64,000 bases of DNA from Halarcobacter sp. (GTDB lineage: Bacteria > Campylobacterota > Campylobacteria > Campylobacterales > Arcobacteraceae): positions 1,674,001-1,738,000 of the forward strand of contig NZ_OY780939.1 in the NCBI RefSeq assembly GCF_963675975.1. Direction: 5' to 3'. Below the pieces are notes generated by a model. That model saw only the letters and a program-made list of their open reading frames with translations. It ran no database searches and was not told the origin of the DNA. The stretch's first letter is position 1, and every line of letters begins with the position of its first letter. Made by a program: the position numbers and the translations under genes. Positions 1 to 64,000 of the stretch are shown here, piece by piece.

Positions 1-81
1 TGGTGAGTGTCTATCAATTAAATCTTTTTTTGCTTCTCTTTCTACAGTATCGATATCAACATATTTGTTAATCTTTGGCAT
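1..81 (-). CDS. Superoxide-reductase-like (class II SORL) protein, N-terminal fragment
   Basis: Only the first 27 codons lie in the window; the gene runs off the left edge. The ATG is at 81 and an AGGAG box sits seven bases upstream of it. The visible peptide starts MPKINKYVDIDTVEREAK and ends IDRHSP, which resembles the N-terminus of neelaredoxin/superoxide reductase proteins, where a conserved His of the iron site lies in a similar K/R-H-x-P context. Such enzymes reduce superoxide to peroxide in the cytoplasm. The identification rests on memory of a short N-terminus and is tentative. Confidence 0.45.
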   Translation of the reverse strand, partial: MPKINKYVDIDTVEREAKKDLIDRHSP

Positions 82-208
82 ATTTTTTCTCCTAATAATG
101 TGGTAAAATATTATACCATTATTTTTTTAAAGTATTTAGGATAATTTTTATCCTAAAAAAATTTAAGAAAAATATCAGAAAGCAAGCTTCAATATGGTAA
201 TATTCCCC

Positions 209-1036
209 ATGAATAAAGAAGATTTTTTTATAAAACAATTTAATAAAAACTCAAAAATAATTGGCGATGATGGCGCTGTAGTTGGTGACTTGGTATATAG
301 CAATGATGCTTTTTTTGAAGATGTACATTTCAAAAGGGATTGGTTTACTTTAAAACAAATAGCAAAAAAAGCGATGCTTGTAAATATCTCTGATGCTATT
401 GCTATGAATGCAAAACCAAAATATGCTTTATTGACTGTTGCAATACCTAAAAGTTATTCAAAAAAAGATATGAAGAGTTTAGCTTCTGGTTTTTTAGAAG
501 TTGCAAAGAGATATAATATAGAGATAATAGGTGGAGATACTATATCAAACACTAAACTTGATATAAGTGTTACAATAATTTCAAAAACAAAAAAACCAAT
601 ATTAAGAAGTGGCATAAAACAAAATGATTATCTTTGTTATACAGGTGAATTGGGAACTTGTAAAAAAGATTTGAATACATTATTATGTGGTGGAAAGATA
701 TCAAACTCTTCTAAATTTATTGAGCCAAAACTAAATGCAGATTTTTTCTATGAAATATCAAAATATGTTAATGCCTCAATGGATATTTCAGATGGTTTGT
801 TTTTTGAATTGGAAAGAATGTCGAAACAAAGTAAAAAAGGGTTTAAGTTTTTTTATCATATCTCTAAAAGTGTAGGTTGTTCAGGGGAAGAGTATGAATT
901 ACTTTTTTCTTTTTCACCTAAAAATAGAATTAAAATAGAAAAAATAGCTAAAAAACACAATATAAAATTAAATATTTTTGCAAGAGCTGTAAAAGGTAAA
1001 TTTAAAAGCGATTGTAAAAATCACCATTTTGAATAA
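209..1036 (+). CDS. thiL: Thiamine-monophosphate kinase ThiL
   Basis: ThiL phosphorylates thiamine monophosphate to thiamine pyrophosphate, the last step of cofactor synthesis. The protein is about 275 residues, shorter than the 310-330 of most ThiL, as is usual in Campylobacterota. It shows the N-terminal nucleotide/metal motif GDDGAVV, the FFEDVHF segment, the IIGGDT motif and a C-terminal SMDISDGL motif, all typical of the PurM/ThiL fold. I place the start at the ATG at 209 (MNKEDFF) because it matches family N-termini; an in-frame ATG at 194 would add five residues, and neither has a strong ribosome binding site. truD follows after nine bases, so the two are probably co-transcribed. Confidence 0.88.
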   Translation: MNKEDFFIKQFNKNSKIIGDDGAVVGDLVYSNDAFFEDVHFKRDWFTLKQIAKKAMLVNISDAIAMNAKPKYALLTVAIPKSYSKKDMKSLASGFLEVAKRYNIEIIGGDTISNTKLDISVTIISKTKKPILRSGIKQNDYLCYTGELGTCKKDLNTLLCGGKISNSSKFIEPKLNADFFYEISKYVNASMDISDGLFFELERMSKQSKKGFKFFYHISKSVGCSGEEYELLFSFSPKNRIKIEKIAKKHNIKLNIFARAVKGKFKSDCKNHHFE

Positions 1037-1045
1037 GGAAAATAG

Positions 1046-2110
1046 TTGGAAAATTTACAAAGATATTTAACTCACTCTAAAATAGATGTATTGTTTAAAC
1101 AAACAAAAGATGATTTTGTAGTGACAGAAGTTCCTCTTTATGAGTTTAGTGGAGAGGGTGAACACATCATAATTAAATTTAGAAAAAAAGAGTTAACAAC
1201 TTGGACTGCTGTACAGATATTCTCAGAGCAATTAGGATGCAAATCAAGAGATATAGGTTATGCTGGATTAAAAGATAAAAATGCAATGACAATTCAACAT
1301 ATCTCTGTTCCAAAAAGTTGTGAAGAAAATATAGATAAGTTTAATCATGAAAATATCAAAATCTTAGAAGTTATGAAACATAACAATAAGATTAGAGTAG
1401 GGCACTTAAAAGGAAATAAGTTTTTTATCAGATTAAAAAGAGTTACCCCATTAGATGCAAAAAAGATTGAAGAAGCTATTTCAAATATTTCACAATTTGG
1501 AATGCCAAACTATTTTGGTTTTCAAAGATTTGGAATAGAAGGTGATAACTATAAAAAGGGTGAAGCTATCATAAATGGTGAACTTAGAGAAAAAAATAGA
1601 AAACTAAAACAGATGTATGTTAATGCTTATCAAAGTTACCTTTTTAATAACTGGCTTTCAAAAAGAATAGAGCTTTCAAAATTAGTTAATGCTTTTGAAC
1701 CAAAAGAGATTTATGAAAAATTGTCCTTACCTTTAGATGAAGTATCAAGTATGAAAAAACAAGAGCATCCTTTTAAAGTAATCACTGGAGACTTAATGAG
1801 TCATTATCCATATGGTAAGATTTTTCATGTGGAAGATTTAGAAAGTGAATCTCAAAAGTTTTTTGAAAGAGATAGAGTACCAACTGGCTTATTAAGTGGG
1901 AAAAGAGTTAAAAAATCTGAAAGTTTAGCTTATGAATTAGAAAAAGATTTTGATAAAAAAATTTCTGAGGATGGAGCTAGAAGATTTGCTTGGGTATTTC
2001 CAAAAGATATAGAATCAAACTACAAAGAAGATAAAAACTGGATGGAAATACAATTTGAACTTCCTAAAGGTTCTTATGCAACAGAGTTTATAGCAGAAAT
2101 TATTCATTAA
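1046..2110 (+). CDS. truD: tRNA pseudouridine(13) synthase TruD
   Basis: TruD converts uridine 13 of certain tRNAs to pseudouridine. The 354-residue protein carries the family signature GYAGLKDKNAMTIQ at about residues 71-84, with Asp77 as the expected catalytic residue, and the later NYFGFQRFG motif. The start is a TTG at 1046, preceded by AAGGA at 1034-1038. It follows thiL after nine bases, an arrangement common in Campylobacterota. I see no truncation. Confidence 0.93.
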   Translation: MENLQRYLTHSKIDVLFKQTKDDFVVTEVPLYEFSGEGEHIIIKFRKKELTTWTAVQIFSEQLGCKSRDIGYAGLKDKNAMTIQHISVPKSCEENIDKFNHENIKILEVMKHNNKIRVGHLKGNKFFIRLKRVTPLDAKKIEEAISNISQFGMPNYFGFQRFGIEGDNYKKGEAIINGELREKNRKLKQMYVNAYQSYLFNNWLSKRIELSKLVNAFEPKEIYEKLSLPLDEVSSMKKQEHPFKVITGDLMSHYPYGKIFHVEDLESESQKFFERDRVPTGLLSGKRVKKSESLAYELEKDFDKKISEDGARRFAWVFPKDIESNYKEDKNWMEIQFELPKGSYATEFIAEIIH

Positions 2111-2197
2111 TAAAGAAGCTATAATCTCATACTTCATTATATTATTTTTTTAAGTCAAAGTAAGCTAAACTTATATATTAATATAAAAAGGTTACCT

Positions 2198-2557
2198 ATG
2201 ACTTATGAAGAACTAATTAAAGAGTTGTGCGACGTAATTAAAGAGTCTGAAAAAAACTCTGTTGCTATATATGAAAACTTAGAATCAATTGGTGATATGC
2301 TAAATGATTCAAAACTTCCTGTTCATAAGCTATCAAAAATAAATGATTCAATTTCTAACTCTTTTGGTTTACTACAACATCAAGATATGCATAGACAAAA
2401 AATTGAAAGAGTAGTTAATTTTGTTTGTGAAAATAAAAATATTGATTCTAGTGAATATAATATAGCCAGTTCTGCAAAACATATTGCAGGTGATGAGAAC
2501 AATGAAGTTTTAGATGATGATGAGTTAGAGGCTTTAATTAAAAGTATGCAGAATTAA
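2198..2557 (+). CDS. CheZ-like chemotaxis phosphatase
   Basis: This 119-residue, mostly helical protein probably dephosphorylates CheY-P. The sequence shows QDMHRQ at residues 62-67, which places Asp63 and Gln67 four residues apart. That is the same Asp-x3-Gln spacing as the catalytic pair in E. coli CheZ (QDLTGQ). The C-terminus ends in an acidic DDDELEALI segment, like the CheY-binding tail of CheZ. The length is about half that of enterobacterial CheZ, in keeping with the divergent CheZ proteins known from Helicobacter and relatives. An AAAAGG box precedes the start. It converges on a chemoreceptor gene across a shared terminator, which fits a chemotaxis role. Confidence 0.65.
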   Translation: MTYEELIKELCDVIKESEKNSVAIYENLESIGDMLNDSKLPVHKLSKINDSISNSFGLLQHQDMHRQKIERVVNFVCENKNIDSSEYNIASSAKHIAGDENNEVLDDDELEALIKSMQN

Positions 2558-2585
2558 TCAATAAAGAGTTAGACTCTTTATTGAT
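2557..2585. terminator. Bidirectional terminator between cheZ-like gene and mcp
   Basis: A perfect 13-bp inverted repeat (2557-2569 with 2573-2585) encloses a three-base TAG loop. It separates two convergent genes and covers the last codons of the chemoreceptor gene on the minus strand. Runs of T on both sides suit termination in either direction. Confidence 0.75.
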
Positions 2586-4767
2586 TTTTACACGCTTCTT
2601 TTTTTAGGTGGTTTAGAGTTCCAAATATTCTAAGTGATTCAATTTCGATCGCTTTTGCTTTTTCATTTAACACCTCATTTGACTCTTTATTTGAGTTTGC
2701 ATTAATTAAATCTTGAAGTTTTACTGTTAAATTGTTGTTTAGTACTTTTAAGTCTTCAAGTGCTGAGTGTTGTGCATTTGGATTGATTTTAATATAATTT
2801 TCTATCCAATTATTAAGTTCTTCAGAACCTTTTGCAATCCAGTTTTCATAACTACCTAGTTTTGTATACACACTATCTTTTACATTTAATACATTAACTT
2901 TTAGTTTTGCAGTATCATAAACTAAATCTACATTACAAACTTCTTCTCTAGCTTCTTGTAAAAAGCTTGCTCTTGAAGCTGCTGTAACTAAAGAGTTTGA
3001 CATATCAGCAATTTCACCTGACATTTTAGAGATTTGTTCAGCAACTTGAGCATTTTGTTGAGTTGCTTGATCTAAGGTATTTACAGCATCATTGATTTGT
3101 GTAATACCTCTTTCTTGCTCTTTTGAAGCAGTTGCAACAAATTCAATTTTTTCGATTGTATAGCTAATATTTTTATTAAGAACATCATATCCACCAATCA
3201 TATCATCAGAAATCTTTTTACCTTCATCAGCTTTACTTGTAGCATTTTCAACTAAATCTTTAATCTCTTTAGCAGCTTCTGCAGATCTAGAAGCTAGATT
3301 TCTAACCTCTTGAGCAACAACAGCAAAACCTTTACCAGCTTCCCCAGCAGTAGCAGCTTCAACGGCTGCATTAAGTGAAAGAATATTTGTTTGGAAAGCA
3401 ATTTGATCAATAACTTCAATGGCTTCATTAATAGAGCTAATTTGATTATTAATTTCATCCATTGCTGTAGCTGTTCTATTTGCTAAAACTTGACCATTTT
3501 GTGCTGCTTTAGTTACATCAGATGCAAGATTAGACATCTCAATAGTTGTTTGTGTATTTCCTTGAATATTTGCTGTAATCTCTTCAAGAGCTGCTGCTGT
3601 TTCTTCTAATGAAGCAGCTTGTTGATTTGATGATTCTGATAAACTATTTGATGCAGTTGATAAAGTGTGTGTATTTTTATTTAATGAATCACCTGTATTC
3701 ATAATCATTGCTAAGATTTCTGAAGTATTATTACCTACTAGTTTTATCCCAGCAGTTAATGAACCAAGGTCTCCATAAATCCCTTTGTCATCTATTTTAT
3801 AATCAAAATTAGACTCAGAATAGTATCTTAATGTTGTATTTATTTTATCTAATGTCTCTTTAGTATGTAAAATCATAGTGTTTAATTTATTTTTTAAATC
3901 TTCAACATATGGATTAGCAGCTATTTCATTAACTTGATATACAAAGAAACCATTTCCAGTTTTTTCTAAAATATCATTTGCTTCTTCAATAACTTTCTCA
4001 TCTTGTTTTAGACCTTCGTTTACTTTATCCATATATGAGTTGAATAATCCAGCAACTTCACCAATTTCATCTTTTGAAGTAATTTCAAGTTTAATATTTG
4101 GATCATTTGTTTTTAATAGGTCTTGGAAACCTCTTTTTAATCCTTCAATTGGTTTTGTAGCTCTTTTAACAATTAACAATATTAGCCCAATTGTAATCCA
4201 TCCCAAGATTGTAGATGATAATAGAATATCTATAACTAAATCACCAATTCTACTGTCTGATTCATCTAAAGAGAATGTTAAGTCCATTACCCCTATAACA
4301 TCACCTTCTTTTTGATTAACGTGACAAAGTAAACACTCATTTGTCGCAACCATAGGTTTAATCATTCTTAAATTATGGCCTTCAGCATTTTCAACTTCTA
4401 AAATTTGATTTTGTTTTGTATCGAACGATTTGATGATATCTTTATCTTCAGTAAATTTTGTACCTGGAGAATACATCTCAATTAGAGGTTTACTTTTTGC
4501 TATTGTTAGTTTTTTTACACCTTTTATAGTTCTAGCTTCATCTTCAGCTTTTTTTATTTGTGCAGGATCTCCTGTGTTCATAGCATTTCTTAAACTCTGA
4601 AACATTGCTGTATTAAGCATGTCTAAATTCTCTTTAGTAGTTATAATTGCATCTTCTTTTACTTTTGAAGTGGTAAAATATGTTACTGCTAAACTTGATA
4701 AAGACATAAGTATGAAAAGAGCAAATATAATTTTATTACTTATTTTTTTTGTTATTAAATCAAACAT
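2578..4767 (-). CDS. Methyl-accepting chemotaxis protein with periplasmic CxxCH haem motif
   Basis: The 729-residue receptor has a membrane segment at about 11-31, a periplasmic sensor, a second membrane segment at about 177-200, a HAMP domain to about 255, and a signalling hairpin with the highly conserved [16 protein letters not shown] stretch near residues 480-500. The sensor contains CLLCH at 145-149, just before a [13 protein letters not shown] strand. This matches the haem-c-binding sensor domains (Tll0287/DUF3365 type) that sense redox state or gases. A helical extension of about 115 residues follows the hairpin. It sits where CZB zinc domains occur, but I do not see the His/Cys ligand pattern. 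The gene is divergent from ruvA and converges on the CheZ-like gene. Confidence 0.9.
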
Positions 4768-4796
4768 TCAAGACTTCCTAATAATTAAGCTGCTTT

Positions 4797-4806
4797 ATTA
4801 TATAAT
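4797..4806. promoter_or_regulatory. Overlapping divergent -10 boxes for mcp and ruvA
   Basis: The palindromic stretch ATTATATAAT gives a perfect TATAAT on the plus strand (4801-4806, toward ruvA) and another on the minus strand (4802-4797, toward mcp). The two promoters therefore share four bases, and RNA polymerase can probably engage only one direction at a time. No clear -35 boxes are visible, which is usual in this lineage. Confidence 0.5.
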
Positions 4807-4862
4807 GTATAACATTTATTATATATAAAATATAAAATTAAATCAAATAAACTTGGAAAATA

Positions 4863-5423
4863 ATGATTGTAGGCATTGAAGGTATAATTGAAAGAAAAGA
4901 ACCGACATTATTAAATCTAAATGTGAACGGTATTATATACGAAATATTCGTATCAGTGAATTGTAGTTCAAAAATTATTGATAATAAGGTCAAATTAAAT
5001 ATAACACATATTATAAGAGAAGATTCTCAAACTTTATATGGTTTTTTAGACCCAAATGAAAAAAAACTTTTTGATACAGTAATTAAAATTAATGGTGTAG
5101 GACCTAAAGTTGCATTAGCAATATGTTCTACTTTTACTCCAACTTCTTTTTCTCAAATTGTTAGTTCAAATGATATCTCGATGTTAAAAAGAGTTCCAGG
5201 TATTGGACCTAAAGGTGCAAGTAGAATTTTAGTAGAATTATCTGGATTTATTATTGATGGAGATGAGGATGAAAACTCTGATGCTTCACTTCATTTAGAG
5301 GCTTCATTAGCACTTGAATCTTTAGGATTTAAAAAAGATGTAGTATCAAAAGTATTGAAAAATTGTACAGGCACAAATACTGGTGATTTAGTAAAGCAAG
5401 CATTAAAACAGTTACAAAAATAG
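4863..5423 (+). CDS. ruvA: Holliday junction helicase subunit RuvA
   Basis: RuvA binds four-way DNA junctions and recruits the RuvB motor for branch migration. The 186-residue protein has the N-terminal OB fold ([12 protein letters not shown]) and two helix-hairpin-helix motifs, [14 protein letters not shown] near residue 75 and [16 protein letters not shown] near 110. A C-terminal RuvB-binding domain ends in LVKQALKQL. Its length is slightly below the usual 190-205. It leads a run of closely spaced plus-strand genes that continues into ddl and murF. Confidence 0.95.
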
Positions 5424-5433
5424 GAGAATTATA

Positions 5434-6468
5434 GTGAAAATAGGAATAGTTTTTGGCGGGATATCTTATGAGCATGAGATATCAATTGTATCTGCAATAG
5501 CTATGAAAGATGTATTAAAAGAAGAATTAGTTTATATCTTTTGTGATGAAAATAGAGATTTTTATCATATCCCGACAAATACAATAAAATCAAAACTTTT
5601 TAGTAGTGGTGAATATAAAAAATGCGATTTGTTAAATCTAAAAAAAGGTTCATTTGTTAAAAAGGGTTTATTCTCTGAAAAAAATCTAGATGTTGATGTT
5701 TATTTAAATCTTTCCCATGGTGGTGATGGTGAAGATGGTTTATACTCTTCTATTTTTGAGTTATATAATCTTCCTTATATAGGTCCTAGAAAAGGTGCTT
5801 GTAGCGTAAGTTTTAATAAGTTTTTAACAAAAGGTTATGCTCATAGTTGTGGTATCAAAACAATTGATTATAAATACTACACAAGGGAACAAAAAGTTGA
5901 AGTAGAAAAATTTCCAGTAATTATTAAGCCTGTTACTTTAGGTAGCTCAATTGGAGTATCTATTGTAAAATCTAATGAAGAATTAGAATATGCTTTAGAT
6001 GTAGCCTTTGAATTTGATGATGCAGTAATTGTAGAGCCATTCATATCAGGTATCAAAGAATACAATCTTGCAGGTTGTAAAATAGCTGGTGAATATAATT
6101 TTTCTATTATAGAAGAACCTCAAAAAGCTGAATTCTTGGATTTTGATAAAAAGTATTTAGATTTTGCTAGAACATCTACTGCTTTAAAAGCTGATATTAG
6201 TGAAGAATTAGCTTCAAAAATAAAAGAATCATTTAAAAAAATATATAATACTACTTTTGAAGGTGCATTGATTAGATGTGACTTTTTTGTTATAGATGAT
6301 GAAGTATATTTAAATGAAATAAATCCAGTACCAGGGTCAATGGCTAATTATCTATTTGAAGATTTTAATAAAACATTAGTATCTTTATCTTCATCATTAC
6401 CAAAACAAAAATCGATTAAGATCACTTATGATTATGTAAATAAAATTCAAAGTGCAAAGGGAAAATAA
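5434..6468 (+). CDS. ddl: D-alanine--D-alanine ligase
   Basis: Ddl is an ATP-grasp enzyme that joins two D-alanines for the peptidoglycan stem peptide. The 344-residue protein shows the N-terminal GGISYEHEISIVSA motif, the ATP-grasp segment PVIIKPVTLGSSIGVS, and the C-terminal NEINPVPGSM metal/substrate motif. The start is GTG at 5434 with AGGAG eight bases upstream. It lies eleven bases after ruvA and directly abuts the next gene. murF, two genes on, uses its product. Confidence 0.96.
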   Translation: MKIGIVFGGISYEHEISIVSAIAMKDVLKEELVYIFCDENRDFYHIPTNTIKSKLFSSGEYKKCDLLNLKKGSFVKKGLFSEKNLDVDVYLNLSHGGDGEDGLYSSIFELYNLPYIGPRKGACSVSFNKFLTKGYAHSCGIKTIDYKYYTREQKVEVEKFPVIIKPVTLGSSIGVSIVKSNEELEYALDVAFEFDDAVIVEPFISGIKEYNLAGCKIAGEYNFSIIEEPQKAEFLDFDKKYLDFARTSTALKADISEELASKIKESFKKIYNTTFEGALIRCDFFVIDDEVYLNEINPVPGSMANYLFEDFNKTLVSLSSSLPKQKSIKITYDYVNKIQSAKGK

Positions 6469-7188
6469 TTGGCTCTAAAGAGTATCATTGTAGATAATAA
6501 AGAGTTTGATATTGTTTATGATATTGTTAATGTAAACAAGGATAAAACAATTGTATTTCTTCATGGTTGGGGTTCAAATAAAGAGATTATGAAACAAGCA
6601 TTCTCTTCTTACCTAAAAGAGTATAAGCATATTTATATAGATATGCCAGGTTTTGGTAAAAGCGTTACATCTTATAGTTTGACTACAAAAGATTATGCAA
6701 ATATAATAGATACTTTTCTTAAAAATTTAAATTTAAATATTGTAGCAATAGCAGGTCACTCTTTTGGAGGAAAAGTTGCTACACTTTTAAATCCTGATAA
6801 TCTGATTCTTTTAAGTACAGCTGGTATTTTAGAAGAAAAACCTTTAGATGTAAAACTTAAAATAAAAGCTTCAAAAATATTTAATAGCTTAGGTCTTGGA
6901 AAAATCACAAAAGCATTTAGAAGTAAAGATGTTGATAAAATGAGTGAAAACATGTATCAAACCTTTAAAAATGTTGTAAATGAAGATTTTACTAATAATT
7001 TTAATTCTTATGAAAAAAATGGTATGATTTTTTGGGGAGAAGATGATCAAGCAACTTCTCTTGAATCAGGTAAAAAAATTCATTCTTTGATTAAAAATAG
7101 TAGTTTTGATTCATATAAGTCTGATCACTACTTTTTCTTAAAGTTTGCATCTAATATTTGTCAAAAAATTGAAAATGGGATTCGTTAA
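6469..7188 (+). CDS. Alpha/beta-fold hydrolase
   Basis: The protein is 239 residues with the alpha/beta hydrolase layout. It has an oxyanion motif FLHGWGSN near residue 30, a nucleophile elbow GHSFGG near 97, an acidic residue in the WGEDDQ segment and a late His in SDHYFF. The substrate is unknown. It starts with TTG immediately after the ddl stop and overlaps murF by one base, so it is translated as part of the ddl-murF cluster and may act on cell-wall-related or acyl compounds. That last point is inference from position only. Confidence 0.82.
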   Translation: MALKSIIVDNKEFDIVYDIVNVNKDKTIVFLHGWGSNKEIMKQAFSSYLKEYKHIYIDMPGFGKSVTSYSLTTKDYANIIDTFLKNLNLNIVAIAGHSFGGKVATLLNPDNLILLSTAGILEEKPLDVKLKIKASKIFNSLGLGKITKAFRSKDVDKMSENMYQTFKNVVNEDFTNNFNSYEKNGMIFWGEDDQATSLESGKKIHSLIKNSSFDSYKSDHYFFLKFASNICQKIENGIR

Positions 7189-8627
7189 TGGAATATTTAT
7201 ATATTTTTACACATATATTACTTATAATGTCTTTGGGCTGGTATTTAATAACTAACCTTCAATGGTATAACTATAAACTAGAAAGAGTAATACTTAAACA
7301 TCACAAGTGGCAATGGCACATCACTTATTTTGCTTCGCCAATAGTATTTTTTTATATATTGCCTGAGTTGTATTTTACTATCTACTTTTATTTACTTTTT
7401 ATGACAAGTTTTGTCCTTTGGAATAAAAAACTTGATAGGCCTTTAGTCTTAACAGGTAGAGTAAAAAGATTTTTAGCACTATTACTTTTTATAACATTTG
7501 CAATAATTGCACTTTGCCTAACAAATGAAGATTGTAACTCTTCCGCTGTATTGTTTGTACCAATATTTTTAGCTTATATAGTTTCATATCTTTTAGAAAA
7601 AATGTTTTTTATCTCATTTAAAAATAAAGCAAAAGAGAGACTTGAAGCAATACCAGCTTTAAAAATTGTTGCTATTACAGCATCATATGGTAAAACTTCT
7701 ATAAAAAACTATTTATATCATGTACTAAAAAGAAAATATAAAGTATATAAAACACCAAGATCTGTAAATACTATGGGTGGAATTGTATTAGATGTAAATA
7801 GAGATTTACCCCTTGATTCTCAAATCTATATTGCAGAAGCAGGAGCTAGAGAAAAAGGTGATATTGAAGAGATTACAACATTTTTAGAGCCACAATATTG
7901 TGTCTTAGGAAGTGTTGGAGAACAACATATTGAGTATTTTAAAACCTTAGATAATATTATTCAAACTAAAATGGAAATCTTAACTTCACCTAGAATGAAA
8001 AAAGGTTTTGTACACGAATCTGTTCCAATTAAAGATTATGAAACAATAGTCAAGTTTCCAGATAATCTTCATGTTACTATGTCAAACCTTGATGGTATCT
8101 GGTTTGATATTGTTATAAATGGAAAACAAGAACATTTCTCAGCTCCAATACTAGGAAGCTTCAATGCTATAAATCTAACAGCAGTTATATTAGTTGCACA
8201 TGAGTTAGGAATGAGTATTGATGAAATCAAATTATCTTTAAAAGATTTACCACAAGTTGAACATAGACTTCAAAAAATAGAAGCAGGTGGTAAAGTTATT
8301 ATAGATGATAGTTTCAATGGAAACCTAGAAGGTATGCTAGAAGCTATAAATATTTGTTCTCACCATGAGGGAAGAAAAGTGATTATAACTCCAGGTTTAG
8401 TTGAATCAACTTCTGAAGCAAACATTCTTTTAGCAAATGAGATAAATGAAAAATTTGATTTTGCAATAATAACTGGGACATTAAATGCGCATCTTCTAAG
8501 TTCAAACATAGATGAAGATAAACTATTTATCTTAAAAGAAAAAGCAGATATGGAAAAAGTATTAGCAGAAAAAACTAGAGCAGGGGATTTAATCCTTTTT
8601 GCAAATGATGCACCAAACTTTATATAA
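7188..8627 (+). CDS. murF: UDP-MurNAc-tripeptide--D-Ala-D-Ala ligase MurF, with N-terminal membrane region
   Basis: MurF adds D-Ala-D-Ala to UDP-MurNAc-tripeptide, completing the cytoplasmic peptidoglycan precursor. The first 155 residues are hydrophobic with several probable membrane helices, an extension seen in Campylobacterota MurF but not in E. coli. The ligase core follows: a nucleotide-binding segment ITASYGKTSIKN near residue 163, IAEAGAREKGDIEEI, and VEHRLQKIEAGGKVIIDDSF with the Mur-ligase substrate residues. It shares one base with the upstream hydrolase gene. The D-Ala-D-Ala ligase gene lies two genes upstream, which supports the assignment. Confidence 0.9.
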   Translation: MEYLYIFTHILLIMSLGWYLITNLQWYNYKLERVILKHHKWQWHITYFASPIVFFYILPELYFTIYFYLLFMTSFVLWNKKLDRPLVLTGRVKRFLALLLFITFAIIALCLTNEDCNSSAVLFVPIFLAYIVSYLLEKMFFISFKNKAKERLEAIPALKIVAITASYGKTSIKNYLYHVLKRKYKVYKTPRSVNTMGGIVLDVNRDLPLDSQIYIAEAGAREKGDIEEITTFLEPQYCVLGSVGEQHIEYFKTLDNIIQTKMEILTSPRMKKGFVHESVPIKDYETIVKFPDNLHVTMSNLDGIWFDIVINGKQEHFSAPILGSFNAINLTAVILVAHELGMSIDEIKLSLKDLPQVEHRLQKIEAGGKVIIDDSFNGNLEGMLEAINICSHHEGRKVIITPGLVESTSEANILLANEINEKFDFAIITGTLNAHLLSSNIDEDKLFILKEKADMEKVLAEKTRAGDLILFANDAPNFI

Positions 8628-8646
8628 AAAAATAGGATAGTTTTAA

Positions 8647-9135
8647 ATGGAACATTTATATGCACCTTGGAGATACGATTATGTTACTGACGAAAAAGTA
8701 GAAGGATGTATTTTTTGTCATATCTCTAAGCATGTAGATGAGGAAAAGTATCAAGTCCTTTTTCATGATGAATATTGCTATGTAGTAATGAATAAATTTC
8801 CATATTCCCCAGGACACCTTATGGTGATCCCACATTTTCATACAGATAAAATAAAAGAGCTAGAAGATAATGTTTGGGCAAGAATGAGTATAAGAATAAG
8901 GCAAGCAGTTAGCTTACTAAAAGAGACAATGAATTGTGAAGGTGTAAATATAGGTATGAACCTAGGAAAAGCAGCCGGAGCAGGAATAGCTCAACACGTA
9001 CACTATCACGCATTACCTAGATGGATAGGGGATACAAATTTTATATCTAGTATTGGTGGGGTTAGAGTTTATCCTGCTGATTTTGATGAGATTTTTTTGA
9101 AGCTAAAAGGGCAGGCTTCTAAATATTTTGTTTAG
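8647..9135 (+). CDS. HIT-family nucleotide hydrolase/phosphorylase
   Basis: The 162-residue protein has the histidine triad QHVHYHALPRW near residues 112-122, preceded by NIGMNLGKAAGAGIAQ. A CIFC pair near residue 22 suggests a structural zinc site. This is the Ap4A-phosphorylase-like branch of the HIT family, which acts on nucleotide phosphates. It follows murF after nineteen bases and is probably the last gene of that transcript, as accessory sequence begins after the next gene. Confidence 0.9.
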   Translation: MEHLYAPWRYDYVTDEKVEGCIFCHISKHVDEEKYQVLFHDEYCYVVMNKFPYSPGHLMVIPHFHTDKIKELEDNVWARMSIRIRQAVSLLKETMNCEGVNIGMNLGKAAGAGIAQHVHYHALPRWIGDTNFISSIGGVRVYPADFDEIFLKLKGQASKYFV

Positions 9136-9169
9136 TTTTAATAATAAAATTTATTCTTAAAGAGATAGT

Positions 9170-9934
9170 ATGAAATATATAATAATTTTATTTGTGATAA
9201 TAGTTTTAGGTAATTTAATTTTAACTATTTTAAATATTAATAATTCACCTATAATTATTTTAAGTGGAGATAATATAAAAAATATAGAAAACCTTTGGGA
9301 AATTAGGGGTCAAATAGGAGATATACTATCAGGACACTTTGCTGCGCTTGCTTTTTTTGCAGTTGCATTTAGTATTATTCTACAAAATGAATCAAACAAA
9401 CATATGAAAAAGAGTATTCATAAGCAAGAGGAATCTTTAATTCAACAAAGTGAAGCATTAAAAATTCAATCAAATAGTTTAGAAGCACAAATTAAAGAAC
9501 TTCAAGAATCAAGGAAAGAAAGCGAGAAGCAAACGGAAGAATTTTTTATTAATAATTTTAATTTAAAGCTTGATAGGTATTATAAAATACTTAATCAAAA
9601 TATGAAATATATTATGCATGATAATATTCTTTCTGAAAATGCAAAAATAATACGTAACATAAAAAAAGGAACTGATATTTCACAAGATGAAAAATATAGA
9701 ATTGAATCATTACAGATACTTTCTTATAAAGTATTTGAAGTATTAGAACTTATTTATGAAGAAATTAATTTATGTAAAAAATTTGATACTTCATATATAA
9801 CACTTTTAAAAGAATTTGAAATTAATATTAATACAAATTTTCATATAAGTTTACTTTGTTCTATTGCTAATGATCATAGTCTAGAAAAATATAAGTTCTT
9901 AAACTTATTTAATGAAAAATTTCCAGATGGATAA
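9170..9934 (+). CDS. Membrane-anchored coiled-coil protein, phage-abortive-infection-like
   Basis: The 254-residue protein has two membrane helices (about 2-22 and 58-75) separated by a short loop with WEIRGQIGDILSGHFAAL. A coiled coil of about 60 residues rich in Gln, Glu and Ser follows, then a helical C-terminal domain that contains EFFINNFNLKLDRYY. This layout (G-x-I-G-D loop, second helix, LQ-rich coiled coil, F-x-x-N-F domain) is common to proteins annotated as putative phage abortive infection proteins. No catalytic motif is visible, so the function is unproven. It stands alone beside an IS110 transposase and hairpin repeats, in an accessory patch between housekeeping genes. Confidence 0.45.
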   Translation: MKYIIILFVIIVLGNLILTILNINNSPIIILSGDNIKNIENLWEIRGQIGDILSGHFAALAFFAVAFSIILQNESNKHMKKSIHKQEESLIQQSEALKIQSNSLEAQIKELQESRKESEKQTEEFFINNFNLKLDRYYKILNQNMKYIMHDNILSENAKIIRNIKKGTDISQDEKYRIESLQILSYKVFEVLELIYEEINLCKKFDTSYITLLKEFEININTNFHISLLCSIANDHSLEKYKFLNLFNEKFPDG

Positions 9935-9946
9935 TATAGCTTATCG

Positions 9947-10017
9947 ACTTTCTTTTGTGAAAAAGAAAGTAGCAAAGAAATCACCCTACGAAGTTTTGAA
10001 GGCTGAAGCTTCCCGAG
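9947..10017 (+). repeat. Dispersed hairpin repeat, copy 1
   Basis: A perfect 10-bp stem (9947-9956 with 9961-9970, loop GTGA) is followed by AGCAAAGAAA and then by TTGAAGGCTGAAGCTTCCC ending at 10013. A related unit lies in inverted orientation at 11668-11733, with the same order of parts: A/T-rich hairpin, GCAAA-rich spacer, TTGAAGGC-GAGCTTCCC. The two differ in spacer sequence, so this is a family rather than a recent duplication. Confidence 0.6.
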
Positions 10018-10021
10018 CTTA

Positions 10022-10126
10022 TTATTTATCTCTTTTCTGTGCCTAAAAACTCGCTAAAGAGTGCGTCAAAGCACTCTTCTTAACGCTCAAACAGTTTAGT
10101 CACGGGTTTCGAAAAGAGATAAATAA
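10022..10126. repeat. Long inverted repeat with nested hairpin
   Basis: A perfect 16-bp inverted repeat (10022-10037 with 10111-10126) encloses 73 bases. Inside lies a second perfect stem of 8 bp (10057-10064 with 10071-10078, loop GTCAAA). Outside, GAAGCT near 10005 and AGCTTC at 10133-10138 extend the symmetry with a bulge. The whole would fold into a large cruciform or RNA structure. It directly follows repeat copy 1. Confidence 0.65.
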
Positions 10127-10139
10127 ACGCTCAGCTTCA

Positions 10140-10395
10140 AAAATGCAGGGAGATTGGATAAGGACATTTGATTTGTTTAGTACCATTCTATTTAAATTGG
10201 TGTCGTGTTAAATCTAACTAAGAAAGTTTGTGGCTAGAGTAATCTAGTCCAGACTTTGTTGAAGCCGGAAGTTTTCTAATTATTTCCGAAAAAGACCGAG
10301 GACTGTCTGAGAGAAAAAGGTGACTAGATGTCACGTTTTTATCGAGTTGCCACCTTAAAAAAATATAAAAATCCCGAATGAAGTTTATAATAAAA
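10140..10395. other. Non-coding, structured flank downstream of IS110 transposase
   Basis: These 256 bases hold no convincing gene. Read on the minus strand, downstream of the transposase, they contain several short stems: GTGAC-ATCTA-GTCAC (10321-10335 region), CTAGATTACTCTAG-type pairing near 10235-10250, and a CGGAA/TTCCG pair near 10265-10288. They may be the right-hand non-coding part of the IS110 element or target sequence next to it. I cannot fix the boundary. Confidence 0.35.
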
Positions 10396-11367
10396 TTAAA
10401 TTCTTTCTGAATCATATGGTACATTATTTTTATATACGGCATGAGCAATAACTAATAGTTTTCTCATAATTGCTACTTGTATAACTGTAGTATGTTTTCC
10501 ATTTTCTTTTAGTCTATCATAAAACTTTTTTAATTTTTCGTTATTTCTTATTGATGTCATTGCTGGCATAAACAAAGTACCTCTACATATTTTTGAACCT
10601 GCTTTTGATATTTTTGTTTTTCCATTAACTGATATACCTGAACTTTTTTCTATTGGATCTAATCCTGCTAAAGATACAATTTGTTTTTGATTAGCATTTT
10701 TATATTGAATAAAATGTATAAGTAATACAATTGAAGATATTTCTCCTATACCATCAATTGTTTGTGAATTATTAAATGATTGTTGAAGTCTCTCATTTTT
10801 TTTTATGATTGATTTTATTTTTTTGATAATTTTTTGTTCTTGTTTTTTTAAAAATTGATATTGTAATTCAAACTCTTTTATCAAATAGCTTTTATCTTTT
10901 TTTGCTTTTAAAGCAGCTATATGGTTTTTAGTTATAACTTGTTGTTTAATAATTAATTTATATCCAGAGATAAGTTCTTTTAATTCTTCTTCTAGAGTAT
11001 CTACAATAGGTATTTTAATATCTTTATCTTTAGCTGTAACAATCATTTTAGATAAAAGCTGTGCATCTTTTATATCATTTTTATTTCTATATCCCATTAC
11101 TTTTGCAAAGCTAGCACTTTTTTTAGGATTTACTATAAAACTTTTTATATTTTTGTTTGCACAAAACTGTTTTAAAAGAAATGAATAATTAGCTGTAGGT
11201 TCATAAATAAATACTAATTTATCAATCTCATTTTTATAAAGTTTTTTTAGTTTAGAGTATAAACTTTTTATTCCATTTAAACTATTTTCAATAATTAAAT
11301 CTAAATCATTTATTGGAATATAAACATTAATTGTTGACTTACTTACGTCTAATCCGATAGAATACAT
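10396..11367 (-). CDS. IS110-family DEDD transposase/recombinase
   Basis: The 323-residue protein has both IS110 domains. The N-terminal RuvC-like domain shows Asp7 (GLDVSK), Glu56 (YEPT), Asp98 and Asp101 (KNDIKDA), the complete DEDD set. The C-terminal Transposase_20 domain shows AGLDP followed by KSSGISVNGK and ISKAG, with Ser242 or Ser243 as the likely catalytic serine. No stop or frameshift interrupts it, so the enzyme may be active. IS110 recombinases move DNA guided by an element-encoded RNA. The gene is antiparallel to its housekeeping neighbours upstream. Confidence 0.93.
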   Translation of the reverse strand: MYSIGLDVSKSTINVYIPINDLDLIIENSLNGIKSLYSKLKKLYKNEIDKLVFIYEPTANYSFLLKQFCANKNIKSFIVNPKKSASFAKVMGYRNKNDIKDAQLLSKMIVTAKDKDIKIPIVDTLEEELKELISGYKLIIKQQVITKNHIAALKAKKDKSYLIKEFELQYQFLKKQEQKIIKKIKSIIKKNERLQQSFNNSQTIDGIGEISSIVLLIHFIQYKNANQKQIVSLAGLDPIEKSSGISVNGKTKISKAGSKICRGTLFMPAMTSIRNNEKLKKFYDRLKENGKHTTVIQVAIMRKLLVIAHAVYKNNVPYDSERI

Positions 11368-11404
11368 TTCTTGAACCTTTATTTTAGTATAAAGAGTTCG
11401 TTAG

Positions 11405-11422
11405 GGTAGGATTTCTCCTACC
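11405..11422 (-). other. GAAA-tetraloop hairpin upstream of the transposase
   Basis: On the minus strand GGTAGGA-GAAA-TCCTACC forms a perfect 7-bp stem capped by a GNRA-type tetraloop. It lies 38 bases before the transposase start, inside the non-coding end of the element. Stable loops of this kind suit a structured RNA such as a bridge RNA or a translation-controlling leader. The role is inferred. Confidence 0.4.
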
Positions 11423-11667
11423 TGATAATTGTTATACAAACTTTAGACTTATAAAATACGAACTAGTTATAAAACTGTTCTTGTTGCCACTCAAATTTAA
11501 AGTATAACTATCAAACTCGCCATCAAGCTAATTATAAATTATTTTTTATAATTGCTTTAGTTCCGCAACGATATATTATCTTTCAAACTCTTTGGAAATA
11601 TATTAACTATATTCCCTTAAATGTATTATATAAGTTTCGCAGGTCAGGAAATCATTAGCAAACTGTA

Positions 11668-11733
11668 GGGAAGCTCCGCCTTCAACAACCGTCTGGTTGC
11701 TTTTTGCCATACTTTTTTCAATAAAAAAGTATG
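11668..11733 (-). repeat. Dispersed hairpin repeat, copy 2 (inverted)
   Basis: On the minus strand a perfect 11-bp stem (11708-11718 with 11723-11733) is followed by GGCAAAAAGCAACC and by TTGAAGGCGGAGCTTCCC. This has the same order of parts as copy 1 at 9947-10017, which lies on the opposite strand. The two copies bracket the transposase region. Confidence 0.6.
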
Positions 11734-11738
11734 AAAGC

Positions 11739-11787
11739 GTACTCACTTCGTGAGTACAAGAGAGATAAGAGGAGTGTCCAACTCCTC
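11739..11787. repeat. Two further perfect hairpins
   Basis: GTACTCA-CTTCG-TGAGTAC (11739-11757) and GAGGAGT-GTCCA-ACTCCTC (11769-11787) are both perfect 7-bp stems with 5-base loops. The second lies six bases beyond the end of the minus-strand gene 11793-12062 and may end its transcription. Its downstream tract is only partly U-rich, so this is uncertain. Confidence 0.5.
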
Positions 11788-11792
11788 AAAAC

Positions 11793-12062
11793 TTATTCGT
11801 GTGAATGACTCTCAGCAATTAACTCCTGAATTTTCCCATAAACTTCAGTAGCCTGCTCATCATCAATCTTATCTTCATTTACCGCATAAACAATATTTTG
11901 TAACTCCACAAGAAATGACTCCATATCTCTTATTTCATCCATAGTTTCATCTGTTTGTTCTTTTTTTTCAATAATCTTATGTAAATCTTCTAAATATGCT
12001 TCTACCTCTGGTATCATTGTATTTTCAACAACTTCTAATAAATCTTTTTTAATTTGTGTCAT
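11793..12062 (-). CDS. Conserved hypothetical acidic helical protein
   Basis: I do not recognise a function. The protein is 89 residues from the ATG at 12062 (MTQIKKDLLEVV), predicted wholly helical and strongly acidic, ending in ESHSHE. The reading frame is open further upstream to an ATG at 12104, but AAGGA lies about 11 bases before 12062 and the extra residues are Lys/Asn-rich and unconserved in character. It is a single gene between the accessory patch and def. Confidence 0.6.
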   Translation of the reverse strand: MTQIKKDLLEVVENTMIPEVEAYLEDLHKIIEKKEQTDETMDEIRDMESFLVELQNIVYAVNEDKIDDEQATEVYGKIQELIAESHSHE

Positions 12063-12182
12063 ATTTTGATATATCCTTTTATTTTTTATATTATATCTTA
12101 TCAAAGCCCTAATTTATATTTCTTTTGTAGACTTTAATATGTAAAAATATAATTTTTTAATCCAAGTAAAATATTATTCAAA

Positions 12183-12188
12183 TATAAT
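12183..12188 (+). promoter_or_regulatory. Probable -10 box of def
   Basis: A perfect TATAAT stands 24 bases before the def start, giving a short leader. The upstream stretch is T/A-rich without a clear -35 box. Confidence 0.4.
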
Positions 12189-12212
12189 TGCAAAAAAGAA
12201 AAAAGAGTATAT

Positions 12213-12737
12213 ATGAAAGATGAATGTTCTATAGCAAAATTAGGTGAAGCTATTCTTAGAAAAAAAGCTAAAAAAGTTAAAAATATTAATTCTAAAAAAA
12301 TACAAAATCTTATAAAGAAAATGATAACTTGTGTAAAAGAAAATAAAGGTGTTGGTTTAGCTGCTCCTCAAATATTTGAATCATATCAAATATTAGTCAT
12401 CTCTTCTCATCCAAATGAAAGATACCCAAATGCTCCACTTATGAAAGATGAAGTATTAATCAATCCAGAGATTATAAAAAAATCAAAAAAGAAAGTAAAA
12501 GATTGGGAAGGGTGTTTAAGTATTCCAGGAATTAGAGCTAAAGTTCCAAGACATACTAAAATAGAAGTAAAATATACTACTATGGAGGGTAAAACAAAAA
12601 ATGTTATTTTTGAAGATTTTATTGCAAGGATTTTTCAGCATGAATATGACCATTTGATAGGAAAAGTTTATTTAGATAGGGTTAAAGATAATATTGATAT
12701 TGTTTCCCAAGAACAATATTTTAAATTGATTTCATAA
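12213..12737 (+). CDS. def: Peptide deformylase
   Basis: Def removes the formyl group from nascent protein N-termini. The 174-residue protein has all three motifs: GVGLAAPQ at 46-53, EGCLS at 99-103 with metal ligand Cys101, and QHEYDH at 142-147 with ligands His143 and His147 and catalytic Glu144. The N-terminal third is very Lys-rich. The RidA gene follows after twenty bases and is probably co-transcribed. Confidence 0.96.
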   Translation: MKDECSIAKLGEAILRKKAKKVKNINSKKIQNLIKKMITCVKENKGVGLAAPQIFESYQILVISSHPNERYPNAPLMKDEVLINPEIIKKSKKKVKDWEGCLSIPGIRAKVPRHTKIEVKYTTMEGKTKNVIFEDFIARIFQHEYDHLIGKVYLDRVKDNIDIVSQEQYFKLIS

Positions 12738-12757
12738 CTATAAAAATTGGAGAATGT

Positions 12758-13108
12758 ATGATAATAAGAAAACAAGTAAACGAAAAAATGAGTAGAATAG
12801 TTGAACACAACGGAGTAGTATATTTTGCAGGAATTGTATCAGATGATAAAGAATTAGATATAAAAGTACAAGCAAAAAGAGCTTTAGAGATAGCAGAAGA
12901 AAGGTTTAAAGAAGCAGGAGTTAGTAAACACACTATCTTAAGAACAGAAATATTTTTAAAAGATATTTATAGGGATTTTGAAGATTTTAATAAAGTTTGG
13001 AAAGAATGGATTCCTGAAAATGATAAACCAGCACGTTCATGTGTTCAAGCAAATATGGCTAGTCATAATACTTTAATTGAGCTAGTTATAACAGCAGCAA
13101 AAGAATAA
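12758..13108 (+). CDS. RidA-family (YjgF/YoaB-like) enamine/imine deaminase
   Basis: RidA proteins hydrolyse reactive enamine/imine intermediates made by amino-acid-consuming enzymes. The 116-residue chain shows the family core: VYFAGIVSDD, QAKRALEIAEERFKEAG, ILRTEIFLKDI and a late PARSCVQANMASHNTLIEL with the conserved Arg that binds the substrate carboxylate. A DadA-type amino-acid dehydrogenase lies about 100 bases downstream on the same strand. Its imino-acid product would be a natural substrate. Confidence 0.88.
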   Translation: MIIRKQVNEKMSRIVEHNGVVYFAGIVSDDKELDIKVQAKRALEIAEERFKEAGVSKHTILRTEIFLKDIYRDFEDFNKVWKEWIPENDKPARSCVQANMASHNTLIELVITAAKE

Positions 13109-13213
13109 TTATTTGATTTATATGTTAATCTAGTTAAAATATATACAAAAAATTTTAAAAAATACGATAATATTTTAGTATCATTAAAATATTAGAGAAA
13201 AAAAGGATACCTT

Positions 13214-14461
13214 ATGAAAAGAGATATAATCATAATAGGTGGTGGAATTGTTGGTTTATGTAGTGCTTATTTTTTACAAAAAAGTGGACGTAAAGTAACT
13301 ATTATAGATGAAAATGATATTACAGATTCAACCTCATTTGGAAATGCAGGTCTTTTATCAGCATTTGATAAATCTCCATTAAGTTATCCAGGGGTAGTTT
13401 CAAATACTTTAAAACTAATGTTAAGAGGACAATCTCCAGCAGTAATTCATCCATCTTTAGATCCTAAAGTATATAAATGGCTAATTAATTTTATGCTAAA
13501 TGCAAATGAAAAGCGTACTAAAAAAACTATGATGCTTTTTGAAAAATATGGAGAGATATCTTTAAACCTATATGAAAAAATGGTAAATGAAGATAAGCTA
13601 GATTTTGATTTTCATAGGGATGGAATGTTATCTGTTTTTACTGAAGAGAAAAGTTATAATGAAAGATTGAAAAAATATGATTATGTTGATGAAGATAGGT
13701 TTAAAATCTTAGATAAAAATGAATTAAAAGAGTACCTTCCAAGTGCAAATATAGATAAAATAAAAGGTGCAATACTATTTAAAAAGAATGCTAGATTTGA
13801 CCCAGGTTTAACTATGTTAGAGTTAAAAAGACATCTTATGGAAGCTGGAGTTGAGTTTATATTAAATGAAAAAATAGAAAGTATTAGAGTAGAAGCAAAA
13901 GAGGTTAAACACCTAGTTTCTTCTAAAAACAATTTTTATGAAGCAGAACATTATATTATGTCTACAGGTTATCAAACAATATTAGCTAGCAAATGTAATA
14001 AAGATTTAATGATGACACCTGCAAAAGGTTATAGTATAACATTTGAAATGGATAAAGAGTTTACTCCTAAAGTATCTACAATCTTCAATGATTTATTTGT
14101 AGTTATGACACCAAGAAGAAACGATGTTAGATTTACTTCAAAGTTGGAGATTGGCAGTGATGATACAAATGTGGTTCAAAAACAAATAGATAGTATAAAA
14201 AAGAATTTTTTTGAATATAATAAAAAGTTTGAAATGCGAAATGAAAAGTATTGGACTGGTTTTAGACCTCTAACTCCAAATGATATTCCATTAATAGGAA
14301 GAGATGAAGATATAAACAATCTTACTTATGGTATGGGATTAGGTTGGCTTGGTATGACTTTTGGACCAGCAATTGGAACTATTATTAATGATTTAGTAGT
14401 AAATGATAAGAAAAATGCTCAAAGTGATGATATCTTAATGTTCTCTGGTTTTTATCAATAA
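13214..14461 (+). CDS. dadA: D-amino-acid dehydrogenase-like FAD oxidoreductase
   Basis: The 415-residue protein belongs to the DadA/glycine-oxidase group of the DAO family, which oxidises D-amino acids to imino acids and passes electrons to the respiratory chain. It shows the FAD dinucleotide fold IIIGGGIVGLCSAYFL at residues 5-20, IIDENDITDSTSFGNAG, and the C-terminal YWTGFRPLTPNDIPLIG and YGMGLGWLGMTFGP motifs. An AAGGA-type box precedes the ATG. Together with the upstream RidA it forms a plausible unit for amino-acid catabolism. The exact substrate is not shown by the sequence. Confidence 0.85.
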   Translation: MKRDIIIIGGGIVGLCSAYFLQKSGRKVTIIDENDITDSTSFGNAGLLSAFDKSPLSYPGVVSNTLKLMLRGQSPAVIHPSLDPKVYKWLINFMLNANEKRTKKTMMLFEKYGEISLNLYEKMVNEDKLDFDFHRDGMLSVFTEEKSYNERLKKYDYVDEDRFKILDKNELKEYLPSANIDKIKGAILFKKNARFDPGLTMLELKRHLMEAGVEFILNEKIESIRVEAKEVKHLVSSKNNFYEAEHYIMSTGYQTILASKCNKDLMMTPAKGYSITFEMDKEFTPKVSTIFNDLFVVMTPRRNDVRFTSKLEIGSDDTNVVQKQIDSIKKNFFEYNKKFEMRNEKYWTGFRPLTPNDIPLIGRDEDINNLTYGMGLGWLGMTFGPAIGTIINDLVVNDKKNAQSDDILMFSGFYQ

Positions 14462-14473
14462 GATAAAACCAGA
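14444..14473. terminator. Terminator between dadA and rraB-like gene
   Basis: TCTGGTTTTTATC and GATAAAACCAGA form a 12-bp stem with a one-base bulge and a loop of about five bases that contains the dadA stop codon. It sits between convergent genes and can serve both. Confidence 0.6.
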
Positions 14474-14797
14474 TTACTTTAATCCCATCTCTTCTACATC
14501 AAAACCTTCAAAGCTACTGATGTGTAGAGTTTGAGCAATATTTTCAAACTCTTTACATCTGTTATACAAGGTATCTTTAGTGTGAATATTTATCTCTTCA
14601 ACACATAAATAGTATGTTTTATTTTCGTAACATATCTCAAGAGTTGAATACCCTTCTGAATCCAAAAGCTCTTTTGCTTTTCGTAAAACTTTACTATCTT
14701 TATTACTAAAGTAAAATCCCCAACTAAGTCTAGTATTTAGATTTATACTACATTCTCTTGCTGTATTATTAAAAAATTCTTCTATATTTCTTTTCAT
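14474..14797 (-). CDS. RraB-like (RNase E inhibitor B family) protein
   Basis: The 107-residue protein matches the RraB domain layout: a WGFYFSNKDSKVLRKA strand-helix, LLDSEGYST, a YYLCVEEI strand, and a terminal FEGFDVEEMG that corresponds to the YDGWxT ending of RraB. In E. coli RraB binds and restrains RNase E. Campylobacterota use RNase J and RNase Y and are not known to have RNase E, so the partner here is probably something else. The gene is alone and convergent with dadA. Confidence 0.55.
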   Translation of the reverse strand: MKRNIEEFFNNTARECSINLNTRLSWGFYFSNKDSKVLRKAKELLDSEGYSTLEICYENKTYYLCVEEINIHTKDTLYNRCKEFENIAQTLHISSFEGFDVEEMGLK

Positions 14798-14898
14798 ATT
14801 AAAATTGTATATCTAAAAATTAAATTTCAGGTAAAGAGTATAAGAAAATTTAATAATTTACACATTTTTTAGCCAAAACTGTGACAGCAATTGTGACA

Positions 14899-16191
14899 TT
14901 AGTATAAATAAGTTTTATTTAAGACTCCATTCGCTGCTTTTATACCAGATGCCCAAGCAGCAGTTATCCCTCTACTTGTTCCAGCTCCATCTCCAATAAT
15001 ATAATAACCATCTTTAACCATAAAATTTTTATTTAGAAAATTTGGTTTATTGGAATATGTTTTAATTTCTGGATAATAAAGTATTGTTGATGGGTGTAAA
15101 ACACCAGGAACAATAGAATCAAGTTTTTTTAATGCACTCCAAATATCTCTTAAAATTTTTGCTGGCATGCTTAAACTTAAATCACCTGCAACTGCATTGG
15201 ATAAGGTTGGTTTAAAATCATATAAATCATCATTGAAGGTTTCTTTTTTACTTCTTTGTCCTAATCTAAAGTCACCAACCCTTTGCATAATAACAGAACC
15301 ACCACTTAATTGCATAACCATTTCACCTAAGATTTTTCCAAACTGTTGACCACTTACAACAGGTTCTGTTAATCTAATAGTTTTTAACATAGCAAAATTT
15401 ACAAGATTATTAGGTTTTTTATCCCTAGACATTGAGTGTCCATTTACTGAATAATACCCCTTATACTTTTCTCTTACTATATGAGCACAACCTGAGTTTG
15501 TACAAAAGGTTCTTACTTTATTTGGAAAAAGAATTTTAGGGTCATAATACTCTTTTACAATAGGATAGTTTTCTTCTCTTGTTTCAACTCTTATCCCTAT
15601 ATCTACAATATTATCATTATAAGTTACACCTAACTTATCCATTTGTTCTTGCATCCAGTCATAATCTGCACGCCCAGGACCTAGAATTATATCTTTAAAT
15701 TCTATTTTAAAATTGTCACTTAGTATTAATTCTTTTTTATCTGAAACTAACTCTTTTACTTCTGTTTCAAGTGCTACTGTTACATTTAAATCTCTTAATT
15801 GCTCAATTAAACCATTTATTAATGCTGATGATTTGTCGGTACCAACATGTGCCTGATCAATTGCTAATATATTTACATCTAGTTTTTGTGCTCTTTGAAT
15901 ATATTTCTCAATGTTTAGTCTTGTTTCCATTTTTGGTTTTAAATGGTTTGCAACTTCTATTAATAGTTTTTGAGCTTCATCTTTTTCCCAATGTTCTAAA
16001 GGAAATCCCACTGGATAGGTATAGTTTTGTTTACAATCATTTCTTAAACCACCAGAACTAATCTTTTTCTTTTCTATAAGTAAAATACTTTTATTAGAAT
16101 TTTCTGCAAGTTTAAAAGCTGCACCTAGAGCTGACGGACCTGAGCCTACAATAATTACATCGTAGTATGAGTTTAGTTTAATATTTTCCAT
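14899..16191 (-). CDS. FAD-dependent dehydrogenase of unknown substrate (COG2509 type)
   Basis: The 430-residue protein has an N-terminal FAD-binding fold, DVIIVGSGPSALGAAFKL at 11-28, and a C-terminal FAD segment YYIIGDGAGTSRGITAAWASG. An internal VRTFCTNSGCAHIV motif with two Cys is typical of the uncharacterised FAD-dependent dehydrogenase group. No neighbour hints at a pathway. The start is ATG at 16191. Confidence 0.8.
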   Translation of the reverse strand: MENIKLNSYYDVIIVGSGPSALGAAFKLAENSNKSILLIEKKKISSGGLRNDCKQNYTYPVGFPLEHWEKDEAQKLLIEVANHLKPKMETRLNIEKYIQRAQKLDVNILAIDQAHVGTDKSSALINGLIEQLRDLNVTVALETEVKELVSDKKELILSDNFKIEFKDIILGPGRADYDWMQEQMDKLGVTYNDNIVDIGIRVETREENYPIVKEYYDPKILFPNKVRTFCTNSGCAHIVREKYKGYYSVNGHSMSRDKKPNNLVNFAMLKTIRLTEPVVSGQQFGKILGEMVMQLSGGSVIMQRVGDFRLGQRSKKETFNDDLYDFKPTLSNAVAGDLSLSMPAKILRDIWSALKKLDSIVPGVLHPSTILYYPEIKTYSNKPNFLNKNFMVKDGYYIIGDGAGTSRGITAAWASGIKAANGVLNKTYLY

Positions 16192-16314
16192 AAATTAATT
16201 ATATCAGAACTAAAAAATTAAATACAGAAAAATATTTCAAACTATATCACCAAGATGTAATCAAAACAGCATATAATTAAAAAGATTATTTACAATATAT
16301 ACAATTGGATTAAA

Positions 16315-16941
16315 ATGATTACTATCCCATATTTTAAATTTTTTGAATTTTTATTAATATTTATTTGTTTACCACTATTATTTGTTTATAAAATATTATC
16401 ACCATTTTTTATAATACCAACACTGTGGATTTTAACATTTTATATACTATATATTACAAGTATTGGTAATAGCAAAGTTATATTTGACAAAATAAAAAAA
16501 TCAGATTTGCATTATGTATTAAAAAGATTTTTTTATTTTGCATGTTTCTTATTGATTTTTACATACTTATTTTATGAAGATAGATTATTTAATTTTATTT
16601 TAGAAAAACCAAAAGTATTTATATTTGTTTTGTTTTTGTATCCTATATTATCAGTAATACCTCAAGAGTTAATTTTCAGAAGATTTTTTCTTTTCAGATA
16701 TGAGTTAATTTTTAGAAAAGAGGCTTTAATTGTATTAAATGCATTGGTTTTTGCATTTATACATATTATCTTTCAAAATTATATTGCAGTATTGTTTAGT
16801 TTAGTTGGTGGCTATTTATTTATGAAAACATACATAGAAAGTAAATCATTTACTCTCGTATGTATTGAACACAGTTTATATGGAAATTTTATTTTTGCAG
16901 TTGGTTTAGGGGAGTTCTTTTATCATGGAAATATAACTTAA
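16315..16941 (+). CDS. CPBP-family intramembrane protease
   Basis: The 208-residue protein is almost entirely hydrophobic with six or more membrane helices. It carries the CPBP (Rce1-like, Abi) signature: PQELIFRRF at 116-124, FAFIH with His150, and a third motif EHSLYGN near residue 187. The first Glu of the usual EExxxR is Gln117 here, while the catalytic Glu118 and Arg122 remain. Bacterial members process prenylated or membrane peptides. The target is unknown. Its last four bases overlap the end of the next, convergent gene. Confidence 0.78.
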   Translation: MITIPYFKFFEFLLIFICLPLLFVYKILSPFFIIPTLWILTFYILYITSIGNSKVIFDKIKKSDLHYVLKRFFYFACFLLIFTYLFYEDRLFNFILEKPKVFIFVLFLYPILSVIPQELIFRRFFLFRYELIFRKEALIVLNALVFAFIHIIFQNYIAVLFSLVGGYLFMKTYIESKSFTLVCIEHSLYGNFIFAVGLGEFFYHGNIT

Positions 16942-17351
16942 AATACAAAAGCTATCTCAGTTATATTTATATTATATACTTCAACCTTGACCCCATCAGA
17001 ATCTAAAATTGAATATTTGATAGAATAAGCTGATGGATCTTCGATTTCCATATTTTGAGCTACAAAATTAATATACTTTTTGTAATCAATTACTGAATAT
17101 ATAAATTTTACCTTCTTTTCAAATTTATCATCATCAATATATAAAGCATAGATCTGTTTATCTTTTTCTCTATCATATTTATCTAAAAAGTTTTTCTTAT
17201 ATAATTGTGTAGGAATATCAGAATTGTAATCTTTGCTATCATATAAATAGTAATCTTCTGTAAGTAGTTCTTCTAAGTTTTCACTTATTTCAAAATAGTT
17301 GTATTTTTTATAGTTTTGATTATCTTCTATTAAATGTTGTTTTCTAATCAT
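16938..17351 (-). CDS. Hypothetical protein
   Basis: The 137-residue acidic protein is rich in Tyr, Asp and Lys, without signal peptide, membrane helix or motif that I recognise. The start at 17351 (MIRKQHLIEDN) is preceded by AGGAG. It lies convergent to the CPBP gene and just upstream of, but divergent from, the ribosomal operon. It shares the 250-base spacer with the S10 promoter. Confidence 0.6.
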   Translation of the reverse strand: MIRKQHLIEDNQNYKKYNYFEISENLEELLTEDYYLYDSKDYNSDIPTQLYKKNFLDKYDREKDKQIYALYIDDDKFEKKVKFIYSVIDYKKYINFVAQNMEIEDPSAYSIKYSILDSDGVKVEVYNINITEIAFVF

Positions 17352-17506
17352 TGTTTCTCCTAAAAATTTACTTTATATAATTTTCACTTTAATATATATA
17401 AAAGCAGTATTCTTTTGTTTAGCTTAAATAGTTCCCTAATTATATATACTTGTCCTTATTAAAAGGAAAGAAAAAAGAGAATTTATACATAGAAGTACCA
17501 TAACTA

Positions 17507-17535
17507 TTGACATTTAATAAAATTTTTATTATAAT
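17507..17535 (+). promoter_or_regulatory. Consensus sigma-70 promoter of the S10 operon
   Basis: TTGACA at 17507-17512 and TATAAT at 17530-17535 are both perfect consensus hexamers with the ideal 17-base spacer. A full -35 box is rare in this lineage, so this is an exceptionally strong promoter, as expected for ribosomal protein genes. Transcription should begin near 17541. Confidence 0.9.
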
Positions 17536-17541
17536 ACGCGC

Positions 17542-17582
17542 CCACTAAAAGTGGTTAGAGTGCATTTTATGGCACATCTAAC
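17542..17582 (+). promoter_or_regulatory. Folded leader of the S10 operon
   Basis: The first 60 bases of the predicted transcript form two stems: CCAC/GTGG (17542-17545 with 17551-17554) and a longer GTTAGA-GTGC paired with GCAC-AT-CTAAC (17553-17562 with 17572-17582). The two share bases 17553-17554 and so may be alternatives. S10 leaders in other bacteria are bound by L4 for feedback control. Whether this one is, cannot be told from sequence. Confidence 0.45.
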
Positions 17583-17602
17583 GAGTTCTTTAAAGGAAAA
17601 AC

Positions 17603-17917
17603 ATGGAAAAAATTAGATTAAAGCTTAAAGCTTACGATCATAGAGTTTTAGACAGAAGTGTTGCTTCAATTGTTGAAGCTGTTAAAAGAACTGGTGCTGA
17701 GTTGAGAGGTCCAATACCTTTACCAACAAAGATCAGAAAATATACAGTTCTTAAAGGTCCACACGTAAACAAAGACGCTAGAGAGCAATTTGAAATCAGA
17801 GTGCACACAAGAATGATTGATATCATTGCTGCAACTCCTGATACTGTTGATTCATTAATGAAACTTGACTTAGCTCCTGAAGTTGATGTTGAAGTTAGAT
17901 CAATGGGTCAAGAATAA
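17603..17917 (+). CDS. rpsJ: Ribosomal protein uS10
   Basis: The 104-residue protein contains [16 protein letters not shown] at its start and the conserved [20 protein letters not shown] loop. It is the first gene of the S10 cluster, 62 bases after the predicted transcription start, with AAGGA before the ATG. Besides its role in the 30S head, S10 acts with NusB in antitermination. Confidence 0.98.
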
Positions 17918-17934
17918 TAAAGAAAGGGTAATAA

Positions 17935-18510
17935 ATGGAATTTATCGTAGAAAAAATCGGTATGAGTAGAACTATTACAGTTCCTGCAACGCCAGTTACA
18001 CTTTTAAAAGTTCTTGATACAAAAGTATGTGATGTAGCTGAGGGTGTAGCACTTGTTTCGTATGCTTCAGGGAAGAAATTCAATAAAGCAATCGAAGGTC
18101 AACAAAAAAAATATGGTTTAAGCAAAGAGTTTAACAGATTTGCAACAATGAATGTAGCAAATGCTGAAGCTGGTGATTTAGATGTATCTGGATTATCTGA
18201 AGCTAAAGTTTTAAAAACAACTTTTAAAACAAAAGGTAGAGGATTTCAAGGTGGAGTTAAAAGATGGAACTTCGCTGGTGGTAGAGCATCACACGGACAC
18301 AGAATGGGTAGAAGAACAGGTTCTATCGGTAACTGTGAGTGGCCAGGTAGAGTTATGCCAGGTAAAAAAATGCCAGGACAATACGGAAATACAAATGTTA
18401 CTGTTAAAAATGAAGTAGTTTCTTTTGACGCAGAAACAGGTATATTAGTTGTAAAAGGTTCAGTTTCTGGATCAAATGGTAGATTAGGAAGAGTAAGGAT
18501 TGCTAAATGA
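17935..18510 (+). CDS. rplC: Ribosomal protein uL3
   Basis: The 191-residue protein begins [12 protein letters not shown] and holds the peptidyl-transferase-proximal loop [20 protein letters not shown] followed by the [10 protein letters not shown] segment. It overlaps rplD by four bases (ATGA), which suggests coupled translation. Confidence 0.97.
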
Positions 18511-19097
18511 GTAACGCTGTAGAAGTAAAAGCAAATGAGTTACCAGAATCTTTCAAAGAGATTAACTCACACAATTTATATCTTTATGTTAAATCTTACT
18601 TAGCAGCTCAAAGAGCAAACACTGCTAGAGTAAAAAACAGATCTGAAGTAAGCGGTGGTGGTAAAAAACCTAAAGCTCAAAAAGGTTCTGGTGGAGCTAG
18701 ATGGGGTTCTAAAAGATCACCACTATTCGTTGGTGGGGGTCAAGTATTTGGACCTACAAAAAGAAACTACAATCAAAAAATCAATAAAAAGCAAAAAGCT
18801 TTAGCATTAAGTTATGCTATTAACGCTCAAGCTGAAAATGGTTCTTTATTTGTAGCTGATTCAATCAAAGTTGAGTCTGGTAAAACTAAAGATGCGGTTT
18901 CAATTATTAATGGACTAAACAAAAGAGATACTCTTGTAATTGTTGATTCAATTGAAGAGAAAACATACTTAGCGTTTAGAAACATTAAAAATTGTTATAT
19001 GATTGAGAAACAAGAAGTAAATGCTTACATTGTTGCAGCATATCACTCAGTACTAGTTGAAAAATCAGTACTTGAATCATTAACAAAAGAGGCGTAA
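18507..19097 (+). CDS. rplD: Ribosomal protein uL4
   Basis: The 196-residue protein has the exit-tunnel loop with [20 protein letters not shown] and [14 protein letters not shown]4 is the feedback repressor of the S10 operon in enterobacteria, and its gene here is third in the same transcript, downstream of a folded leader. Confidence 0.97.
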
Positions 19098-19098
19098 G

Positions 19099-19380
19099 AT
19101 GGCAGATATTACAGATATTAAAGCAATATTATATACAGAAAAGACAATCGAGCTTCAAGAAAATGGTGTAATCGTTGTTCAAACTAGTCCAAGAATGACT
19201 AAAAACGGTTTAAAAGAAGTATTTAAAGAGTATTTTGGAGTAACACCTTCAAAAATCAATTCTTTAAGACAAAGTGGTAAAGTGAAAAGATTTAGAGGAA
19301 GACCTGGTAGAAGACCTGACTTCAAAAAATTCTATGTTACATTACCTGAAGGCGCTGAAATAGCGAACCTATCAGCTTAA
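19099..19380 (+). CDS. rplW: Ribosomal protein uL23
   Basis: The 93-residue protein shows [14 protein letters not shown] and the RNA-binding [20 protein letters not shown] segment. L23 sits at the exit of the peptide tunnel and is the docking site for trigger factor and SRP. It starts one base after the rplD stop. Confidence 0.95.
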
Positions 19381-19392
19381 GGAGTATAGAAG

Positions 19393-20220
19393 ATGGCAAT
19401 TAAAAAATTTAGACCAATAACTCCTGCTAGAAGATTTATGTCTGTTATGGACACTTCTGATATTACTTCTAAACCAACAGTAAGATCTTTACTTGTAAAA
19501 GTTAAAGCTAATGCTGGTAGAAATAATAACGGTAGAATTACTTCAAGACACAAAGAAGCAGGTGCTAAAAAATTATATAGAATTATTGATTTCAAAAGAA
19601 ACAAATTTGGTGTAGAAGGAACTGTATCAACTATTGAGTACGATCCATACAGAAACTGTAGAATTTGTTTAGTTACTTATTTAGATGGAGATAAAAGATA
19701 TATTATTCAACCATCTGGATTAAAAGTTGGAGATAAAGTACAAGCTGCTGAGTCAGGACTTGATATTATCCCAGGTAATGCAATGAGACTTCAATCTATT
19801 CCTGTAGGTACTATGGTTCATAATGTTGAACTTAAACCTGGAAAAGGTGCACAATTTGCAAGATCTGCTGGTGCTTATGCTCAAATCATGGGTAGAGAAG
19901 GTAAATATATTATCTTAAGAATGCCTTCTGGTGAAATGAGAAAAATTTTAGGTGTTTGTATGGCAACAATTGGTGTTGTTGGAAATGAAGATTTTTCAAA
20001 CATGGTAGTAGGTAAAGCTGGTAGAACTAGACACCTTGGTATTAGACCACAAACTAGAGGTTCTGCAATGAACCCAATTGATCACCCTCATGGTGGTGGT
20101 GAAGGTAAAACTAACTCAGGAAGACATCCAGTTACTCCTTGGGGTATGCCAACTAAAGGTTATAAAACTAGAAAGAAAAAAGCTAGTGACAAATTAATCA
20201 TTTCAAAAAGAAAGAAGTAA
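19393..20220 (+). CDS. rplB: Ribosomal protein uL2
   Basis: The 275-residue protein carries the invariant HPHGGGEGK motif with the His close to the peptidyl transferase centre, and [15 protein letters not shown] before it. Length is the family norm. An AAGGAG box overlaps the end of rplW. Confidence 0.98.
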
Positions 20221-20229
20221 GGGTTTAAG

Positions 20230-20505
20230 ATGGCAAGATCAATAAAAAAAGGTCCATTTGTAGACGCACACTTAATGAAAAAAGTTATCAAAGCTACTGA
20301 AGCTAATGATAAAAAACCAATTAAAACATGGTCAAGAAGATCAATGGTTTTACCTGATATGATTGGTTTAACATTTAATGTGCATAATGGTAGAAACTTT
20401 GTACCAGTTTTAATTACAGAAAACCATGTTGGTTACAAATTAGGTGAATTTGCTCCAACTAGAACATTTAAAGGGCACAAAGGTTCTGTGCAAAGAAAGG
20501 TGTAA
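20230..20505 (+). CDS. rpsS: Ribosomal protein uS19
   Basis: The 91-residue protein starts [15 protein letters not shown] and ends [20 protein letters not shown], both classic S19 sequences. It lies in the 30S head next to S13. Its stop codon overlaps the first base of rplV. Confidence 0.98.
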
Positions 20506-20840
20506 TGATGGGAAAAGCAGTATTAAAATTTATTAGACTTTCTCCAACTAAAGCTAGACTTATTGCTAGAGAAGTACAAGGGATGAATGCTGAGTATGCA
20601 ATTGCATCTTTAGAGTTTACTCCTAACAAAGCGGCTGGTGTTATTTCAAAAGTTATTGCTTCGGCTGTAGCAAATGCTGGTTTAGAACCAGAAGACGCAG
20701 TTATTACAAGTGCAAGAGTTGATAAAGGTCCTGTACTTAAAAGATATACACCTAGAGCAAGAGGTAGTGCATCACCAAAACATAGACCAACTGCACACAT
20801 TATGATTGAAGTAGCGGCTGCTGAAAAAGGAGACAAGTAA
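20505..20840 (+). CDS. rplV: Ribosomal protein uL22
   Basis: The 111-residue protein shows [20 protein letters not shown] and the tunnel-lining hairpin [13 protein letters not shown]. Two adjacent ATG codons (20505 and 20508) could serve as start. The first overlaps the rpsS stop (TAATG), which suits coupled translation. Confidence 0.97.
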
Positions 20841-21541
20841 TGGGTCAAAAAGTTAATCCAATAGGTTTAAGATTAGGTATCAATAGAAACTGGGAATCTA
20901 GATGGTTTCCTAAATTTTCAAATATGCCTGCTAACGTTGCTGAAGATGATAAAATCAGAAAATACGTTAAAAAAGAGTTATACTATGCTGGTGTTGCTCA
21001 AACAATCGTTGAAAGAACTGCAAAAAAAGTTAGAGTTACTATCGTTGCAGCTAGACCTGGTATCATCATTGGTAAAAAAGGTGCTGACGTTGAAAAATTA
21101 AAAAACAATCTTTCTGCTTTAGTTGGTAAAGAGATTGCTGTTAATATTAAAGAAGAGAGAAAACCACAACTTTCTGGTCAACTTTCTGCTGAAAACGTTG
21201 CGCAACAATTAGAAAGAAGAGTTGCATTTAGAAGAGCTATGAAAAGAGTTATGCAAAATGCTCTTAAATCTGGTGCTAAAGGTATTAAAGTTTCTGTTTC
21301 TGGTAGACTTGGTGGAGCTGAAATGGCTAGAACTGAGTGGTACTTAGAGGGTAGAGTTCCTTTACATACTTTAAGAGCTAGAATTGATTATGGTTTTGCA
21401 GAAGCTCATACAACTTATGGTTGTATTGGTATTAAAGTTTGGATCTTCAAAGGTGAGGTACTTGCTAAAGGTATTCCTGCTGAAAAAGATACTGCTTCTA
21501 AACCACAAAAAAGAAGACCAGCTAAAAGAAGAGGTAAGTAA
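20840..21541 (+). CDS. rpsC: Ribosomal protein uS3
   Basis: The 233-residue protein begins [15 protein letters not shown] and holds a KH RNA-binding loop [15 protein letters not shown] near residue 75. The C-terminus is a Lys/Arg-rich tail. S3 lines the mRNA entry channel. It overlaps rplV by one base. Confidence 0.98.
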
Positions 21542-21543
21542 TC

Positions 21544-21969
21544 ATGTTAATGCCTAAAAGAATGAAATACAGAAAATACCAAAAAGGTAGAAACAGAGGT
21601 AAGGCTCATAGAGGTAACTCTTTAGCTTACGGTGAATTTGGTATTAAAGCTTTAGAGCACGGAAGAATTGATTCAAGACAAATCGAAGCTGCCAGAATTG
21701 CAATGACAAGAGCAATTAAAAGACAAGGTAAAGTTTGGATTATGGTATTCCCAGATAAACCACTTACTGCTAAACCACTTGAAACAAGAATGGGTAAAGG
21801 TAAAGGTGCTATCGATAAATGGGTTATGAATATTAAGCCAGGTAGAGTATGCTTCGAGATGGCAGGTGTTGCTGAAGGATTAGCAAAAGACGCTTTAGCT
21901 TTAGCACAACATAAGTTACCATTCAAAACTAAAATTGTAAGTAGAGAAAGTGAAAATGAATTATTCTGA
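21544..21969 (+). CDS. rplP: Ribosomal protein uL16
   Basis: The 141-residue protein starts [19 protein letters not shown] and includes [16 protein letters not shown] and [10 protein letters not shown], which contact A-site tRNA. Its 3' end overlaps the start of rpmC by 14 bases. Confidence 0.98.
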
Positions 21970-22147
21970 TTTAAATGAGAAAAGCTTACAAGAGCTAAAT
22001 GAGTTATTAAAAGAGAAAAAGGTGCTTCTTTTTGAATTAAAAGCTAAGCTAAAAACTATGCAGTTAACTAATACTTCTGAATTAAGAGCGTGCAAAAAAG
22101 ATATCGCTAAAATTCAAACAGCTATAACTGCTGCAAAAGCTAACTAA
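21956..22147 (+). CDS. rpmC: Ribosomal protein uL29
   Basis: The protein is 63 residues from ATG 21956 ([14 protein letters not shown]), a two-helix hairpin ending in [15 protein letters not shown] two codons upstream at 21950 is possible but would place the start further into rplP. The family N-terminus favours the ATG. Confidence 0.92.
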
Positions 22148-22158
22148 GGATCTAACGT

Positions 22159-22410
22159 ATGACACATAAAAGAGAGATTCAAGGTGTAGTGGTAAAAAAA
22201 GCTGGAGATAAAACAGCATCTGTATTAGTTACAAGATACGTTTTACACCCAAAATACCACAAGACTGTAAAGAGATTTAAAAAATACTTAGTTCATGATG
22301 AAAGAAACGAATTAAATGAAGGTGATACTGTAATCGCTGTTGAGTGTAGACCTTTATCAAAAACAAAATCTTTCAGATTAAAGAAAATTGTAGCTACAGG
22401 AGTTAAATAA
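22159..22410 (+). CDS. rpsQ: Ribosomal protein uS17
   Basis: The 83-residue OB-fold protein shows [20 protein letters not shown] and the [19 protein letters not shown] segment that binds 16S rRNA. Its stop overlaps the rplN start by one base. Confidence 0.96.
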
Positions 22411-22778
22411 TGATTCAAAGTTTTACTAGATTAAATGTAGCTGATAACACTGGTGCTAAAGAGATCATGTGTATTAAAGTTTTAGGTGGGTCTAAAAGAA
22501 GATATGCATCTGTAGGTGACGTTATTGTTGCTTCTGTTAAAAAAGCTTTACCAACTGGTAAAGTTAAAAAAGGTGCTGTTGTTAAAGCTGTTGTTGTAAG
22601 AACTCACAAAGAAGTTCAAAGAGAAAACGGGTCTTTAATTAGATTTGACGACAATGCTGCAGTTATCCTTGATGCTAAAAAAGATCCAATTGGAACAAGA
22701 ATTTTTGGACCAGTTGCAAGAGAAGTTAGATACGCAGGTTTCATGAAAATTGTTTCACTTGCTCCGGAGGTACTATAA
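22410..22778 (+). CDS. rplN: Ribosomal protein uL14
   Basis: The 122-residue protein begins [20 protein letters not shown] and includes FGPVAREVR near its end. L14 forms an intersubunit bridge and is the binding site of the silencing factor RsfS. It overlaps rplX by one base. Confidence 0.98.
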
Positions 22779-23017
22779 TGGCTGTTAAGTTAAAAATCAA
22801 AAAAGGTGATACTGTAAAAATTATCGCTGGTGATGATAAAGGTAAAACTGGAGAAGTTTTAGCTGTTATCCCTTCAACAAGACAAGTAATTGTTAAAGAT
22901 TGTAAAGTAGCTAAAAAAACAGTTAAACCTGATCAAGAGAAAAACCCAGAAGGTGGTTTTGTAAACAAAGAGATGCCTATTGATATCTCAAATGTAGCAA
23001 AAGTAGAAGGTGAGTAA
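22778..23017 (+). CDS. rplX: Ribosomal protein uL24
   Basis: The 79-residue protein contains a KOW motif, [19 protein letters not shown], and [18 protein letters not shown]. It is about 25 residues shorter than E. coli L24 at the C-terminus, in line with relatives. L24 starts assembly of the 50S subunit. Confidence 0.95.
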
Positions 23018-23018
23018 G

Positions 23019-23567
23019 ATGGCAGCAAGATTATTAGAAAGATATAATGCAGAAATCAAACCAACTTTAGAATCAGAGTTTCCTAAAAACAAAATGTTAA
23101 CTGCTAAGTTAGAAAAAGTAGTTATCTCTGTTGGTGCTGGTGAAGCTATGAAAGATAGTAAATTAATGCAAAACATTCAAGATACTATCTCTTTAATCTC
23201 TGGTCAAAGAGCAGTTCAAGTTATTGCTAAGAAATCAGTTGCTGGTTTTAAAGTAAGAGAAGGTTCTCCTGTTGGTGTTAAAGTAACTCTTAGAGGTGAA
23301 AGAATGTATGAATTTTTAGATAAATTATGTTCAATCGCATTACCAAGAGTAAAAGACTTTAGAGGTTTAAATAGAAACGGTTTTGATGGTAGAGGTAACT
23401 TCAACTTTGGTTTAGATGAGCAATTAATGTTCCCAGAAGTTGTGTATGATAACATTATCAAAACACATGGTATGAATATTTCAATTTCAACATCTGCTGA
23501 TAACGATCAAGAAGCTTACAGATTATTAGAGCTTGTTGGAGTTCCATTTACTAAAGGAAGAGCGTAA
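23019..23567 (+). CDS. rplE: Ribosomal protein uL5
   Basis: The protein is 182 residues from ATG 23019 ([13 protein letters not shown]). A GTG at 23010 lies inside rplX and is unlikely. Motifs include [15 protein letters not shown] and [18 protein letters not shown]5 carries 5S rRNA. The stop overlaps the S14 gene start. Confidence 0.96.
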
Positions 23568-23752
23568 TGGCAAAGAAATCTATGATTGCTAAACAAAAGA
23601 GAACTCCTAAGTTCTCTTCAAGAGCATATACAAGATGTTCAGTATGTGGTAGACCACATTCAGTATACAGAGATTTTGGTCTTTGTAGAGTTTGTTTAAG
23701 AAAAATGGCTAACGAGGGATTACTTCCTGGCGTTAAAAAATCTAGTTGGTAG
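23567..23752 (+). CDS. rpsN: Ribosomal protein uS14, zinc-binding type
   Basis: The 61-residue protein is the short S14 form with two CxxC pairs, CSVCGRPH and CRVCLRK, that bind zinc. It thus differs from the longer, zinc-free enterobacterial S14. It starts within the rplE stop (TAATG). Confidence 0.97.
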
Positions 23753-23765
23753 GAGAATAAAAGCT

Positions 23766-24164
23766 ATGATGAATGATTTAATCGCAGATGCTTTAACTAG
23801 AATTAGAAATGCTGCACTTAGAAAATTAGAAGTTGCAACATTATTACATTCTAATACAGTAGTTGGAATCTTGACAGTACTTGAAAAGAAAGAGTACATT
23901 GAAGGATTCAAAGTAGTTGATGGTGAAAACAATAAAAAAACAGTACAAGTTACATTAAAATATGATGATAACGAAAAATCTGTAATCAACGAGTTAACAA
24001 GAGTTTCAACTCCAGGAAGAAGAGTTTATAAAAACGCTTCTGAAATCAAAAGTTTCAAAAATGGATATGGTACAATCATTGTTTCTACAAACAAGGGTGT
24101 AATTGCTAACGATGAAGCATATGCTGCAAACGTTGGTGGTGAAGTACTATGTACAGTATGGTAG
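23766..24164 (+). CDS. rpsH: Ribosomal protein uS8
   Basis: The 132-residue protein starts [16 protein letters not shown] (either of two adjacent ATG codons) and ends GGEVLCTVW, the standard S8 C-terminus. S8 represses the spc operon in E. coli. Here there is no separate spc promoter that I can see, so the whole cluster probably runs from the S10 promoter. Confidence 0.97.
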
Positions 24165-24173
24165 GAGAGTGTA

Positions 24174-24710
24174 ATGTCTAGAATTGGAAAAAAACCTATC
24201 GCAATTCCATCAGGTGTAGAAGTTACAGTTGATGGTACAGTAGTAACAGTTAAAAAAGGGAATAAAGCTATTCCAGTAGAAACTCACGGAAGAGTTGGTG
24301 TTAAAATTGAAGACAATAATGTTGTTTTAGATAGAATTGGTGAAGATAAAGAATCTTCAGCTTTCTGGGGAACATACAGAGCTTTAATCAATAATGCTGT
24401 AACTGGTTTATCAGAAGGATTTACTAAATCTTTAGAAATTAACGGTGTTGGTTATAGAGCAGCTGTTAAAGGGAAAGTATTAGAGTTACAATTAGGTTAT
24501 TCACACCCTATTAACTATGATATTCAAGATGGATTAGAAATTTCTGTTGAGAAAAACATTATTCACGTAAAAGGTGCTGACAAACAACAAGTTGGTCAAG
24601 CTGCTGCAATTATTAGAGGCTTTAGAAAACCTGAACCATATAAAGGTAAAGGTGTTAAATATACTGACGAGCATATCGTTAGAAAAGCTGGTAAAACTGC
24701 TAAGAAATAA
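24174..24710 (+). CDS. rplF: Ribosomal protein uL6
   Basis: The 178-residue protein shows [15 protein letters not shown] at the start and [19 protein letters not shown] at the end, the latter binding 23S rRNA near the sarcin-ricin loop. GGAGAG precedes the ATG. Confidence 0.98.
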
Positions 24711-24720
24711 GGTGTGAAAT

Positions 24721-25083
24721 ATGAGTAGAGCAAAAGATATAGCAAAAAAGAACTCTTTAAGAGCAATCAGAAAAAAAAGAGTTAGAGGAAATATAGCTAA
24801 AGGTACTGCACAAACACCTAGAGTAACTGTATTTAAATCAAATAAATATTTAAGTGCACAAGCAATTGATGACGTTGCAGGTGTTACATTAGCAGCAGTT
24901 AATTCTAAAACATTAGGACTAAGTGTTAGTAAAGATAACGCAGTTAAAGTTGCAGCACAGTTTGCTGAGAGCTTAAAAGCTGCTGGTATTGAAGCAGTAA
25001 TATTTGATAGAAATGGATACCTTTATCATGGTGTAGTTGCAGCATTCGCTGACGCACTTAGAGATAATGGTATTAAATTATAA
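24721..25083 (+). CDS. rplR: Ribosomal protein uL18
   Basis: The 120-residue protein has a basic N-terminal tail, TPRVTVFKSNKYLSAQAIDD, and the C-terminal DRNGYLYHGVVAAFADALR, typical of L18, which holds 5S rRNA together with L5. Confidence 0.96.
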   Translation: MSRAKDIAKKNSLRAIRKKRVRGNIAKGTAQTPRVTVFKSNKYLSAQAIDDVAGVTLAAVNSKTLGLSVSKDNAVKVAAQFAESLKAAGIEAVIFDRNGYLYHGVVAAFADALRDNGIKL

Positions 25084-25089
25084 GGGTTA

Positions 25090-25536
25090 ATGATGGCAGC
25101 AGTAAATAGAGAAGATTTTCAAGAAGCAATCGTTAAAATCGGAAGAGTAACAAAAGTTGTAAAAGGTGGTAGAAGATTTAGATTTACAGCTTTAGTTGTT
25201 GTTGGAGATAAAAACGGTACAGTTGGGTTTGGTACAGGAAAAGCAAAAGAGGTTCCTGATGCAATTAAAAAAGCATTAGATGATGCATTTAAATCTTTAG
25301 TAAAAGTTAACATTCATGGGACAACAATTGCTCATGATATTGAACATAAATATAATTCAAGTAAAATTTTATTAAAACCAGCATCAGAAGGTACAGGGCT
25401 TATCGCAGGTGGTGCGGCAAGACCAGTTCTAGAACTTTCTGGAGTTAAAGATATTATTGCAAAATCTTTAGGTTCAAATAATCCAAACAACCTTGTACAA
25501 GCTACAGTTGAAGCATTAGCAAGAATTAAAGGATAA
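25090..25536 (+). CDS. rpsE: Ribosomal protein uS5
   Basis: The 148-residue protein shows [19 protein letters not shown] and [20 protein letters not shown]5 affects decoding accuracy and mRNA unwinding. In most bacteria rpmD (L30) follows rpsE. Here rplO follows directly, with no room for L30. Confidence 0.98.
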
Positions 25537-25539
25537 TTG

Positions 25540-25938
25540 ATGGCATTAGATAACTTACAACCAGCAACTGGTAGTACAAAAAATGTTAAAAGAGTAGGTA
25601 GAGGTCAAGGTTCAGGTATGGGTAAGACTTCTACAAGAGGTCAAAAAGGTCAAAAATCTAGATCTGGATACAAAATTAAAAGAGGTTTTGAGGGTGGTCA
25701 ACAACCATTACAAAAAAGACTTCCAAAAATTGGATTCTTTTCTAGAGTATCTAAACCTTACTCTATCAATGTAGATAAAGTAAAGCAAGTGGCAGCACTT
25801 GAAGAAATTACAGTTGAAACAATTAAATCTGTATATAAACTTTCAAAAAGAGTTACAAAAGTGAAATTAGTTGGTTCAGCTGCTAAAGATTTAGCATCTA
25901 AAATTAAAGACGAAAACGTAACAACTACTGGAAAATAA
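25540..25938 (+). CDS. rplO: Ribosomal protein uL15
   Basis: The protein is 132 residues from ATG 25540 ([15 protein letters not shown]); a TTG one codon earlier is also open. It contains [20 protein letters not shown] and [18 protein letters not shown]. It lies between rpsE and secY, the usual place once rpmD is absent. Confidence 0.96.
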
Positions 25939-25940
25939 TT

Positions 25941-27203
25941 ATGAGTAAAGATCTAATAAATAAGATTCTTATTACATTAGGCTTTATTCTTCTTTACAGG
26001 TTACTGGCTTATGTGCCAGTACCTGGAGTAAATATTGATGTAGTTAAAGAATTCTTCGATTCAAATGCAAACAATGCATTAGGTCTTGTGAATATGTTTA
26101 GTGGTAATGCAGTGGAAAGACTGTCTATTATCTCACTAGGTATTATGCCTTACATTACAGCTTCAATTATTATGGAGCTTCTAGCAGCAACATTCCCAGC
26201 ACTTGGTAAAATGAAAAAAGAAAGAGATGGTATGCAAAAATATATGCAAATCATCAGATATGCAACTATTGTAATTACATTAATTCAATCTGTAGGTGTA
26301 TCTATGGGTCTAAATTCATTAACAGGTCAAAGTGGAGAAAGTGCAATATCAATTGATATGAACACATTTGTAGCTGTTTCTTCAATTTCTATGTTAACTG
26401 GTACTATGCTTCTTATGTGGATTGGTGAACAAATCACACAAAAAGGTATTGGTAATGGTATTTCATTAATTATCTTCGCAGGTATCGTTTCGGCTATTCC
26501 TGGAGCAATTGGTGGTACTGTAGATTTAGTTAATAATGGACAAATGAACTTCTTAACTGTAATAGCAATTTTAGTAATTGTATTAGCTACTGTTGGTGCA
26601 ATTATTTATGTTGAGTTAGGTGAAAGAAGAGTTCCAGTTTCATACTCAAGAAAAGTTATGATGCAAAATCAAAACAAAAGAGTTATGAATTATATTCCAA
26701 TCAAAGTAAACTTGTCAGGTGTAATCCCTGCAATTTTTGCATCAGCTATTTTAATGTTCCCAGCTACTGTTTTACAAGGTAGTCAAAACAAAATTTTACT
26801 TGCAGTTGCAGACTTTTTAAGTCCAACTTCATACACATTTAACTTTTTAATGTTCCTTTTTGTAGTTTTCTTTGCATTCTTCTATGCATCAATTACTTTT
26901 AATGCAAAAGATATTTCAGAAAACTTAAAGAAACAAGGTGGATTTATTCCAGGAGTTAGACCTGGTGAATCAACTGCAAATTTCTTAAATGATGTAGCAA
27001 GTAAACTTACACTTTGGGGAGCTGTTTATTTAGGACTTATTTCAACTGTGCCTTGGCTTTTAGTAAAAGCTATGGGAGTACCATTCTATTTTGGTGGTGT
27101 AGCAGTTCTTATCGTTGTTCAAGTTGCAATTGATACAATGAGAAAAATTGAAGCACAACAATATATGAATAAGTATCAAACACTTAGTGCGGTTGGACTA
27201 TAA
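25941..27203 (+). CDS. secY: Protein translocase subunit SecY
   Basis: SecY forms the protein-conducting channel in the inner membrane. The 420-residue protein has ten membrane segments, the plug region GVNIDVVKEFF after the first, the cytoplasmic loop with ELGERRVPVSYSRK, and GFIPGVRPGESTANFL before the last helices. It follows rplO after two bases and is translated from the ribosomal transcript, as in most bacteria. Confidence 0.98.
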   Translation: MSKDLINKILITLGFILLYRLLAYVPVPGVNIDVVKEFFDSNANNALGLVNMFSGNAVERLSIISLGIMPYITASIIMELLAATFPALGKMKKERDGMQKYMQIIRYATIVITLIQSVGVSMGLNSLTGQSGESAISIDMNTFVAVSSISMLTGTMLLMWIGEQITQKGIGNGISLIIFAGIVSAIPGAIGGTVDLVNNGQMNFLTVIAILVIVLATVGAIIYVELGERRVPVSYSRKVMMQNQNKRVMNYIPIKVNLSGVIPAIFASAILMFPATVLQGSQNKILLAVADFLSPTSYTFNFLMFLFVVFFAFFYASITFNAKDISENLKKQGGFIPGVRPGESTANFLNDVASKLTLWGAVYLGLISTVPWLLVKAMGVPFYFGGVAVLIVVQVAIDTMRKIEAQQYMNKYQTLSAVGL

Positions 27204-27208
27204 GAATT

Positions 27209-27973
27209 ATGGCAATTCCTTTAAGAAAACCAAATGAAATCGAAAAACTTCGCGCTGCTTCTCAAGCAGTTGCGAAGACTTTAAATCATCTAGAACAAAA
27301 TGTTAAAGCTGGAATGACTTTAAAAGAAGTTAACCAAATGGGTGAAGACTTTATGGCAAACCTTGGTGTTAGACCATCTTTTAAAGGTTTATATGGATTC
27401 CCTGCTGGAGTTTGTACTTCTTTAAATGAAGTTATCATTCATGGTATACCAAATGATACTGTATTAAAAGAGGGCGATATTTTAGGTCTAGATATTGGAA
27501 GTGAAATCGATGGCTGGTATGGTGATGCAGCAATTACTATGCCTATAGGAAAGATATCAAAAGAAGATGAAGAATTAATTGCTTGTGCAAAAGACTCTTT
27601 ATATCATGCTATTAGCATTATAAAAGAGGGTATGAGATTTAAAGAACTATCTTTAGAGATTGAAAAATTTATTGTAGACAGAGGTTATGAACCTTTAGTT
27701 AAATTTTGTGGTCATGGTATAGGAAAAAAACCTCATGGTGAACCAGAAATTCCAAATTATTTAGAATCAGGAAATGCAAAGTCAGGACCTAAGATTAAGA
27801 ATGGTATGGTTTTTTGTATTGAACCTATGATTTGTCAAAAGGAGAGAGAACCAGTTATTTTAGAAAATGATTGGGATGTTGTTTCTGCTGATGGATTAAG
27901 AGGAAGTCATTATGAGCATACTGTTGCTGTAGTCGATGGAAAAGCAGTTATTTTAAGTCAAATAGAAGAGTAG
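27209..27973 (+). CDS. map: Methionine aminopeptidase, type I
   Basis: Map removes the initiator Met after deformylation. The 254-residue protein has the metal ligands Asp95 (LDIGSE) and Asp106 (YGDAA), the [12 protein letters not shown] segment with the ligand and catalytic His residues, FCIEPM with a ligand Glu, and EHTVAV. It lacks the N-terminal zinc finger of eukaryotic forms. It lies between secY and infA on the same transcript. Confidence 0.97.
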
Positions 27974-27990
27974 TAAACTTAGGAGATAAA

Positions 27991-28209
27991 GTGGCAAAAG
28001 ATGATGTAATAGTAATTGATGGAAAAGTTATAGAAGCTTTACCAAATGCTATGTTTAGAGTTGAATTGGATAATGGACACGTGGTTTTATGTCATATCTC
28101 TGGTAAAATGAGAATGCACTATATTAAAATTTTACCAGGTGATAAAGTGAAAGTGGAGATTACACCATATTCACTTGATAAGGGTAGAATCACACATAGA
28201 TATAAATAA
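27991..28209 (+). CDS. infA: Translation initiation factor IF-1
   Basis: The 72-residue OB-fold protein reads [19 protein letters not shown] and ends KGRITHRYK, classic IF-1. The start is GTG at 27991 with AGGAG eight bases before it. It is the last gene of the S10/spc transcript. The alpha-operon genes (rpmJ, rpsM, rpsK, rpsD, rpoA, rplQ) that often follow are not here. Confidence 0.97.
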
Positions 28210-28241
28210 AAAAGATAATATTAAGCATATTATCTTTTTTT
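28208..28241 (+). terminator. Strong terminator of the ribosomal protein operon
   Basis: A perfect 14-bp inverted repeat (28208-28221 with 28227-28240) with loop TAAGC ends in a run of seven T. It begins at the infA stop codon. This is a textbook intrinsic terminator and closes a transcript of more than 10 kb. Confidence 0.9.
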
Positions 28242-28283
28242 CTATTGTATAGTTATACAATCTAAATTAGAGAGTATAACTAT

Positions 28284-29534
28284 ATGAAAGAAATTAGTGA
28301 GGTTGTAAAACTAACTTTAACAAACCTTTCCCACCATAATATTGAAGCAACCCCAGAAAATTATGAAAAAGAGTTTTTTTCAATTGTTGAAAAAAATAAT
28401 ATACATTTTAAAGAAATTGATGAGTTTCACAAATTAATTAATAATCTATCATATAATGATAAAAAATCATTAAATTCAGTCTCTTATCGAGAGATTTCTA
28501 AATTATTATCTTCAAGAGTTAAAAATGAAGATTTAAAATATTTTTTAAAACATCTTTCATATTTTATGTTACCATCATTATCTTCACAAATCAAAGATGA
28601 AATTAATATAATATGTACAGAATTATCAAATAGTCCTGAAAATCTCATTAATGTTAACATAATCAGAAAGCTCAGAAAAATCACAAATATGAGAATTAAT
28701 GAAGATAAAAAAATATTTAATGAAAAAAATAGTGATTTAAAAAAATTAATGTCATTTTTATCAACTTTTTTAAAAAATAGAATAGAGAAGAATATAATAA
28801 CACTAGATGAAGTAGATAATATAAAACATGAAATCAACTCTTTAAAACTTGTTACATCTTCAGATGAGGACTTAAGAAAACTATATGAAAAATTTTCATT
28901 AGTAGTAGAAGAGTTTTCAGACGTAGTTAATAAAAATAATGAAGAAATTATTAAATCTAAAAAGGAGAGTGATAGATTATATTCTCAAATTGAAAAATTA
29001 AAACATAGTTTATCTATGGCTCAAGAGGAAAAATCAATTGATTTTTTAACAAAAACTCTTACAAGAAGAGCATATAATGATGTTGTAGAAAAAATTGAGA
29101 AAGAATATAAAGCTTTTGATTCTACTTATGCATTAGTTTTTATTGATATAGATCATTTTAAAAAGATTAATGATACTTATGGGCATGATTGTGGAGATAG
29201 TGTACTTGCTACATTTGGTTCAATATTAAAGAAAATAACTAGAGATGAAGATATTATTGCAAGATTCGGTGGTGAAGAGTTTATTTGTTTAATACATTAT
29301 AAAAATCTGTCAGATATTAAAAACTATTTAATTCGTATGAAAAATATTATTGAAAATAATAAGTTTTTATATAAAGATATAAAATTGTCTATAAAGTTCT
29401 CAGCTGGGGCAGCATTAAGAGAAAATTATGAATCTTATGAAGAAACATTAAAATCAGCAGATATTTTACTTTATAATGCTAAAGAATTAGGACGTAATAA
29501 AATAATTTTAGATAACGATGAAGTAATACAATAA
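28284..29534 (+). CDS. Diguanylate cyclase with N-terminal helical domain
   Basis: The 416-residue protein has about 250 residues of helical, partly coiled-coil sequence without membrane segments, followed by a complete GGDEF domain. The active site is RFGGEEF near residue 327, and an RDED inhibitory site lies five residues before the GGEEF, so product feedback by c-di-GMP is likely. The IDIDHFKKINDTYGHDCGD metal/GTP segment is intact. The signal sensed by the N-terminal part is unknown. It stands alone between the ribosomal operon terminator and a long inverted repeat. Confidence 0.9.
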   Translation: MKEISEVVKLTLTNLSHHNIEATPENYEKEFFSIVEKNNIHFKEIDEFHKLINNLSYNDKKSLNSVSYREISKLLSSRVKNEDLKYFLKHLSYFMLPSLSSQIKDEINIICTELSNSPENLINVNIIRKLRKITNMRINEDKKIFNEKNSDLKKLMSFLSTFLKNRIEKNIITLDEVDNIKHEINSLKLVTSSDEDLRKLYEKFSLVVEEFSDVVNKNNEEIIKSKKESDRLYSQIEKLKHSLSMAQEEKSIDFLTKTLTRRAYNDVVEKIEKEYKAFDSTYALVFIDIDHFKKINDTYGHDCGDSVLATFGSILKKITRDEDIIARFGGEEFICLIHYKNLSDIKNYLIRMKNIIENNKFLYKDIKLSIKFSAGAALRENYESYEETLKSADILLYNAKELGRNKIILDNDEVIQ

Positions 29535-29609
29535 ATACATTTATGAAGCCTAATTATTAGTGTCGCGCCTTTAAAAAGTAACTAAGTCATAAGCCTCATA
29601 AGTGTATTT
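29533..29609. repeat. Imperfect inverted repeat between convergent genes
   Basis: Arms at 29533-29549 and 29593-29609 match at 15 of 17 positions, and the loop between them is 43 bases with GTGTCGCGCC in its centre. It fills the space between the diguanylate cyclase gene and the convergent HTH gene, so it may terminate both. The GC-rich centre and length are unusual for a simple terminator. Confidence 0.5.
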
Positions 29610-29611
29610 AA

Positions 29612-29824
29612 CTATATTACCCTATTTTTTGTTAAATCTATTTCATTTTCATAATATTCTTTCTGTTCTATCATAAATTTCAGATGATTTTTTAATAACT
29701 CTTTATCTCTATAAGACTCTATAATAAACTCATAAAGTTTTGGCCTATTTTTTTTCCAATTATGTAAAGTAGTTTTATTTACTTCTAGATCTTTTTCTAA
29801 TTTTCTAAAACTTGGTATACTCAT
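29612..29824 (-). CDS. Small HTH DNA-binding protein, probable repressor
   Basis: The protein is 70 residues from the ATG at 29824 (MSIPSFRKLEKD), which has AAGGAG four bases upstream; a start ten residues earlier lacks a binding site. The segment FRKLEKDLEVNKTTLHNWKKNRPKLYEFI reads as a helix-turn-helix in which LEVNKTTLHNWKK would be turn and recognition helix. A charged helical tail follows. No ligand domain is present. It is divergent from the UDG-like gene, and the shared spacer holds TTGTACAA palindromes over both promoters, so autoregulation is likely. Family unknown to me. Confidence 0.65.
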   Translation of the reverse strand: MSIPSFRKLEKDLEVNKTTLHNWKKNRPKLYEFIIESYRDKELLKNHLKFMIEQKEYYENEIDLTKNRVI

Positions 29825-29845
29825 TATACTCCTTTTATAAAATAT

Positions 29846-29939
29846 ATTGTACATATTATTTGTACAAAAGTCAATAATTAATTAAAATTTATTCATATTA
29901 TTGGAACAAATTGTTACAAAAGATGTTTTTTTGTACAAT
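29846..29939. promoter_or_regulatory. Divergent promoters with TTGTACAA operator palindromes
   Basis: Leftward promoter: TTGACT (minus strand, 29874-29869), 17 bases, TACAAT (29851-29846). Rightward promoter: TTGTTA (29911-29916), 17 bases, TACAAT (29934-29939). Over these lie TTGTACA at 29847-29853, the perfect palindrome TTTGTACAAA at 29859-29868, TTGTACAA at 29931-29938, and the near-match TTGTTACAAA at 29911-29920. Each promoter element is thus covered by one copy, a layout expected for a repressor that shuts both directions. The rightward -10 box ends only five bases before the UDG-like ATG, so that mRNA would be leaderless or nearly so. Confidence 0.65.
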
Positions 29940-29944
29940 TTCAT

Positions 29945-30610
29945 ATGACAAAATCGGTAAAAAAAAGAGTTTTATATAATCTGAATTTTCTAAAATCAAT
30001 TGGTTATAATTATCATGAAATTATTGAAATTAATAATAAAGAATTAAGTTCTGATTCATTACCTAATAATTTCAATGAATTAAAATCTTTGGTTGAAAAT
30101 TGTTATTTATGTGAATTGTCAAAGAGTAGAAAACATGCACTTTTTGGTGAAGGAAATCAAAATGCATCTTTGATGTTAATTACAGATGAACCTACTGCAA
30201 CAGAAGATGAATTAAAAAGTCATTATGCTGGTAAAAATGGTGAACAATTAACTAAAATGATTGAGAATGTTTTACCTTTAAAAAAAGAAGATATTTATAT
30301 TACTAGTTTAGTAAAGTGCAAAAGTTTAAATGGAATGAATGCATCACATTTTAGCAGTTGTAATGCATATTTATTTAAAGAAATAGAATTGGTAAATCCC
30401 AAGTTAATAGTTACACTTGGTGAAAAAGCATATAACTTTTTATGTTCAGATGTAGTTCCTTTTAATCAAATTAGAGGGCAATTCATTAATTACAAAACTT
30501 ATAGTGTTTTGCCAACATTTAGTGTTAGTTATCTTCTAAGAAACCCATCTTCGAAGAAAGAAGCATATTATGATATGCTAAAAATAAAATCAACTTTGGA
30601 GTCAAATTGA
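29945..30610 (+). CDS. Family-4 uracil-DNA glycosylase-like protein with altered active site
   Basis: The 221-residue protein has the fold and iron-sulphur ligands of family-4 uracil-DNA glycosylases: Cys53 and Cys56 (CYLC), Cys125 and Cys139 spaced as in the family, and PKLIVTLGEKAYNFL. The two catalytic motifs are changed. GEAPGxxED is TDEPTATED at 80-88, and the HPxYLLR motif is SVSYLLR at 193-199, so the catalytic His is a Ser. Base excision is therefore doubtful and a DNA-binding or different lesion role is possible. The first ATG lies just behind a -10 box with no ribosome binding site. It overlaps the lipoprotein gene by four bases. Confidence 0.72.
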   Translation: MTKSVKKRVLYNLNFLKSIGYNYHEIIEINNKELSSDSLPNNFNELKSLVENCYLCELSKSRKHALFGEGNQNASLMLITDEPTATEDELKSHYAGKNGEQLTKMIENVLPLKKEDIYITSLVKCKSLNGMNASHFSSCNAYLFKEIELVNPKLIVTLGEKAYNFLCSDVVPFNQIRGQFINYKTYSVLPTFSVSYLLRNPSSKKEAYYDMLKIKSTLESN

Positions 30611-31716
30611 AAAATTTATTAGCAATTATTTTTATATCACTATTACTTATTGGTTGTTCAGGTAAAAATGAATTTAAATTTCCAATAATTAAACTGAATA
30701 AAGAAAAAGTAGTTAAACCAGTTCTAGAAGACAGAGAACAAGTAGTAGAAGAGATAGTTGAACCTATTGTAGAAGAAAATGAAATTTTAGAATCTGATGT
30801 TAGGAAAATTGCAATCCTTTACCCTTCAAGTAAGGTTGGAAGATATGCAAATTCGACAATTAATACAATTAGTGCATTTTTAATATACAATAATGAAAAA
30901 TTTAAATTAGAAGCCTTTGATACATATAATGAAAACCCAATGAATATCTCTGCTCAATTAGAACTTATTAAACAAAAAGAGTTTACAAAAGTTATTACAA
31001 TGTTTACAAAAGATGGATTTGATGAATTAAATAAATTAACAGATATTGAAGATATTAAATTTTATTTTCCATTAATTAATAAAGCAGAAGTTATAACATA
31101 CAATCAAAATTTTATTTTTGGTGGTATATCTTATGAAGAACAATTAAATCTTTTAAGAAGTTTATCAAGTGGTAAAAATACTATGTTTTATGTAAAGTCT
31201 TATTTAGGAAGTAAATTAAAGAATATTTATGAAAAAACATTTTTTGAAACGGGTATAGTAAAAGAGATAGAAAGAACAAATAATAGATATAAGTATATAA
31301 TGAATGATGAAAGAATTAAGGAAAGTACAATAATATTAAATACTCCAATTGTAAAATCATCAATTATTTTGTCTCAATTAACAGCATTTGAGGTTGAACC
31401 AGAAAAAGTTTTATCTACACAATTAAATTATAATCCTTTATTAATAAAACTAACTCAGCCAAAAGATAGAGAGAATTTTTATGTTGTAAGTTCAATTAGT
31501 AAAATAGACAGTTTTATAGAAGATTATACTAAGCTTTTAGGTTCTGATGTAGCCTATGAGTGGGTTGATTACTCAGCACTTGTAGGTGCAAACTATTTTA
31601 TAAATGAAAATGAATCAGAATTAATTAAAACAAAAGTTATTGAAAATCAAGCTGATTATGAGCAAACTTTATATAAAAGCACTATTTATGGCTTTGAAAA
31701 TATACTAGCAAATTAA
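30607..31716 (+). CDS. Lipoprotein, LpoA/ABC-solute-binding-like
   Basis: The 369-residue protein has a signal peptide ending in the lipobox LLIGC (Cys17), a spacer rich in Glu and Val, and then a domain that starts KIAILYPSSKVGRYANSTIN. This resembles the periplasmic-binding-protein type 1 fold found in penicillin-binding-protein activators (LpoA) and branched-chain amino acid receptors. The start is TTG overlapping the stop of the UDG-like gene. Functional assignment is tentative. Confidence 0.6.
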   Translation: MKNLLAIIFISLLLIGCSGKNEFKFPIIKLNKEKVVKPVLEDREQVVEEIVEPIVEENEILESDVRKIAILYPSSKVGRYANSTINTISAFLIYNNEKFKLEAFDTYNENPMNISAQLELIKQKEFTKVITMFTKDGFDELNKLTDIEDIKFYFPLINKAEVITYNQNFIFGGISYEEQLNLLRSLSSGKNTMFYVKSYLGSKLKNIYEKTFFETGIVKEIERTNNRYKYIMNDERIKESTIILNTPIVKSSIILSQLTAFEVEPEKVLSTQLNYNPLLIKLTQPKDRENFYVVSSISKIDSFIEDYTKLLGSDVAYEWVDYSALVGANYFINENESELIKTKVIENQADYEQTLYKSTIYGFENILAN

Positions 31717-31781
31717 GTCATATTTAGGTATAATCGCGAAATTTTAAGTAAAAAAGTAAAAAATAAAAGATGGAGTAGGAA

Positions 31782-33545
31782 TTGAGAACGCATTATTGTA
31801 CTGAAGTAACTGAGAAAAATATTGGTGAAATTGTTACTGTTGCTGGATGGGTAAATAGTAGAAGAGACCATGGTGGAATTATTTTTATTGATTTAAGAGA
31901 CAGAGGTGGACTAGTTCAATTAGTTTGTGACCCTACTGATAATAAAGAAGCTTGGGAAGTAGCTGATAGTGTAAGAGATGAATTTGTTCTTATTGCAAAA
32001 GGTAAAGTAAGAGAAAGAGGTGAAGGTTTAGAAAATCCAAATCTTATCACTGGAAAGATTGAAATTGTAGTTGAATCTTTAACTATAGAAAATAGATCAA
32101 AGCCAATGCCTTTTGAATTAGGTGATGAGAAAGTAAATGAAGAAATTAGATTAAAAAATAGATTCTTAGAGCTTAGAACAAAAAGATCATATGATATTTT
32201 TAAATTAAGAAGTACTGCAAATATTGCAGTTAGAAACTGTTTAAATGAATTAGGATTTTTAGATGTTGAAACTCCAATTTTAACTAAATCTACTCCTGAA
32301 GGTGCTAGAGATTATCTTGTTCCAAGTAGAGTTCACCCAGGTGAATTTTATGCATTACCACAATCTCCACAATTATTTAAACAACTTTTAATGGTATCTG
32401 GTTTTGATAAATATTTCCAAATAGCTAAATGTTTCAGAGATGAAGATTTAAGAGCAGATAGACAACCAGAATTTACTCAAATAGATGTTGAGATGTCTTT
32501 TTGTAATCAAGAAGATGTAATCAAAGTAGCTGAAAAATTAATCCATGATACTTTCAAAGCTTGTGGTAAAGATGTTCCTACAACTTTTCCTAGAATGACT
32601 TATAAAGAAGCTATGGAAAAATATGGTTCTGACAAACCTGATATGAGATTTGATATGGCAATGGTTGATGTTATTGATATTTTTGCTAACTCTACAAATG
32701 AAATCTTTGCTTCAATTGCAAAAGATACTAAAAACAATAGAATCAAAGCTTTAAGATGTCCAAATGGTGATAATCTATTCTCAAAAAGACAAATGAAAGG
32801 TTTTGAAGACTATGTAAGAAAATTTGGAGCTAAAGGTCTTGGTTACTTCCAAATGAAAGAAGATGGACTTAAAGGACCACTTACAAAATTCTTCTCTGAA
32901 GCTGATTTAGAAGAGATTGTAAAAGTTACTGAACTAGAAGTTGGTGATGTAGTATTCTTTGGAGCAGGGGATAAAAAAACTGTATGTGATTATATGGGAA
33001 GATTTAGATTATTCTTAGCTGAGCAAATGGATATTATTCCAAAAGATGCTTTTGAATTTTTATGGGTTGTTGATTTCCCAATGTTTGAAGTTGAAGATGG
33101 TAGAACAAAAGCTTTACACCACCCATTTACAATGCCAAACTTAGAAAAATGTGATTTAGATAATGTTGATGATTTAGAAGAGATTGAATCTATTGCTTAT
33201 GATATTGTATTAAATGGTACAGAACTAGGTGGTGGTTCAATCAGAATTCATAAAGAAGAGATTCAATCAAAAGTATTTAAACTTATGGGAATCTCTGATG
33301 AAGAAGCTCAAGAAAAATTTGGATTCTTATTAGATGCACTTAAATATGGTGCTCCAAGCCATGGTGGATTTGCAATGGGATTTGATAGATTAATTATGCT
33401 TTTAGCTGGAACTGATTCTATTAGAGATGTTATTGCCTTCCCTAAAACACAAAGAGCTCAATGTCTTCTTACAGATGCTCCATCTGCTGTTGATGCTGAC
33501 CAATTAAAAGAATTAAGCCTTAGAATAAGAAAAATCGAGGCATAA
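31782..33545 (+). CDS. aspS: Aspartyl-tRNA synthetase
   Basis: The 587-residue class II synthetase has an N-terminal OB anticodon domain ([20 protein letters not shown]), motif 2 ([19 protein letters not shown]), a bacterial insertion domain, and motif 3 ([16 protein letters not shown]). It starts with TTG at 31782 behind GGAGTAGGA. Campylobacterota commonly lack AsnRS and use a non-discriminating AspRS with GatCAB to make Asn-tRNA. The form here cannot be told from sequence by eye. Confidence 0.97.
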
Positions 33546-33561
33546 GACTATAGGCAATAAT

Positions 33562-34359
33562 ATGTTTAAAATTTTTTTCATATTATTGCTTTTTTATTCA
33601 TCAGCTTTCTCAATGATTGCTGTAACTGTTACTTATCCTGTAGAAGCTTTCTTTTTAAAAAAAATTGCAGATAAAACTTTTTATATTAGGGTTATTGAAG
33701 AAAGTGAAACAAAATTTAATTTAGATGATTTATCAAAAATAAAAAAATTTGCAACAAGTCATTATTATATTAATTTTGCTTTAGATGAAGAAAAAATCAT
33801 AGAAGACTATTTTAAGAAAAGAAATCCAAATTTAAAAGTTTTTAACATGGGTGAATCTCTTCCTTTTTTAAAACTAAAAGATGGCAAGATTAATCCTTTT
33901 ATTTGGCTAGACCCAATATTGGCAAGAGATATTGCAAAAAATATATATATGGCTGTTAGTAAAATAAATCCAAATGATAAAGAGATATATAAAATAAATT
34001 ATGAAAGATTTTTAGATGAATTAGATGAAACATATCTTGATATCAAAAAAAGATTAGTAGAAAGTGATCTTTACGGTATTTTTTCTTTTAATAATGAATT
34101 AGACTATTTTACAAATAGATTTAGAATAAACAATTATCATCGTAAATATAAGATGTTACACATCGATGATGTTTCCTCTTTATTAAAATTTGTCAGAAAA
34201 GAGAACATCAAACATATTTTAATCTCAAATGAAGCAGATTTTAGAGTTGCTCAATCTTTTAAGGGGCATATTGATGGTAAGATTGTTGAATATAATATTT
34301 ATACTAGAAATTGGAAAGTTAATCTTTATACTATATTAAGAGGTATTGAAAACTTTTAA
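33562..34359 (+). CDS. ZnuA-like periplasmic metal-binding protein, atypical
   Basis: The 265-residue protein has a signal peptide (about 1-17) and the body of the ZnuA/TroA family, including NPFIWLDPILARDIAKNI at 111-128 and the helix INPNDKEIYKINYERFL. The usual DPHxWLDP His that binds zinc is Phe113 here, and I see no first-site His or His-rich loop. It may bind another ligand or have lost transport. No permease or ATPase gene is adjacent. It follows aspS after sixteen bases. Confidence 0.68.
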   Translation: MFKIFFILLLFYSSAFSMIAVTVTYPVEAFFLKKIADKTFYIRVIEESETKFNLDDLSKIKKFATSHYYINFALDEEKIIEDYFKKRNPNLKVFNMGESLPFLKLKDGKINPFIWLDPILARDIAKNIYMAVSKINPNDKEIYKINYERFLDELDETYLDIKKRLVESDLYGIFSFNNELDYFTNRFRINNYHRKYKMLHIDDVSSLLKFVRKENIKHILISNEADFRVAQSFKGHIDGKIVEYNIYTRNWKVNLYTILRGIENF

Positions 34360-34640
34360 TATTTTCTTAAAATTATTTTTAATAAACATATTTTATTAAT
34401 AAAAAAATATTACTAACAAAATGATTTATTTATTGCACAAAAGTTTTATATGAAGTATAAGACTAAAATTAGAAAACTCCTATTTATAGACTTTTTATAG
34501 AAAATTAAATCCCAAAAAATTTATTTTATAAAAATAAGAAAAGTATACAAAAATATATAGTTGTATATTTAATATGCAGGTTAATTAAAATTATTTTTTG
34601 ATTTTGTAGTAATATTCAAATAGTATAAAGGGAGTATTAT
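34360..34640. other. AT-rich spacer before the cache-CheW gene
   Basis: These 281 bases hold no gene. They are almost pure A/T with scattered -10-like hexamers, for instance TAATAT near 34609, and end in GGGAG eight bases before the next start. I see no clear terminator or palindrome. Confidence 0.5.
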
Positions 34641-37229
34641 ATGTCAAAAAATTTAATAGATTATAAAGGGATAAAGGTAAAAAAAGAGCTTTATCCAATA
34701 ATTAAACATATAGAAGATGTAGACAAGTATCGGGAAGAATTGGGAAGACTTAGCTCATCTTGGGATATATTTGCATTATTAGGTCAATTAGGTGATATCA
34801 ATATTGATATAGGTAAAACAAAAGAAAATTTTTTAAATCTTACTACTACATTATTAAATCACTTAAGTGACGAAACTGTTAAAAAAGTAACTGCAGAGAT
34901 GGAATTTAAAGCACAAGTTGCAATTGATATTGTAATTAGAAATCTATTTGAGCGTACTGCAGATATTGGATTTTTATCTACAGATGATGATATTAGAGAC
35001 TTTTTATTGCATTATGTTTCAAAATACAATAAAGAAAGTAATCTTTTAAAAGAGGGGATACAAAAAAGATTTTTAGAATATGTGAAAAAATATTCTGTGT
35101 ATTATGATATTGTTCTTGCTGATACTAAGGGGAAAGTTGTTGCAAGATTAGATGAAAGTATAAATATAGAAAATGTCGATTTAAATTTTGTTAATAAGGT
35201 TTTAAATTCAAGTGAAGAGTATGTTGAAACATATGATTCACATAATTTTTTACCACAATATAAAAAATCTTTAGTTTATTCATATAAAGTTACAAGAACT
35301 AACAATTTTAATTCTGAATCACTTGGTGTATTATGTCTTTGTTTTAAATTTACTGATGAGATGAAAGGAATTTTCAATAATCTTATTGATAAAAAAAATA
35401 AAGAAACAATAACAATATTAGATGAAGAAGGGTATGTGATAGCTTCAAGTGATGAGGATTGTATACCTTTAAATTCAAAACAAGAGATTGTTGTGGATTC
35501 TAGATATAAAATTGTATCTTTTGCAGGAAGAGATTTTATCTCAAAATCTTGTTTAACAAATGGGTATCAAGGCTTTAAGGGTTTAAAATGGCACGGACAT
35601 ATTATGATACCTTTAGAGTATGCTTTTTTAAGTGAAGAATCTAATACTACAAAAGAAGTTGATGATGATATAATTGAAGCAATGATGGATAATGAACAAC
35701 ATTTCTCAAAAGATTTAAAAGAGGTATTTAATAAAAGTAAAAATATCCAAGATAATCTAAGCCGTGTAATATGGAATGGTAATGTTGCACAAAGTAAAGT
35801 AAAGTCATCAAATAGGGAGTTTTCAAAGTCGTTATTATCTGAAATTGGTGTAACTGGACTAAAAGCAAATTCATCTTTAAATAATTTGAATAGAACTATT
35901 ATAAATTCTATTTTAAAAGATAGTGAGTTTTTATCATCATTAGCTATTGATATTATGGATAGAAATCTTTATGAAAGAGCAAATGATTGTAGATGGTGGG
36001 CTTTAACTACATATTTTAGAAAAGCATTAGATGATAAAGATACCTTAGAGCAAAAAGAGGAGCAAATATCATCTATATTAAAATATATAAATGACCTTTA
36101 TACAGTTTATACAAATCTACTTGTTTTTGATAAAAATGGAAAAATTATAGCTGTTTCAAATGAAAAAGAGAAACATTTAATAGGTAAAGTTCTTTCTGAT
36201 TCTTGGGTTGAAAGAACTTTAAATTTAGAAAATACACAAAAATATTGTGTATCAGATTTTGAAAAAACAAATCTTTATAATAACGAATCAACATATGTAT
36301 ATTGTAGTGCTATCAGATCTTTTGAAAATGATTCAAAAATAAATGGTGGAATAGCTATAGTTTTTGATTCTACTCCACAATTTCAAGCTATGCTAGAAGA
36401 AACTTTACCAAGTGATAACTCATCTGTTTTTGCAATATTTGCCGATAGGGATAAAAATGTAATATCTTCAACAAACAAAGAACTTAGTGTAGATTCAAAG
36501 ATAAATATTGATGATAAGTTTTTCAAACTAAAAAACAATGAGAAACTTAGTGAAATAATTGAAATAGACAATAAATACTATGCTTTAGGTGTCAGATGTT
36601 CAAAAGGTTATAGGGAATATAAAAGTAGCGAAGATGACTATAAAAATGATGTTTTTTGTTTAGTATTTATTTATATAGGAAAAAAATGTCTAAATGGATT
36701 GTCTCAAATAAAAAGAAAAAAATTTATAAATAGCAATATCTTAAAAAAATCATTAGATTCAAATAGTGTAGAGTTGGCAACTTTTAGGTTAGGTAAAAAG
36801 TTTTTAGCAGTTCATGCAAAAAATGTTATTGAATCAATTGGTATAGATAAGTTAGAAAAATCTATTGATATGGATAAGAAGAATCCTTTTAAAGGGATGG
36901 TTTTACATAAAGATAGGCTTATTTCTGTATTAGATATTAGAAGTTTTATTAATGAAGAGATTCAAGATGAAGAGTTAAAAACAATTATACTTTTAGAATA
37001 TGATAAAGACAATAAAGAGCATTGTATAGGAATACTTGTATCATCTTTAGAGAGTATCTCTTTAGTTGAATCAAAATCAATTCAACAAATACAAAGTCAT
37101 TTTTTAGGAGCAGGGGCTTTAATTGAAAGTATTGTTGAGATTGATGATTTAGATGAACCTGAAGTAGCTATGATTTTAGATATTAAAAAAATAGATGACA
37201 ATTTAACACAAAGAGATTCAACTAATTAG
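34641..37229 (+). CDS. Soluble two-cache-module sensor fused to CheW
   Basis: The 862-residue protein has no signal peptide or membrane helix. It contains two tandem modules of about 230 residues, each opening with a similar helix (AIDIVIRNLFERTADIG at 95-110; AIDIMDRNLYERANDC at 435-450), followed by cache-like strands (DIVLADTKGKVVARLD; NLLVFDKNGKIIAVSN). A helical linker (about 340-430) lies between them. The last 150 residues form a CheW domain with GMVLHKDRLISVLDIRSF. Cache domains normally sense ligands outside the cell, so a cytoplasmic pair coupled to CheW suggests an internal chemotaxis input. GGGAG precedes the ATG. The single gene has its own AT-rich promoter region. Confidence 0.8.
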   Translation: MSKNLIDYKGIKVKKELYPIIKHIEDVDKYREELGRLSSSWDIFALLGQLGDINIDIGKTKENFLNLTTTLLNHLSDETVKKVTAEMEFKAQVAIDIVIRNLFERTADIGFLSTDDDIRDFLLHYVSKYNKESNLLKEGIQKRFLEYVKKYSVYYDIVLADTKGKVVARLDESINIENVDLNFVNKVLNSSEEYVETYDSHNFLPQYKKSLVYSYKVTRTNNFNSESLGVLCLCFKFTDEMKGIFNNLIDKKNKETITILDEEGYVIASSDEDCIPLNSKQEIVVDSRYKIVSFAGRDFISKSCLTNGYQGFKGLKWHGHIMIPLEYAFLSEESNTTKEVDDDIIEAMMDNEQHFSKDLKEVFNKSKNIQDNLSRVIWNGNVAQSKVKSSNREFSKSLLSEIGVTGLKANSSLNNLNRTIINSILKDSEFLSSLAIDIMDRNLYERANDCRWWALTTYFRKALDDKDTLEQKEEQISSILKYINDLYTVYTNLLVFDKNGKIIAVSNEKEKHLIGKVLSDSWVERTLNLENTQKYCVSDFEKTNLYNNESTYVYCSAIRSFENDSKINGGIAIVFDSTPQFQAMLEETLPSDNSSVFAIFADRDKNVISSTNKELSVDSKINIDDKFFKLKNNEKLSEIIEIDNKYYALGVRCSKGYREYKSSEDDYKNDVFCLVFIYIGKKCLNGLSQIKRKKFINSNILKKSLDSNSVELATFRLGKKFLAVHAKNVIESIGIDKLEKSIDMDKKNPFKGMVLHKDRLISVLDIRSFINEEIQDEELKTIILLEYDKDNKEHCIGILVSSLESISLVESKSIQQIQSHFLGAGALIESIVEIDDLDEPEVAMILDIKKIDDNLTQRDSTN

Positions 37230-37291
37230 AAATTTATATAATAGGTTAAAACATTTTGGATAAAATTGTAAAAAAATTTTAAAGATAAAGA

Positions 37292-39022
37292 ATGTTTTTA
37301 CCTACAACAAAAGAAGAGATGAATAAAAGAGGCTGGAGCCAATGTGATGTGATTTTAGTATCAGGAGATGCATATATAGATTCTCCTTTTATTGGAGTTG
37401 CTGTTGTTGGACGAATCCTAGAAGCACAAGGTTTCAAAGTTGGGATTATTGGGCAGCCAGATATAAAAAATGATGATATAAAAAGATTGGGTGAACCTAG
37501 ACTTTACTGGGGAGTTAGCGGTGGAAGTATTGATTCAATGGTATCAAACTACACTGCTACAAAAAAATTTAGAAATGTAGATGATTATACTCCTGGTGGA
37601 ACAAATGATAAAAGACCTGATAGGGCAACTTTAGTTTACACAAATCTTATTAGAAGACATTATAAAGATACAGTTCCTATTGTTTTAGGTGGGATTGAAG
37701 CTAGTTTAAGAAGAGTTACCCATTATGATTTTTGGTCAAACAAATTAAGAAAACCAGTTTTATTTGATGCAAAAGCTGATTATCTTATCTATGGAATGGG
37801 TGAGATGGCAATTAGAGAGTTTACAAGTGCTTTAGACAAAGGTTTAGACCCAAGAGAGGTTAGGGGAGTTTGTTATATCTCTAAAGAACCAGTTGAGGAT
37901 TATATTCAACTTCCAAGCCATGATGAGTGTTTAAAAGATAAAGAGAAATATATAGACCTTTTTGATGATTTTTATAAAAACAATGACCCTATAAACGCAA
38001 AAGGACTTTGTCAAAAAGTTGATACAAGATATGCTATTCAAAATCCTCCATGTGATTATTTAGATGAAGGTGAAATGGATGAGGTTGCTTCATATAAGTA
38101 TGAAAGGGATTTACACCCATATCATAAACCCCAAGGAAAAGTAAAATGTTTAGAAACAGTTAAGTTTTCTATACAAACTCACCATGGATGTTGGGGAGAG
38201 TGTAACTTCTGTGCAATTGGAGTTCATCAAGGAAGAACAATAAGAACAAGAAGTGAAAAAAATATTCTTTGGGAAGCAAAAGAGTTTACAAAAGATAAAA
38301 GCTTCAAAGGTATTATCTCTGATGTTGGTGGACCAACTGCTAATATGTATGGGTATGAGTGTGGTAAAAAACTTAAAAAAGGAACTTGCGACGATATAAG
38401 ATGTGTTGATTATGACAGACTATGTAAAGTTATGAAGGTTGACCATAGTAGAAGTATAAATCTTTTAAGAGATATTAGAAAAGTTCCCGGGGTGAAAAAA
38501 GCTTTTGTTGCTTCAGGATTAAGATATGATTTTATTCCAGCAGATAAAAAACATGGATATACATATCTTAAAGAGTTAGTTGAACATCATATCTCTGGAC
38601 AAATGAAAGTAGCACCTGAACACACTTCTGATAGAGTTTTACAACTTATGGGGAAACCAGGAAAACAGCCTTTAATTGAGTTTAAAAAGATGTATGATAG
38701 ATTAAACAAAGAAGCTGGAAAAAAACAGTTTCTAACATATTATTTAATTGCAGCTCATCCTGGATGTGAAGAGAAAGATATGCATGAGTTAAAACATTTT
38801 ACAACCCATGAATTAAAAATGAATCCAGAACAAGCTCAAGTATTTACTCCAACACCTGGAACATACTCTTCTGTTATGTATTATACCGAGTTAGATCCAG
38901 TAACTAGAAAGAAAATATATGTTGAAAAAGATAGAGCAAGAAAAGAGAAACAAAAAAATATAGTAATCGATAAAAAGTATTATCAAAGACGAAGTAAATC
39001 AAGTGCAGGTATGCAAAGTTAA
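37292..39022 (+). CDS. YgiQ-family radical SAM protein
   Basis: The 576-residue protein has the radical SAM cluster motif HHGCWGECNFCAIGVHQGR (CxxxCxxC) near residue 300, preceded by a B12-binding-like N-terminal region with SGDAYIDSPFIG. GGIEASLRR and the C-terminal VFTPTPGTYSSVMYYT are family marks of UPF0313/YgiQ. The reaction is unknown. It begins a set with two exported proteins downstream, without clear functional link. Confidence 0.9.
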   Translation: MFLPTTKEEMNKRGWSQCDVILVSGDAYIDSPFIGVAVVGRILEAQGFKVGIIGQPDIKNDDIKRLGEPRLYWGVSGGSIDSMVSNYTATKKFRNVDDYTPGGTNDKRPDRATLVYTNLIRRHYKDTVPIVLGGIEASLRRVTHYDFWSNKLRKPVLFDAKADYLIYGMGEMAIREFTSALDKGLDPREVRGVCYISKEPVEDYIQLPSHDECLKDKEKYIDLFDDFYKNNDPINAKGLCQKVDTRYAIQNPPCDYLDEGEMDEVASYKYERDLHPYHKPQGKVKCLETVKFSIQTHHGCWGECNFCAIGVHQGRTIRTRSEKNILWEAKEFTKDKSFKGIISDVGGPTANMYGYECGKKLKKGTCDDIRCVDYDRLCKVMKVDHSRSINLLRDIRKVPGVKKAFVASGLRYDFIPADKKHGYTYLKELVEHHISGQMKVAPEHTSDRVLQLMGKPGKQPLIEFKKMYDRLNKEAGKKQFLTYYLIAAHPGCEEKDMHELKHFTTHELKMNPEQAQVFTPTPGTYSSVMYYTELDPVTRKKIYVEKDRARKEKQKNIVIDKKYYQRRSKSSAGMQS

Positions 39023-39030
39023 GGAATGAT

Positions 39031-39429
39031 ATGAAAAAGTTTTTATTAGTTATATTAGTTTTATTTTCTAGTTTATATGCTGTCTCAACAGATTTGGGAT
39101 ATGAAACTTCATATTCAAAAGCCTTAATAAAAGCAAAAAAAGAAAATAAAAATATTATGATGTTTGTTGTTCAAAAATCTTGCCCTTGGTGTAGAAAAAT
39201 GGAGAAACAAACTTTAAAAAAACAAAATATAGATTCCCTTGTAAAAAGAGATTTTGTCCCTTTGATTGTTGATGAAGCTTCAAATAATTATCCTAGTAAA
39301 TTTAAAGCAAACTTGTTTCCTACAACATATTTTATTAGTAAGGATAAAGAAGAAATTATCTCAAAGGTTCTAGGATATAAAAACAAAAAAGAGTTTTATT
39401 ATATTTTAAAAGAGGCAAATGGGAAATGA
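39031..39429 (+). CDS. Exported thioredoxin-fold protein
   Basis: The 132-residue protein has a signal peptide (about 1-18) and a thioredoxin fold with the active site SCPWCRKME near residue 50 and a cis-Pro segment NLFPTTYFI. It resembles the DUF255/SoxW-type periplasmic thiol-disulphide proteins. The next gene overlaps its end by four bases, so the two exported products are made together. Confidence 0.85.
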   Translation: MKKFLLVILVLFSSLYAVSTDLGYETSYSKALIKAKKENKNIMMFVVQKSCPWCRKMEKQTLKKQNIDSLVKRDFVPLIVDEASNNYPSKFKANLFPTTYFISKDKEEIISKVLGYKNKKEFYYILKEANGK

Positions 39430-39863
39430 GTAAACTAATTTTATTTTTTATTTTTGCAGTTTATTCTTTTGCTATTACACCATATAGTTTAGAGAATTTA
39501 AAAGAGTTAAATATAAAAATTTTGAATAAAAAAGAAAATATTTCCAAAAAACTTGAAGAAAAACTTGAAAATAATATAAAAACAAAACTAGAAAATTTAG
39601 GAATAAAAACTAATACTGATAAATATATAAATTTTCTTGTAAAAATAAAAATAGATAAAATAAAAGATATAAATTTTGTACAAACCTCTATTATGATATC
39701 AGAAGATGTTTTGAGTTTAAGGGATAAATCACTTGAAATTCTTGCCATAACATATAAAAAAGATGATAGTTTTGAAGCTGAAGATTTAGAAAATGATATT
39801 TATGAATCTATTGTTGATTATCTACTTGAAGATTTTATTGATCAGTATAAAGCTGAAAATTAA
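39426..39863 (+). CDS. Exported hypothetical protein
   Basis: The 145-residue protein has a signal peptide (MSKLILFFIFAVYSFA) and a charged, helix/strand mature part. I recognise no domain. Overlap with the thioredoxin-like gene suggests a periplasmic partner or substrate of that protein. Confidence 0.6.
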   Translation: MSKLILFFIFAVYSFAITPYSLENLKELNIKILNKKENISKKLEEKLENNIKTKLENLGIKTNTDKYINFLVKIKIDKIKDINFVQTSIMISEDVLSLRDKSLEILAITYKKDDSFEAEDLENDIYESIVDYLLEDFIDQYKAEN

Positions 39864-39951
39864 TTACCTTATATAAGTCATAGATTTTTTTGGATAAGAT
39901 TACATTCTTTTTTTAAGACACACTAAAGGTACATTTATAAGGACACAACAA

Positions 39952-40521
39952 ATGAAGAAACTTTTTTTAATTATTGGAGCCCCTGGTTCTGGTAAAACCA
40001 CAGATGCAGAACTAATCGCAGAAAAACATCAAAAAATAACACATTATTCTACAGGTGATATGTTCAGAGCTGAAATTGCTAGCGGTTCACAAAGAGGTGC
40101 AGTAATTGAATCTTGTGTATCAAAAGGAAATTTAGTTCCCATTGATATTGCAATTGAAACTATTTTAAGTGCTATTAAAAATGCTCCAACTGATATTGTT
40201 ATAATTGATGGATATCCAAGAAGTGTAGAGCAAATGACAGAACTAAACAAATATTTAGAAACAGAATCAGAAGTTGAATTAATAAATACTATTGAAGTTG
40301 TAGTATCAGAGGATGTAGCAAGAAATAGAGTTTTAGGACGTGCTAGAGGAGCTGATGATAATGTTGAGGTGTTTAATAATAGAATGAATGTTTACACTGA
40401 ACCTTTAAAAGATATTCAAGATTTTTATTCAAGTAAAGGTATTTTGAAAAAAGTAGATGGTGAGAGAACAATTGCCCAAATTGTTTCTGAAATGGATCAA
40501 TTTATACAATCGAAAATATAA
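39952..40521 (+). CDS. adk: Adenylate kinase
   Basis: Adk interconverts AMP, ADP and ATP. The 189-residue protein has the P-loop GAPGSGKTT at 9-17, the AMP-binding HYSTGDMFRAEIASG and IIDGYPRSVEQM, and a short LID region (GRARGADDNVEVFNNR). It therefore belongs to the short-form enzymes without a zinc LID. AAGGA precedes the ATG. The stop overlaps the next gene by one base. Confidence 0.95.
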   Translation: MKKLFLIIGAPGSGKTTDAELIAEKHQKITHYSTGDMFRAEIASGSQRGAVIESCVSKGNLVPIDIAIETILSAIKNAPTDIVIIDGYPRSVEQMTELNKYLETESEVELINTIEVVVSEDVARNRVLGRARGADDNVEVFNNRMNVYTEPLKDIQDFYSSKGILKKVDGERTIAQIVSEMDQFIQSKI

Positions 40522-41282
40522 TGAATAAAGAAGTTAATTTTTACTCTGTAATTATAGGAACTGAACTATTAAATGGACGAAGAAAAGATGCACATTTTGC
40601 ATTTTTAAATGAACAGTTATTAAAAAGAGGTTGGGTCCATAAAGCTTCTTTTGTAATTGAAGATGATACTAGATTGATGGAAAATATCTATAAACTTATT
40701 AAAGAAGATGAAAACTCTGTGATGTTTTCTTATGGTGGTATTGGTGCAACTCCTGATGATTATACAAGAGAAGTTGCAGCAAAAGTTTTTACTGCTGGTA
40801 AAATGGAATTTCACGAAGAATCTAAAAAACTTATAATAAATCAATTTGGTGAAGAAGCTTATCCTCACAGAGTAAATATGGCATATCTTCCAATAAATGC
40901 AAAACTTTTAAAAAATGTAGTAAATAATGTTCCAGGATTCTACTTAGAAGATAGATTCTTTTTTACTCCTGGATTTCCTTCAATGAGTCAAGCTATGGTT
41001 GTTGAAGCTTTAGATAAGCATTATGAAAAAAACAGTTTACAAAAATACAGAAAATCTCTAACAGCTTATTGTGGAGAAAACGATTTAATAGATATTATGA
41101 AAACTGTTCCAAGTGAAGTTGAATTATCTTCTTTACCTAAAATGTTAGATGAAAAAAGAATGGTAGTGATTTCATTAAATGGGGTGGATGAGAATCTTGT
41201 TAATGAATATTTTTCAAAATTTGTGGATTTTTTAGAAAAGACATCTATAAAATATCTTTTAAAAGATATAAGTAAAAAATAA
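40521..41282 (+). CDS. CinA/MoaB-like molybdopterin-binding-domain protein
   Basis: The 253-residue protein has the MoCF_biosynth fold of CinA N-termini: VIIGTELLNGRRKDAHFAFL and the GGIGATPDDYTREVAA motif. The C-terminal nicotinamide-nucleotide amidase domain of full CinA is absent. Stand-alone forms of this type are common, and their role (pyrophosphatase or cofactor binding) is not settled. It is translationally coupled to adk. Confidence 0.82.
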   Translation: MNKEVNFYSVIIGTELLNGRRKDAHFAFLNEQLLKRGWVHKASFVIEDDTRLMENIYKLIKEDENSVMFSYGGIGATPDDYTREVAAKVFTAGKMEFHEESKKLIINQFGEEAYPHRVNMAYLPINAKLLKNVVNNVPGFYLEDRFFFTPGFPSMSQAMVVEALDKHYEKNSLQKYRKSLTAYCGENDLIDIMKTVPSEVELSSLPKMLDEKRMVVISLNGVDENLVNEYFSKFVDFLEKTSIKYLLKDISKK

Positions 41283-41319
41283 AATCTTTTTATACTCCCC
41301 TATAATATAGTACTTTCTC

Positions 41320-41354
41320 TAATCTAAAAGAAATTTAAGATTTTTTTTAGATTA
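41320..41354 (+). terminator. Probable terminator after the adk operon
   Basis: TAATCTAAAA (41320-41329) and TTTTAGATTA (41345-41354) form a perfect 10-bp stem with a 15-base AT-rich loop, followed by a T-rich stretch. It lies 38 bases after the CinA-like stop. A TATAAT at 41372-41377 then begins the next unit. Confidence 0.5.
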
Positions 41355-41407
41355 TTTCTTTGATTTTGGTTTATAATTTCCTTCTTAAATTTTTTTAGAA
41401 GGTACCT

Positions 41408-42127
41408 ATGAACCCAAAACAGCTTGAACAAATAAGCAATTACGTTTATTGTGATAGTTTTTTAAACTCACTCGAAATAGAAACAAAACTACTTCCTAAC
41501 CCTTATCATGATTACCCATTTTTGGTGATTAAAGATTTTTTTTCAAAAGAAATTTGTGATGAGATTGTTAATTCAAAAATAAAAGATAATGATGCAATTG
41601 ATGCAAAAGTTAAATCTGAAAATTATGAAAATCATATTGATAAAAAAATTAGAAAAACAAAGATTTATAAATTAGATAAAAAGTATAGAACTCTTTATGA
41701 TAAAATGTTTAAGCTTCATCAATCGAAAATAGAGCAGTATTTTAATATTGCACTTACAACAAGTACAAAAATACAAGTTTTAGAGTATAAAAAAGATTCT
41801 TTTTATGTTGCACATAGTGATGATTCCAATATGATTATGGATAATGATAAACTTATTGGATTTAAATGTGTTGTGCCAAATAGAAAACTAACAAGTGTTC
41901 TTTTTTCAACTTCTTATGATGAATCTTCCTCTTTTAATACTTTTAGTGGGGGAGAATTAGTATTTAATTATTTATATGACAAAAATGGCAATCAAATTAA
42001 ATTTAAGCCTGAAGCTGGAGATATGGTACTTTTCCTAAGTAATCCATATTTTACCCATGAAGTTTTAAAAGTAAAAGAAGGGTATAGACTATCAATTGTT
42101 CAATGGCATGATGCTTTAGTTGTTTAA
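41408..42127 (+). CDS. 2-oxoglutarate/Fe(II)-dependent oxygenase
   Basis: The 239-residue protein has the double-stranded beta-helix motifs of the prolyl-4-hydroxylase branch: the iron ligands His136 and Asp138 (AHSDDS), His217 (YFTHEVL), and Arg227 (GYRLSIVQW) for 2-oxoglutarate. GGELVFNY precedes the second half. The substrate is unknown. It has its own -10 box and is followed by an independent promoter, so it is monocistronic. Confidence 0.85.
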   Translation: MNPKQLEQISNYVYCDSFLNSLEIETKLLPNPYHDYPFLVIKDFFSKEICDEIVNSKIKDNDAIDAKVKSENYENHIDKKIRKTKIYKLDKKYRTLYDKMFKLHQSKIEQYFNIALTTSTKIQVLEYKKDSFYVAHSDDSNMIMDNDKLIGFKCVVPNRKLTSVLFSTSYDESSSFNTFSGGELVFNYLYDKNGNQIKFKPEAGDMVLFLSNPYFTHEVLKVKEGYRLSIVQWHDALVV

Positions 42128-42147
42128 TTCTTTATCTTTTTTTTGGA

Positions 42148-42153
42148 TATAAT
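42148..42153 (+). promoter_or_regulatory. -10 box that fixes the start of the downstream GGDEF gene
   Basis: A T-rich run followed by TGGATATAAT gives a strong -10 box. It lies inside the open frame that extends upstream to a TTG at 42143, so transcripts from it begin after that codon and translation must start downstream. Confidence 0.55.
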
Positions 42154-42187
42154 AGATAAATATTATATCCCTCTTAAAGGCGCAGTG

Positions 42188-43795
42188 TTGACACATAAAA
42201 TCCTAGTATCAGACAATGACATAAAATTAGTAGCTTTTCTCCAAGAGATAATAAAAGATAGAAGATTTCAATTTATTTTGGCTTTATCTTTGGAGCAAGT
42301 ATTAGAGCAATTAGAAAGTGAAACTTTTTTTGCAGCAATTGTAGATTTTGAAAAAATTGATGACAATGGTAAAAAAATTGTTGAATATATTTTAGAAAAG
42401 AAAATTCCAACTATAGCCACTGTTGAAGAACTTACTTCTACTAAATATGAAGAATTATTAAAATACCCAATTATTGATTATGTGATAAATAATAACTATG
42501 CCGGTAAATATTATCTTGCTGATTTATTACAAGGCTTAGAGTATTTTAATGGTAGAAAAGTGCTTATTTGTTATGACAATAAAAAAGCTGATAAATTAGA
42601 ATCACTTGTACAAATTTTCAACTCTTTATTATTTGAACCTTTACTTGCAACTTCAATAAAAGAAGCGAAAAGTATAATAAGTAGAGAGAGTAATCTAAAA
42701 ATCATATATATAGATGAGAGTATAAAAGGTGGAAGTGGAATAGAGCTTTGTAGAGAGATAAAGCAAGATATAAATTTCAAAGACAGTATTATATTTTCAG
42801 GTGCACAAAATAAAAATGATTTATTGGAGCTAAAAGAGATAAGAGGTAAATTTTATAAAAGTGGTGTAAAAGATTTTATTTCTATTCCTATTGATAAAGA
42901 AGAGTTCAATACAAATATTCTTAGTATGATGAAAATTATAAAACAAAAAAATAGATTAGATACTTATGTTGAAACAGTAGATAAATATGTTTTAATCTCA
43001 ATAACAAACTTAAAAGGGATAATTGTTTATGCCAGTGATGCTTTTTGTAAAATTAGCGGATACAGTAAAAAAGAGTTAATAGGAAAATCTCATAATATTG
43101 TAAGACATTCAGAAATGCCATCATCTATATATGAAGATTTATGGAAAACCATAAAAAGAGGTGAAGTTTGGTCTGGGGAGATTAAAAATAGGAAAAAAAA
43201 TGGAGATTTTTATTGGGTAAATGTAAAAATTGAACCAATTTATGACGCTTTTGGAGAAGTTATGGGATATCAATCAGTCAGATTTGATATTACAGATAAA
43301 AAACTTGTAGAAGAGTTATCTTTAACTGATTCTTTATTAGGTATTCATAACAGACGTAAATTTAATGGGATAATTGATTATCAGTTTACTGTATGGAGAA
43401 GATTTAGAGAACCATTTAGTATAATTTTTGCGGATTTAGATGATTTTAAATCTGTAAATGATTTTTATGGTCATAGTCAAGGAGATAGAGTACTAATTGA
43501 GTTTACTAATGTTATAAATAAAACAATAAGAGATGTGGATAGTTTTTGTAGATGGGGTGGAGAAGAGTTTATTATTATTTGTCCTTATACAGATGAAAAA
43601 GGTGCTCAAGTTTTAGCCCAAAAAGCAAGAGTTGCATTGGAAAACTATAGATTTATAGAGATTGGACAAAAAACAGCAAGTTTTGGAGTATCTACAGTAA
43701 ATGAAAAAGATACAATCGATACTTTGATAGAAAGAGCAGATGCTGCCTTGTACAAAGCAAAACAACTTGGAAAGAATAGAGTTGAATTTTTATAA
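42188..43795 (+). CDS. Receiver-receiver-PAS-GGDEF diguanylate cyclase
   Basis: The protein is about 535 residues from a TTG at 42188 (GTG 42185 is also possible), with AAAGG seven bases before. Two receiver domains come first. Both keep an Asp after the third strand (AIVDFEKI; IIYIDES) but lack the conserved Lys near the end, so they may not phosphorylate normally. A PAS domain follows with SHNIVRHSEMPSS and KNRKKNGDFYWVNV, the Aer-like type that binds FAD. The GGDEF domain has WGGEEF near residue 457 and an RDVD inhibitory site. Possible inputs are redox state and a kinase. The metal transporter genes follow after nine bases. Confidence 0.88.
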   Translation: MTHKILVSDNDIKLVAFLQEIIKDRRFQFILALSLEQVLEQLESETFFAAIVDFEKIDDNGKKIVEYILEKKIPTIATVEELTSTKYEELLKYPIIDYVINNNYAGKYYLADLLQGLEYFNGRKVLICYDNKKADKLESLVQIFNSLLFEPLLATSIKEAKSIISRESNLKIIYIDESIKGGSGIELCREIKQDINFKDSIIFSGAQNKNDLLELKEIRGKFYKSGVKDFISIPIDKEEFNTNILSMMKIIKQKNRLDTYVETVDKYVLISITNLKGIIVYASDAFCKISGYSKKELIGKSHNIVRHSEMPSSIYEDLWKTIKRGEVWSGEIKNRKKNGDFYWVNVKIEPIYDAFGEVMGYQSVRFDITDKKLVEELSLTDSLLGIHNRRKFNGIIDYQFTVWRRFREPFSIIFADLDDFKSVNDFYGHSQGDRVLIEFTNVINKTIRDVDSFCRWGGEEFIIICPYTDEKGAQVLAQKARVALENYRFIEIGQKTASFGVSTVNEKDTIDTLIERADAALYKAKQLGKNRVEFL

Positions 43796-43804
43796 GGAAA
43801 AAAA

Positions 43805-44776
43805 ATGAGTCAAAATGGTTTATCTCATGCCTTGGTGCTTGATAAAAATGGTTCAGCAAAAGAGATTTCATATGAACAATTAAAAAGCTATGATAATAAA
43901 GATGGCTTATTGTGGGTACATTTTGATTATTCAAGTTCTGAAGCAATAGAGTGGATAGGAGAATATAGCGGAATTGATCCTATTGCTGTTGAAGCATTAT
44001 TAACAGATGAAACAAGACCTAGAACAACAATCTTAGATGATAATATTTTAATCGCATTAAGGGGAGTAAATTTAAATCCTAATTCTGATCCTGAAGATAT
44101 GATTTCTATTAGATTATTTATAAGTGAAAATGTAATTATAAGTACAAAAAAAAGAGATTTATTATCTGTAAAAGATATTATTACTAGTTTAAATCATAAT
44201 AAAGGACCTATAAATAGTTCAGAATTTTTAGTAGCTATTGCAGATAGGTTAACATGTAGAATGGAAGGAACAATTGATAATATTCAAGATAGTGCATCAG
44301 AGATTGAAGAATTAGTTATTGAGTCAAATAGTTTAGAACTAAGAACAAAAATCTCAACTATTAGAAGAGAAGCTATAGCTTTAAGAAGATATTTGTCACC
44401 TCAAAGAGAAGCTATATATACTTTATATCATAGTAAAATTTCATGGATAAGTGATTATGATAAAATTCAACTAAGAGAGATAAATGACCAATTAATTAGA
44501 TATGTAGAAGAGTTAGATTCTATTAATGACAAAGTTGCTTTAGTTCAAGATGAACTAACAAACAAAGTTACTGAACAGATGAATCAAAGAATGTATCTTT
44601 TATCTATTCTTTCTGCAATATTTTTACCACTTGGATTCTTAACTGGGCTTTTAGGTATAAATGTAGGTGGAGTCCCTGGAGCAGAAAATAAAGATTCTTT
44701 TATGATTTTTACATTGTTTTTATTAGTAATTGGTATAGTACAGTATTATTTATTGAAAAAATTTAAATGGATTTAA
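43805..44776 (+). CDS. CorA/ZntB-family divalent cation transporter
   Basis: The 323-residue protein has the long cytoplasmic helical part of the CorA family and two C-terminal membrane helices joined by GLLGINVGGVPG. The G-x-N signature is GIN with a following VGGVPG, closer to ZntB (zinc) than to Mg-specific CorA (GMN). It lies between the receiver-GGDEF gene and mgtE, with a one-base gap to mgtE, so the two transporters are co-expressed. Confidence 0.85.
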   Translation: MSQNGLSHALVLDKNGSAKEISYEQLKSYDNKDGLLWVHFDYSSSEAIEWIGEYSGIDPIAVEALLTDETRPRTTILDDNILIALRGVNLNPNSDPEDMISIRLFISENVIISTKKRDLLSVKDIITSLNHNKGPINSSEFLVAIADRLTCRMEGTIDNIQDSASEIEELVIESNSLELRTKISTIRREAIALRRYLSPQREAIYTLYHSKISWISDYDKIQLREINDQLIRYVEELDSINDKVALVQDELTNKVTEQMNQRMYLLSILSAIFLPLGFLTGLLGINVGGVPGAENKDSFMIFTLFLLVIGIVQYYLLKKFKWI

Positions 44777-44777
44777 T

Positions 44778-46139
44778 ATGGATGACTTAAAGGTTATAGA
44801 AACAAAAGATTTATTGTTAGCTGCTATTGAAGATTATAAAGCAGGTAATTCTGAAGTACACCCTTATGATTTAGCAAAAGAGCTAGAAAAATTAAGGGAT
44901 TTAGATGAAAAAGAGTATGAGTTTATTTGTAAAAAAATCCCTAGTGAACTTTTTGCAGAGATGCTTTGTGAAATGCCTAGTTATATTCAAGAGGAGATAA
45001 CTGAGGTAATAAGTGATAAAAAAATTGCAAATATTACATCTAAAATGGATAGTGATGATGCTTCTGAGCTTATTTATAATATTTCACAAAAAGATGAAGA
45101 GTTAGCACAAACAATTCTATCAAAACTTGATAATGAAGATAAAGAGATAATTGAGAGATTAAATTCATATGAAGATCATGAGGCTGGATCTTACATGCAA
45201 AGTGAGTTATTTAGTGCGACTTTAGATGAAGATATTGGAACAGCTGTAAAAAGATTAAAAAAATTAAAAGAGGATGATTTATTAGATAATATATTTCATG
45301 TATTTTTAGTTGATAGAAATGGAAAGCTAATAGGCGGAATAGGTTTAGAAGAATTAATTCTTTATGAAAAAGAACAAAAGTTTAGTGAAATATCAGAAGA
45401 TAAAATTACAAACTATTCTTCAAGTCATAAAAGTGATATAAGTGAAGTTGTTGAGATGTTTACACATTATAACTTAAGTGCATTGGCAATTGTAGATGAT
45501 AATGGAAAATTATTAGGAAGAATTACTCATGATGATATTCATGATATTATTCAAGAGCAAGATACTAAACAATTGTACTCTTTGGCCGGAGTTAATGATG
45601 ATGCCGAACATGAAGAGAGTATATATTTAATTGGTAGAAAAAGAGCAATATGGTTAGGAATAAATTTAATTACTGCTATTTTGGCTTCTGTAGTAATAGG
45701 TTTATTTGATGCAACTATTCAATCTTTGGTTGCACTTGCTGTGTTGATGCCAATTGTTGCTTCTATGGGTGGAAATGCAGGGACACAAACATTAACAGTA
45801 ACAGTAAGACAAATGGCATTAGGTGAGATTAGTTATGAAGATGCTAAAAAAACTATAAGTAAAGAGGTTTTAATATCTTTGGCAAATGGGTTTATTTTTG
45901 CTTTTATTATAGGTTTTATCGCATTCTTTTGGTTTAAAATACCTCTTTTAGGATTTGTAATTGCTTTATCTATGGTAATAAATCTTTTGAGTGCAGGTTT
46001 TTTTGGTGCAGTAATACCTATACTTTTAGAAAAATTTGATATTGACCCAGCAATTGGTTCAACAGTAATATTAACAACGGTAACAGATGTAGTTGGATTT
46101 TTTAGTTTCTTAGGTTTAGCTACAATAGTTTTATTATAA
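44778..46139 (+). CDS. mgtE: Magnesium transporter MgtE
   Basis: The 453-residue protein has the MgtE N-domain (superhelical, MDSDDASELIYNI), two CBS domains that sense magnesium, a plug helix, and five membrane helices with the pore motif MPIVASMGGNAGTQTLTV. Length is family-typical. It ends its transcript at the hairpin of 46141-46169. Confidence 0.95.
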   Translation: MDDLKVIETKDLLLAAIEDYKAGNSEVHPYDLAKELEKLRDLDEKEYEFICKKIPSELFAEMLCEMPSYIQEEITEVISDKKIANITSKMDSDDASELIYNISQKDEELAQTILSKLDNEDKEIIERLNSYEDHEAGSYMQSELFSATLDEDIGTAVKRLKKLKEDDLLDNIFHVFLVDRNGKLIGGIGLEELILYEKEQKFSEISEDKITNYSSSHKSDISEVVEMFTHYNLSALAIVDDNGKLLGRITHDDIHDIIQEQDTKQLYSLAGVNDDAEHEESIYLIGRKRAIWLGINLITAILASVVIGLFDATIQSLVALAVLMPIVASMGGNAGTQTLTVTVRQMALGEISYEDAKKTISKEVLISLANGFIFAFIIGFIAFFWFKIPLLGFVIALSMVINLLSAGFFGAVIPILLEKFDIDPAIGSTVILTTVTDVVGFFSFLGLATIVLL

Positions 46140-46140
46140 A

Positions 46141-46169
46141 AAGAGGAGATTATTCGATAATCTCTTCTT
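46141..46169. terminator. Bidirectional terminator after mgtE
   Basis: A 13-bp stem with one G-U type position (46141-46153 with 46157-46169, loop TCG) lies between convergent genes and covers the last codons of the minus-strand aspartoacylase-like gene. T runs follow on the plus strand. Confidence 0.75.
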
Positions 46170-47202
46170 TATTTAATTCTATAAACTCACTATTTTCAAT
46201 AGCATTTTCATTAAAATATTCAATTTTATTTTCAGCTGTTTCAAGATTTTTAAATTTTGCAATATGAAAAATTGCATCACCTTCTTGTACAAGAGGAATT
46301 TCAGATTTTCCTATTATAACTCCATCAAATTGAGCTTTTATTTCAAAACTTTCATCATCTAATGTATCATCAATATAGGCAATTATCTCATCTTCGTGTA
46401 CTGTTTCACCAAGTCTTTTAATAGTTCTTAAAATTCCACTCTCTGTTGCTCTAATCCATTGACTACTTTTTGTAATTATAGGAAGTCTTTTCCTTTTTAT
46501 TGGTGTTTTAGGAATCATTTCTAACTCTCTTAAAACATTTACAATACCTTTTACTCCAATTCTAATAGAAGTTTCATCAAATCTTAGTGCTTCTCCTGCT
46601 TCATAAAGAAGAACAGGTATATTGTTTTCTTGTGCTGCTTCCCTTAAAGAACCATCTCTTAATTCAGAATGTAAAATCACTGGTGCTTCAAAGGCTTTTG
46701 CCAGTTTAAAAGTAAATTCATCATTTATATTGGCTCTTATTTGAGGAAGGTTGGATTTATGAATTGAAGCTGTATGTAAATCTATTCCCAAATCGCACTT
46801 TGTAACAATTTCATCAAAAAAAGTTTTTGCAACACGACTTGCAAGAGAACCTTTTTTTGTACCAGGAAAAGATCTATTTAAGTCTCTTCTATCTGGCATA
46901 TATCTTGATAATGTCATCACTCCATATATATTAACAATGGGGATAAGAATAATTGTACCTTTTACTCTTTTTAGAATATTTAATTTTTTAAATCTTCTAA
47001 TAATCTCTACACCATTTAATTCATCACCATGTATGGCTGCACTTATAAATACAGTAGGTCCATTTCTCTTTCCTCTAATAATTTTTATAGGAAGAGTCGC
47101 TGGAGTTTGATATAGTTTAGGAAGTTCAATATTTAAGGTAGTTATAGTCCCTTTTTCTATCTCTTTCCCTGATAATATAAATTTATCGTTACTTTTATCC
47201 AA
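46150..47202 (-). CDS. Succinylglutamate desuccinylase/aspartoacylase-family zinc hydrolase
   Basis: The 350-residue protein has the M14-type zinc site of this family: AAIHGDELNGVEIIRRF (His and Glu ligands) and LGIDLHTASIHKSNLP (third His). A C-terminal barrel-like domain holds SQWIRATESGILR. Members remove acyl groups from amino acids or amidated tails. It is the last of three closely spaced genes with RimK and a retropepsin-like protein, so its substrate may be a RimK product. Confidence 0.85.
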   Translation of the reverse strand: MDKSNDKFILSGKEIEKGTITTLNIELPKLYQTPATLPIKIIRGKRNGPTVFISAAIHGDELNGVEIIRRFKKLNILKRVKGTIILIPIVNIYGVMTLSRYMPDRRDLNRSFPGTKKGSLASRVAKTFFDEIVTKCDLGIDLHTASIHKSNLPQIRANINDEFTFKLAKAFEAPVILHSELRDGSLREAAQENNIPVLLYEAGEALRFDETSIRIGVKGIVNVLRELEMIPKTPIKRKRLPIITKSSQWIRATESGILRTIKRLGETVHEDEIIAYIDDTLDDESFEIKAQFDGVIIGKSEIPLVQEGDAIFHIAKFKNLETAENKIEYFNENAIENSEFIELNKEEIIE

Positions 47203-47205
47203 GTT

Positions 47206-48144
47206 TTAAGCTCCAATATTATCTTTTTTTATTCTTCTTCTTTTTGGTTTTTCTTCATCTCCACCAATATGTGAAGCATTTTTTTCAATAAAATCCATGA
47301 TTTTACCAGCAATATCAATATTTGTTGATTTTTCAATACCTTCTAATCCAGGAGATGAGTTTACTTCCATAACAAGTGGTCCCCTTTTTGATGGTATCAT
47401 ATCAACTCCACAAACACCAAGTCCCATTGCTTTTGCAGCAGCAAGAGCTGTACTTTTTTCTTTTCTAGTTAATTTGTGTGCAGTTGCACTTCCACCTTGA
47501 TGTAGGTTTGATCTAAAGTCTCCCTCTGCACCTTGTCTTTTCATAGCTCCAACTACTTCGCCATCAACTATAAAAGCTCTAATATCTGCACCACCTGCTT
47601 CTTCAATAAATTCTTGAACTAATAAGTTTACATCCATTCCATAAAAAGCATCAAGTACTGATTTTGCTGCTTTTAGTGTTTCAACAAGTACAACTCCTAC
47701 CCCTTGAGTACCTTCAAGTATTTTTAAAACTAATGGTGTTCCTCCACTTAAAGCGATAACATCTTTTGCACTAGATTTGTTTGAAGCAAATACAGTTTTT
47801 GGCATATCTACACCATTTTTTGATAATATTTGTAAACTTCTTAGTTTATCTCTACTTCTTTTTATAGCTAAACTTCCTGTTACAGAAAATACATCCATCA
47901 TCTCAAAGTGTCTAACCATAGCAGTACCATAAAATGTTCTACTCGCACCAATTCTAGGAATAATTGCATCAGGTTTTGGTAATTCCTTACCCAAATAATT
48001 TATCTTTAATTCACCTTTCATTATCTCAATACTACATTTTAAATAATCTATTACTCTTACTTCCCAACCTCTTTGCTCTGCTGCTTCAACAAGTCTTCTT
48101 GTTGAATATAACGATGAATTTCTCGATAAAATATATACTCTCAT
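47206..48144 (-). CDS. rimK: RimK-family ATP-grasp glutamate ligase
   Basis: RimK adds glutamate residues to a carboxylate, in E. coli to the C-terminus of ribosomal protein S6, and can make poly-glutamate. The 312-residue protein shows [49 protein letters not shown] and [13 protein letters not shown], the ATP-grasp metal motif. A short Lys/Arg tail extends beyond the usual 300 residues. The start directly follows the upstream protease-like gene. Confidence 0.93.
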
Positions 48145-48573
48145 TTACAGTTCCTTTTTATTTTTACTTATATATTCTTGTGCAACATCAACTAAAAATC
48201 TATCTTTTAAAAAACGCCTTCCTATAAGCATTGGAAATTTCATATCAGCTCTATTTGTTAGTGAAATTACACTTTTATAATGTTTACCCATAAATTCAAC
48301 ACTAACTTTTATAGAAGGTCTTAATTGTACTTGCCCGTTTGAGCTTTTAACTTTTTTTATTTTATATATTGGTAACTTCATCCTTTTCCCATGATAAGAG
48401 GGATGAACTTCATCTAAAAGAGTAAACTCTACAGTATCTTCATTTATAACAATATCATCACAATGTAAAGCATTAGAATCTGCCCCAGTGTCAACTTTTG
48501 CATCTAAATCAATTAGATTTAAATCTAAAATAGAGATTATTTCTCTTCTTCCAACAATTTTTTTTTCTTTCAT
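48145..48573 (-). CDS. Retropepsin-like aspartic protease, RimK-associated
   Basis: The protein is 142 residues from the ATG at 48573, which has GGGA eight bases upstream; a TTG four codons earlier is unlikely. It has the aspartic-protease signature AKVDTGADSNAL and a second-strand motif PMLIGRRFLKDRFLVD, as in proteins annotated as ATP-dependent zinc protease or RimB. Such proteins are habitual neighbours of rimK and have been linked to trimming of glutamate tails. It abuts rimK. Confidence 0.82.
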   Translation of the reverse strand: MKEKKIVGRREIISILDLNLIDLDAKVDTGADSNALHCDDIVINEDTVEFTLLDEVHPSYHGKRMKLPIYKIKKVKSSNGQVQLRPSIKVSVEFMGKHYKSVISLTNRADMKFPMLIGRRFLKDRFLVDVAQEYISKNKKEL

Positions 48574-48675
48574 TTTTATTCCCAAAAGATTTCAATTATA
48601 TAATAATTGTAAAGTATATTATAGTAAAAAATATAAGAATTAATATAAAGAAAATGTAGTTTTTTTTAAATATTT

Positions 48676-49341
48676 TTAGTTTTCAGGCTTAGTATAAAAT
48701 TTAAACTTCCAACCTTTGTCTTCTGGATATTTTTCAAGGTTAAAATCATTCCAAACTTTTATACATCTTTTATTGCCTTGTATTTTACCTTTTTTAGCAA
48801 ATTGATGAGCTCGACCAAAGTTTGGAAATACACCTTTTCCACTGGCATACATAAAAGCAAGGTTACATTGTGCATCAATAAAGTCTTGCTTTGAAGCTTT
48901 TTCAAATAGTTTTACAGCCAATTTATAGTCTTTGTCAACAGCAATTCCATTTACTAAAAATTGTCCAACCATATTTTGAGCAGGAGCATATCCATTATTA
49001 GCAGCTTTTACAAAACTATTATAAGCTTTTGCTAGATTATAAAAATGTGTTTTTTTAGATAAATATAGTTTTCCTAAAAGATAAGAGGATTCATTGTGAT
49101 TTAATTCACTTGCTTTTTCTAAAAGATTTTTTGCTTCATTAATATTTTTTTGAATCTCTTTACCTTGTATATATATTTTTGCCAAATGAAGCATTGCATT
49201 AGTATTGTTTTCTTCTATTAGTTTCTTATATAAAGAGATTGATTTTAGAGTGCCATTATTTTCTTCAAACTCTTTTGCTTGCTCAAATGTATATGAATAG
49301 ACATAGCTAAGTAAAAAAAGAAAAGAAAATATAATCTTCAT
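48676..49341 (-). CDS. Exported Sel1-repeat protein
   Basis: The 221-residue protein has a signal peptide (about 1-16) and four to five Sel1-type repeats of about 36 residues, visible as A-x-x-L-A-x-x-Y and A-x-x-L-F-x-x-A patterns (NAMLHLAKIY, SSYLLGKLY, APAQNMVGQFLVNG, DAQCNLAFMYASGKG). Such periplasmic repeat proteins serve as scaffolds. It overlaps alr by one base. Confidence 0.82.
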   Translation of the reverse strand: MKIIFSFLFLLSYVYSYTFEQAKEFEENNGTLKSISLYKKLIEENNTNAMLHLAKIYIQGKEIQKNINEAKNLLEKASELNHNESSYLLGKLYLSKKTHFYNLAKAYNSFVKAANNGYAPAQNMVGQFLVNGIAVDKDYKLAVKLFEKASKQDFIDAQCNLAFMYASGKGVFPNFGRAHQFAKKGKIQGNKRCIKVWNDFNLEKYPEDKGWKFKFYTKPEN

Positions 49342-50378
49342 TATCGAATCTCTTTTGGGATATTTGGATTTAAAGTTGTAGTAATTTCATAAGTTATTGT
49401 ATCGTGGATTTTAGCTAAAGCTGTAACATCATCAAAAATACATACTTCTTCATCTTCACAATTGATAGATAAATTATCCATAGAAACTTTTCCTAAAATT
49501 TGATAACCTTTGGGTGTAAAATATGTATCTTCTCCATTCAGTCTTAAAAACCCATCCCCATATCCAACTTTATATGTTGAAACTTTCATATCTTCTTTTG
49601 CCAAATATTTTCCACCATATCCAACTTTTTGATTTTTCTTTAATTCTCTTGTTACAATTTTTTCTCCCCAAAGTGACATTACTGGTTTTAATTTTGGATT
49701 TTCAAAGATGGGATTTGATTCTAAATAACCATATTGTGCTATTCCTAATCTAGCAAAATCTTCCTCATAATTCTTAAACCTAAATAAAGCTGACGAGTTA
49801 GCACAATGAAACTTAGGAATAGTTAAAAAAAGTTTTTCACATAAGCTCTTTACAAGTTTTTTTGCCTGTATAAAAACTGACCTCTGCCAAAAGAATTCAC
49901 ATGATAATTCATCTGCACTTCTAAAGTGTGTGAAAACTCCAGTTAAATTAAGTTTTTTTCTCAAAATCCCATGAATAGCCTCTTCTAGGTTTTCAAGTGA
50001 AATTCCATTTCTATGCATTCCTGTATCCACTTTTATGTGAACATTCGTGTTTTTGGGTAACCTTTCTATATCTTCAAGACTATTTACAGCTATGTGAAAA
50101 GTATGTGAATAAGTGTGAATAGCAGTGTCAGCTAAGATTAAGATTTGCTCAAAAAATGTCTCAATCTTTTCTGCTTCTTCGATAGTTCTTACTACAGCTT
50201 TTGTTATACCATATTCTTTTGCCATTGTAGAAATTTCTATTAGTCCATGACCATATGCATTATCTTTTAATACAACTGCAATTTTATCTTTTGAACCTAA
50301 TTTTTCTTCAGCAACCTTTAGATTATGAAAGTAGTTTGATTTATTTAAAATGATTTTTGCCAAGGTTTTAACCTTCAA
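49341..50378 (-). CDS. alr: Alanine racemase
   Basis: Alr makes D-alanine for peptidoglycan with pyridoxal phosphate. The 345-residue protein has [11 protein letters not shown] with the PLP lysine near residue 37, [12 protein letters not shown], and the C-terminal [14 protein letters not shown]. It overlaps uvrC upstream by 11 bases and the Sel1 gene by one base. The ligase that uses its product (ddl) is elsewhere in the window. Confidence 0.94.
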
Positions 50379-52200
50379 GAGTTTTAAAATAATTTGTTAT
50401 AAGCATAGCATCTTTTTCGTTTAGAACATCTTTTAATTCTTCAATAGAAGAATTTTTTATATTTTCAAATGTTCCAAAATATAAAAGAAGTTTTTTCATC
50501 TTTGCCTCACCTATACCTTTTATCTGTAATAAAGAGATTTGTGTGTCTTCTTTTCTTTTTTGTTTCTTATGAAATGATATAGCAAATCTATGTGCTTCAT
50601 CTCTTAATCTTTGTATAAATTGTAATCTTTTATCACTAGGAAGTAAATCTAATTTTTCAATAACTCCATTATTTTCAAAAAAGATTATATCTTTTGCACT
50701 ACCTTTTGCTCTGTGGGCTTTAAAGTCAAGTTTCTCTTTTGCTATAGCTACAATATCAAGGTTTACACCACATGAATTTCTTATATCAATTGCAAGTTTA
50801 AGTAAAGTTTCTCCTCCATCTATTACCCACATATCAGGAGCTGGATTTTTTTCAAAACTATCTACTCTTCTTATTAGTGTTTCTCTCATTTGGGCATATT
50901 CATCTTTTGCTTCTAGATTATAGTGTCTAAAATCACCTTTTTCAAACTTTTCTTCCCAAGTTACCATCGCTCCTACAGTTGCTTGTCCCATCATATGTGA
51001 GTTATCAAAACACTCAAATCTATTAGGGACTTTTTCTAAATTAAATAGTTGTTTTAGTTGTGCATAAACTGAGGTAGTATCTTTTACTGAAGATAGTCTA
51101 AGTAGCTCATCACAATTATTTAAAGCAACATTTAAAATCTCTTTTTTCTTACCTCTTTGTGGTGTAATTATTGGTATTTTTTTAGAAAATTTCTCTTTTA
51201 TAAAATTTTCTATTTCATCTTTTTCTTCTAATTGCGTAGTTATTATAATCTCATCAGGTAATACTGGAATCTCATTATCATAGTAATTAACAATGGCTCT
51301 TTCATAAGCTTCTTGAATATCAATTGTAATATCTTCTTTGTTTGGTTTAATATAGTTATGATTACTAGAAGCTAATTTTCCATCCCTAAAGAACATTCTT
51401 ACAAGTACCGCTTTAGTACCAATAATTTTTATTGCAAATAGATCAATGTTTTCATTTGTAGCTAAATCCATACCTGTTTGTATCTGAGATTTTTCAATAG
51501 TTTTTATTCTATCTCTTAATTTCATAGCTTCTTCAAATCTAAATTCACTACTATATTCTTCCATTTTTTTAGTTAGTTTTGAGATAAGTTTATTCTTATT
51601 ATAAATATAATTTAAAGCATCATCAACTAGTTTTGAATAATCCTCTTTTGAAATTTTTCCTTCACAAGGAGCAAAACATTTTTTTATTTGATAAAAAAGA
51701 CAGGCTTCTTTCCCTTTTATACAAGATTTTTTTTGAACTAAAGGAACAATTTCATAAATAGAATCTAACATATCTCTAGCTCCAGTAGAGTAGGGACCAA
51801 AATATTTAATATTTTTTTCTTTTAATACTCTTCTTGTAATTTCAAGTCGTGGAAAGTCTTCATTTAAGTTTATATAAATATATGGATAGGTTTTATCATC
51901 ACGAAGTAATATATTATATTTTGGTTTTAATTGCTTAATAAGAGAATTTTCTAGAATAAGTGCATCGTGTTCGTTTGGTACAACTATCCATTCTAAAGAT
52001 TTTACTTCTGTAATCATTTTATATATACGTGGACTTAATTTATCAGCAGGCAATAGCTTTGGAGTAAATTTAAAATAAGACTTTACTCTGTTTTTTAATA
52101 CTTTTGCTTTTCCTATATATAAAAGCTTACCTTTTTCATCAAAATATTGATAAACTCCGGCTTCATTTGGTAGTTGCTTTAATTTCTCTTCTAAATTCAT
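50368..52200 (-). CDS. uvrC: UvrABC system protein C
   Basis: UvrC makes the two incisions of nucleotide excision repair. The 610-residue protein has the N-terminal GIY-YIG nuclease ([19 protein letters not shown]), a UVR motif ([17 protein letters not shown]), the RNase H-like domain ([21 protein letters not shown]), and C-terminal helix-hairpin-helix ([14 protein letters not shown]). It leads the uvrC-alr-Sel1 operon. Confidence 0.97.
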
Positions 52201-52485
52201 TTTGGAATTTTATCTAAAAAATCTTTTAAAACCATTTCTTTAAAAAATATTTTATTTTTTTATTATAATATAAAAATATTTTTTATTAAAAATAATTAAG
52301 ATTTATATTATATGAAATCTATAAATAGCTTTAGAGTCCTATATAATAAGCTTTTAAATTACAATAAAAAATATTTTTTATATATAAAATAACTAAAATA
52401 AGTTATTTTTTTATCTTTTTATAATTTTAAAAGATAATAAAAGTAAATTTTATATATAATAATTTTTTTAAAGGAAAAGTTAAGT
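52201..52485. other. AT-rich divergent spacer between uvrC and histidine kinase
   Basis: These 285 bases hold no gene. They consist of near-pure A/T, with short AAAAATATTTTT-type inverted repeats near 52240-52290. A TATAAT at 52455-52460 and AAGGA at 52471-52475 serve the histidine kinase gene that starts at 52486. Confidence 0.5.
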
Positions 52486-54207
52486 ATGCTAAGTATTGAA
52501 AAAAAGATAAAAAATAGAATATTAATTTTAATTTTAATGATTCTAATTAGTACAGGTATCGTAATTATTTCATATGAAAATCATTTAATAAAAAATCACA
52601 TTGAACATGACATCACTACTCAAAATGAAAATATTAATAATACTTTTAATCTTTTTATAGATGAATTAGACAAAAATATTGCAGAAAGAACAAATTTTAT
52701 GCTTAATAAAGAGAGTAGATTAGCATTAAAAAATAAAGATAGAAAACTATTATACAAATATACAAAAAAACATTTCAAAAGAATGAGTGAAAACAATAAA
52801 TATCTTAAGATAATGACTTTTAGATTGACTGATGGAAGTGCATTTTTAAGAGTTCACAAGCCTGAAATGTTTGGAGATAAGCTAAATAAAAAAAGAAAAA
52901 TCATACTAGATACAATACTTACTGAAAAACGACAATTTGGTTTTGAAATTGGCAAATTAAAAATGACACATAGAATTGTAACTCCTATATTTTATGAGGA
53001 TAAATTAATTGGTGTTGTTGAAGTTGGAATTGAACCTGAATATATTATTGAAAAGATGAATAATATTTTTAATATAAAATCATCACTTTTTGTTAAAAAT
53101 GAACAATTAGAATTGTCTTTGCAAAAAGTTGAAAGTAATTATAAATATAAAATTAATGATTTTATTTTTGTTCGAGGAAGTGAATTAATAAGAGATAACT
53201 TGCAAAAAATAAATTTTGATGAAAAAATATCAAAAATAGAGTTTAGAGGAAAAGATTATTATATAGATACTATTAAACTTTTAGATCATAAAAATAATGT
53301 TGCTGCAAAAATGTTAATATCTTATGATTTAACAACTTTTAAAAAAGAGTTTGATGAAATGCTTGAAAAGAATTTGATGATTACTTTTTTAGTAATCATA
53401 ATACTTTTTATAGTGTTAAATATGGGGTTAAATCATTTTTTAAAAAAGATTGATAGTTTATATTTGAATATTTTAAAGAAAGATAAGATGATGTTACATC
53501 AATCTAAACTTGCATCAATGGGTGAAATGATTGGAAATATAGCTCATCAATGGAGACAACCCTTAAGTGTAATATCTACTAGTGCTAGTGGGATTAGGGT
53601 TCAAAATGAATTGGGCGTTTTAACCGATGAAACTCTACATAATTCAATTGATGGAATAGTAAATAGTACAAAATATCTTTCACAAACAATTGATGATTTT
53701 ATGGATTTTGTAAAAAGTGATAAAAGTGCCATAGATTTTGATGTAAAAGAAAATATTGAAAAAAATATTGAAATATTAAAAGGTAGTCTAAAAATTCATC
53801 AAATAAATTTAGTATTAAAGTGTCAAAGTGAGTTTATTAAAGGTTTCCCTAATGAATTAACTCAAGTCTTTATAAATATTGTTCATAATGCAAAAGATGC
53901 CCTAAAAGAGAATAATATAAAAGAAAAATATATATTTATTGAAACAAATAAAACCGATAAAAATATAGAAATAATTATAAAAGACAATGCAAAAGGAATT
54001 CCTAAAAATGTGATAAATAAAGTTTTTGATCCTTATTTTACAACAAAAAATGAATCAAATGGAACAGGTTTGGGACTTTATATGTCATATAGAATTGTAA
54101 CTGAAAGTATGAAAGGTGAAATAAAAGTTGAAAATGTTGAATACGATTTTTATGGAAACAAATATACTGGGGCAATGTTTACAGTATCATTGCCTTTAAA
54201 TAACTAA
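52486..54207 (+). CDS. Membrane sensor histidine kinase with double-cache sensor
   Basis: The 573-residue protein has a membrane helix at about 11-30, an extracytoplasmic sensor with FLRVHKPEMFGDKL (double-cache type 3), a second helix at about 298-316, and a kinase core. The phospho-acceptor segment is SMGEMIGNIAHQWRQPLS with His near residue 353. The ATP-binding lobe shows the N box IVHNAKDAL and G boxes DNAKGIP and GTGLGLYMS. No receiver domain is fused. It converges on the soluble kinase gene with two bases between, next to the Sia-like cluster, whose CheY-like protein may be its partner. Confidence 0.9.
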   Translation: MLSIEKKIKNRILILILMILISTGIVIISYENHLIKNHIEHDITTQNENINNTFNLFIDELDKNIAERTNFMLNKESRLALKNKDRKLLYKYTKKHFKRMSENNKYLKIMTFRLTDGSAFLRVHKPEMFGDKLNKKRKIILDTILTEKRQFGFEIGKLKMTHRIVTPIFYEDKLIGVVEVGIEPEYIIEKMNNIFNIKSSLFVKNEQLELSLQKVESNYKYKINDFIFVRGSELIRDNLQKINFDEKISKIEFRGKDYYIDTIKLLDHKNNVAAKMLISYDLTTFKKEFDEMLEKNLMITFLVIIILFIVLNMGLNHFLKKIDSLYLNILKKDKMMLHQSKLASMGEMIGNIAHQWRQPLSVISTSASGIRVQNELGVLTDETLHNSIDGIVNSTKYLSQTIDDFMDFVKSDKSAIDFDVKENIEKNIEILKGSLKIHQINLVLKCQSEFIKGFPNELTQVFINIVHNAKDALKENNIKEKYIFIETNKTDKNIEIIIKDNAKGIPKNVINKVFDPYFTTKNESNGTGLGLYMSYRIVTESMKGEIKVENVEYDFYGNKYTGAMFTVSLPLNN

Positions 54208-54209
54208 AA

Positions 54210-55154
54210 CTATTTTGGCAAGGCTTGTTTTAGAGTAAACATTGCTCCATCTTTTATATTTTTAGCACTTAAACGAGTATTGTTTTTCTTTGCAATTTGG
54301 CAACTCATATATAAACCAATACCAGTACCTTTCTCTTTTTTTGTGGTAAAGTTAGATTTAAATATTTCATCAATAATATCTTCTTTTATTCCACCTGCAT
54401 TATCGCTTATTTCCAAAATGTTAAGATTGTCTTCTTGATATATTTTTATAATAATTTTTCTATTTTTAATATCTTTTAAAACAAAGGCATCTTTTGAATT
54501 GTTTAAGATATTTAATAAAATATGTTTAAATTCGTTTTCAATCCCCATGATTTCAAAATTATTTATCTCTTGAATTTCAATATCTATTTTATATTTAATA
54601 AATTCATCTTTTATAAACATAAGAACTTTATCAATCATTTCTCTTGTGTTAAAATATGATTGTTCTTTATTTGGTCTAAAAAATGTTCTAAACTCATTTA
54701 ATGTTGTATTCATATGTTCTATAACATCAGCCATTTTCTTTTGAAAATCATCAATATATTTATCATCTATTTGTCCACTTTTATAATCTAAATCTAACAT
54801 ACTTAATTTCAAATTTAATATTCCTAAAGGTTGAGCCCATTGATGTGCTATGGCATCAATCATTTCACCCATAGCTGCAAATTTTGATTGCTCAAGTAGA
54901 ATTTTTTCATTTTTTTCTCTTTTTTCAATCTCTTCAGTAACTTTTTTTTCAAGATTATTTTTATATTCATCTAATTCTTCATTTGCTTCTAATAATCTTA
55001 GTTGCATCTTATCGCTTTGTTTGATAATCTTGTCAAGCCTTTCACTTTTTCTTTTGTAGTCTTCTAATAGGTCAAATAATCCATCTTTAAAATGGTCATA
55101 ATCTTTTTTTAAAAATTTACCAACATATTGTTTATTTAAATTGTCTTTTCTCAT
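54210..55154 (-). CDS. Soluble histidine kinase with coiled-coil N-terminus
   Basis: The 314-residue protein has no membrane helix. A coiled coil (about 25-90) holds the motif DKIIKQSDKMQ at 41-51, then AAMGEMIDAIAHQWAQPLG with His104, an N box LLNILNNSKDAF and G boxes DNAGGIKED and GTGIGLYMS. An almost identical motif (DKIMAQSDKRQ) occurs in the coiled coil of the HD-GYP protein at 60473. It overlaps the SpoIIE-phosphatase gene by four bases and is the last gene of that operon. Confidence 0.88.
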   Translation of the reverse strand: MRKDNLNKQYVGKFLKKDYDHFKDGLFDLLEDYKRKSERLDKIIKQSDKMQLRLLEANEELDEYKNNLEKKVTEEIEKREKNEKILLEQSKFAAMGEMIDAIAHQWAQPLGILNLKLSMLDLDYKSGQIDDKYIDDFQKKMADVIEHMNTTLNEFRTFFRPNKEQSYFNTREMIDKVLMFIKDEFIKYKIDIEIQEINNFEIMGIENEFKHILLNILNNSKDAFVLKDIKNRKIIIKIYQEDNLNILEISDNAGGIKEDIIDEIFKSNFTTKKEKGTGIGLYMSCQIAKKNNTRLSAKNIKDGAMFTLKQALPK

Positions 55155-58100
55155 ATTTTAAATCCTATTAGAGCCATATCATCATTTCTTTCAAAATCAC
55201 CTTGATACTCCATCATTTCATAAAGAAGAATCTCTTGTTGGTCAGCAAATGGTAATTTGTAATTTTCTTCAAGAAGTTTTTTAAATCTTCTTTTACCAAA
55301 TGGAAATCCTTTTTTACCTCCATTTTGGTCTATATATCCATCAGTTGAAATATAAAATTGCATACCTTTGTTTAACTCTATAGTATGCTCTGTAAACTGA
55401 TAATTCTTATCAGATTTTTTATATCCAATAGATTGTCTATCCCCTTTTAATACAGTGAAAACTCCATCCTCTTCATAGAAAAGAGAAGTCTCTGCTCCTG
55501 CAAATTTCATTATATTATTTTTTTTATTATAATAAAGAATTCCACCATCAAAGCCAGCATTTGAAATAGAAGTTTCATCTTCTTGTTTTAATAAATGTTT
55601 CATACTTTTATTAAAAATTGATAATATTTTTGCAGGGTTAACAATCTCATCTGTATTTTTTATATTTGATATAATTTGTCTCTCTATTGCTTTTACCAAC
55701 ATAGTTACAAATGCACCAGGAACTCCATGCCCTGTACAATCAATAACCATTAATATACATTCATCTTCATCTCTTAGTTCTTCAAATAAATATATATCTC
55801 CACCAACAATATCTTTAGGCTTCCAAATTGCAAAATAGTCAATAAAAAATTTTTTAAAAGATGAGTTTTCTGGGATTAATGCATGTTGGATTAAAGAAGC
55901 ATATTCAATACTATCTTGAGTTTGTTGGTGAATAAGTTCAATCTCTTTTTTCGCATTTTCTAAATCTATAGTTCTTTCTTCCACTTTAAGCTCAAGATTT
56001 TTACTTAAATCTTCTACGATTTTTTTATTTGTAATATCTTGACTTATAGCCTTATATCCTATAAGTTTTGAATTTTTATCATAATCTGGTTCTATTTTTG
56101 AAAAAAGCCAATATACTGAGCCATCTTTTCTTTTATTTTTTATTTCACCTTCCCATATTTTTTCATTTTTTAGATTTTTCCAAAGATGTTTAAATATTTT
56201 TTGTGACATATCTGGATGTCGTATTATATTATGTGATTGACCTATTAATTCTTCAATTGTATATCCAGAGGTATTGCAAAATGCAGTACTTACTTTTGTA
56301 ATATTTCCTTTTTTATCTGTATTTGAAAAGATTACATTTTTATCTAAAGATGTTAAAGTATTTTCAAGTTGTTCTTTTTGATTTTTGATATCTGCTGTTT
56401 TCTTATCAACAAGCTGTCTTAATTTTTTATTCCAGTATACTATGATAGCTATAATAATTAGAATGATGATAATTATAGGTAAAACATATGATAAAACTTT
56501 TTTAAGGGAAAAACCTTTATTCTCTTCAACTTTTACCTTAACCCAACCATTATATATTTTTTCTCTATCTTTTTCTGATATTGTTTTAAAAACTTTATTT
56601 ACTATTGACAGCAACTCTGGCATTTTAGGATTTATTAGGTAGTGGTGGTTAAAGTCTTTTCCCGTTTGACCAGCAAGTTTAAGATTATCTTTTCCTATTT
56701 TTGAGATATTATATAGTGCAGGGGCAATATGACCTATAAAAACATCAGCTTCATGGTTAGATACTTTTAATAAAGCTTCAAAAATACTTCTTGTTTCTAT
56801 AATTTTAATATCCGGGTATAGAGCTTTTATGTAATTATAACTTGTAAAATATTTTGGTATAGCAAACACTTTATCTTTGATCTTATCCAGAGATTCAACA
56901 TAATCAATATTTTCATTTGTAACGATAACCATAGGATATGAAGCATATCGATTTGAAACTAAACCTAAAAGTATTTCTTCTTTTGAATCTCCAATTCCAG
57001 GTACTAAATCAATTTCCCCTTTTTTAAATTTATCAAGTACATCAGGCCAAGAGCTAGATGGAACAAATTTAAATTCAATACCTGACACTTCTGATACTAT
57101 ATTTAAATAATCTCCCATAATTCCTGACATAGAACCATTTTCAATAATTGATAAAGGTTTCCAGTTTACTTCACTATATTTTATTACAGTTTTTTTATCT
57201 AACCAATTGTATTCTTTTTTACTAAAATTAATTTTTCTTTTTTCATCAAACCATTTTAGTTTGAGCTTATCTATATCTTGGATAGAGACTTTTCTCATGG
57301 CTTTTGTTATTATTGAATGTAATTGTGGTGCATCATTTCTTACTGCAATATATAAGTTTTCCATCTCTGGATCATCAGCTTTTACATCAGCTGTATATTT
57401 TAAACCTTTAATCACATTTTCATGCATAATATTATTTAGAATTGCCGTTTTACCTAAAGTTGCATCAACTTCTCCATATACTACAGCTTTTATAGTACTA
57501 AGTGTGTCATCATAGGTTATAATTTCTATTTTTGGATATTTGTTTTTTAAATATTTTTCATATACAAAGCCTTTTATAACAGATACTTTTTTTCCAAAAA
57601 GAGACTCTATGTCTATAATATCTTTTCTATTATCTTTTGTTAATATTGAACTTACATTTCTTGCATAAACATTTACGTAAGAGAGCTTTTCTTCCCTATC
57701 TTTTGTTCTTGCAATATTCATCATAATATCAATTTCTTTATTATAGGCTCTATTTAATGATTCATCCCAAGTTCCAGTAACAAACTCTATTTTAAATCCA
57801 GCAATTTTTGATAATAAATTTATATAGTCTATAGAATAGCCAAGTGGAAAACCATTTTTATTGAAGTTAAAAGGTGCCCAATCATATTCATTGTGAACTT
57901 TAACAGTAGGATGTTTATTTAGCCATTCTTTTTCCTCTTTTGTTAACTCTATACTAACCTTTTGTTTTTTTGAACAAACTTCCATTCTACCAATAAGCTC
58001 ATCTTTATAGGTGATTTCATATTTCTCTTTTTTACACTCTATTTGAAGATACACTTCATCAAAATTTTCTTGTATTATTTCATGTTCTCTATTTTTATAT

Positions 58101-58315
58101 AAAAACAAGAATCTTTTGTTTGTCAAAGAATCATATAAAGTGATATAGTTGATTTGTTCATTTTTGTCCATATGATTTTTTAAAATATTAATTACTTCAT
58201 TTTCATCTAAAACATAAAAGGGATTGGCAATTTGATTAGCTATATCTTTATTTGTAATTACAGCAAAGGAGCTAGTAACAAATAGAAATATTGTAAGAAA
58301 TATTTTGAATATCAT
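55151..58315 (-). CDS. Tandem Venus-flytrap / PAS / SpoIIE-type phosphatase receptor (SiaA-like)
   Basis: The 1054-residue protein starts with a signal peptide, followed by two solute-binding (SBP_bac_3) domains at about 150-370 and 375-615, as in BvgS. A membrane helix at about 626-647 leads to an Aer-like PAS domain with SHNIIRHPDMSQ and KNKRKDGSVYWLF, a coiled coil, and a PP2C/SpoIIE phosphatase (about 820-1054). The phosphatase motifs are intact: DIVGGDIY, VIDCTGHGVPGAFV, ISTDGYIDQNGG and ERNDDMALIG. In Pseudomonas the SpoIIE-type SiaA dephosphorylates SiaC; siaB and siaC genes lie in the divergent operon here. It overlaps both neighbours by four bases. Confidence 0.88.
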   Translation of the reverse strand: MIFKIFLTIFLFVTSSFAVITNKDIANQIANPFYVLDENEVINILKNHMDKNEQINYITLYDSLTNKRFLFLYKNREHEIIQENFDEVYLQIECKKEKYEITYKDELIGRMEVCSKKQKVSIELTKEEKEWLNKHPTVKVHNEYDWAPFNFNKNGFPLGYSIDYINLLSKIAGFKIEFVTGTWDESLNRAYNKEIDIMMNIARTKDREEKLSYVNVYARNVSSILTKDNRKDIIDIESLFGKKVSVIKGFVYEKYLKNKYPKIEIITYDDTLSTIKAVVYGEVDATLGKTAILNNIMHENVIKGLKYTADVKADDPEMENLYIAVRNDAPQLHSIITKAMRKVSIQDIDKLKLKWFDEKRKINFSKKEYNWLDKKTVIKYSEVNWKPLSIIENGSMSGIMGDYLNIVSEVSGIEFKFVPSSSWPDVLDKFKKGEIDLVPGIGDSKEEILLGLVSNRYASYPMVIVTNENIDYVESLDKIKDKVFAIPKYFTSYNYIKALYPDIKIIETRSIFEALLKVSNHEADVFIGHIAPALYNISKIGKDNLKLAGQTGKDFNHHYLINPKMPELLSIVNKVFKTISEKDREKIYNGWVKVKVEENKGFSLKKVLSYVLPIIIIILIIIAIIVYWNKKLRQLVDKKTADIKNQKEQLENTLTSLDKNVIFSNTDKKGNITKVSTAFCNTSGYTIEELIGQSHNIIRHPDMSQKIFKHLWKNLKNEKIWEGEIKNKRKDGSVYWLFSKIEPDYDKNSKLIGYKAISQDITNKKIVEDLSKNLELKVEERTIDLENAKKEIELIHQQTQDSIEYASLIQHALIPENSSFKKFFIDYFAIWKPKDIVGGDIYLFEELRDEDECILMVIDCTGHGVPGAFVTMLVKAIERQIISNIKNTDEIVNPAKILSIFNKSMKHLLKQEDETSISNAGFDGGILYYNKKNNIMKFAGAETSLFYEEDGVFTVLKGDRQSIGYKKSDKNYQFTEHTIELNKGMQFYISTDGYIDQNGGKKGFPFGKRRFKKLLEENYKLPFADQQEILLYEMMEYQGDFERNDDMALIGFKI

Positions 58316-59031
58316 TTAAGAGGCTTTATATATTTATTGATACGTTTTAAAGTATTATCTTTAACATTTTTTGAACAGATTAGATATCGTTTATTTCCTT
58401 TTGGGATATTTTTTATCCTAAAAAATTTAAGACTTTTATTTAGTGAATCATCTAATAAAACTTTTGCTTCCTCTTCTGAAATAAAAATATAATCAGCTCT
58501 TTTTGCTGCAATCATTGAAATCATTTTTTTATTATCTGTATAAACTATTTTATTTTTTGTCTTGAACTTTTCTATTTTTTCATCTAAAAATGTACCATAG
58601 GAGTAAGAAGCTTTGGTAAGTAAGCTTAAGTTTTTGTTTTTTAATAAATTATCAATAGAAATATTTTTTAGTATATTTTCATTTTCAGTTCTTGAGATGA
58701 TTCCCAAGGGTTTATCTTGATACAAAGGATAAGAGAACTTTGCAAATTTTTCTCTTTGCATATTTCTAAACCAGCCAATTGCACACATTTTATTTATATT
58801 TGCTTTTATTTCATAAAGGTGTCTTTTGGATGGTTTTTCTTTTAATTGATATTTTATTCCGGAGTATTTTAAAGCTTCTATTGTAGGTGTAGCAACTAAG
58901 CCTTTTATTGAGTTTGAATCTTTTTTTACATAAGGTATACGCTCTTCATATACAATGATTAGAGAATCTTCTGCTTTGAGTAATATTATAAAAAAAGTTG
59001 TTAAAAACAGAATTATTCTAAACATTTTCAT
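58312..59031 (-). CDS. Periplasmic solute-binding protein (SBP_bac_3 type)
   Basis: The 239-residue protein has a signal peptide (about 1-20) and a type-2 periplasmic binding fold with GLVATPTIEALKYSGIKYQL, CAIGWFRNMQREKFAKFSYP and MISMIAAKRADYIFISEEEA. There is no transporter gene next to it. It is the first gene of the operon that encodes the flytrap-phosphatase and kinase, overlapping the former by four bases, so it probably presents a ligand to that receptor or is a receptor component. Confidence 0.85.
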   Translation of the reverse strand: MKMFRIILFLTTFFIILLKAEDSLIIVYEERIPYVKKDSNSIKGLVATPTIEALKYSGIKYQLKEKPSKRHLYEIKANINKMCAIGWFRNMQREKFAKFSYPLYQDKPLGIISRTENENILKNISIDNLLKNKNLSLLTKASYSYGTFLDEKIEKFKTKNKIVYTDNKKMISMIAAKRADYIFISEEEAKVLLDDSLNKSLKFFRIKNIPKGNKRYLICSKNVKDNTLKRINKYIKPLK

Positions 59032-59158
59032 CCTTTAGTATATAATTATATTATAATGTAGATAAAAAGTAATTGCAAAGTTATATTATTTATTATACAA
59101 AAGTTGTATTAAAGTATATTTTTGTAATTATTATTTAAACAAATAATTAAGGCATCTT
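59032..59158. promoter_or_regulatory. Divergent promoter region of the Sia-like cluster
   Basis: The 127-base spacer separates the two signalling operons. It holds TATAAT on the plus strand at 59052-59057 and on the minus strand at 59050-59045, almost back to back, and AAGG seven bases before the CheY-like start. No clear operator palindrome is visible. Confidence 0.5.
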
Positions 59159-59515
59159 ATGAAATTTTTAGTTGTTGATGATTCTAATATTGCAAGGAAA
59201 AGATTAAATTCATACCTAAATGAATTAAATTATATAGTTTTAGGAGAAGCAATTGATGGATTAGATGCTATAGATAAATTTATTTTATTAAAGCCTTCTA
59301 TTGTCACACTAGATTCAGAAATGCCAAATTTAAATGGAATAGATACTGCAAAGAGATTACTTGAAATAAACCCTAATGTAAAAATTATGTTAATAACTTC
59401 TATTATAGATAAAAAAGAGATTATTAATGCATATAGAATAGGGATAAAAAAAGTTATTACAAAACCCTTTTCAATGGAAAAATTAAAAGAATCTATTGAA
59501 GAGATAAAAGGTTAA
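59159..59515 (+). CDS. CheY-like single-domain response regulator
   Basis: The 118-residue protein is a complete receiver: acidic pair Asp7/Asp8, phospho-acceptor Asp52 (TLDSEMP), Thr80 and Lys102 (TKPF). No output domain is present. It starts the plus-strand operon that continues with siaB after three bases. Likely kinases are the two encoded at 52486-55154, both of which lack receivers. Confidence 0.93.
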   Translation: MKFLVVDDSNIARKRLNSYLNELNYIVLGEAIDGLDAIDKFILLKPSIVTLDSEMPNLNGIDTAKRLLEINPNVKIMLITSIIDKKEIINAYRIGIKKVITKPFSMEKLKESIEEIKG

Positions 59516-59518
59516 GAT

Positions 59519-60073
59519 ATGAATATAAAGATGATTCAAGATATTGTAGAAGAAGATGGAATTATATTTTTAACTTATGGTGGTTTTCTTTCTCAATCAT
59601 TAATCTCATCAATGATGGAGGCTTTAGAAAAAGAAGCAAAAGAGAGTGATTTAAATTTAGGTGTAGCAAGTAATATTTTTACTATTTTTATTGAATTGAC
59701 ACAAAATATGATGAATTATTCAAAAACAAAAAATGCTGATTGTGATAAATTGAATCCACAAGGATTGATTGTTGTTACAAAAGATTTAGAAGAAAACTAT
59801 TTTATACACAGTCAAAATATTATTACACAAAAAGATAAAGATAAAATTCAACCAAAATTAGAAGAGTTGATTGATTTAGATAGAGAAGGGGTAAAAAAAA
59901 GATATAGAGAATTAAGAAGAAGTGGTAAAGATACCCATGGCAAAGGTGGGGGAATTGGCTTTTATGAAATTGCAAAAAGAAGTGATGAAATAAAATTTAG
60001 TTTTAGGGAAATAAACAAAGATAAATTTTATTTTCATTTTATAGCAAAAATTGTTACAAATAAGGAGAAGTAA
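59519..60073 (+). CDS. siaB: SiaB-family kinase
   Basis: SiaB in Pseudomonas is a GHKL-fold protein kinase that phosphorylates SiaC. The 184-residue protein shows an N box FIELTQNMMNYSK with Glu59 and Asn63, and a glycine loop GKGGGIGFYEIAKRS at 141-155. It lies three bases after the CheY-like gene and three bases before siaC, so the three are one translation unit. The opposing phosphatase would be the SpoIIE domain encoded at 55151-58315. Confidence 0.86.
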   Translation: MNIKMIQDIVEEDGIIFLTYGGFLSQSLISSMMEALEKEAKESDLNLGVASNIFTIFIELTQNMMNYSKTKNADCDKLNPQGLIVVTKDLEENYFIHSQNIITQKDKDKIQPKLEELIDLDREGVKKRYRELRRSGKDTHGKGGGIGFYEIAKRSDEIKFSFREINKDKFYFHFIAKIVTNKEK

Positions 60074-60076
60074 TTA

Positions 60077-60457
60077 ATGGAAAATTTAATAATCAAGGAA
60101 ACAAAATATACTCCTTCTATAAAACTTGATGTTGAAAAAGGCTTGATTGAACTTATTGGGAAGTCTTATCCTGAAAATACATTTGAGTTTTATAAACCAA
60201 TGTTAGAGTGGGTTGAAGAATATTTTGAAAATAATGGGGATAAAAAAACTATAGTAAATATGGAGATAATTTACTTTAATTCAAGTAGTTCTAAACTATT
60301 TTTTGATTTTTTTGACCTTTTAGAAGAAGCACATAATAATGACAAGTCTATTGAAATAAATTGGATTTATGATGAAGAAAATGAAAGTGCTTTAGAAGCT
60401 GGTGAAGATTTTAAAGAGGATTTCGTAGGTTTAAATTTTAATTTAATTGAAAAATAA
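60077..60457 (+). CDS. siaC: SiaC-family regulatory phosphoprotein
   Basis: SiaC switches its partner on or off depending on phosphorylation by SiaB and dephosphorylation by SiaA. The 126-residue protein matches the family (DUF1987) throughout: SIKLDVEKGLIELIGKSYPE, the central YFNSSSSK at 66-73, and INWIYDEENESALEAGEDF. The family centre usually reads NTSSSK with a phospho-threonine; here it is NSSSSK, so serine would be the acceptor. The HD-GYP gene follows after fifteen bases, in the place where siaD lies in Pseudomonas. Confidence 0.86.
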   Translation: MENLIIKETKYTPSIKLDVEKGLIELIGKSYPENTFEFYKPMLEWVEEYFENNGDKKTIVNMEIIYFNSSSSKLFFDFFDLLEEAHNNDKSIEINWIYDEENESALEAGEDFKEDFVGLNFNLIEK

Positions 60458-60472
60458 TTTATTGGAAATCAT

Positions 60473-61273
60473 ATGTTTAGAAATGAAAATAAACTAGTTT
60501 CAGAACTTCACGAATTACAAGATAGCTTTAAAAAAACAACTGATAAGTTAATAAAAGATATTAATAGACATGATAAAATCATGGCTCAAAGTGATAAAAG
60601 ACAACAAAAAGAGTATGATGAACTTCAAATAAGACTTAAAGAGGTTGAGGCTTTAAGTAAAGAGATAGAAGAGACTCAAAGAGAAGTTGTATTTACTATG
60701 GGTGCTATTGGAGAAAGTAGAAGTAAAGAAACTGGAAACCATGTAAAAAGAGTGGCTGAATATTCGAAAGTATTTGCTTTATATTATGGATTGCCCAAAA
60801 AAGAAGCAGAGATGTTAAAACAAGCAAGTCCTATGCACGATATAGGAAAAGTTGCTATTCCTGATTCAGTATTAAATAAACCAGGAAGATTTAACGAAGA
60901 GGAAAGAAAAATCATGGATACCCATGCTCAATTGGGTTATGATATGTTAAAACACTCAAATAGATCTTTGTTAAAATGTGCAGCAACAGTAGCTTATGAA
61001 CATCATGAAAAGTGGGATGGAACAGGATATCCAAACAAGTTAAAAGGTGAAGATATTCACATCTATGGAAGAATAACAGCAATGGCTGATGTTTTTGATG
61101 CTTTAGGTAGTGATAGATGTTATAAAAAAGCTTGGGATGATGAGAGAATTTTTAATCTTTTTAAAGAGGAAAAAGGAAAACATTTTGACCCAAAACTTGT
61201 AGATATATTTTTTGAACATTTAGATGATTTTTTAGAGATAAGAGAGAGTTTAAAAGATGAATATGAGGGTTAA
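60473..61273 (+). CDS. HD-GYP c-di-GMP phosphodiesterase with coiled-coil N-terminus
   Basis: The 266-residue protein has a coiled coil (about 5-72, with DKIMAQSDKRQ at 34-44) and a full HD-GYP domain. Metal and catalytic residues are present: His90, HDIGK at 122-126, YEHHEKWDGTGYP at 175-187, and ADVFDAL. HD-GYP enzymes hydrolyse c-di-GMP. There is no receiver domain, so control must come from another protein, most simply SiaC or the CheY-like regulator of the same operon. It ends the operon and converges with the kinase gene at 61275. Confidence 0.9.
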   Translation: MFRNENKLVSELHELQDSFKKTTDKLIKDINRHDKIMAQSDKRQQKEYDELQIRLKEVEALSKEIEETQREVVFTMGAIGESRSKETGNHVKRVAEYSKVFALYYGLPKKEAEMLKQASPMHDIGKVAIPDSVLNKPGRFNEEERKIMDTHAQLGYDMLKHSNRSLLKCAATVAYEHHEKWDGTGYPNKLKGEDIHIYGRITAMADVFDALGSDRCYKKAWDDERIFNLFKEEKGKHFDPKLVDIFFEHLDDFLEIRESLKDEYEG

Positions 61274-61274
61274 C

Positions 61275-62024
61275 TTATTGTAAACTTTTAAACCAAAGTT
61301 TACAAATGTTTGTATAGATTTTTATATAATTAGTTAATAAAAATTTATACTCTTTTTTCACTTTTTTAAAATAGCTTTTTAATACATATTTTAGTAGCTT
61401 TTTCTCAACACCAAACTCTACACAAACAGTTGCCAAATCAAAAAATACACTATTTACTCCAGCATATTCCCAATCTATAAATCTGATTTTTGAGTTAAAA
61501 AATATGATGTTTTTGGGATTTAAATCATGGTGTGTTGTAACAAGATAGTTATCGTATCTTTTTATTTTTTTTAATATTTTTTTAGTTTCTAAAATAGTAG
61601 TTTTTGATTCTTTGTCTTTTAATATTTTTTTATAGTTAGATAAATCTTTTTCAATCTTATATGGTCTTTGATTTACTTTTATTTTATGTAGCTTTTTTAT
61701 AGTTTTTAAAAGGTTTTTTAGTTCAGTTTTTTTTAGAGTTTCTTTATGCTCTCCTTTTAAAAACTCAGTAATCATAAAACTTTTATTCATATATAAAGGT
61801 TTTGAAGCAATATTTATTTGAGAAGCTTTTTTTTGAATAAAAAACTCAAAGTCTCTACTAATATTTACACTACTATTATCTTTAAATACTCTTATTAAAT
61901 AGTTAGCTTTATTTGTTGTAAGTTTATAATTTATATTGCAAAAGCCTTGAATAGGAAGTTTTTCAATACTTTCAAGGTTTTCATTTGTGAATAATGAAAG
62001 TTTTTCAAGCTCTTTGATGTTCAT
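61275..62024 (-). CDS. Choline/thiamine-kinase-like phosphotransferase
   Basis: The protein is 249 residues from the ATG at 62024 (MNIKELEKLSLF), preceded by GGAAAAG; a longer frame to 62054 lies deep in pnuC. It shows the APH/choline-kinase motifs: THHDLNPKN with catalytic Asp167, and FIDWEYAG with metal Asp184. It overlaps the vitamin transporter gene pnuC by 20 bases, so the substrate is probably the vitamin imported by PnuC (thiamine or nicotinamide riboside), phosphorylated to trap it. This is inference from context. Confidence 0.75.
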   Translation of the reverse strand: MNIKELEKLSLFTNENLESIEKLPIQGFCNINYKLTTNKANYLIRVFKDNSSVNISRDFEFFIQKKASQINIASKPLYMNKSFMITEFLKGEHKETLKKTELKNLLKTIKKLHKIKVNQRPYKIEKDLSNYKKILKDKESKTTILETKKILKKIKRYDNYLVTTHHDLNPKNIIFFNSKIRFIDWEYAGVNSVFFDLATVCVEFGVEKKLLKYVLKSYFKKVKKEYKFLLTNYIKIYTNICKLWFKSLQ

Positions 62025-62592
62025 AGTCACTTTTCCATTTTTTATAAGCAACAATTGCTAAAATAGTATATATTAAAAACAAAATAGCTGTTAGATTTAA
62101 TCCTTTTTGAATATAAATATAAATTGAAACACTATCAATAACAATCCAATAAATCCAGTTTTCTATAATCTTTTGGGCTAGCATATAAGTTGAAAATATT
62201 GCAAATACAGTTGTAAAAGAATCAATATATGCAAAATCAGCATTTGTATAGTTATCCATAAAAAAGCCTAAAATAGTAGAGATACCAGCTAAAACTGTTA
62301 TGATTTTTATATTTTTAGATAATCCATAAGAAGAGATTTCTAGCTCTTTTGTTTTGATATTATTTCCATACTTCCATACATACCAACCATATACAGCCAT
62401 TACTAAGTAATAGATATTTAAAGCACTATCCATTAGTAATGAAACATCAAAAAATATTATCGAATAAATCAATGTAGAGAAAAATGCAGCAACCCAACAC
62501 CATAAACTTTGTTTAATGGCTAAAAGTAAATAAGCTATAGCTAAAATCATAGCTATAGCTTCCCATGTTGTCATTAACTTAAATGACTCCAA
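62005..62592 (-). CDS. pnuC: PnuC-family vitamin transporter
   Basis: The 195-residue membrane protein has seven to eight helices and family motifs: WCWVAAFFSTLIYSIIFF, NIYYLVMAVYGWYVW and ENWIYWIVIDSVSIYIYI. PnuC proteins carry nicotinamide riboside, and relatives carry thiamine (PnuT) or riboflavin by facilitated diffusion, which needs a kinase for trapping. A kinase-like gene overlaps its end. No TPP or other riboswitch is visible upstream. Confidence 0.9.
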   Translation of the reverse strand: MESFKLMTTWEAIAMILAIAYLLLAIKQSLWCWVAAFFSTLIYSIIFFDVSLLMDSALNIYYLVMAVYGWYVWKYGNNIKTKELEISSYGLSKNIKIITVLAGISTILGFFMDNYTNADFAYIDSFTTVFAIFSTYMLAQKIIENWIYWIVIDSVSIYIYIQKGLNLTAILFLIYTILAIVAYKKWKSDYEHQRA

Positions 62593-62625
62593 AATAGTGC
62601 TTAAAAAGTTTTCTATTATTTGTCC

Positions 62626-63177
62626 TTATTTACCTAAAAGTTCAACAATTTTTGGTTCTATATCTTTTGGTTCTGTTACTGAACCATATCTTTGAATAAT
62701 TTTACCATTTTTATCTATTAAGAACTTTGTAAAATTCCATTTAATAGCTTCTGTTCCTAAAACTCCAGGAGAATTGCTTTTTAGATATTTGTATAATGGT
62801 GTCGCGTCATCACCATTTACATCAACTTTTGAAAACATATCAAAGTTCACTCCAAATGTAAGACTACAAAACTCTTTAATCTCTTCATTAGTACCTGGCT
62901 CTTGATTTGCAAACTGATTTGAAGGGAAACCTAAAATCATAAAATCTTCATTTTTATACTTTTCAAAAAGATTTTCCAAACCTTCATATTGACCTGTAAA
63001 CCCACACTTACTAGCTACATTTACTATCAATAAAACTTTGTCTTTATATTTAGACATTGATACCTCTTTCCCATCAATATCCTTAACTGTAAAATCATAT
63101 ATACTCATAGAACTCTCCTTTGCAAAAATAGATGTAGAAAAAATCAAAAACATAAAAAATATTTTTTTAAGTGTCAT
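62626..63177 (-). CDS. Glutathione peroxidase-family protein, exported
   Basis: The 183-residue protein has a signal peptide (about 1-19) and the thioredoxin-like peroxidase core: VASKCGFTGQY with peroxidatic Cys58, GFPSNQFANQEPGTNEEI with the catalytic Gln, and IKWNFTKFLID with the catalytic Trp-Asn. It uses Cys, not selenocysteine. It probably removes peroxides in the periplasm. AAGGAT precedes the ATG, and TATAAT lies on the minus strand at 63205-63200. pnuC follows after 33 bases and may be co-transcribed. Confidence 0.92.
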   Translation of the reverse strand: MTLKKIFFMFLIFSTSIFAKESSMSIYDFTVKDIDGKEVSMSKYKDKVLLIVNVASKCGFTGQYEGLENLFEKYKNEDFMILGFPSNQFANQEPGTNEEIKEFCSLTFGVNFDMFSKVDVNGDDATPLYKYLKSNSPGVLGTEAIKWNFTKFLIDKNGKIIQRYGSVTEPKDIEPKIVELLGK

Positions 63178-63525
63178 TTTAAATCCTTTTTTATAGTTTA
63201 TTATAAAAAAGGATAGGTTTGTATATATTTAAAATCGATTGATAAAGTTTAAGGGTTTTATAATTCATTGTATTTAGTCTATTTTAACAGTCTTTTTAAG
63301 AACTTCTACATAAATATATTATTTAATTTTTCTATATAAATTTCATGCATTTAGCATATCAAATTGTCACTAGTATATTCAAACGTCTATATTTTGTTAA
63401 ACTGTAGCTACTATTTTTCTTTTTACCAATAGTAGAGATTCATTCAATCGGAGTGCATCTTTATCTAACATAAATAAGGATTAAAATGTTATTTAATCCT
63501 TAATATTCTATTTATATAGATAGTT
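63178..63525. other. Intergenic region, 348 bases
   Basis: No gene, tRNA or riboswitch is visible. The left part holds the glutathione peroxidase promoter. An 8-bp inverted repeat (63408-63415 with 63428-63435) lies in the middle. The right end holds the terminator of the next gene. Confidence 0.5.
63475..63502 (-). terminator. Terminator of the minus-strand gene at the window end
   Basis: TAAGGATTAAA (63475-63485) and TTTAATCCTTA (63492-63502) form a perfect 11-bp stem with a 6-base loop. It lies 24 bases beyond the stop codon of the minus-strand gene that starts outside the window. Confidence 0.65.
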
Positions 63526-64000
63526 CTATTGTTCTTTATCAGTTTGATATATTGTGTTTATCATTTTTGTTGGAATAAGATTTGATTGTTTCATATCTTC
63601 AATAAAACTTTCAGCTACAAATGACCATCCTTTATTATTTTCATCTATAGCTAATATTTTTGAATTTTGGTTAATTTCTATTTTAGAAGTTTTTTCATTA
63701 TAAATTGCAGTAGAGTTTTTAGGTAAAGTTGCCTTAAATATTTCTAAAAACAATTCTATTTTTTCTTTATCCTCACTAGGAGGAACTAATTCAAGTTCTG
63801 CGATGTAATCAATTTGTGTAAAATAACCATTTTTATATTGTTGTATATCTTCTATTTTTTTAACAATTATATTTTTCATTTCAGGTGTTTTATTACTTTG
63901 ATACATTTGCTCAAAAGATGTTGTTAATTGTTCTTTTGAAATTAGTTTAAATACTGGTTCATAAAGAGAATTAATCATTTTAGAAACATCTTTATCTTTC
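63526..64000 (-). CDS. Hypothetical protein, 5' end outside the window
   Basis: The frame is open to the right edge. An internal Met at 63978 gives 150 residues, but seven further codons (KDKDVSK read into the edge) continue without a stop and no ribosome binding site precedes that Met, so the true start is probably outside. The visible part is an alpha/beta domain with YFTQIDYIAELELVPP and GWSFVAESFIEDMKQ, which suggests a small secreted or lipoprotein-type domain. I do not recognise the family. Confidence 0.55.
   Translation of the reverse strand, partial: KDKDVSKMINSLYEPVFKLISKEQLTTSFEQMYQSNKTPEMKNIIVKKIEDIQQYKNGYFTQIDYIAELELVPPSEDKEKIELFLEIFKATLPKNSTAIYNEKTSKIEINQNSKILAIDENNKGWSFVAESFIEDMKQSNLIPTKMINTIYQTDKEQ

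Follow-up and report, generated by a model that had tools for sequence, protein, structure and literature searches.

SiaABCD of Pseudomonas aeruginosa is the closest described relative of the locus reported here. In the crystal structure, SiaC grips a stalk motif of the diguanylate cyclase SiaD, whose contacting residues are R74, K77, V78, R80, I81, S82, D83, R84, Y85, Q86, M88, R90 and D91; unphosphorylated SiaC activates SiaD by ordering its dimeric stalk, the one case that has been studied (PMC8457831). The role of T68 in SiaC phosphorylation has been described separately (PMC7647112). Two further systems, HptB-HptR-HsbA with HsbD and BgrSTUWV with BgrR, are alike in that a phospho-controlled STAS-like protein governs a c-di-GMP enzyme; as described there, they are set apart by using STAS proteins rather than members of the SiaC family and by having cyclases as their named targets (PMC8457831). 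DUF1987 proteins have been suggested to modulate adjacent proteins (eLife 2021, PMC8457831), and SiaD is the only SiaC client in the literature surveyed.

Our locus occupies positions 54210 to 61273 of the window, i.e., the whole 64,000-nucleotide stretch of Halarcobacter sp. DNA that was analysed. As far as the published descriptions of SiaABCD extend (PMC7647112, PMC8457831), the two are alike in having a SiaA-type phosphatase, SiaB, SiaC and a motif-bearing output encoded directly after siaC. They differ in that (i) the output here is a predicted HD-GYP phosphodiesterase, probably joined by a histidine kinase (HK), and not the cyclase SiaD, (ii) the HD-GYP protein and the HK carry one motif copy each where SiaD carries two, (iii) the putative phospho-site is Ser and not Thr, and (iv) the receptor contains two SBP stretches and a PAS domain.

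A Sia module in two divergent operons

All genes named in the preliminary description were found in place, in two divergent operons and with matching Pfam families; a previously unnamed gene for a small SBP_bac_3-like protein (58312..59031, minus strand; SBP_bac_3 1.5e-4, below the Pfam cut-off) is now added as the first gene of the minus-strand operon. It is followed by the 1054-aa SiaA-like receptor (55151..58315, minus strand), with two SBP_bac_3 stretches, a PAS domain and a SpoIIE phosphatase domain (Pfam; SpoIIE 2.7e-18), and by a soluble 314-aa HK with an N-terminal stalk (54210..55154, minus strand; HATPase_c 1.2e-12), the sequence of which keeps the H-box AHQW.QPL, DNAGG and GTGIG. 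The plus-strand operon encodes a CheY-like single receiver domain of 118 aa, a putative part of the module (59159..59515; Response_reg 3.9e-23), a SiaB-family protein kinase of 184 aa (59519..60073; DUF6272 1.3e-31), the 126-aa SiaC phosphoprotein (60077..60457; PF09345 8.1e-43) and the predicted HD-GYP phosphodiesterase of 266 aa (60473..61273; HD_5 4e-34). Between the operons, a consensus scan marks promoter-like sites on both strands (59032..59158), with the promoter/terminator scan standing near its shuffles (20 sites in the scanned region against a shuffle mean of 17.2).

SiaC scores 145 bits against PF09345 (cut-off 24.5), matches the SiaC chains 6kko/7e6g at 7.1e-24 and is the single SiaC match of the genome, at 123 of the 150 bits required by the NCBIfam SiaC equivalog threshold. 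Its Ser69 (60281..60283, plus strand) occupies the position of P. aeruginosa Thr68, YFNSSS being aligned with YLNTSS, and a hydroxyl residue is thus present at the head of SiaC helix 2, the predicted phospho-site. SiaB exceeds the cut-off of NCBIfam SiaB_fam_kinase (132.5 bits against 85) and misses the SiaB equivalog cut-off (80.7 of 225 bits). The sole PDB relative of the SpoIIE domain at E<=0.001 is 6k4e, the PP2C domain of SiaA (7.1e-45), and its GGD, DC.GHG, STDG and DD motifs are intact; the NCBIfam equivalog for full-length SiaA is missed (267 of 700 bits), with coverage of residues 767-1054 only, and the sensory half of the receptor differs from that of SiaA. With a SiaC-family protein, a SiaB-family kinase, a SiaA-type SpoIIE domain and a hydroxyl residue at the expected site, the locus is, by its sequence, a SiaABC phospho-switch module. 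It is not a SiaABCD module, for an HD-GYP gene stands after siaC where the diguanylate cyclase gene siaD would be, as the preliminary description had reported.

The HD-GYP protein has no receiver domain by Pfam, again as first described. Its AlphaFold2 model consists of a single helix (residues 7-81) followed by the HD-GYP domain, and its signature is present (HDIGK and HHEKWDGTGYP); HD.GK, HHE and GYP are invariant in 20/20 aligned HD-GYP proteins, rows that were picked from motif matches. Its sequence matches 4mcw (PmGH), an HD-GYP-type c-di-GMP phosphodiesterase, at 1.3e-64, and 4mcw is also the best PDB match of the model. The two share 49% identity over 201 columns, and their HD-GYP signatures align; unlike the locus protein, 4mcw is a longer chain (361 residues) with an unmatched N-terminal half, and it is not a match to the docking profile described below. 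Searched against the PDB by itself, the N-terminus of the HD-GYP protein matched chance helices only. The HD-GYP signature predicts a c-di-GMP phosphodiesterase.

A candidate docking motif on two stalks

A candidate SiaC-docking motif, R..KI...SDK.Q....D, spans stalk residues 32-49 of the HD-GYP protein (60566..60619, plus strand; profile E 9.3e-15), inside the one 75-residue helix that runs into the HD-GYP domain in the AlphaFold2 model. Its counterpart in the HK stalk, R..KI...SDK.Q....E, spans residues 39-56 (54987..55040, minus strand; profile E 8.4e-13). Profile A2, which is made of stalks from Campylobacteria siaC loci and contains no Pseudomonas row, ranked SiaD (7e6g) first among 177,635 PDB sequences and aligned it across both SiaC sites, albeit as a modest match (E 0.032 for the whole chain, 0.82 and 630 for the individual stretches). 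Set by eye against the 13 SiaD contacts, the HD-GYP motif is identical at 6 and conservative at 2, differing at R80, I81, Y85, M88 and R90 (5/13), and the HK motif is identical at 5, conservative at 4 and different at 4. Among proteins chosen from motif matches, R32, I36, S40, D41, Q44 and D49 are invariant in 20/20 HD-GYP proteins, and R39, I43, S47 and D48 in 8/8 HKs. The shared motif makes the HD-GYP protein and the HK two likely clients of SiaC. It also lends sequence support to the link between SiaC and the HD-GYP protein that had been supposed from gene order.

Where the spacing was measured, motif and output domain are in most cases in heptad register. The distance from the motif serine to the catalytic HD is 68, 75 or 82 residues in 41/41 short HD-GYPs, and in GGDEF proteins the serine spacing is 21, 28, 35 or 49 in 22/23 cases (21 in SiaD itself); the long HD-GYP subtype breaks the rule (91, 93, 94, 309).

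Within the genome, which holds 53 GGDEF and 12 HD-GYP matches, A2 at 0.01 finds two motif matches only, the HD-GYP protein (1/12) and the HK of this locus. A5, a broader profile that includes rows from several of the sampled genomes, detected the motif in just 4/10 SiaC-positive gammaproteobacterial genomes, so that the profiles miss divergent SiaD-type stalks, A2 among them; the GGDEF proteins were therefore rechecked in three ways. With A5 at E<=1, the genome gave the same two proteins and a third match of 0.9, covering 16-30. None of the matches that profiles gave over all 53 GGDEF stretches covered the SD..Q core, the best standing at 0.24. Lastly, 47 GGDEF-like ORFs, which lie in 46 of these stretches, were scanned with a loose form of the motif, and none carried it. 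A cyclase encoded elsewhere as the SiaC client, the outcome named at the outset as telling against an HD-GYP link, was thus sought genome-wide by sequence and is rejected at that level, no GGDEF protein of the genome having been found with the motif.

Co-occurrence with SiaC and conservation of the locus

In the family Arcobacteraceae, the motif is present at E 1e-3 in 21/22 genomes with SiaC and in 0/82 without it (Fisher 4e-21, a value that overstates independence, because some genomes recur in both the family and the class sample and the rows are all related to one another). Across the class Campylobacteria, it occurs in 16/21 SiaC-positive and 1/376 SiaC-negative genomes, with at most 10 or 19 candidates scored per genome. 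As the A2 rows come from SiaC-positive genomes, some of which were also sampled, the positive side of these tables is partly built in, a bias that does not extend to the absence of the motif from SiaC-negative genomes. Exceptions are one family genome with SiaC and no motif (G090) and two genomes with the motif and no SiaC (G414 and G655). A search of viral contigs yielded 110 matches to the pattern and no relative of SiaC.

The siaB-siaC-HD-GYP order proposed for checking in relatives is borne out: an HD-GYP gene lies downstream of siaC on the same strand in 23/27 family loci (1500-base window), either adjoining siaC or one gene of about 300 aa away. Of the remaining four, L079 runs off its contig, L069 has a motif-bearing HK, and L068 and L081 have neither. 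The HD-GYP wiring is also found in Vibrio, Colwellia, Pseudoalteromonas and Marinobacterium records, and other siaC loci carry the motif on GGDEF, HK, class III cyclase or SpoIIE proteins. Eighty named siaC loci were split by record titles into 27 from Campylobacterota and 53 others; A2 at 1e-3 finds the motif in 40/80 of them, and in 17/53 of those outside Campylobacterota. An iterated profile places a motif-bearing ORF in 65/80 and none in 15/80 (L130 ends just after siaC), a description only, as this profile was trained on its own matches, for which reason the A2 counts are the plainer ones. On a SiaC tree of 81 rows, 60 of which carry labels, the output type must change 10 times or more; with 36/76 inner branches unresolved and no shuffled-label control, we claim no number of output swaps.

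The locus is a real variant of the Sia module, with an HD-GYP output, widespread wiring and two likely clients. The conserved gene order and the motif partly support the preliminary description: a Sia switch wired to an HD-GYP protein is upheld by sequence, the lowering of c-di-GMP stays a prediction, and both the HK as a second likely client and the breadth of the wiring had been missed.

A proposed phospho-switch with two clients

We consider it probable that the locus encodes a SiaABC phospho-switch serving two clients, the HD-GYP phosphodiesterase and the neighbouring HK, both of which would be activated by docking. A ligand sensed by the SBP-PAS-SpoIIE receptor would set the phosphatase against the SiaB kinase, and the balance between them would decide the phosphorylation of SiaC at Ser69. 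Unphosphorylated SiaC would clamp the coiled-coil stalk motif of the HD-GYP protein and the HK, as on SiaD in Pseudomonas, locking the rotation of the stalk and, with it, that of the output dimer. Docking would activate both enzymes, the sign being the least certain step, and c-di-GMP would thus fall when SiaC is unphosphorylated. Gene content, gene order, the motif, its co-occurrence with SiaC and its spacing in sevens are observed, and from these we infer binding, phospho-control and activation.

The opposite sign, i.e., that docked SiaC holds the HD-GYP protein inactive and phosphorylation by SiaB frees the phosphodiesterase, is unlikely yet deserves serious weight: the evidence for docking is identical for either sign, and the activation of SiaD, the only known case, speaks against it while being a weak guide for another enzyme. 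That SiaC and the HD-GYP protein are mere neighbours, with SiaC acting elsewhere and the phosphodiesterase either constitutive or under the joint control of HK and CheY-like protein, appears quite improbable. The HK and a receiver do share the locus, and the client link is drawn from sequence; however, the HD-GYP protein lacks a receiver domain, the motif tracks SiaC across genomes with no third match in this one, and the 23/27 family loci with an HD-GYP gene compare with only 9/27 for a motif-bearing HK and 12/27 for a small receiver gene. Slightly less probable again is a reading in which the HK is the genuine SiaC client, the motif in the HD-GYP protein being left over from an ancestral SiaD-like stalk: the HK is the only motif match in Helicobacteraceae, Sulfurimonas or Sulfurovum loci (L140, L145, L149, L154, L168, L177), whereas in the family the motif-bearing HD-GYP far outnumbers such an HK, and HD-GYPs of several classes (rows chosen among motif matches) retain the motif. 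That the motif is ordinary coiled-coil or signalling-helix sequence is scarcely credible and is rejected, for although the segment is helical and charged, 30 column-permuted profiles of the same composition each gave 0 matches among 5600 ORFs against 48 for the real profile, and no motif match falls on any of the genome's 53 GGDEF matches, on 11 of its 12 HD-GYP matches or, at 1e-3, in any SiaC-less family genome.

Beyond the two-client switch itself, we lean modestly towards SiaC being a general phospho-controlled coiled-coil clamp, for which a portable helix is joined in heptad register to GGDEF, HD-GYP, HK, class III cyclase and PP2C outputs, and which in this locus would set the HD-GYP phosphodiesterase and the HK together. 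If so, this locus would be a node at which two-component signalling and c-di-GMP meet a Ser/Thr partner switch. A readable motif turns the annotation "SiaC family" into testable wiring, pointing out which enzyme, in a genome with dozens of c-di-GMP proteins, is addressed by the switch, and gives the suggestion that DUF1987 proteins modulate their neighbours a residue-level test. It further suggests that one phospho-switch may be plugged into opposite c-di-GMP enzymes, making or destroying the messenger, and into kinases, with a docked protein perhaps setting coiled-coil register across different output classes; the Sia switch would thus be a general plug-in controller.

The Sia locus and its proposed docking motif

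Gene calls and Pfam bore out the genes and coordinates of the preliminary description, which had proposed a Sia-type switch with an HD-GYP gene in place of siaD, in a genome of 3.27 Mb on a single contig. The (-) operon, in which adjacent genes share four-base overlaps, begins with a small SBP_bac_3-like protein (58312-59031), continues with a 1054-residue receptor carrying two SBP_bac_3 stretches, PAS, and SpoIIE, and ends with a soluble histidine kinase (HK; 54210-55154). The (+) operon (59159-61273) encodes CheY-like, SiaB, SiaC, and HD-GYP proteins, in that order. In PDB comparisons, the SiaA domain 6k4e was the sole relative of the SpoIIE phosphatase domain at E<=0.001, the best relatives of SiaC were P. 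aeruginosa SiaC chains, including those of the SiaC-SiaD complex 7e6g, and the HD-GYP domain was close to 4mcw.

SiaC is reported to contact the stalk of the diguanylate cyclase SiaD at R74, K77, V78, R80, I81, S82, D83, R84, Y85, Q86, M88, R90, and D91, with T68 of SiaC held by S82 and Q86, and with T68 phosphorylation blocking binding (PMC8457831). Corresponding segments lie in the N-terminal stalks of the window HD-GYP protein (residues 32-49, R-H-D-K-I-M-A-Q-S-D-K-R-Q-Q-K-E-Y-D) and the HK (residues 39-56, R-L-D-K-I-I-K-Q-S-D-K-M-Q-L-R-L-L-E); as aligned by eye to the 13 SiaD contacts, the former has 6 identical, 2 conservative, and 5 different residues, and the latter 5, 4, and 4, respectively. 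A profile of this motif (A2), built by aligning a 34-residue stretch of the stalk from each of 20 proteins encoded in siaC loci of the family Arcobacteraceae and the class Campylobacteria, with no Pseudomonas sequence, was compared with 177,635 distinct PDB sequences. Its top match was 7e6g_A, i.e., SiaD complexed with SiaC (whole-chain E 0.032; next PDB match, E 1.8), aligned over residues 43-55 and 65-88 (chain numbering being that of PMC8457831 plus 1); these contain both known SiaC sites, S50/Q54 and S82/Q86, each stretch being weak by itself (E 630 and 0.82, respectively). A dCache histidine kinase gene (52486-54204) adjoins the locus, its product being without a docking-motif match.

Specificity of the motif

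The window genome holds 53 GGDEF matches, 12 HD-GYP matches, and one SiaC, and A2 matched two proteins therein at E<=0.01, namely the HD-GYP protein (9.3e-15) and the HK (8.4e-13) of the Sia locus; a broader profile (A5) returned the same two, with a third at E 0.9. No motif was found in the 53 GGDEF stretches, scanned by profiles (all 53) and by a loose pattern (47 GGDEF-like ORFs in 46 stretches). Column-permuted profiles (n=30) matched 0 ORFs, versus 48/5600 for the real profile.

SiaC was found in 22/104 family genomes and the A2 motif likewise in 22 at E 0.01, 21 of these with SiaC; the SiaC-less genome (G081) matched only profile positions 4-24, at E 0.009, and one genome (G090) has SiaC with no motif found. 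At E 1e-3, the motif occurred in 21/22 SiaC-positive versus 0/82 SiaC-negative genomes (Fisher 4e-21), the positive count being partly built in, as A2 rows come from SiaC-positive genomes, part of which belong to the sample itself, and the negative zero not. Across the class, 21/397 genomes have SiaC (one below cut-off), 17 the motif, and 16 both. Among 369 gammaproteobacterial genomes, SiaC occurs in 10, the A5 motif in 5, and both in 4. Of the six SiaC genomes missed by A5, five have, adjoining siaC, a GGDEF gene in whose stalk a [SG]D..Q motif is legible, and in the remaining one (L272) a hybrid kinase in the vicinity shows the variant ND.QQ; the profiles thus under-detect SiaD-type stalks. 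One gammaproteobacterial genome without a SiaC match (G655) encodes two motif-bearing HATPase proteins (L260, L263). Motif-bearing histidine kinases of genomes G061, G075, and G073 stand on stretches without a visible siaC (L277, L278, L279, L281), and SiaC clients may therefore lie in trans.

Conserved wiring and unlike outputs

The proposed siaC-HD-GYP order is kept in the family, with a motif-bearing HD-GYP gene downstream in 23 of 27 siaC loci (22 genomes); the fetched stretches also hold a motif-bearing HK (9/27), a SpoIIE gene (22/27), SiaB (25/27), and a small receiver (12/27). Among the best 80 of 156 siaC relatives, an iterated profile found a motif-bearing ORF in 65 loci, starting <=120 bases past the end of the siaC match in 57. 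The 73 motif ORFs in these 80 comprise 26 HD-GYP, 22 GGDEF, 9 HATPase, 3 HATPase+receiver, 2 SpoIIE, and 11 other outputs, as assigned with small local profiles plus a pattern for GGDEF; Pfam identified some of the 11 as class III cyclases, HATPase-CheX proteins, and a PAS protein. Records with an HD-GYP output include those named Vibrio sp. HA2012, Colwellia, Pseudoalteromonas, Marinobacterium, Sulfurimonas, and Desulfobacterales. A2 alone found the motif in 17 of the 53 named loci that we placed outside Campylobacterota. All 20 whole genomes picked from the named ones matched A5, which contains rows from several of them, 14 exactly once; in Desulfonema magnum (G469), the match is a class III cyclase adjoining a second siaC.

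The tree of SiaC proteins places the window within a starred set of 23 rows in which Campylobacterota and Gammaproteobacteria are intermixed. HD-GYP adjoins siaC in 18 of these, a ~300-aa gene precedes HD-GYP in 3, and the remaining two have HD-GYP 1.5 kb off (L161) and an HK (L205). Such a ~300-aa protein lies between siaC and the HD-GYP gene at L132:7802-8701, L141:5202-6113, and L173:8381-9280, and also in L058, L061, L063, and L075. That of L132, the one scanned, matched no Pfam family; AlphaFold2 modelled it with low confidence (mean pLDDT 60), and the model matched SiaD best in the PDB (7e6g_A, 2.8e-8), followed by GGDEF folds, and on this modelled fold the protein is probably a degenerate SiaD.

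Several siaC loci encode other motif-bearing proteins. Class III nucleotide cyclases (Guanylate_cyc; L086:685-1683 (-), L151:8375-9595, L282:2587-3651 (-)) possibly represent a cAMP or cGMP branch, and SpoIIE-type phosphatases (L162:855-1844, L178:4051-4923 (-), L271:3494-4504 (-)) may be SiaC clients or be recruited by SiaC. At L142:8383-10533, and in L146, L148, and L283, a recurring arrangement places a ~720-aa motif-bearing protein (HATPase-CheX in L142, the one scanned) and two receiver genes after siaC. Single ORFs matching SiaB and SiaC (L080:6192-7130 (-), 313 aa) or SpoIIE and SiaB (L073:782-5551, 1590 aa) are possibly fusions or an assembly effect. In a same-genus genome, the HD-GYP gene is split into two overlapping ORFs of 155 and 119 aa (L057:6658-7453), a frameshift in either the gene or the assembly.

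Stalk geometry and proposed SiaC action

AlphaFold2 modelled residues 7-81 of the HD-GYP protein (20 sequences; mean pLDDT 83) as a single helix containing the motif and reaching the catalytic domain, with mean confidence down to 58-69 in blocks of residues 61-90. Within the short HD-GYP, GGDEF, HK, and class III cyclase classes, motif-output distances vary almost only by sevens. From the motif serine, (i) the catalytic HD of short HD-GYP relatives lies at 68, 75, or 82 in 41/41 (82 in 38), (ii) D.LT of GGDEF proteins at 21, 28, 35, or 49 in 22/23 (15/16 plus 7 more; SiaD, 21), the exception being 138 with a PAS-like stretch intervening, and (iii) the H-box histidine of HKs at 36, 43, 50, or 57 in 21/22 (exception, 75). 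Of three further HKs examined by eye, one gave 36, another 23, and the third showed no H-box within view. For class III cyclases, the distances are 51, 51, and 58. The long HD-GYP subtype departs from the rule, at 91, 93, 94, or 309 (10/11 with the landmark).

Such spacing matches the requirement of a continuous coiled coil. As it is expected of coiled-coil linkers generally, it speaks for mechanical coupling rather than for SiaC binding itself. The case of SiaD suggests, by analogy, that SiaC in its unphosphorylated form would bring the paired stalks into order, with two SiaC expected per dimer, one motif per stalk; the motif and this analogy do not by themselves fix the sign of the SiaC effect on the phosphodiesterase.

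DUF1987 proteins have been proposed to modulate adjacent proteins (PMC8457831, eLife 2021), and the general idea is thus already anticipated. In the literature searched, which takes in only a minority of subscription papers, we found neither an HD-GYP protein nor an HK described as a SiaC client, nor motif-based SiaC wiring. The siaC-HD-GYP adjacency alone would be a variant; what renders the logic of the Sia module testable is a docking motif that is shared, specific, and distributed across dissimilar outputs.
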